Both the position numbers and the translations under genes were made by a program. A stretch of 24,756 bases of DNA from a virus. Location: positions 1 to 24,756 of the IMG/VR virus record IMGVR_UViG_3300005913_000088; one strand, written 5' to 3'. Shown here piece by piece: positions 1-24,756 of the stretch; position 1 is the first letter of the stretch, and every line of letters starts with the position of its first letter. The notes beneath the pieces were generated by a model. That model was given only the letters and a program-made list of their open reading frames with translations. It searched no databases and was not told the DNA's origin.

Positions 1-60
1 AAGAGACTATATAGTATTATACTATTATGGTTATTACTATTATAGTTTATAGACAGCAGC
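1..60. repeat. AT-rich palindromic leader segment
   Basis: This stretch is very AT-rich and built from short palindromes and direct repeats. ACTATATAGT at 6-15 is a perfect palindrome. ATAGTAT-T-ATACTAT at 11-25 has perfect 7-base arms around one base. ACTATTAT occurs at 21-28 and again at 36-43. TATACT at 18-23 would fit a -10 box, but any -35 box would lie at or before the window edge. The role is unknown: promoter, regulator site or packaging-related signal are all possible. Confidence 0.4.
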
Positions 61-170
61 TATACATTAGTAGTTACATGAGTACTAGGTACAAACTATA
101 CTTCTGTTTTAAAGTCTTTCTCCCTTAGTCAACCATGACGAACACTGCCAAGTAATTACAGGATGAGGCC

Positions 171-260
171 ATGCCGATGATTGAGGGAGTTTATAGTAGC
201 ACTCGCTACGCTTGTGAAACGATACTTACTATTGTTATTTTATTATTTGTTGTCTCTTAA
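171..260 (+). CDS. Possible 29-residue small membrane peptide
   Basis: The region 1-271 has no long gene. The best small frame starts at ATG 171 and ends at TAA 258-260, giving 29 residues. The N-terminal half is polar (MPMIEGVYSSTRY) and the C-terminal half is a hydrophobic run (TILTIVILLFVVS) that could be one membrane segment. AGGATGAGG lies 2-10 bases upstream and could serve as a ribosome site. A second in-frame ATG is at 177. The stop is 11 bases before the terminase small subunit gene, so the two could be translated in series. I recognise no family. At this length a chance frame is quite possible. Confidence 0.3.
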   Translation: MPMIEGVYSSTRYACETILTIVILLFVVS

Positions 261-271
261 GGATTAGGGAC

Positions 272-703
272 ATGTACGGAACTGAAGGATGCTCAGAGTT
301 CATGGCAGAGAAACTACCATATAGTGCTATTATAGGTAAGCATGTCCGTAAGGGCATCAGTAGTGGTGTGTCAGTTAAAGATATTATGGCATCTATCCAG
401 AAGTATTCTCATGCTCCATCTAGTACATCTACTTTTTATAAGTTGTATGGTGGGGACATAGCGGAGGTGAAGTTCGATACTACATCAGCTATTGGTAATG
501 TTGTCGTTGAGCAAGCGTTAGCTGGTGACTTTAAGGCTGCTGAGTTGTACTTAAGAAGTAAGGGAGGTTGGTCTCCTACTAACACTGTTGAGGAACGGGA
601 AGTTGGTAGTGAAGAAGAGGAAGACCGCTCCGCTGTAGAAGAGATTATGACCCGACTAGGAAAGAATAACCTTGATGACGATGAACATGAGGATAACGGC
701 TGA
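272..703 (+). CDS. terS: Terminase small subunit (putative)
   Basis: This 143-residue protein lies directly before the large terminase gene and is probably the DNA-recognition subunit of the packaging motor. The N-terminal half, around SVKDIMASIQKYSHAPSSTS, fits a helix-turn-helix-like DNA-binding region. It is followed by a helical segment (VVEQALAGDFKAAELYLRSK) ending in a GW pair, a pattern seen in many small terminases. The C-terminus is strongly acidic (EEEEDRS, DDDEHEDNG), typical of the tail that contacts the large subunit. AAGGA at 259-263 supports ATG 272. ATG 302 (MAEKLPY) is an alternative but has no clear ribosome site. The 3' end overlaps the next gene by about 29 bases. The assignment rests on size, position and pattern. 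Confidence 0.75.
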   Translation: MYGTEGCSEFMAEKLPYSAIIGKHVRKGISSGVSVKDIMASIQKYSHAPSSTSTFYKLYGGDIAEVKFDTTSAIGNVVVEQALAGDFKAAELYLRSKGGWSPTNTVEEREVGSEEEEDRSAVEEIMTRLGKNNLDDDEHEDNG

Positions 704-2033
704 GGACTTAAGGAAGTTACCCTCAGATCAGGTAGCTGATGTTTTGTCGTCCCTCTCCCCGGAGCAAGCTGAAGAACTTAAGTACGATTGGAAGTTCTGG
801 GCTAGACCTGATCAGTTAGAACCTGATGGTAAGTGGAATGTCTGGGTAGCTTTAGCTGGTCGTGGTTGGGGTAAGACGAGGGCTGGTGCTGAGTGGGTAC
901 GACACAGGATTATGAAGAATGATCGTATCGTTCACTGTGTTGCACCAACTAAGGGTGATGTTCGTAGAGTTATGGTTGAAGGCGACTCTGGACTAATGAA
1001 TGTCTGTCACAAGGGCGATAAGACATACAGGGGCAAGGAACTAGGTTTTCCAGTTTGGTCTCCCACTAACAGTACAATGACTTGGGCTAATGGCTCTAAG
1101 GCTGTATTCTTTTCAGCAGAGGACCCTGAGAGACTTCGTGGGCCACAAGCATACTCAATGTGGGCAGATGAACTTTGTGCATGGAGAAACGCTCAAGAGA
1201 CTTGGGACATGGCACAGTTTGGATTAAGATTAGGTAGACACCCAGTATCGTTTATTACAACTACACCTAAGACTACTAAGTTACTGAGAACCATCTTAGA
1301 CGATGAAAAGACACATGTCACAACAGGAAGCACATACGATAACAGTGCTAACTTAGCTGATACCTTCCTTGATGCTGTACGTAAGACTTACGAGGGAACT
1401 AGATTAGGTAGACAGGAACTATATGCTGAAGTACTTGATGAGGCATCTGGTGCGTTATGGAATAGGTCGTTACTAGCTAAGTGTGAGATAGAGAAAGATC
1501 AGGTTCCTACACTTAATCGTATTGTTGTCGCTATTGACCCGGCTATTACCTCTAATGCTGAAAGTGACATGACAGGTATTGTTGTAGCTGGTGTAGACGT
1601 AAACGGTACAGCTTATGTGTTAGAGGATCATACTGGTCGTTATACACCTCAACAGTGGGCATCTAAGGCTGTAGAACTCTACCATGAGCATCTAGCTGAC
1701 AGGATTGTAGCTGAGAGAAACCAAGGTGGTGATATGGTAAGACATACACTGCATACAGAAGATGAAACACTGCCTGTAAGGTTAGTACATGCCTCAAGGG
1801 GTAAGATGGCTAGGGCAGAACCAGTTTCAGCATTATATGAACAAAACAGAGTTAAGCATGTAAGAGGATTGAACGACTTAGAGGATCAGATGGTACAGTG
1901 GGAACCTCTGGGTTCTATTGGGTCTCCTGACAGGTTAGATGCTCTAGTATGGGCTATCACTGATCTAAGTCTTAATGGTTACGCAAAGCCACAACTTAAA
2001 CTAGCGTACTCTAGTGCCAAAGGGCTAATTTAA
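675..2033 (+). CDS. terL: Terminase large subunit
   Basis: This is the ATPase-nuclease that drives DNA into the prohead and cuts concatemers. The Walker A motif GRGWGKTR lies near residues 62-69, in the same form as in gene-transfer-agent and related terminases. The Walker B segment SMWADE is near 161-166 and the TTTP coupling motif near 195-198. The C-terminal RNase H-like nuclease has its acidic positions in VVAIDP (about 288), VAERN (about 347) and RLDAL (about 422). The length of 452 residues is normal. AGGAAAG at 658-664 fits ATG 675, with 10 bases between. TTG 672, ATG 681 and ATG 687 are also in frame. It overlaps the small subunit gene and ends one base before the portal start codon. 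Confidence 0.95.
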   Translation: MTMNMRITAEDLRKLPSDQVADVLSSLSPEQAEELKYDWKFWARPDQLEPDGKWNVWVALAGRGWGKTRAGAEWVRHRIMKNDRIVHCVAPTKGDVRRVMVEGDSGLMNVCHKGDKTYRGKELGFPVWSPTNSTMTWANGSKAVFFSAEDPERLRGPQAYSMWADELCAWRNAQETWDMAQFGLRLGRHPVSFITTTPKTTKLLRTILDDEKTHVTTGSTYDNSANLADTFLDAVRKTYEGTRLGRQELYAEVLDEASGALWNRSLLAKCEIEKDQVPTLNRIVVAIDPAITSNAESDMTGIVVAGVDVNGTAYVLEDHTGRYTPQQWASKAVELYHEHLADRIVAERNQGGDMVRHTLHTEDETLPVRLVHASRGKMARAEPVSALYEQNRVKHVRGLNDLEDQMVQWEPLGSIGSPDRLDALVWAITDLSLNGYAKPQLKLAYSSAKGLI

Positions 2034-2034
2034 T

Positions 2035-3408
2035 ATGGCTACAAAGAAACTATCGGAAGGTGCAGCTAAGAGTATTCTTGGTGTAGCTGGTGATAACACT
2101 CGTACTGGACAAATACGTGCAGATGAGTTTATCCCTGAACTACGCGGTAAGAACGCTATTCGCAAGTATCGGGAGATGCGGGATAATGACAGTACTATTG
2201 GTGCGGTTATGTATGCTGCTGAACAAGTACTTAGAGATGTCAAACTTAAAGTGGAACCAGCCAATGATACTGAGGAAGCTAAACGTGAAGCTGACTTTGT
2301 GGAAAGTATCTTTGATGATATGGATCACAGTCTTGACGATCACATTGCAGAATCTTTATCGTCGTTGTCGTATGGTTTTGCGTGGTTTGAAGTTGTTTAT
2401 AAGCGGAGAGTTGGCCCTACTCAGAGATCGCCTAAGAAAAACAGTAAGTACACTGATGGACGCTTGGGTGTACGTAAGATTGCTTGTCGTGCGCCTTGGA
2501 CAGTCTCTAGGTTTGATGTAGAAGATAAAAGCGGTGATGTCTTAGGCATCTATCAGGACGTAGGTTATGGATCAGGAAAGCATTATATTCCCACTACTAA
2601 GAGCCTTTACTATCGTACTACTGTTCTTAATGGTGATCCTAGTGGCCGCTCTATCCTCCGCAATGCTTATTCCTCGTATGTTTACCTAAATAACCTACAG
2701 AGCATAGAGGCTATAGCTGTTGAGCGTGAACTAGCTGGTATTCCTATTGCTCGTATTCCCTCTGAGTATTTGTCTTCTGACGCAAGTGCGGCACAGAGTG
2801 GCTTCGTAGGCAACCTACAACAAATCCTTCGTGACGTTAAGTTTAATGAACAAGGTTATATTATAACACCTAGTGATACTTACCCTGATAAGGATGGTTC
2901 TCCTACAAACATTAGACTTGTAGACATTGAACTAATGAGTAGCAATGGCAATCGTAATGTAGATATTGACCCCATTGTTAGGCGTTACCAACATGACATT
3001 GCCCGTTCTGTACTTTCTGAGTTTCTTATGCTCGGTGGGGGTAACAATGGATCATATGCACTCTCTAAAAGTAAGACTGACCTGTTCCTACGTGCATTAG
3101 AAAGCTACATCCAAGCTATTGTTGATGTGCTCAATAAACAGCTAGTGGAACGCCTATGGCAGCTTAACGGACTTAACTACGATCTTATGCCCTGTATCAA
3201 GGCTGGTGATGTTGCCCCACACGACCTACGTGAGATTGCAGCATTCCTTCGTAACCTTAACGGTGCAGACATTAACGTCAGTGATCATCCAGAGGTCATA
3301 CAAGACCTTATGGATATAGCTGAACTGAACTATGACCCTATTACAGAGGTCTCAACTGAAACTGACCTGTCCGATGAGGCAGAAGAAGATAACAAGGAAA
3401 ATACATAA
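2035..3408 (+). CDS. Portal protein (DUF935-like)
   Basis: This 457-residue protein is the probable dodecameric portal at the packaging vertex, the docking site for terminase and later the neck. Features matching DUF935/Mu gp29-type portals are an N-terminal segment with RKYREMRDNDSTIGAV (about 44-59), the core FAWFEVVYKRR (about 115-125), and a long helical region from DIDPIVRRYQHDIARS (about 309) through SKTDLFLRALESYIQAIVD. The C-terminus is acidic. It starts one base after the terL stop, and its stop overlaps the next start in a TAATG junction. Its position directly after terL strongly supports the role. The exact portal family is from recall of the motif pattern. Confidence 0.9.
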   Translation: MATKKLSEGAAKSILGVAGDNTRTGQIRADEFIPELRGKNAIRKYREMRDNDSTIGAVMYAAEQVLRDVKLKVEPANDTEEAKREADFVESIFDDMDHSLDDHIAESLSSLSYGFAWFEVVYKRRVGPTQRSPKKNSKYTDGRLGVRKIACRAPWTVSRFDVEDKSGDVLGIYQDVGYGSGKHYIPTTKSLYYRTTVLNGDPSGRSILRNAYSSYVYLNNLQSIEAIAVERELAGIPIARIPSEYLSSDASAAQSGFVGNLQQILRDVKFNEQGYIITPSDTYPDKDGSPTNIRLVDIELMSSNGNRNVDIDPIVRRYQHDIARSVLSEFLMLGGGNNGSYALSKSKTDLFLRALESYIQAIVDVLNKQLVERLWQLNGLNYDLMPCIKAGDVAPHDLREIAAFLRNLNGADINVSDHPEVIQDLMDIAELNYDPITEVSTETDLSDEAEEDNKENT

Positions 3409-3878
3409 TGCCAGCACCAGTCACAGCACTGAGCGATGCTTTTAAACTAGAGTTGCTTAAAGGTAATCACGACTTTGATAATGATACATTTCGTGTAGCC
3501 CTGATTAAAGAAAATCCAACTGGTACTTACGGTGCCGCAACATTAGCCTACTCAGAACTTGATACTAACAGCGACCACCCGTCTGGTGTTGGTTACACTG
3601 GAGTTTTTGATACCATCTCCACAGGCGCAGAGGCAGCTATCTCCTCTGGATACCCTCAGATGGATGGTACAACTGCCGTTATGGACTTTGTTGATGCAGT
3701 ATTTTCAACCGTGACTGTTCAGGCTGATGGTTGTATCCTTTATAATCCAAATGCTGATAGTGCATCTAATGTTATCGCAGTGTTTAATTTTGGCGGTACA
3801 GTTAGTGCTACTGCTGGTGACTTTACTATCCAGTTCCCGGCGCCCGGTGCCACTACAAGTATTCTACGTCTAGCCTAA
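3408..3878 (+). CDS. Putative virion structural protein
   Basis: This 156-residue protein begins with a segment (AFKLELLKGNHDFDNDTFRV) that I associate with small proteins of marine tailed phages. No enzymatic motif is visible. The sequence is rich in Gly, Ala, Ser, Thr and Asp, with alternating strands, and suggests a compact beta-sandwich. It is translationally coupled to the portal (TAATG at 3406-3410) and followed after 17 bases by a fibre-like gene. This places it at the head of an unusual block of structural genes between portal and protease. A capsid or vertex decoration, or a base for the following fibre, would fit, but this is inference. Confidence 0.55.
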   Translation: MPAPVTALSDAFKLELLKGNHDFDNDTFRVALIKENPTGTYGAATLAYSELDTNSDHPSGVGYTGVFDTISTGAEAAISSGYPQMDGTTAVMDFVDAVFSTVTVQADGCILYNPNADSASNVIAVFNFGGTVSATAGDFTIQFPAPGATTSILRLA

Positions 3879-3895
3879 TCTAAGGATGCCTAAGA

Positions 3896-5539
3896 ATGGT
3901 AAAGTTCGTCAACAGAGTTAAACTTAATTTGACCACTACAGGTACTGGTACAGTAACCTTTGGCTCTGTTGTCGCTGGCTTCCAGAGTCTTTCTGACGCC
4001 TCTGTTGTAGATTCTGACGTTGTAAGATATACGATTGAAAGTGGGACTAACTACGAGGTAGGAACTGGCACTATAGGACTGTCTGGTGGAACTTACACTA
4101 TGTCTAGGTCTCCTAGTTCTTCCTCCCAGAGTGACAACTCAGCTATAAACGTAGGTGGTGGTGCGGTATGCTTTCTTACCATGCTTTCAGAGGACATTGT
4201 TCAGGTCTTATCTGACTTAGATAATGTGTCCTCTGCCACACCCGCTGGTGGTCAAAACTTATCTTACGACTCAGGCACAAGTTCTTGGGTTCCCGCCACG
4301 CCTTCTGGCGGCATTACAAGCGTAGGTAACTATGCAGGTCTCCCTGCGTCTCCTAACGAAACAGACCTAGCTTGGGTACAGGATACTAAGTCGTTATACA
4401 TCTATGACGGCACTGAGTGGGACAGGTTTTACACCGACACAAATGCAACACCTGACTGGGATACTCCACCACCAACTGAGCCTCAAACTCTGTCCACAGC
4501 GGGTACTGCAACTGTTCAAACTGTTGTGGCAAGTGATCCAGAAGGGTTTCCGATTGAATACACGTTTGACACTAGCCCAGCAAATCCCGCACAGGCAACT
4601 ATCTCTAACACGGCAGGGGTGTTTACCATTACACCTTCTACATCAGTGTCAGACGAGGGTGAGTTCACTTTAAGATACAGGGCATCAGACGGTATTCACT
4701 CCAATGCTAGGTCTACACTATATATACTCTCTTTTTATAGTAACCCTGATATTTCTAACGCAATCTATGACAGCAAAAGTTTCATCTTCAACCCACCAGA
4801 ATCAAGTGTTTTCTGTGTCCGTTTTAATACAAATGGCACAAAAATGTACTGCCTTGGGTACTCGACCGATAACGTATATCAGTTCTCTCTAAGTTCACCG
4901 TTTGATGTAAGCACGGCAGCCCCTTATGTCGCCTCTGGCGCAGGCGCTACACCATATTTTTATATCGGATCGCAAGACGGCCTCCCCAGCGGTTTTGACT
5001 TTAATACAGATGGCACAAAAATGTACATGATAGGCCGTCAGAATAAGAGAGTCTTTGAATACGACTTAAGTACTGGGTTCGATGTAACCACGGCAGTTTA
5101 TAACAACAACTACGCTGCTGTAGCTGGTCTCGTAAGCTCTCCCAGCGATATTCGTTTTAGCGCAACTGGGGATCGTATGTATGTCTGTGGCTACAGCACC
5201 GATAAGCTGTTTCAGATTGACCTGTCTACAAATTTTGATGTAACTACTCAGCAGTACAACGGTGTATTTATAAATCTTGCGTCTGCAGCATCGCCAACAA
5301 GCCTTTACCCATACGGTATCGCTTGGAACAAAACTGGCTCTAAAATGTATACGTGTGACAACTACAGGAATATGGTCTACGAATGGGATTTGACTATCGT
5401 GTTTGACATAAGTACGGCATCACAAGTTGCTACTTACGCTTCCAGTCACGACCCTCAGTCTATAACTTTTAGTACAGATGGTTCTAAAATGTTTGTCGTA
5501 AGTGGCACAGACGATAAAGTTCACCAGTATAGTGTTTGA
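3896..5539 (+). CDS. Fibre-like protein with C-terminal beta-propeller repeats
   Basis: This 547-residue protein has at least three parts. Residues 1-100 resemble the N-terminal virion-attachment region of many phage fibres: VKLNLTTTGTGTVTFGSVVAG, then a polar SPSSSSQSDNS stretch. The middle includes a short LAWVQDTKSLYIYDGTEWDR unit (about 160-180) and an Ig/cadherin-like segment (about 190-280, with ASDPEGFPIEYTF and ...FTLRYRASDG). Residues from about 300 to 547 hold five repeats, each containing an F/W-x-x-x-G-x-K/R-M-Y/F-like core at F310, F369, F421, W477 and F525, followed by a V-x-Q/E-x/W-D/S-L strand and FDVSTA-like turns. This is the pattern of YVTN/WD-type propeller blades. AAGGA at 3882-3886 supports the start. 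A sugar- or surface-binding adhesin is the natural guess. Confidence 0.65.
   Translation: MVKFVNRVKLNLTTTGTGTVTFGSVVAGFQSLSDASVVDSDVVRYTIESGTNYEVGTGTIGLSGGTYTMSRSPSSSSQSDNSAINVGGGAVCFLTMLSEDIVQVLSDLDNVSSATPAGGQNLSYDSGTSSWVPATPSGGITSVGNYAGLPASPNETDLAWVQDTKSLYIYDGTEWDRFYTDTNATPDWDTPPPTEPQTLSTAGTATVQTVVASDPEGFPIEYTFDTSPANPAQATISNTAGVFTITPSTSVSDEGEFTLRYRASDGIHSNARSTLYILSFYSNPDISNAIYDSKSFIFNPPESSVFCVRFNTNGTKMYCLGYSTDNVYQFSLSSPFDVSTAAPYVASGAGATPYFYIGSQDGLPSGFDFNTDGTKMYMIGRQNKRVFEYDLSTGFDVTTAVYNNNYAAVAGLVSSPSDIRFSATGDRMYVCGYSTDKLFQIDLSTNFDVTTQQYNGVFINLASAASPTSLYPYGIAWNKTGSKMYTCDNYRNMVYEWDLTIVFDISTASQVATYASSHDPQSITFSTDGSKMFVVSGTDDKVHQYSV
4823..5538 (+). repeat. Five propeller-blade repeats within the fibre-like gene
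   Basis: The repeat core starts at 4823, 5000, 5156, 5324 and 5468 (spacing 177, 156, 168 and 144 bases, all multiples of three). Copies 1 and 2 still match at the DNA level: 4823-4849 and 5000-5026 differ at one position over 27 bases. This indicates a recent duplication or gene conversion between blades. The later copies have diverged. A typical closed propeller needs 6-8 blades, so five may close with a strand from the preceding domain or form a five-blade ring. Confidence 0.7.
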
Positions 5540-5551
5540 GGCGATAGATAG

Positions 5552-7549
5552 ATGCTAGGTTTTTACCCCCTTGCTGGAGCCTCTATAGGTGGTTCTGCTG
5601 TTGTCAGAGAAGTGATATTAGCAGATGTAACAGGGGTTCAGGCTTCTGTAACTTTAGGAGTTATCTCCCTATCTACTGACGCCACTATATCTGATCAAGC
5701 CGTAAGAAAGCCTGAAACTGTTTTCTTCGATGACCCTAATAATGACGGTGTTGGAGTTGTACGCAGGAATGAGCGCAACTTTTACACTTGGACAAACGCT
5801 TTTATCTTGGGTATGCGGCCTCAGATATTTGAGACTGGCCCAGACAAAGACAATACAACAAGTGGTCCCATTTGGGATGAATCGGTAGCTGGTGACAAAG
5901 CTCTTTCTGTACAAACTAAGATAACCTCTGAGTTAACCTCTGACCCGATAGTGTCTCAGTCCTCATGGGTTCCTTTGGTTAACGGTGACTACACCTACCC
6001 AGCTACCTATGAAGCTGCTCTTGGTTATGATGCTAGTAACTCCTACCCTGTCACGGTAAACCTAAACCACTTGCCCTCTGAGTCCATTGTTAACAATGCT
6101 GCAACTATCAGCACTCTTGGTGATCCACTCTTAACCACCTTAGTTTTTCCTGCTAATGACCCTACCTTGTTTAATGCAATTGTTGGACAAGTTCGCACAA
6201 TAAACACTTTTGATACGACTGACACTGTTACATACTTTTACAGCCTTATCAACGGACAAGTTGGTGAGGTACAGTGGCCTAACGAAAGCAAGCACTACCT
6301 CTTACAAAAGTACGACACAGACAAAGGTTTTGACCTTGGCACTTTAAGCACTAACACTTTTGTACGTACTAAAGACCACCCTTTTCAGGGTTCCGCTTAT
6401 ACTGCTTACGGCTTTCGATTACAGCCTCAAGTCACTACTGCTAATTTCCCTGATGGTACTCCTGTTTCCCAAGAGCATACGCTTTTAGTTACCTCATCTT
6501 TAGGGGTAATTAAAGTTAATATAAGCAAGGAACTTCCTGCCCTTCCAGTTACTGTTGGTACTAACTTAGGTATAAAAGCTAATGTTACTGCTTCTGTATA
6601 TAAAGAAATCATTACCCCACCAACAGACCCAGACATACCTGTAGAGGAACAAGACCTTACACCCTTTAAGGTAGGCTTTGATCTAACCGCAGGACTACCT
6701 GACCCTCAATGGTACTTGAGTACGTCTAGGGTAGAAATTATAGCGGAGCCTAATCAGCCTGCTAATGATGTAATATACCCTTACGCCTCTCGTTCACCTA
6801 CTGCTGGACCTACACAGACAGACTTTGACTTTGCAATATCTCTTGGTGTCTTAGATGGTCCCATAGGTGTTGACCAACCTGTAGATGGCTTCGATACCAC
6901 CTTAACTTTAGGTACTCCTACCCTTAAGTCTTTAAATACCTTAGCTGTCGATTCTCAAGTTGTCACTTTAGGTTTAAATCTTTCTGGTATAGAGGCCCAA
7001 CCTACAGAAATTATATACCCCTCTGACAGCATACTTCTAACTCCAAGTCTGGGAAGTATCGAAACTCTAGCCACCTCTAATGCTGTATGTACAAGTAGGC
7101 TTACCACCCTTGGATTAGGCAACATAACTTTTGCTGCTAACGCTAACACTGCACCGTCTTCTGGTGTCGAGTTTACAGGAGCAGCAGGTGAGATTACCTT
7201 TACGGTTGATGCTAACCTCTTCCCTGATGGCCTAGAGTTTGTAGCTAGTGTAGGCATAGCTGGCGTACCAGCACTTGCCCGAATAACAACTGCTGGTTTT
7301 GCTACTGTCACCATAGGTGCGGTGGGAGTAGGGGCTGTTAAGCTAGTATCAGGGTTTGGGATTGATGTTCAGTTTGGTCCTGACCTTACTGTTACGGGAT
7401 TCAAGTTTGACTTTGAGGCCATTAAGCACTTGTACAATGTACTTAGACAGGTCCACGGTGGATTTCCTGCTAACAGAACTGCAAGACCTACGTTTAGTAG
7501 CCCAAGGAACATTAGACCTCCCAAACCATCAAAAAATTTAGCGGCATAG
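5552..7549 (+). CDS. Large beta-rich structural protein of unknown function
   Basis: This 665-residue protein opens with MLGFYPLAGASIGG, an opening I associate with structural proteins of marine phages. A strand motif of the form T/S-L-G recurs at residues 34, 430, 452, 472, 499 and 519, and a related IYP(Y/S) motif occurs twice (near 410 and 490). The long stretch 50-400 is a different, Asn/Asp/Thr-rich region with many aromatic residues. The C-terminus is hydrophobic, then basic and proline-rich (RPTFSSPRNIRPPKPSKNLAA). No catalytic motif, signal peptide or membrane anchor is obvious. It lies 12 bases after the propeller gene and 11 before the next, so all are probably co-expressed. Virion surface protein or fibre partner is inferred from context only. 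Confidence 0.5.
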   Translation: MLGFYPLAGASIGGSAVVREVILADVTGVQASVTLGVISLSTDATISDQAVRKPETVFFDDPNNDGVGVVRRNERNFYTWTNAFILGMRPQIFETGPDKDNTTSGPIWDESVAGDKALSVQTKITSELTSDPIVSQSSWVPLVNGDYTYPATYEAALGYDASNSYPVTVNLNHLPSESIVNNAATISTLGDPLLTTLVFPANDPTLFNAIVGQVRTINTFDTTDTVTYFYSLINGQVGEVQWPNESKHYLLQKYDTDKGFDLGTLSTNTFVRTKDHPFQGSAYTAYGFRLQPQVTTANFPDGTPVSQEHTLLVTSSLGVIKVNISKELPALPVTVGTNLGIKANVTASVYKEIITPPTDPDIPVEEQDLTPFKVGFDLTAGLPDPQWYLSTSRVEIIAEPNQPANDVIYPYASRSPTAGPTQTDFDFAISLGVLDGPIGVDQPVDGFDTTLTLGTPTLKSLNTLAVDSQVVTLGLNLSGIEAQPTEIIYPSDSILLTPSLGSIETLATSNAVCTSRLTTLGLGNITFAANANTAPSSGVEFTGAAGEITFTVDANLFPDGLEFVASVGIAGVPALARITTAGFATVTIGAVGVGAVKLVSGFGIDVQFGPDLTVTGFKFDFEAIKHLYNVLRQVHGGFPANRTARPTFSSPRNIRPPKPSKNLAA

Positions 7550-7560
7550 AAGGATACGAT

Positions 7561-7908
7561 ATGAGCCTAGTTTGGCCCAACAAAGACCCAGACGAACTGC
7601 TAGACTACAGTATTGATTGGTCTGATATTGTTTCTGGGTTTACCATTAGTACAGTAGTCTGGTCTGTAAGGTCTAATGTTAACCCTGCCGAGACTACCTT
7701 AGTTGCTGGTCACGACTTAACCACTGCTACTGGTGGTGCCATAGTTGACAGCATACAGAACATACAACAAGCCTTGTCTGGAAATGTCGCAATTATTTAT
7801 ATAGGCGGTGGGATAATTAAAAGGGACTATACCTTTGTCTGCACTATTACCACAAGCATAGCAACCACTATCCAACGTGCAGTCATACTTCGCTGTAGGA
7901 GCGTGTAA
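7561..7908 (+). CDS. Small virion-associated protein (fibre adaptor-like)
   Basis: This 115-residue protein begins MSLVWPNKDPDELLDYSIDW. The KDP-D-x-x-L-D-Y-x-I-D-W pattern is one I associate with short beta-structured phage proteins next to capsid or fibre genes. The rest is Thr/Ser/Ile/Val-rich and strand-like, with no enzyme motif. AAGGA just after 7549 gives a good ribosome site for ATG 7561. The stop overlaps the next start (TAATG at 7906-7910), so this protein and the following one are probably made in similar amounts. A role as a small adaptor or decoration subunit is inferred. Confidence 0.5.
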   Translation: MSLVWPNKDPDELLDYSIDWSDIVSGFTISTVVWSVRSNVNPAETTLVAGHDLTTATGGAIVDSIQNIQQALSGNVAIIYIGGGIIKRDYTFVCTITTSIATTIQRAVILRCRSV

Positions 7909-8651
7909 TGCCAACTTGGACTAGGCACCTTTATGAGCATGATTACTTAGCTATAGCTAAGGGTGAATCTAATGGTTACTCTGCTGTTCACAAGTTTGGT
8001 GCTAATTTTGACTTAGACGCTGGGACTGTTCCAGAGACAATCTGGACTAATGGAGGACTATACCCTTGGTCTGCATTAGACAATCCTGAGATCATACATG
8101 TAAAGTCAGCAGACAACAACGACACAAGCCAGTTGGAGATTATAGGTCTTGACGAAGACTGGAATGAAGCATCTGAGATAGTTGTTATGTTAGGTACTAC
8201 ACCAGTTGCAACCACCAGCACGTTTAGGCGTGTCTACCGTATGATATATAACCACACGGGTTCAAATGAAGGTGTTATCACGGCTCATGCTGGTTCTTCT
8301 GGTGGGACTGTTGTTGCTAACATTGACGTAGATTACTCCCAGACCTTAATGTGTGTCTACACAGTTCCCGTAGGCCACACTGCTTACCTTGTTAGTTTAG
8401 GTCTTGCTGTACAGAAGAATAAAGACGCTCAAGTGAGACTTTACTCTAGGGAACAAGGGGAAAGTTTTAAGATTAAACACATGGCTGAGGTGTATGAGTC
8501 GCAATACAACTATATGTTTTCTGTCCCCCTTAAGTTTTTAGAGAAGTCGGACTTAGACCTTAGATCGGCGGACGTAGAGACTAACAACACCCGTGTTACA
8601 GCCAACTTTGATTTAATCTTAATTAAGAATGACCCAACAGGGAATGTATAA
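7908..8651 (+). CDS. Putative virion structural protein
   Basis: This 247-residue protein contains the segment KFGANFDLDAGTVPETIW (about 29-46) followed by GGLYPW. I associate this motif with a conserved structural protein found near capsid genes in marine phages. The rest alternates strands and turns, with one charged patch (EQGESFKIKHMAEVYESQY) and a C-terminal beta-strand region. No signal, membrane or catalytic features are seen. It is coupled at both ends by TAATG junctions, to the 115-residue gene before and the protease after. A beta-jelly-roll-like capsid-surface protein is plausible but unproven. Confidence 0.55.
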   Translation: MPTWTRHLYEHDYLAIAKGESNGYSAVHKFGANFDLDAGTVPETIWTNGGLYPWSALDNPEIIHVKSADNNDTSQLEIIGLDEDWNEASEIVVMLGTTPVATTSTFRRVYRMIYNHTGSNEGVITAHAGSSGGTVVANIDVDYSQTLMCVYTVPVGHTAYLVSLGLAVQKNKDAQVRLYSREQGESFKIKHMAEVYESQYNYMFSVPLKFLEKSDLDLRSADVETNNTRVTANFDLILIKNDPTGNV

Positions 8652-9571
8652 TGAACATTAACAAAGGCCAGTTAGCTAACGATGTATTTTCCACTGAGGC
8701 TGAAGCCAGAGTGAGAAGTATGGATTTAGGCATGAACGGTAGCACACATGCCCACCCTGATGCACAAGGACAGGCCCATTATATGCCCGGTGAGAGCCAT
8801 GAGGCTTATATGGCATACTACGACAAGGAAACTGAAGAGGCACCCTCACAGGACCGCTTAGAGGCTCTCAGAGTAGTTATACAAGAGATTATGAAGGAAG
8901 ACTTCGCCAAGGCTGAGTATCAAGGCGAGAAAGTCACCTTAAACAAACCTCGTCGTATTAAAGGCGGCAATAAGAAGTTTGAAGTGTTCGTACAAAGCGG
9001 AGGAAAGATTAAGCGTGTGGCTTTCGGAGACCCCAACATGGAGATACGGAGGGACAACCCAAAAGCTAGGGCCAACTTCCGTTCAAGACATTCGTGCGAC
9101 ACAAAGAAGGACAAAACAACGGCAGGATACTGGTCCTGTAGAATGTGGGAGGGAGGAGCCTCGGTGTCAGAACTTACAAAAACAAACATTGAAGGACAGA
9201 TACTCAAAGCCGACGAAGAACAGCGTCTCGTTTATGGTTGGGCATCAGTCGTTACCGAAAAAGGCGAACCTGTTATTGATCGCCAAGGAGATATTATTGA
9301 ACCAGACACACTTGTTAAAGCCGTGAACAACTTCATGGAACATATACGTGTTGGTAAAGAAATGCACAAAGGGGATCAGATTGGGGCGGTTATCCACTCA
9401 ATGCCTATCACTAAAGAGATTGGTGAATCCCTTGGCATCCAGAGTGACCGAGAAGGTTGGATTGTAGCGTTTAAAGTCTACAATGATGACGTTTGGGCTA
9501 GGGTCAAATCTGGTGAACTTGCGGCCTTCTCAATAGGTGGTCGTGCAACCAAGGAATCTTATGATGCCTAA
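8651..9571 (+). CDS. Prohead maturation protease, XkdF-like, with N-terminal DUF5872-like domain
   Basis: This 306-residue protein probably cleaves scaffold and capsid subunits during head maturation. Residues 1-60 are His/Tyr/Glu-rich. Residues 85-166 carry a DUF5872-like domain, with FGDPNMEIRRDNPKAR and a Cys pair in RSRHSCD and YWSCRMW (C149, C163). Residues 180-306 match the XkdF/S78-type protease: EEQRLVYGWASVV, then D/RQGDIIEPDTLVKAV, a candidate catalytic His in EMHKGDQIG (H239) and a candidate Ser in AAFSIGG (S294). The ORF stops at 9571, just before the LVDRPAN signature that normally closes this protease; that signature is in the next ORF, one frame over. Catalytic residue choices are by analogy. 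Confidence 0.85.
   Translation: MNINKGQLANDVFSTEAEARVRSMDLGMNGSTHAHPDAQGQAHYMPGESHEAYMAYYDKETEEAPSQDRLEALRVVIQEIMKEDFAKAEYQGEKVTLNKPRRIKGGNKKFEVFVQSGGKIKRVAFGDPNMEIRRDNPKARANFRSRHSCDTKKDKTTAGYWSCRMWEGGASVSELTKTNIEGQILKADEEQRLVYGWASVVTEKGEPVIDRQGDIIEPDTLVKAVNNFMEHIRVGKEMHKGDQIGAVIHSMPITKEIGESLGIQSDREGWIVAFKVYNDDVWARVKSGELAAFSIGGRATKESYDA
9551..9571 (+). promoter_or_regulatory. Ribosome site and stop/start overlap joining protease and scaffold ORFs
   Basis: AAGGAA at 9551-9556 sits 4-8 bases before two adjacent start codons, ATG 9561 and ATG 9564, inside the last codons of the protease ORF (TAA at 9569-9571). This favours reinitiation or coupled translation from 9561/9564 over the upstream GTG at 9537. 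The downstream frame is +1 relative to the protease. Skipping the single base T9569 would give a seamless reading from the protease into the LVDRPAN signature. Confidence 0.6.
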
Positions 9572-10361
9572 TTTACTTAAACAGCTTGAGTTAGAGGAAC
9601 TGTCCTTGGTTGATCGTCCAGCTAACGCACAAGCAATGGTCTCTCTATATAAGCGGGACAACTCCGAGGGAGAAACTATGGAGAACGAAGTAGAAAAAAT
9701 GTCTGATGACATGAAAGCAAAGCTGAAGCCTTATATGGACAAAGGTATGTCCGAGGATGAAGCCATGAAAATGTATAACATGGACATGAAAAAAGAATAC
9801 CAAGGTCCATTGGATGAGGTAGACACCATTAAAGCGGAACTAGACCTAGTTAAAGCAGAGGCTGAACGCCTTAGCAAAGCCCTAGAAGAAGCTGGTTACA
9901 TCGTTAAGGCAGACGTCATTGAGAAAATGGTTGAGCCTGAGTTTGTGACTTACGGTGACGAACAAATCAACAAAGCTGACATCCCTGCGCCTATTCTTAA
10001 GGCACTGGAAGAAGCAGAAGTTGCTAAAGCAGACGCTATCTTGGTTAAGAAAGCAGAAGCAGAACTTCCACACTTCGACCTTGAAGTAGCCAAAGCATTG
10101 GTTAGCAAGTTTGAAGCTGAAGAAACAGTAATGCAAGCACTCAAAGCTGCCGATAAGGTATTTGACGAAAGCATGACTGAACTGGGTAAATCTGATGCTG
10201 ACGGTGAGTTTTCGACTGCCGCTGACAAACTTGACGCACTCGTAAAGTCCTACATGGACACCAACAAAATGAAAAAGAGCGAACATGCTTTGGCTTATGC
10301 TGCTATAGCTAAGACCGATGAAGGCAAGGCTCTAATCACTAAATCCTATAAAGGGGAATAA
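9561..10361 (+). CDS. Protease C-terminal signature plus scaffold-like protein
   Basis: From ATG 9561 the product is 266 residues. It begins LLKQLELEELSLVDRPAN, the conserved closing segment of XkdF-like prohead proteases, followed by SLYKRD. The rest is highly charged and helical, rich in Lys, Glu and Ala, with a probable coiled coil near 85-120 (DTIKAELDLVKAEAERLSKA). It has almost no aromatic-rich core, which fits a capsid scaffold. A GTG at 9537 would add eight residues, but the ribosome site favours 9561 or 9564. It ends two bases before the decoration gene. In relatives these segments are usually one protein with the protease; here they are separated by a +1 frame change. Scaffold function is inferred from composition and position. 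Confidence 0.75.
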   Translation: MMPNLLKQLELEELSLVDRPANAQAMVSLYKRDNSEGETMENEVEKMSDDMKAKLKPYMDKGMSEDEAMKMYNMDMKKEYQGPLDEVDTIKAELDLVKAEAERLSKALEEAGYIVKADVIEKMVEPEFVTYGDEQINKADIPAPILKALEEAEVAKADAILVKKAEAELPHFDLEVAKALVSKFEAEETVMQALKAADKVFDESMTELGKSDADGEFSTAADKLDALVKSYMDTNKMKKSEHALAYAAIAKTDEGKALITKSYKGE

Positions 10362-10363
10362 AC

Positions 10364-10732
10364 ATGGCTGTTATGCAATCACGGGATACCCGTACTGTAA
10401 TCGCAGGGGCAGACCTTTCTGCTGCTCAATTTACTTTCGTTAAACTAGATTCCGCTGCTGAAGCGGTTGCGGCTGGTAATGGCGAACAAGCCTTTGGTGT
10501 ATGTCTCGTAGGCGCACTGGAAGATAACGCTGCAACTGTCGTAGTCACAGGTAAGACTATGGTTAAGTGTGGTGGTACTGTTACTGCTGGTGGTGCTGTT
10601 GGAATTGATGCTGCTGGTCTAGCTGTAGACGCCGCTTCTACCGACATCATCATGGGTTATGCAACTGAAGCTGGTGTTACTAGCCAGATCATTGCTATCG
10701 AACTCATCCAAGGCGGCAACGCTGCTGCTTAA
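10364..10732 (+). CDS. Head decoration (capsid cement) protein, DUF2190-like
   Basis: This 122-residue protein, rich in Ala, Gly, Val and Thr, lies between scaffold and major capsid genes, the usual place of a decoration protein that stabilises the expanded head. Typical features are ADLSAAQFTFVKLDSA, a GVCLVG turn, VVVTGKTMVKCGG and a final IIAIELIQ strand, as in DUF2190-type cement proteins. AAAGGGGA just upstream is a strong ribosome site, and codons lean to forms common in the capsid gene, as expected for an abundant product. The family assignment is from pattern recognition. Confidence 0.8.
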   Translation: MAVMQSRDTRTVIAGADLSAAQFTFVKLDSAAEAVAAGNGEQAFGVCLVGALEDNAATVVVTGKTMVKCGGTVTAGGAVGIDAAGLAVDAASTDIIMGYATEAGVTSQIIAIELIQGGNAAA

Positions 10733-10759
10733 GTTAGCATAGAATAAGGAATAACTATT

Positions 10760-11761
10760 ATGCCACTATTGACTCCATCACAGGTGCATATCGACACCCC
10801 TCTGTCTAACTTGACACTGGCGTATGCACAATCACAAACCAACTTTGTCGCTGACAAGGTATTCCCAACAGTAGGTGTTGCTCGTCAGTCTGACAAGTAC
10901 TACATCTATGACCGTGCCAACATGAACCGCACTGGTGACGTAAAGAAACTTGCGCCACGTACTGAGGTTAACCGTATCGGCATGACCATCTCCAACAGCA
11001 GCTACTTCGCTGATGTATACGGACTTGGAATGGACTTCGATGAGCAGACTATCGCTAACGAAGACGAAGTGCTGAACATCCGTTCTGCTGGTGCTGAAAC
11101 TCTGGCAATGCGCCTGATGATCCACCGCGAAGAGAACTTTGCTACAACATTCTTCAGCACTGGAGTTTGGGGTACTGAGGTCGCTGGTGCAGCTTCTGGC
11201 GTAGGAACTCCTGTATACTGGAACGACTACACCAACTCAACACCTATCACTGACGTAACTGATGCTCGTCGTGCAATGCAACTCAAGTCGGGCGGCTACA
11301 AGCCAAACACTATGGTTGTTGGTAAGGTAACACGGGACGAACTCATCAATCACCCAGACATTCTGGCACGTTTGAATGGTGGTTCTACCGTAACTAACCC
11401 AGCGTTGATTACAGACGCTAAGTTGGCTGAAATCTTTGAAGTAGAGAACTTCTTCGTCATGGAAGCTGTCAATAACACTGCTGTTGAGGGTGCTGCTGAA
11501 GCCAACGCCTTTATCGGTGGTAAACATGCTCTGTTGTGTCACACACCTTCAAGTGCTGGTCTGATGACCCCTGCTGCTGGTATGACATTCGCTTGGAACA
11601 ACATTCCTGGTGCAAACAACTTGGGTATCACTGTTGAATCCTTCTCGGATGATGCACTGAAGCGTCAGCAAATCGCTGAACATATCCAAGTTAAAATGTC
11701 TTACGACATGAAAGTTGTTGGCGCAGACTTGGGCTACTTCTTTAAAGACATCGTACAATAA
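10760..11761 (+). CDS. Major capsid protein
   Basis: This 333-residue protein is the probable shell subunit with an HK97-type fold, in the broad gpE-like group. It starts MPLLTPSQVHIDTPLSNL, then has DKVFPTVGVARQSDKYYIYD (about 32-51), the segment DEQTIANEDEVLNIRSAG, and a helix with MRLMIHREENFATTFF. The later part includes an ARRAMQLKSG helix and a P-domain-like NTMVVGKVTRDELINHPDI segment. AAGGA 9 bases upstream supports ATG 10760. Its codons are richer in AAC, CGT and CTG than neighbouring genes, consistent with high expression. It follows protease, scaffold and decoration genes and precedes the neck, the standard order. No N-terminal delta domain is evident, consistent with a separate scaffold. 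Confidence 0.9.
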   Translation: MPLLTPSQVHIDTPLSNLTLAYAQSQTNFVADKVFPTVGVARQSDKYYIYDRANMNRTGDVKKLAPRTEVNRIGMTISNSSYFADVYGLGMDFDEQTIANEDEVLNIRSAGAETLAMRLMIHREENFATTFFSTGVWGTEVAGAASGVGTPVYWNDYTNSTPITDVTDARRAMQLKSGGYKPNTMVVGKVTRDELINHPDILARLNGGSTVTNPALITDAKLAEIFEVENFFVMEAVNNTAVEGAAEANAFIGGKHALLCHTPSSAGLMTPAAGMTFAWNNIPGANNLGITVESFSDDALKRQQIAEHIQVKMSYDMKVVGADLGYFFKDIVQ

Positions 11762-11770
11762 ATGTACCTT

Positions 11771-11821
11771 GGTGGGGGGCTTAGGTGTCCCCTGCCTTAC
11801 ACTATATAGGATACCCCGACA
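11771..11821 (+). terminator. Hairpin and conserved element after the capsid gene
   Basis: GGTGGGGG at 11771-11778 can pair with CCCCTGCC at 11789-11796 (two G-U pairs) around a 10-base loop. No T-run follows, so this is at best a partial terminator, or a stabilising or processing hairpin. The segment continues with TATATAGGATACCCCGACA (11803-11821). Both blocks recur in similar form after the tail tube gene (14897-14949). Confidence 0.45.
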
Positions 11822-12247
11822 ATGCACCCTTCATACCTTGGCTGGCAGATAGACTGGCCTGTTTTCGTAAAGAGACCATTTACCTCAGACGGTAAACAGT
11901 GGGAAACCCAAGACCACTATAACTGGTTAAATCGTGGCATAGGATCAGATGCTGTAGCTAGTTTGTATGTTCAAGGCTTTATCCACCACAATAGAGAATT
12001 AGAGAAACAAGCTAAAGTTGGAGATAGGCTAAGTGAACTAGCTGGCCCACAACTAGACAAGCTGATAGGACTTCTTAACGCAGAAGTAAAAGCTAACACT
12101 AACAGTAATACAGAGTACACCGAAAAGAAAGTTAAGCAGTCTAAGATAGATGCTAAACAACGCGCACTACTGAGAAGTTACCTTCGAAACAACAGATGGA
12201 TCGAAGATAAGTTCTTTGAAATAAGAGACGGTATATTAGAAGACTGA
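11822..12247 (+). CDS. Conserved-looking protein of unknown function between capsid and neck
   Basis: This 141-residue protein lies between the capsid gene and the head-tail adaptor. The N-terminus is aromatic-rich (YLGWQIDWPVFVKRPF) and continues with a WETQDHYNWLNRGIG segment. The C-terminal half is helical and highly charged (EYTEKKVKQSKIDAKQR and RNNRWIEDKFFEIRDGIL). No signal, membrane or catalytic motif is visible. AGGA at 11808-11811 is about 10 bases before ATG 11822. It may be a small head or neck assembly factor, but I do not recognise a characterised family. Confidence 0.6.
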   Translation: MHPSYLGWQIDWPVFVKRPFTSDGKQWETQDHYNWLNRGIGSDAVASLYVQGFIHHNRELEKQAKVGDRLSELAGPQLDKLIGLLNAEVKANTNSNTEYTEKKVKQSKIDAKQRALLRSYLRNNRWIEDKFFEIRDGILED

Positions 12248-12257
12248 GGAGTAGACG

Positions 12258-12725
12258 ATGGGGTGGACATATGACCCAACAAATCTTGGAACGGCAGATG
12301 CAGCCCAACGTCTTAACTCTGTTAGGCTCCTAGTAGGTGATACTGACACTGCTGACCAACAGCTACAAGATGAAGAAGTAACCTTTGGTTTAGGCCAGAA
12401 CGGTAACTCTATTTATCATACTGCTAGTTGGTCAGCTAGGACTATTGCCTCTAAGTACTCAAGACAGGTAACAACAGCTTTAGACGGTGCTTTAAGTGCT
12501 GACTACTCTGACCTAGCTAAACAGTATATGTCACTGGCAGACACCTTAGAGTACCAAGCTAAGACTGCTGGTGGTAACATAGGCATCTACGCTGGTGGTA
12601 TCTCTAAGACCTCCGTACAGGCTGTGAGAGAAAATACAGATCGTATAAAGCCTTCTTTTCGCAGAGACAGGTTTAAGAACCCACCAAGCTATAATGGTGA
12701 AGACTACAACTCATCGTATGACTAA
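12258..12725 (+). CDS. Head-tail adaptor (connector) protein
   Basis: This 155-residue protein is a probable first neck ring that binds the portal. The segment LNSVRLLVGDTDTADQQLQD near the start is characteristic of gp6/gp15-type adaptors, followed by EEVTFGL and a helical bundle (SWSARTIASKYSRQV, DLAKQYMSLADTLEYQAK). The C-terminus is polar and basic, then rich in Asn/Tyr. GAGGAG at 12246-12251 is a strong ribosome site. It is first in a run of four neck genes in canonical order. Confidence 0.8.
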   Translation: MGWTYDPTNLGTADAAQRLNSVRLLVGDTDTADQQLQDEEVTFGLGQNGNSIYHTASWSARTIASKYSRQVTTALDGALSADYSDLAKQYMSLADTLEYQAKTAGGNIGIYAGGISKTSVQAVRENTDRIKPSFRRDRFKNPPSYNGEDYNSSYD

Positions 12726-12736
12726 GGTAGGTTAAC

Positions 12737-13096
12737 ATGTCGTTTAGACCATATGACTTACTGAACTTAGTTAATAGGTTTGGTGAACCCCTTACACTTA
12801 ATAAGGTGACTACCTCTGGCACGTATAATCCTGCCAATGGTACTGTCACTGGATCAGCGACTACTAACTACTCCTTTACTGGTTACTTCTACAACTATGA
12901 TAATGGTATAGCTGGTAACATTGATGAGATACGAAGGGGTACTCGTAAGTGCCTTATTTCCGCTTCTAGCCTAGCTGTAGTGCCAGATGATGAGGATCAG
13001 ATAACAGGCAATGGAGACACAGTTAATGTTCTTTCTGTTGTTACTATCTTCTCTAATGGTATTGCAATATGTTACATCTGTGATGTGAGGGAATAA
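12737..13096 (+). CDS. Head closure (stopper) protein
   Basis: This 119-residue beta-rich protein between the adaptor and a gp10-like gene fits the head-closure ring that plugs the portal channel after packaging. The N-terminal RFGEPLTLNKVTTSGTYNPA and the middle YSFTGYFYNYDNG are typical of the small SPP1 gp16-like barrel. The C-terminus (VLSVVTIFSNGIAICYICDV) forms the final strands. A ribosome site (AAGGTAGG) precedes ATG 12737, and the stop overlaps the next start in TAATG (13094-13098). The call depends mainly on gene order and size. Confidence 0.65.
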   Translation: MSFRPYDLLNLVNRFGEPLTLNKVTTSGTYNPANGTVTGSATTNYSFTGYFYNYDNGIAGNIDEIRRGTRKCLISASSLAVVPDDEDQITGNGDTVNVLSVVTIFSNGIAICYICDVRE

Positions 13097-13512
13097 TGGC
13101 TAGACTCCCAGCAGCTACCCAAGCAACCTTCAAGTCTATAGAAGAAAAGATTAACAAGGCTGCTTCTAGGCAAGTTAAAGCTAAGGCTAAACAGATAGCT
13201 GACACTGTTGTAAGACAAGACATATCCCCTGTTTACTCTGGTGCATATATAGAGTCCTTTTCCATTAAGCCTAGTGGTGCTGGTGGTGGTAGAATGAAAT
13301 CATCAGACATACGAGAGAAGTCCACTAACCCGCAAGCCCACAGAGACTTAGCTAGGGACAACCTGTACGCAGATATAGAAGCCCTTGGCAAAGGTTTGAT
13401 TAATGGTTTTGTACTTAGGAATAGGTCTAAACATTCCCGTGCAGTAGAAGACGGTTTAGGTAAAACCCCAGCCTATAAAGTATTTGCAAGAGTGAGGTTT
13501 CTCCTTGGCTAG
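13096..13512 (+). CDS. HK97 gp10-like neck/tail completion protein
   Basis: This 138-residue protein has the layout of the HK97-gp10 family: a basic N-terminal helix (SIEEKINKAASRQVKAKAKQ), a PVYSGAYIESFSIKP segment marking the central strands, and a C-terminal LRNRSKHSRAVEDG. Such proteins act at the head-tail interface, in tail completion or tail-terminator assembly. It is coupled to the stopper by TAATG and overlaps the tail terminator gene by 8 bases. Confidence 0.75.
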   Translation: MARLPAATQATFKSIEEKINKAASRQVKAKAKQIADTVVRQDISPVYSGAYIESFSIKPSGAGGGRMKSSDIREKSTNPQAHRDLARDNLYADIEALGKGLINGFVLRNRSKHSRAVEDGLGKTPAYKVFARVRFLLG

Positions 13513-13912
13513 TATTCATTCAGACATTAGAGCCGCTTTGGAAAGCAAGTTAGCTAACATAGCTGGCATACCTCCAATAGCCTTCGACAATGTACCCTAC
13601 GACCCTACAACTGGTACTAGCTTCATTAAGTCTAGCTATATTCCTGTCACACGTGTACCTGCTGTAAGAGGCTTAAACCCTTCTCAGCGTTATGGTGGCA
13701 TCTACTCAGTCACTGTGTACTGTCCAGAGGGTAATGGCCCAGCAACTGCTGATGGTATCGCTAACACTGTAATAGAGAACTTTGAAGCTGCCACAGACGT
13801 ATCACTAAACAACTTTAACGTATCAATAGACTATGCCGAAAGACAACAAGGCTTCTTAGATACACCTTGGTACTACATCCCGATTAATATCGGTTGGTAC
13901 ATTTATAACTAA
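13505..13912 (+). CDS. Tail terminator protein (DUF4128-like)
   Basis: This 135-residue protein has a DUF4128-like pattern: an N-terminal helix (SDIRAALESKLANIAG), PPIAFDNVPYDPTTG, a central RYGGIYSVTVYCPEG strand pair, and a C-terminal YAERQQGFLDTPWYYIPIN. It probably caps the tail tube before head joining. The start is TTG 13505 inside the last codons of the previous gene. GAGG at 13494-13497, 7 bases upstream, supports it, and no better ATG exists nearby. Its place just before the tail tube gene matches the usual order. Confidence 0.75.
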   Translation: MASIHSDIRAALESKLANIAGIPPIAFDNVPYDPTTGTSFIKSSYIPVTRVPAVRGLNPSQRYGGIYSVTVYCPEGNGPATADGIANTVIENFEAATDVSLNNFNVSIDYAERQQGFLDTPWYYIPINIGWYIYN

Positions 13913-13920
13913 TTAGAGGC

Positions 13921-13935
13921 GTAAGCCTTGCTTAC
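13921..13935 (+). promoter_or_regulatory. Small stem-loop upstream of the tail tube ribosome site
   Basis: GTAAGC (13921-13926) and GCTTAC (13930-13935) form a perfect 6-base stem with a 3-base loop, directly before AGGAG (13937-13941), the ribosome site of the tail tube gene. No T-run follows, so it is not a terminator. It could affect ribosome access or mRNA stability for an abundant protein. It is short and may be chance. Confidence 0.35.
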
Positions 13936-13949
13936 TAGGAGAATAACAC

Positions 13950-14882
13950 ATGCCTACCTTCGCACAGGGTTCACGATCTAGCCTAAGCTATGTCACTGAG
14001 TCCACATTCGGAACTACCCCTGTTGGTAACTTCCAGAACATCCCATTTACTTCACACGGTCTTAACTTAACTAAAGACTTGGTTGCTGGTACTGATATCC
14101 AAGCTGACCGTATGCCTCGTCATGAACGTCATGGTAACAAACAATCTGCTGGTGACATTGTAGTTGACCTTCGTAAAGGTGACTTCGACCCATTCCTTGA
14201 GTCAGTCATGCTTAACACTTTTGTAGACTCAGGCACTAACGACACTCTTGTAGTTGGCACAACACCTAAGTACTTCTCCATTGAGGACTACTCTGCTGAC
14301 ATTGATCAGGCTCGTTTGTTTACAGGCCAGACTGTTTCCACTATGGGTATCTCTATTGCTCCTAACCAGATGGTAACTACTACCTTTGGTATGGTTGGCA
14401 AGGGCATGACTATTGGAGCCACAGAGAAGACACAGGACGCAGCAAGCACTAACTCTCCATTCGATGCCTACTCAGGTGACTTAAAGATTGGTAACAATGT
14501 AGCTGGCCTTGCATCCTCTGCAATCATTACTCAGATTGACTTTAGTGTGGCTAACTCTTTTGCACCTACATTTGTTGTTGGCTCTGATGAGACCCCAGCA
14601 CTTGAGGTTGGTCGTGCAGAAATTACTGGTTCGTTCTCAGCCTACTTTGACGATGACGCACTGATTAATCGTTTCCTTAACGAGACAGAATCAGCTATTG
14701 AAGTGTCTGTCAACGACCCAACTGCTGCTAATGCTTACACATTCCTCTTTCCAAGAGTTAAAATCAACTCTGCCGATGTAGGTGTAGAGGGCCCAACAAG
14801 CCGTATCATTAGCCTAAGTTTCACATCCCTATTCGATACGACCACTTCTACTAACTTGAAGATTACTCGTACTGATACCTAA
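13950..14882 (+). CDS. Major tail tube protein
   Basis: This 310-residue protein is the probable building block of the tail tube. It opens MPTFAQGSRSSLSYVTESTF, followed by FGTTPVGNFQNIPFTSHGLNL. The segment HERHGNKQSAGDIVVDLRKG with DFDPFLESVML is typical of tube proteins in this type of phage. The C-terminal half contains Ig-like or strand-rich sequence (VSVNDPTAANAYTFLFPRV, SRIISLSFTSLFD). AGGAG 8-12 bases upstream is a strong ribosome site, and codons lean to those of the capsid gene. A good terminator-like hairpin follows the stop. It sits before the tail assembly chaperones and the tape measure, as expected. Confidence 0.85.
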   Translation: MPTFAQGSRSSLSYVTESTFGTTPVGNFQNIPFTSHGLNLTKDLVAGTDIQADRMPRHERHGNKQSAGDIVVDLRKGDFDPFLESVMLNTFVDSGTNDTLVVGTTPKYFSIEDYSADIDQARLFTGQTVSTMGISIAPNQMVTTTFGMVGKGMTIGATEKTQDAASTNSPFDAYSGDLKIGNNVAGLASSAIITQIDFSVANSFAPTFVVGSDETPALEVGRAEITGSFSAYFDDDALINRFLNETESAIEVSVNDPTAANAYTFLFPRVKINSADVGVEGPTSRIISLSFTSLFDTTTSTNLKITRTDT

Positions 14883-14896
14883 TCCCTAGCTAGGGC

Positions 14897-14934
14897 GGGG
14901 GGCATTGGTGTCGGGTCTGATGCTCCCCATTTTA
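14897..14934 (+). terminator. Terminator-like hairpin after the tail tube gene
   Basis: GGGGGGCAT (14897-14905) pairs with ATGCTCCCC (14920-14928), a 9-base stem with one G-U pair, followed by ATTTTATATA. This fits a rho-independent terminator of moderate strength. The 14-base loop contains TGTCGGGT (14909-14916), an exact complement of ACCCGACA at 14942-14949, so the RNA could also form a pseudoknot. Partial termination here would lower expression of downstream tail genes relative to the tube. Confidence 0.7.
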
Positions 14935-14974
14935 TATACTAACCCGACATAACCCTGACCCAAGGAACCTGACA

Positions 14975-15373
14975 ATGGACTTAAAGAACTTAACACCGAC
15001 CAGTGATACTGTGGACGTTACTATCGTACACCCTACAACACTGGAACCTCTGACTAACGATGATAAGACAGAGATGACCATTACTATGTATGCACCTCAC
15101 TCTAAAGAGTACAAGAGTGTCCTGCATCATCAAACTAACAAACGGCTTAAGATGGCCCAAGGAAAGAAGAAGGTCGATATAACGGCTGAGAGTATTGAAG
15201 AGGCTACCCTAGAAGTGTTAGTCAAGGCAACTAAGTCTTGGAATATCACATACGATGGTAAGAAGCCTAAGTACTCTGCTGATACAGCCAAAGAGATTTA
15301 CGAACAAGTGTTTTGGATCAAGGATCAGATTGAGGAGGCTGTAGCTGACTCACTGGATTTTACCAAGGGCTGA
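14975..15373 (+). CDS. Tail assembly chaperone (G-like)
   Basis: This 132-residue protein, in the slot between tail tube and tape measure, has the usual character of lambda G-type chaperones: an N-terminal beta-like part (VDVTIVHPTTLEPLTND), a basic middle (HHQTNKRLKMAQGKKK), and a helical acidic C-terminus (WIKDQIEEAVADSL). Near its 3' end is a slippery sequence with a downstream stem, so part of the ribosomes should shift by -1 into the following frame and make a longer G-T fusion. AAGGAA about 7-13 bases upstream of ATG 14975 supports the start. Confidence 0.8.
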   Translation: MDLKNLTPTSDTVDVTIVHPTTLEPLTNDDKTEMTITMYAPHSKEYKSVLHHQTNKRLKMAQGKKKVDITAESIEEATLEVLVKATKSWNITYDGKKPKYSADTAKEIYEQVFWIKDQIEEAVADSLDFTKG

Positions 15374-15421
15374 TTGATGACCTAGTTGAGTTTGCTGAAT
15401 TTAACTTCAAACTTAATCAGC
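15355..15421 (+). promoter_or_regulatory. Programmed -1 frameshift signal
   Basis: The heptamer GGATTTT (15355-15361) is in phase as G GAT TTT and resembles the known viral slippery site GGATTTA. A spacer of 7 bases follows. Then GCTGATTGA (15369-15377) can pair with TTAATCAGC (15413-15421), a 9-base stem with one G-U pair. A further 6-base pairing (15389-15394 with 15408-15413) is possible in the loop. The zero frame stops at 15371-15373, and the -1 frame is open from 15349 to 15711. The layout matches phage tail-chaperone frameshift sites. Confidence 0.75.
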
Positions 15422-15711
15422 GTGATGAATCTGGAACCACCGAGAGAGAACACTTGGAACAAGTACAAAGGCAGACAGGATTAGAACTTAAAGAATTGGA
15501 TGGACCCGACTTCCCAACTCTTGTGGCTCATATCTGGTCTGCCTTTATTTCATTAAGCAACTCAAGAACTGGTGGCTTTAGTGGCCCTAACCCGATAACA
15601 TACGAACAAATAAAAGCATGGAAAGAACTAACTGACACGCCTATGACAGCTTGGGAAGTAGAAGCGGTTAAGAGGCTTGACGGAGTTTATATGAGGGTAA
15701 ATAATGGCTGA
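15361..15711 (+). CDS. Tail assembly chaperone T-part, made as a -1 frameshift G-T fusion
   Basis: This frame is probably not an independent gene. Its only starts downstream of the slippery site are weak, such as TTG 15454. The -1 frame is open from 15349, and translation entering at 15361 gives YQGLIDDLVEFAEFNFKLNQ, then a charged linker and 85 further residues ending GVYMRVNNG. With the first 129 residues of the upstream protein the fusion would be about 245 residues. In lambda-type phages the G-T form helps load tail tube subunits onto the tape measure. The end overlaps the tape measure gene by 8 bases. Confidence 0.75.
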   Translation, partial: YQGLIDDLVEFAEFNFKLNQRDESGTTEREHLEQVQRQTGLELKELDGPDFPTLVAHIWSAFISLSNSRTGGFSGPNPITYEQIKAWKELTDTPMTAWEVEAVKRLDGVYMRVNNG

Positions 15712-18436
15712 TGATGTAATCTCAATTAAGGTCTTAGCTGACTCTACTCAGGTAGATAAACTTGAGAAGAGGGCTAAGGTATTAGAGAACAGAATAAAGT
15801 CATTAGCTGCTTCTATTGCTAAGGGTAGGATAACTACAGACCAGTACAGTAAAGCTGTAGGCATTATTGCATCAGAAATGCAAAAGGCTTCAGGTGGCTC
15901 TATAAAGGCAAGAAACGCCATTAACGAGTTTTCTCGTTCTACCTTCCAAGCTGCTAAAGCCGCTGACCACTTGTCGGATATGGCTGCTAAAGAAAACATC
16001 ATACGTCTTGAACAAATAAAGTTATACAAGCAAGCTAGAACAGATGCGGAACAGATGAACCGTATTAAGGATCAGGCTGTTAAGAAAGAGAAAGCAGCGG
16101 CTGATGCTGTAGCTAGGAACACAGCAGAACTAAGAAGGTTTAAGTCCAGCTATGATGCTGTATACTCTGCGGAACAGAAAAGACTAGGGCTTAAGAAGTT
16201 ACTTCGTGCAGAAGTTGCCGCTGGTAACATGACCCTTAGACAAGCTGGCACAGAGTTGTTAAACTACAGAAATAGTCTTAACCAAGTTAATGGCGCACTT
16301 GGAAACACTAGAAACAGGATGAACTCTGGCGGCATGGCTATGCAACAAGTCGGCTATCAAGTTGGTGACTTCTTAGTACAGGCACAGTCAGGAACTAACC
16401 TTTTTGTTGCATTTGGTCAGCAAGCCACACAGCTTGTAGGTATTCTGCCTATGGTAGCTACGCAACTAGGTTTAACTATGAGTGCGGCTATTGGTCTTTC
16501 TGCTGGGCTAGGTATAATTATTCCCTTAGCTACAGCCATAGGTGCTGCCTTTATGATGTCTAAAAGTAGTGCTGATGATCTCACTACCACTTTAGACGAA
16601 TTAGAAAATGCTTACGCTAAGATTGATTCTATAAACGATACCTTAGAGGTACAACTTGTAGGTACATGGGCTGCTGCTTCAGAGGGGGCAGACAACTACC
16701 TCAAAAAGCTAAGGGATGTAACACAAGAGTCTGCACTACAGGCTGGTAGAGACGTATTGACGAGGAATGCGGGTCTTCTGGCCCAGTTTAAAGCTGACCT
16801 ATTTGGTGGGGATGACACTTCTGGTATAGTGTCGCAGATGGATGAGAGTATAGAAGACTTACTTGCTGCAAGAGACAGACTGTTTAAACAGTATAACGAA
16901 ATCGTAATGAAAGGCGAACGGGGTGATAAGTTAAGACTAAAAAAACAAAGGGAAATTTATCCTGAGACAACGAGCCTCCTTACTGCAGCTAATGCTCTTG
17001 CACAAGAAAGAAAAGAGTTCCTAAATGTCTTTGCAAAAGGTACTACAGACGAAGAATCTGTAATACGAATACTAGCCCTTCGTGAGAAGTACGAAAAGTC
17101 TGGTGGCGATGCTATGCTTAAGCGTATAGATGGTATTATTACTGAACTTAGGCTAGAAGGTGAAATCACTGCTTATAGGAAAAAACTTGCTGACGATCAA
17201 GAGGAAAGAGATAGAGATAAAGCAGACGCCTTAGAAGAGGAAAAAAAGACCTTAATCCGCAATGCTAACATTATGGTTTCTTGGGGTAAACAAATAGCCA
17301 AGGGTCAAGCGGAAAGAGATAAAGCTAAGGCTGATGCTGAAAAAGAGTCTATAAGAAACCTATTACGTAACCACAACATTATGGAGTCTTGGGGAAAACA
17401 AATAGGTCAAGGGCAAAAGGAAAGAGATAAAGCAGCCTTGAAATCTGATAACGAAAAGACTCAGGCACAGATAGATAATGTAGATGCCCTTCTGCAAGCT
17501 GGTATAGAAGCCCACGAAGCTAGACTTCAAATGATCCAAGACGAGGCTAAAGAACTAAACTACTTTAACAACATCATGCTTGCTTGGCAAAACCAGATTG
17601 GTAGAGGGCAAAAGGAAAGGGACAAAGAAGGTCCAAAAGGCCCAAAACCAACAACTATGGAAGGCCCAATCAAGGCTCTGGAAAGACAGATAGAGTTAAG
17701 TAAGGCTTTGTTTGGCTTAGAGGGTGATGCACGTAGAGAACAAGAAGTCTATATGCAACTTAAGTTCCAGAACCAAGACGCTGACATTAAGGCTAAAGAA
17801 AGTCAACTAAGGTCTCTATCTGCACTTGTAGCGGAAGAAGAGAGAAGGACTAAAGTCTTTGAAGAACAGAGAGAGGTACAGAAGGAAGTAGCTGACACTA
17901 TAGCTAATGAAATGGGCAATGCCTTAATGTCTATGGTAGACGGTACTAAGTCCGTTAAAGATGCCTTTAGAGACATGGCTAACGATATCATTAAAGAACT
18001 GTACCGTATTTATGTTGTAAAACAGATCACAGGTATGATTAGTGGTGGTATAGATAGCTTTATGGGCTTTAATGCTTCCGCTAGTGCTAACGGCAATGTG
18101 TTTAGCAATGGAAACTTAGTACCATATGCTGATGGTGGTGTCGTAGGTGGCCCCACTTACTTCCCTATGAATGATGGTCGTACAGGTCTAATGGGAGAAG
18201 CTGGCCCAGAAGCTATCATGCCTTTGAAAAGAGGTAAGAACGGTAAGCTAGGTGTACAGGCAGAGGGTGGCTCTGGTGACGTTATTATTCATCAGAACTT
18301 TAACTTTACCGCTAATGGTGACGAGAGTGTTAAGAAGATTATAGCACAGCAAGCCCCAGCTATCGCTAACATGACTAAGAAGCAAATACTAGATGATCGT
18401 CGCAGGGGTGGTCAAATGAAACAAGCGTTTGGGTAA
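15704..18436 (+). CDS. Tape measure protein
   Basis: At 910 residues this is the second longest gene of the window. It is long, helical and charged, with a hydrophobic stretch near 230-285 (VGILPMVATQLGLTMSAAIG and IIIPLATAIGAAFMM). Its C-terminus is typical of tape measures (about 808-850: YADGGVVGGPTYFP, LMGEAGPEAIMPLKRG). Such proteins fix tail length and enter the cell envelope on infection. At about 0.15 nm per residue it predicts a tail near 135 nm. Three copies of a NIMxSWGKQIxxGQxERDK-like repeat occur at residues 522, 558 and 623. The start ATG 15704 overlaps the T-part by 8 bases, with GAGGG about 7 bases upstream. Confidence 0.92.
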   Translation: MADDVISIKVLADSTQVDKLEKRAKVLENRIKSLAASIAKGRITTDQYSKAVGIIASEMQKASGGSIKARNAINEFSRSTFQAAKAADHLSDMAAKENIIRLEQIKLYKQARTDAEQMNRIKDQAVKKEKAAADAVARNTAELRRFKSSYDAVYSAEQKRLGLKKLLRAEVAAGNMTLRQAGTELLNYRNSLNQVNGALGNTRNRMNSGGMAMQQVGYQVGDFLVQAQSGTNLFVAFGQQATQLVGILPMVATQLGLTMSAAIGLSAGLGIIIPLATAIGAAFMMSKSSADDLTTTLDELENAYAKIDSINDTLEVQLVGTWAAASEGADNYLKKLRDVTQESALQAGRDVLTRNAGLLAQFKADLFGGDDTSGIVSQMDESIEDLLAARDRLFKQYNEIVMKGERGDKLRLKKQREIYPETTSLLTAANALAQERKEFLNVFAKGTTDEESVIRILALREKYEKSGGDAMLKRIDGIITELRLEGEITAYRKKLADDQEERDRDKADALEEEKKTLIRNANIMVSWGKQIAKGQAERDKAKADAEKESIRNLLRNHNIMESWGKQIGQGQKERDKAALKSDNEKTQAQIDNVDALLQAGIEAHEARLQMIQDEAKELNYFNNIMLAWQNQIGRGQKERDKEGPKGPKPTTMEGPIKALERQIELSKALFGLEGDARREQEVYMQLKFQNQDADIKAKESQLRSLSALVAEEERRTKVFEEQREVQKEVADTIANEMGNALMSMVDGTKSVKDAFRDMANDIIKELYRIYVVKQITGMISGGIDSFMGFNASASANGNVFSNGNLVPYADGGVVGGPTYFPMNDGRTGLMGEAGPEAIMPLKRGKNGKLGVQAEGGSGDVIIHQNFNFTANGDESVKKIIAQQAPAIANMTKKQILDDRRRGGQMKQAFG
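17267..17630 (+). repeat. Three imperfect repeats within the tape measure gene
   Basis: Units begin at 17267, 17375 and 17570, each coding for asparagine, then I-M, a W-x-x-Q-I segment and G-Q-x-E-R-D-K. Spacing is 108 and 195 bases, both multiples of three, so each duplication kept the frame. The first two are closest (SWGKQI in both). Whole-unit gain or loss would change tail length in steps. Confidence 0.7.
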
Positions 18437-18445
18437 GGAAACCTC

Positions 18446-19036
18446 ATGGCACTAAAGACTGCACCAACTGATATAGGCTTTGCACAAATAACTCTTAGTG
18501 CTATGAACGCTGTTGCCACTTCTGAGTCTCCCTTTACTTATAAACAACAGATAGTACAACACACAGGTCAAGCATGGAAAGCCTCAGTTACCATACCACC
18601 TGTCAGGAGAGACTTAGGTGAGCCTTGGGTAGCCTTCTTGTTGTCGCTACAGGGGCCAGTTAATACTTTCCTCTTAGGTGATCCTAACTGTGTAGCCGCT
18701 AGAGGTACAGCAGAAGATGGTGACATAGTAGCAACGGGTACTGCTGGTGCTTCCTCTGTTACTTTAACTCTTAGTAATGGTGGAACACTTAAAGCTGGTG
18801 ACTACATACAACTAGGTGCCTCATCTACAGCTAGGCTACACAAGGTCTTAGCAGATATTTCTACTACAGGATCAGTGGATATATGGCCTAATCTTAAAGC
18901 TACCTATTCTAGTGCTGCTGTAGTTGTAGACAACGCTAAGGGTGTCTTTAGGCTAACAAGTAACGTACAGGATTGGCAGATAGGTAACTCTAGTACCTAT
19001 GGTATCTCCTTTGAGGCTGTAGAGGTAATTGTATAA
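18446..19036 (+). CDS. Distal tail-like minor tail protein
   Basis: This 196-residue protein directly after the tape measure probably forms the first ring of the tail tip. The N-terminal MALKTAPTDIGFAQITLSA is followed by WKASVTIPPVRRDLGEPW, then VNTFLLGDPN near 72-81. A central inserted beta segment (GTAGASSVTLTLSNGG, YIQLGASSTARLHKVL) is a pattern common in such tip proteins. The end (VQDWQIGNSSTYGISFEAV) closes the fold. Its slot corresponds to that of gene 12 in the Rhodobacter gene transfer agent order. The stop overlaps the next start in TAATG. No enzyme motif is seen. Confidence 0.65.
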   Translation: MALKTAPTDIGFAQITLSAMNAVATSESPFTYKQQIVQHTGQAWKASVTIPPVRRDLGEPWVAFLLSLQGPVNTFLLGDPNCVAARGTAEDGDIVATGTAGASSVTLTLSNGGTLKAGDYIQLGASSTARLHKVLADISTTGSVDIWPNLKATYSSAAVVVDNAKGVFRLTSNVQDWQIGNSSTYGISFEAVEVIV

Positions 19037-19593
19037 TGAGTAGAACTATCCCCTCGGTAGTACTTAATGCCCTAGACGATGATGTCATTAACCCTTTCTT
19101 TGCTGTAGAACTACTCTTTGATAGTCCTAACGAACTTAGGTTCTGGACAGGCGCAGGAGACCTTTCCTACGGTGGTAATACTTGGGTTGGAACAGGAAAC
19201 CTTCTAGCTATCTCCGCTATAGAAGAGGGTTCAGATTTAGCTGTTAAGGGTGCTACACTAACTTTTAGTGGTATAACAACAGATATACTTTCTCTAGCCC
19301 TTGCAGAGCCTTATCAGGGGCGTGTGTGCAATATCTACCTTGGTATAACCTCTGATGAAACTGCGCTAACACAGTTATTCTCTGGTTACATGGATCAGAT
19401 GAATATATCTGAAAGTGCAGATGAAGCCGCTATTGAGTTAACTGTAGAGAATAGGCTAATAGACCTAGAGAGACCTCGTATTGCTAGATATACTTCTGCG
19501 TATCAAAAGTCTGTATATGTTGGTGATCTTGGCTTAGACTTTGTAGAAGACCTACAAGATAAAGAAATAGTCTGGGGGAGGTCTGTTGGTTAG
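19036..19593 (+). CDS. Minor tail protein, hub-like (DUF2163-like)
   Basis: This 185-residue protein occupies the second slot after the tape measure. Patterns include NPFFAVELLFDSPNELRFWT, YGGNTWVGTGNLL, AISAIEEGSDLAVKGATLTF and LIDLERPRIARYTS, ending in FVEDLQDKEIVWG. These resemble the baseplate hub-type proteins of gene-transfer-agent-like tails, but it is shorter than the DUF2163 protein I recall there. The stop overlaps the TTG start of the next gene by 8 bases, an economical coupling. The family match is from memory and should be treated as likely rather than certain. Confidence 0.6.
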   Translation: MSRTIPSVVLNALDDDVINPFFAVELLFDSPNELRFWTGAGDLSYGGNTWVGTGNLLAISAIEEGSDLAVKGATLTFSGITTDILSLALAEPYQGRVCNIYLGITSDETALTQLFSGYMDQMNISESADEAAIELTVENRLIDLERPRIARYTSAYQKSVYVGDLGLDFVEDLQDKEIVWGRSVG

Positions 19594-20047
19594 TTTTCAG
19601 CAAGAGTTTCTGTGCCAAGTTAAGGATGAGTGTATCCCCTTGATAGAAAGACACTGGGAAGAGATAGCCATTAACAAAGATCGCATTAAGCTAAACCCAG
19701 ATTGGGACGCTTATGACTTACTAGAAGATTCAGGTAGGCTTACTATATTTACCGCCAGAAGTTCTGGAAAGCTAGTTGGTTATCTTGTAGTCTTGCTTGG
19801 CAACAACATACACTACAAAGACCATGTGTTTGCTTCTAATGACATAATATACCTCCATCCAGATTACCGTAAAGGTATGACAGGTGTTAAGTTAATAAAG
19901 TTTGCAGAAAAGTATCTAAAGAAAGATGGGGTATCAGTTATGGTTATGAATACTAAGGTACACAGCCCGTTTGACATAATACTTGAGAGGCTGGGCTTTA
20001 CGCCTACAGAAAAACTTTACTCTAAGTACATAGGGGGTCACTCTTAA
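19586..20047 (+). CDS. GNAT-family N-acetyltransferase in the tail tip operon
   Basis: This 153-residue enzyme has a GNAT fold. The beta-4/alpha-3 acetyl-CoA motif is clear: DIIYLHPDYRKGMTG (about 86-100), with R95-K-G-M-T-G as the pyrophosphate loop, then VKLIKFAEKYLKKDG. The C-terminal motif LERLGFTPTEKLYSKY (about 133-148) is also typical. The substrate is unknown. The start is TTG 19586, with GGAGG 4 bases upstream, and no later ATG would keep the fold. The stop overlaps the J-like gene start in TAATG. In related tail clusters this slot usually holds an NlpC/P60 peptidase. The protein could modify a phage tail protein or a host target. Confidence 0.8.
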   Translation: MVSFQQEFLCQVKDECIPLIERHWEEIAINKDRIKLNPDWDAYDLLEDSGRLTIFTARSSGKLVGYLVVLLGNNIHYKDHVFASNDIIYLHPDYRKGMTGVKLIKFAEKYLKKDGVSVMVMNTKVHSPFDIILERLGFTPTEKLYSKYIGGHS

Positions 20048-22884
20048 TGGCTGTTGTAAGTGCTGCTTATGCTGTAGGGGGTTTTACAGCCGCCGCTGGT
20101 GTTGTAATTCAGTCGGCAGTATTTCGTTATGTAGTTATGTCTGTTGTTACAAGCCTAATTATGAGGTCCTTGGCTCCGACCCCTACTGCACCTACATTTG
20201 GTGGGGGTAATAAGAGTAATAGGGGTTATAACGTAACACAGACAGGGGCTGCATTAGACCATCAAGTTATATATGGTAAAATGAGAGTTGGCCCAGTACG
20301 GGTGTTTGATGCTACTACAGGTGCAGACAATATACGACTACACAGAGTGTTAGCCTTTGCTGGACATGAGATAGAGTCTTTTGAGCAGATATACATTAAT
20401 GATGAAGTAGCAACTATAGACGGTAGTGGTAATGTTACCTCTCCTAGTCGTTACAGTGGCCTAGTAACAATCAAAGAACACTTAGGTACAGCAGATCAAG
20501 CTGCCGACAGTAGTTTAGTTAGTGCTGTGTCTGGTTGGACAGGGAACCATAGACTTCGTGGTATTGCTTATTTGTACTGTAAGTTTACATACGATGCAGA
20601 TGCTTTCCCTAATGGTGTCCCTGAGATTACTTCTGTGATAAAAGGTAAGAAAGTATACGACCCAAGAACCACAACAACTGTTTGGTCTGATAATCCTGCA
20701 CTGTGCATAAGAGACTATCTTGCGAGTACTGGTTATGGCTTGGGAGAAGCCTCTGCCAACATAGATGACACAACTTTTACTACTGCTGCTAATATCTGTG
20801 ACCAGACTAACACAGATGCTGGTACAACACGTTACACAATGAATGGTGCTTTCACTACGGGGTCTACACCTGTAGACTTCTTGCAAGATGCCATAACTTC
20901 TATGGGTGCTACCCTGTGGTATAACCAAGGTGCATGGAAGGTTAAAGCCGCTGCGTGGACTGCTGCTTCAGTTAACTTTGATGAGAACGATCTTAGGTCA
21001 GGAATAAGCCTAGCTACTAGGAACTCCCGTAGGGACAACTTCAACAATGTTAATGGTACGTTTAGAGGTGACGAAAGTAATTGGCAAGTAACAGACTTCC
21101 CACCTGTAACTAATGCTGCCTTTGTTACTGCTGATGGTGGTCAAGAATCTTCACTAGACCTAGACCTTACTTTTACTGACAACTCTATAGAGGCTAGAAG
21201 AATAGCTAGGATAGTCCTAGAAAGGAATAGGCAGCAGCTTACTGTTGAGGCGTCCTTTGGTCTTAGGGCTTTCCAAGTACAGACAGGTGACAACATAACC
21301 CTAACTAACACTAGACTTGGTTGGACTAACAAAGAGTTTGAGGTTATGTCTTGGAACTTTGCCTCTGTGGACGAGTACGACTTACAAGTGAACATGGTGC
21401 TTAGGGAGATTTCATCTAGTGTCTTTGATGAGGTTGACGATGGTATAGTCTACGAAAGAGATAATACTACTTTGTTGTCTCCTTTCACAGTCCCTGAACT
21501 TGGCATAAACATCAGTACTGAACTCAGGAGAGTTAAAGGTAAGACCCTTGGTGTCCTACTGCTTGATATAAACAACACAAGCAACATTATGGATACAGCA
21601 GAGGTACAATTCAGAAAGACAGGTGCAACTAACTTTACAGCTATAGCAACTATGGGTGCCTTTGTGGGTACAGATAGGGTTGAAGTTGTTGGCGTAGAGG
21701 ATGACTTCTATGACATAAGGGCTAGGGCCACTAACTCCCTTGGTGTTCATGGGGCATACAACACTATAAGTAACTACTTTGTAGAAGCACTAGGTGCGCC
21801 ACCAGCAGATGTAACTAACTTTGATGGTAACGTAGTAGGCAGTAACTTGTTCTTAACTTGGACACCAGTTACCGACTTAGACTTAGCCCACTATATCATC
21901 AGGTACTCCCACTTAACTAGCGGTGCAGTCTATTCAGAAGCTGAAAACATAGCACAAGTTCCTGTTGGCAGTAGTAACCTTGCCATACAGAGTGCTGGTG
22001 TAGGTACATACTTCATTAAGGCTGTAGATGAGACTACAAGCGGTGCTAATGAGTCTGATAACCCTGCTGTATTCGTCGTTACCTCTATAGGTATTGGAGA
22101 CCTTAATGTTGTAGCCACACTAACAGAGAACCCATCCTTTGCTGGTGTTAAATCTAATGTGGTAATAAATGATGATGACAGCTTAGAGTTAGCTACAATA
22201 CCCCTGTTTGATGATGCTACGGGTAACTTTGATGATAGGTCTGGATTATTTGATGACTTTACAGGTTACGCATCTTCTGGAATATACTACTTTAGCAATG
22301 ACCTTGACTTAGGTCAAAAGTATACAAGCCGCTTAAACTTCTCATTTACCAGTATAAGGTTTGATAGGACAGACCTATTTGACAGTGCTACAGGTAACTT
22401 CGATGCTAGATCAGGTGTATTTGATGGAGACCCTACAGCCTTTGGGGACACATCTGTTTCCCTACAGTTAAGGCATACAGACGATGATCCTACAGGTACG
22501 CCCACATGGTCTGATTGGCAAGCATTCTCTGTATCTGATATATCCGCAAGAGCCTTTGAGTTTAGGTTAGTTATGACATCAACAGATACTAATGTTACCC
22601 CTGTTGTAAGTGCTTTGTCGGCAACAATAGATATGCAGGATAGGACTACTTCTGGTAATGACATAACATTTACAGGAACAACTAATGTTACCTTTGATGA
22701 TGCCTTTGCAGCTACACCAGCTATAGGACTATCCTTAGCTAACTTAACTGATGGTGACAGATATACAATAACAAGCAAGACCCGAACTGGGTTTACTATT
22801 AACACTTTTACTGGGGGATCAGCAAGCACCAATGCAGTGACCCTAGACTATGTAGCTAAGGGCTACGGAAAGGAACTAACGTAA
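20047..22884 (+). CDS. Tail tip/host specificity protein (J-like)
   Basis: This 945-residue protein is the probable central tail tip that contacts the host receptor. Residues 1-42 are hydrophobic (GGFTAAAGVVIQSAVFRYVV, then TSLIMRSLAP), as in J-like proteins, and could insert in the host membrane. The conserved core follows: GAALDHQVIYGKMRVGPVRV, then NPALCIRDYLASTGYGLG and FLQDAITSMGATLWYNQGAW. A fibronectin III-like domain lies near 584-680 (LFLTWTPVTDLDLAHYIIRY). The C-terminal part carries two LFD-x-A-T-G-N-F-D-x-R-S-G repeats (720 and 777). It is coupled to the GNAT gene before it and the tail fibre after it by TAATG. Confidence 0.88.
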   Translation: MAVVSAAYAVGGFTAAAGVVIQSAVFRYVVMSVVTSLIMRSLAPTPTAPTFGGGNKSNRGYNVTQTGAALDHQVIYGKMRVGPVRVFDATTGADNIRLHRVLAFAGHEIESFEQIYINDEVATIDGSGNVTSPSRYSGLVTIKEHLGTADQAADSSLVSAVSGWTGNHRLRGIAYLYCKFTYDADAFPNGVPEITSVIKGKKVYDPRTTTTVWSDNPALCIRDYLASTGYGLGEASANIDDTTFTTAANICDQTNTDAGTTRYTMNGAFTTGSTPVDFLQDAITSMGATLWYNQGAWKVKAAAWTAASVNFDENDLRSGISLATRNSRRDNFNNVNGTFRGDESNWQVTDFPPVTNAAFVTADGGQESSLDLDLTFTDNSIEARRIARIVLERNRQQLTVEASFGLRAFQVQTGDNITLTNTRLGWTNKEFEVMSWNFASVDEYDLQVNMVLREISSSVFDEVDDGIVYERDNTTLLSPFTVPELGINISTELRRVKGKTLGVLLLDINNTSNIMDTAEVQFRKTGATNFTAIATMGAFVGTDRVEVVGVEDDFYDIRARATNSLGVHGAYNTISNYFVEALGAPPADVTNFDGNVVGSNLFLTWTPVTDLDLAHYIIRYSHLTSGAVYSEAENIAQVPVGSSNLAIQSAGVGTYFIKAVDETTSGANESDNPAVFVVTSIGIGDLNVVATLTENPSFAGVKSNVVINDDDSLELATIPLFDDATGNFDDRSGLFDDFTGYASSGIYYFSNDLDLGQKYTSRLNFSFTSIRFDRTDLFDSATGNFDARSGVFDGDPTAFGDTSVSLQLRHTDDDPTGTPTWSDWQAFSVSDISARAFEFRLVMTSTDTNVTPVVSALSATIDMQDRTTSGNDITFTGTTNVTFDDAFAATPAIGLSLANLTDGDRYTITSKTRTGFTINTFTGGSASTNAVTLDYVAKGYGKELT
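22204..22428 (+). repeat. Duplicated Asp-rich FD repeat in the tail tip gene
   Basis: Segments 22204-22257 and 22375-22428 code for LFDDATGNFDDRSGLFDD and LFDSATGNFDARSGVFDG, 57 codons apart. Phase is kept and many bases are shared. The Asp/Gly pattern could bind metal ions such as calcium, or form a turn-rich linker. This is the variable C-terminal part of the host-recognition protein. Confidence 0.6.
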
Positions 22885-23777
22885 TGTCGCAACATGACTT
22901 TAACATTGCTAATCAGAGTTTCCCTGCTACTAGGACAGACTTAAATAATGCTCTTGCAGCACTAGCTTCTAACTCTTCTGGTGATGCAGAACCCACTACT
23001 ACATACGCCAATCAGTGGTGGTATGAAACTGACACTAATACCCTTAAGTTGCGTAATGAGGCTAATAACGCTTGGGTGCCTATCTGCATATTAGATCAGG
23101 GTAACAACAATGTGTTGTCCATTACCACGCAAGGGTTAACTCTTGGTGCTACTACTATTACTGCATCAGGTACAGAGATTAACCAACTTGATGCTATTAC
23201 GAGAGGCTCTCTTATTTATGGTAATGCTTCTGGCGTTACATCAAGACTAGCTAAGGGTGCCGCTGCTACAGTTCTTACGAGTGACGGAACAGACATAGCT
23301 TGGGCGGCCCCTGCAGTACCCGCTGGTGTTCCTACAGGTACAGTTATATATCATGCAGCTAACACACCCCCCACAGACTTCATCAAAGCTAACGGTGCGG
23401 CTGTATCAAGGACAACCTACTCTGATTTATTTGCGGCGATAGGCACTACATTCGGTGTGGGTGATGGTTCTTCCACTTTTAATGTCCCTGACCTGCGTGG
23501 TGAGTTCATGCGTGGCTGGGATGACAGCCGTGGCGTTGATGGAAGTCGGGCATTTGGTTCGGCGCAGGCAGATCAGATGGAGCAGCACAATCACATAACC
23601 TCAAATTACCCGCTTCACCAAGGATACGGGGGTGGGACTGGTGCGCTAGTTGTTCGAAGCCCCGCAGACGTCCAGTACGGCAATCTTTCCACCATTTTGG
23701 GCAATAGGGGCGGCACAAGCAACAGCAGCGAAAATCGACCTCGCAACATAGCACTTTTGGCTTGCATTAAATACTAA
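22884..23777 (+). CDS. Tail fibre with phage tail collar domain
   Basis: This 297-residue protein is the probable receptor-binding or side fibre. Residues 40-70 (QWWYETDTNTLKLRNEANN) resemble an N-terminal fibre unit. The Phage tail collar domain lies near 147-206 (GTVIYHAANTPPTDFIKANG, then FNVPDLRGEFMRGWDDSRG). The protein ends with the usual ENRPRNIALLACIKY. The DNA coding the last part is richer in GC: 23511-23590 is about 60% and 23641-23760 about 54%, against about 48% in a sample at 22941-23000. This suggests an exchanged module. It is coupled to the J-like gene by TAATG. Confidence 0.85.
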   Translation: MSQHDFNIANQSFPATRTDLNNALAALASNSSGDAEPTTTYANQWWYETDTNTLKLRNEANNAWVPICILDQGNNNVLSITTQGLTLGATTITASGTEINQLDAITRGSLIYGNASGVTSRLAKGAAATVLTSDGTDIAWAAPAVPAGVPTGTVIYHAANTPPTDFIKANGAAVSRTTYSDLFAAIGTTFGVGDGSSTFNVPDLRGEFMRGWDDSRGVDGSRAFGSAQADQMEQHNHITSNYPLHQGYGGGTGALVVRSPADVQYGNLSTILGNRGGTSNSSENRPRNIALLACIKY

Positions 23778-23789
23778 GGGGACACAGAT

Positions 23790-24182
23790 ATGAACGTATA
23801 TCAAACAGATTTAAACGGTGTCTACGTAGGCAACACAGTAGCAGACCAAGACCCTTTGGATGGCACTAATTGGCTTATCCCAGCGGGTTGTGTAGAGACC
23901 GCACCACCAACAGTAACTGACACACAACTTGCTAGGTGGGGTGGTACAGAGTGGGTTGTAGAAACTATACCCGTTGTAGAGATTGATCCAGAACCTGAAC
24001 CTACTGCACCAGAGGTTTTAGCCCGTGCAAAACGTAATAGGCTGTTGAGTACTTCAGATTGGACACAGGTTGATGACTCTCCTGTAGATAAGTCTGCATG
24101 GGCAACATATAGACAACTTCTACGGGACGTCCCGCAACAAGCCGATTTTCCTGACGTCACTTGGCCCACTAAACCATCTTAA
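23790..24182 (+). CDS. Probable tail fibre assembly chaperone
   Basis: This 130-residue protein directly follows the tail fibre. The N-terminal part has W-x-x-P (NWLIPAGCVETAPP) and RWGGTEWVVE segments. The C-terminal part, about 79-129, is the diagnostic RNRLLSTSDWTQVDDSPVD followed by ATYRQLLRDVPQQ and DVTWPTKP, matching phage tail-assembly chaperone domains (Phage_tail_APC type). It probably helps the fibre fold or attach. A Pro/Glu-rich linker (VEIDPEPEPTAPE) separates the parts. AAGGGG just upstream is the ribosome site. The product should act with the fibre of the same phage. Confidence 0.75.
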   Translation: MNVYQTDLNGVYVGNTVADQDPLDGTNWLIPAGCVETAPPTVTDTQLARWGGTEWVVETIPVVEIDPEPEPTAPEVLARAKRNRLLSTSDWTQVDDSPVDKSAWATYRQLLRDVPQQADFPDVTWPTKPS

Positions 24183-24192
24183 GGAGCAACCA

Positions 24193-24573
24193 ATGGGATA
24201 CAAACTAGGACTACGAAGTAAGCAGAACTTGTCTGGGGTACATCCTGACATGGTTGCTGTTGTTACAAGAGCGTTAGAGATTAGTGAAAAGGACTTTAGT
24301 GTAACTGAGGGTGTTCGTAACATTGAACGTCAGCGTATGCTTAAGAAGACAGGCAAGTCAACTACACTTAAGTCTCGTCATCTGACAGGACATGCAGTAG
24401 ATGTTGTACCTTATCCTGTGTCGTGGGAGTGGGACGAGTTCTACCCTATTGGTGATGCTATGAAAGCTGCTGCCAAGGAGTTAGATATTAAAATTGTTTG
24501 GGGTGGCGATTGGAAGAAGTTCCCGGACGGTCCTCATTTTCAGCTAGACTGGAAAGCCTACCCCTGTGACTAG
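24193..24573 (+). CDS. Endolysin, M15-family D-Ala/L-Ala-D-Glu type peptidase
   Basis: This 126-residue enzyme carries the M15 zinc peptidase signature: SRHLTGHAVD (61-70) with H63 and D70 as zinc ligands, and PDGPHFQLD with D112 as likely catalytic residue and H115 as third ligand. WGGDW (103-107) is also typical. It resembles T5-type L-alanyl-D-glutamate peptidase endolysins and should cut cell-wall peptide crosslinks at lysis. No signal peptide is present, so release depends on a holin. AAGGAG at 24181-24186, overlapping the previous stop, is a strong ribosome site for ATG 24193. The exact bond cleaved cannot be told from sequence alone. Confidence 0.88.
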   Translation: MGYKLGLRSKQNLSGVHPDMVAVVTRALEISEKDFSVTEGVRNIERQRMLKKTGKSTTLKSRHLTGHAVDVVPYPVSWEWDEFYPIGDAMKAAAKELDIKIVWGGDWKKFPDGPHFQLDWKAYPCD

Positions 24574-24595
24574 GGGGGTAGAAGAGTGCTTTGTA

Positions 24596-24756
24596 ATGGG
24601 TAAAAATATATCGGCAAGTTTGTTGTTTGCCTTAGTACTACAAGCTGCAATGATAGTTTGGAGTATATCACAGATGAGGGCAGACGTAGATGCTAACTCG
24701 TCATCTATAGTTAGAATAAGTGCTGATGTTAAGGCTGTTGAAACATCCTCAGTTAC
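24596..24756 (+). CDS. Partial small membrane protein, possible holin or other lysis accessory
   Basis: The reading frame from ATG 24596 is open to the window end (about 53 residues). It begins MGKNISASLLFALVLQAAMI and continues VWSISQMRADVDANSSS. One membrane segment near residues 5-25 is followed by a polar region (VRISADVKAVETSSV) that could form a coiled coil. A weak ribosome site (AAGAG at 24582-24586) precedes it. Position after the endolysin and one N-terminal membrane segment suggest a holin or spanin-like protein, but the gene is cut by the window and a firm call is not possible. Confidence 0.5.
   Translation, partial: MGKNISASLLFALVLQAAMIVWSISQMRADVDANSSSIVRISADVKAVETSSV

Follow-up and report, generated by a model that had tools for sequence, protein, structure and literature searches.

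The window, a 24.8-kb record (24,756 nucleotides) from a marine phage, combines head genes with a tail module of the siphophage type, and its portal is 83% identical to the portal of Roseobacter phage CRP-6. In the tail module the tape measure gene is followed by genes for a distal tail protein, a hub-like protein, a GNAT-fold acetyltransferase, the tail-tip protein J, a collar fibre, a fibre assembly protein, and an M15 endolysin (Table 1). The PHROG matches bear out the order tape measure, distal tail, hub-like protein, enzyme, and J, which an earlier note on this DNA had proposed. The TTG start codon of the GNAT gene is immediately preceded by GGGGGAGG, and the start of the gene overlaps the hub stop by eight bases (19586–19593). 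At the other end, the sequence TAATG (20045–20049) contains the TAA of the GNAT gene and the ATG of J, with one base common to both. Judged from these two overlaps, translation of the GNAT gene is probably coupled to both neighbours, as had also been noted. Between the portal and the head protease region (3896–7549) two large ORFs of 547 and 665 aa gave no PHROG match at E 0.001.

Table 1. Tail-module features; positions refer to the window.
Feature	Position	Strand	Evidence and remarks
Tape measure	15704–18436		
Distal tail protein	18446–19036	+	phrog_1302, 9.5e-27
Hub-like tail protein	19036–19593	+	phrog_2048, 9e-43; 3' end overlaps GNAT start by 8 bases
GNAT-fold acetyltransferase gene, 153 aa, TTG start	19586–20047	+	Pfam/PHROG, AF2 model and Foldseek, dN/dS, conserved Hub-GNAT-J position
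Family-specific N-terminal block NKDRIKLNPDWDAY (about residues 31–44)	19676–19717	+	Alignment: I34, L36, N37, P38, W40 nearly invariant; Y43 invariant
Variant motif A, D86–G100, Y-R-K-G-M-T-G, putative acetyl-CoA pyrophosphate loop	19841–19885	+	Alignment and model
Tail-tip protein J	20047–22884	+	phrog_5616 / phrog_31; Met-Ala start, no charge up to residue 26
J N-terminal hydrophobic segment, residues 1–50, proposed substrate region	20047–20196	+	N-terminus comparison
M15 peptidase endolysin	24193–24573	+	PF13539, 8.7e-13; phrog_465, 2.6e-60

The assignment of the enzyme as a clear GNAT protein, likewise made in the earlier note, was confirmed. The protein matches Pfam Acetyltransf_1 above the curated cut-off (E 1.4e-6) and, with residues 44–148, PHROG_1249 'acetyltransferase' (E 1e-14). 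An AlphaFold2 model calculated from a 41-sequence alignment (mean pLDDT 87.7) predicts a GNAT fold with the topology b1-a1-a2-b2-b3-b4-a3-b5-a4-b6/7. All 50 PDB matches listed by Foldseek for this model are acetyltransferases (TM ~0.6–0.67), and among the matches listed are AAC(3), HP0935, Naa60, NatC/Naa30, and RimI. N-terminal acetyltransferases (RimI, NatC/Naa30, Naa60) are mixed with aminoglycoside acetyltransferases among the best matches; the predicted fold makes no choice between protein and small-molecule substrates. A profile search of solved structures returned general GNATs only, and phmmer with the single protein gave no significant match to solved structures. Orthology to RimI was ruled out (TIGR01575, 13.6 bits vs a cut-off of 86.4), and so was sequence-level homology to HlyC (no PF02794 match, hhalign 0.2% against the HlyC of HTVC111P). 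Against seven homologues dN/dS is 0.06–0.18, with dS saturated for the four distant ones; the ORF is therefore a real gene under purifying selection.

In the family alignment Y43, T56, R58, G65, Y66, A83, R95, and E142 are invariant, and D86, G97, G100, N122, T123, K124, Y145, and K147 are nearly invariant; D86 is a candidate for the general base. Motif A of the family reads R-x-G-x-[TA]-G, the canonical form being R/Q-x-x-G-x-G/A. In the model a strand (residues 81–90) is followed by a helix (residues 99–113). Because the first canonical glycine is not conserved and the position just before it holds a nearly invariant glycine, binding of acetyl-CoA by the window protein is likely but not certain. 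The structure prediction proposed earlier as a check gave the expected fold; the variant form of the acetyl-CoA motif was seen in the alignment.

The earlier note had regarded the GNAT as standing in place of a tail peptidase. The cultured relatives examined carry either a DUF6950 protein (PF22262; CRP-6, CRP-406, and Lebethron) or a HlyC-type acyltransferase (HTVC111P) in the hub–J slot. We take DUF6950, which is unrelated to the GNAT in fold, to be NlpC/P60-like from its WGxxDC motif, and to this extent the comparison with a peptidase held. The slot proteins keep the cysteine of this motif and have Ala in GVA[LM]GI at the expected position of the catalytic His. Without the conserved His they are not clearly peptidases, and to call DUF6950 an active peptidase is not justified by these sequences. 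Such slot proteins, with WGxxDC and without the NlpC/P60 histidine, so that a peptidase function appears doubtful, are those of CRP-6 (L092, 7436–7855) and of L233–L312. Furthermore, a search with the hub sequence brought up 74 new contigs, and in 42 of them no gene lies between hub and J, mostly with a gap of 12 bp. These contigs are close kin, with distal tail proteins up to 99% identical and J proteins 57–87% identical. With so many close kin lacking a slot gene, the slot is optional and swappable, rather than the site of a one-for-one exchange as had been supposed. Since relatives hold DUF6950, a HlyC-type enzyme or nothing, neither the GNAT nor a peptidase is essential. A GNAT relocated elsewhere was not found in the 43-kb record L114, CRP-6, CRP-406, or HTVC111P. 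Nor was an NlpC/P60 or other peptidase domain, which the note had considered might lie elsewhere in the tail module, matched in the slot or in the tail ORFs scanned with Pfam and PHROG; the M15 endolysin is the sole peptidase match in the tail/lysis region.

Further observations were made on the slot and its surroundings. In Pelagibacter phages (L094:6522–6929 and L200–L231) a putative acyltransferase of the RTX-toxin-activator type (HlyC, PF02794) is encoded immediately 5' of J. Two GNAT-less contigs, L116 and L118, are 99% identical to the window in the distal tail protein and only 81% in the hub (compared over 18446–19593), which gives a sharp recombination boundary between these two genes. 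CRP-6 (L092), which has been described with a short tail (PMC6918029), carries the siphophage set of tape measure, distal tail, hub, and J genes.

Same-slot GNATs, which had been suggested as a search, were found readily. Eighty viral contigs with the GNAT were retrieved, about 74 of which read Hub-GNAT-J, while one ends at the contig edge and five are of podophage type (L053, L067, L069, and L070 were examined, and L068 was assigned from a near-identical match). The Hub-GNAT-J position is kept down to 31% GNAT identity. In the podophage contigs a 54–62% identical GNAT with a degraded motif A lies between tail-tube-B-like and gp14-like genes, that is, in the slot of gp13 in T7. A GNAT in the gp13 slot is also present in Zobellviridae isolates and in Pseudomonas phage PfAn1, and Limnohabitans phage DC33, MW202640, and Variovorax phage VPv81 carry a GNAT and a small protein with a hydrophobic N-terminus near terminase/portal-like genes. 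The PHROG_1249 phage GNATs, including those of Zobellviridae and Autographiviridae, thus resemble the window GNAT in sequence family, size, and place beside tail or ejection genes. However, the isolates with annotated neighbourhoods are of podophage type, with the gene 5' of a gp14-like gene or near terminase/portal, whereas the window has the siphophage-type hub–J context. No cellular relative was found among 84,980 species genomes scanned, and hence no named host or prophage.

GNAT genes beside virion genes in podophages are already known. The GNAT of the SIO1-like phages (cobaviruses; pc40 in SIO1), which adjoins internal virion proteins, has been proposed as the equivalent of T7 gp13 and linked to morphogenesis (PMC6775973); it differs from the window GNAT in its podophage context and its distant sequence without the KDHVFA block. 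In phage YA3 a DUF2833 acetyltransferase is annotated 5' of internal virion protein B (PMC7326022). T7 gp13 itself (L096:7308–7724; PF11090, an internal virion protein) is, like the window GNAT, the product of a small single gene 5' of an ejection or tail-tip gene, in this case directly 5' of gp14. The fold predicted for it (model pLDDT 93) is that of a GNAT, without the glycine motif for acetyl-CoA, and the top PDB matches are all GNATs (E ~1e-4). The gene at the gp13 position of P-SSP7 (L328:11532–11978) looks similar. Direct sequence homology between T7 gp13 and the window GNAT was rejected (no BLASTP match, no PF11090 match, hhalign probability 1%), and the GNAT of the window lies between hub and J, not between tail tube B and gp14. 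In virions of phiPsa17 the counterparts of T7 gp14–16 were present by mass spectrometry, and gp13 was not among the proteins reported (PMC4517105).

The N-terminus of J covaries with the content of the slot. J proteins encoded behind a GNAT start with Met-Ala-[Val/Ile] and have their first charged residue at a median position of 42, which leaves an uncharged stretch of about 40 residues. When no slot gene is present, J starts with Met-Gly-[Leu/Ile/Phe] and has a Lys at position 5–6; behind the HlyC-type gene of pelagiphages it starts with Met-Gly and has Lys near the N-terminus. The J proteins following DUF6950 are charged in the CRP-6-type group and have an uncharged Met-Pro start in CRP-406 and Lebethron. 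Among 87 non-redundant J proteins Ala2 was found in 33 of the 35 with a GNAT and in none of the 52 others (Fisher 6e-22, before phylogeny); the two GNAT-associated exceptions have Thr2 and Phe2, respectively. The mean number of charged residues at positions 2–25 in these 87 representatives is 0.2 with a GNAT, 2.6 with an empty slot, 5.1 with HlyC, and 6.2 with DUF6950. No comparable loss of charge was seen at the N-termini of the distal tail, hub, tape measure, and collar proteins; the second residue of the hub is mostly Ser with a GNAT and Thr without, leaving the charge unchanged.

In a tree of the J core, built without the N-terminus, GNAT-less J proteins are nested in the GNAT clade near the window. 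Loss of the GNAT, or loss and regain, therefore accompanied a changed J start. Slot content and J N-terminus go together in every one of the four independent pairs of the tree, giving p 0.125, with 0.05 out of reach for so few pairs. L323, an additional siphophage lineage, shows the pattern again with the J start MALVVGTAILGAGAS. In podophages with the same GNAT the product of the next gene starts with MAVSAALVVVAAVG, MAVQAVIAAAAVVG, MAVSTVYAISAVAA, and similar sequences. This parallel carries less weight because the gp35 ejection proteins of SP6 and phiKMV start with MAIGTALTAG and MAFWLPLLAAG without a slot GNAT, so that such N-termini do not need the enzyme, and because T7 gp14 starts with MCW.

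These findings suggest, short of proof, a chemical maturation by the GNAT of the protein that makes the first contact with the host envelope. The reading that we favour, tentatively and with somewhat less than even confidence, is that the tail tip is matured by an enzyme of the late phase, N-terminal acetylation of J being the most likely reaction. The GNAT, a phage-specific enzyme, would be made late, alongside the tail-tip genes, and would mature the infection apparatus without being a structural part of the virion. Removal of the initiator Met of J would expose Ala, and acetyl-CoA would donate an acetyl group to the alpha-amine of J, the product of the next gene, as it emerges from the ribosome. 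The acetyl group would cancel the sole charge in a long apolar segment, which may serve to insert into the host envelope when the DNA is ejected. In fold the window GNAT resembles RimI and other N-terminal acetyltransferases, and the exposed N-terminal Ala is the proposed substrate.

Several points speak for acetylation of J: the N-terminal acetyltransferases among the best PDB matches, R95, G97, G100, and D86 kept across the family, the conserved Hub-GNAT-J arrangement, the J N-terminus pattern and its recurrence in L323, the next-gene starts in podophages, and the HlyC-type acyltransferase in the pelagiphage slot. Against it stand the small number of independent changes (only four to five), the variant motif A of the window GNAT, and the two GNAT-associated J proteins without Ala2. 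Moreover, the degraded motif A in the podophage GNATs and in T7 gp13 points to a function without catalysis in these proteins. That a tail protein is acetylated, as the earlier note had put forward, is plausible, and the pattern at the J N-terminus makes it testable. A wider reading, to which we give little credence, is that the slot 5' of J is an acyl-modification slot, in which GNATs would N-alpha-acetylate an uncharged Met-Ala segment and HlyC-type enzymes would acylate lysines in Lys-containing segments. The HlyC-type enzyme of Pelagibacter phage HTVC111P and its kin is, like the GNAT, an acyltransferase encoded directly 5' of J; it shares no sequence similarity with the window GNAT.

Since the GNAT gene adjoins the J N-terminus, both could travel together by plain linkage. 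The block of hub, GNAT, and 5' end of J would then be exchanged by recombination, with the substrate of the enzyme unrelated. We consider this doubtful, though clearly worth weighing; it is not exclusive of the other readings and bears only on whether the J pattern means anything. The drop in identity between the distal tail and hub of L116 and L118 places breakpoints at the flanks of the block. Yet the association persists at roughly 30–50% GNAT and J identity as well as in L323, and N-termini of differing sequence and length are kept uncharged. Another possibility is a GNAT-fold assembly chaperone of the T7 gp13 type. It would bind the product of the next gene (J, or gp14 in podophages) at its hydrophobic N-terminus while the particle is assembled, might or might not retain some catalytic activity, and would be absent from the finished virion. 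This is rather unlikely in our estimation. The predicted GNAT fold of T7 gp13, with no evident cofactor site, agrees with this role, as do the position of gp13 5' of gp14, its Pfam label as probable scaffold protein, its absence from the proteins reported for phiPsa17 virions, and the published link of the cobavirus GNAT to gp13 and morphogenesis. The siphophage family, however, keeps the predicted acetyl-CoA site and the candidate catalytic residues, shows no detectable sequence-level homology to T7 gp13, and has close relatives that assemble J without a GNAT.

The patchy presence among close kin would also fit a host-directed accessory gene, a hitchhiker in the late operon whose product would acetylate, in the late phase of infection, a protein, RNA or small molecule of the host. 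Phage GNATs are usually listed as auxiliary metabolic genes in papers of the field, and host physiology is the target of Rac, a GNAT of phiKMV (PMC7552054). Unlike roaming accessory genes, the GNAT gene keeps its place between hub and J, or next to ejection genes, in phages whose tails are unrelated, and it covaries with the J N-terminus; we therefore think such a function unlikely. Very improbable, finally, is an effector packaged in the virion and delivered into the cell with the DNA. The neighbouring genes encode tail-tip or ejected proteins, but neither a delivery signal nor a fusion to a structural protein was seen, and with the counterpart gp13 not reported in virions containing gp14–16 (PMC4517105) the packaging considered in the earlier note is unsupported.

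That note had also called the role not commonly described for virion genes; in podophages GNATs beside virion or ejection genes are on record and have been tied to T7 gp13 (PMC6775973). We did not find the siphophage hub–J version described in the open-licence papers searched; the same is true of the swap between GNAT, HlyC, DUF6950, and an empty slot, the tie to the J N-terminus, and structural support for a GNAT fold of T7 gp13. The open-licence literature searched likewise yielded no paper on N-terminally acetylated phage tail proteins or on RTX-type acyltransferases in pelagiphage tails. Little is understood of how tail-tip and ejection proteins cross the envelope of Gram-negatives, or of what T7 gp13 and its equivalents do. 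A swappable enzyme slot, with contents from which the chemistry of the adjoining J N-terminus can be predicted, offers a cheap test of whether phages covalently modify these proteins. If J is indeed modified, an 'auxiliary metabolic' acetyltransferase would be recast as a morphogenesis enzyme. If true, the acyl-modification slot would represent a dedicated system, the first of its kind, for modifying the DNA-ejection apparatus of phages, common to long- and short-tailed ones.

Two minor observations concern other parts of the tail module. In the relatives L026 (291–3320) and L047 (915–2966) a fibre-like gene of 680–1000 aa and small genes lie between distal tail and hub. At the C-terminus of the window J, residues 878–937 weakly match an H-type lectin (PF09458, 20.5 bits, below the cut-off), and this lectin-like stretch is a possible receptor-binding domain.
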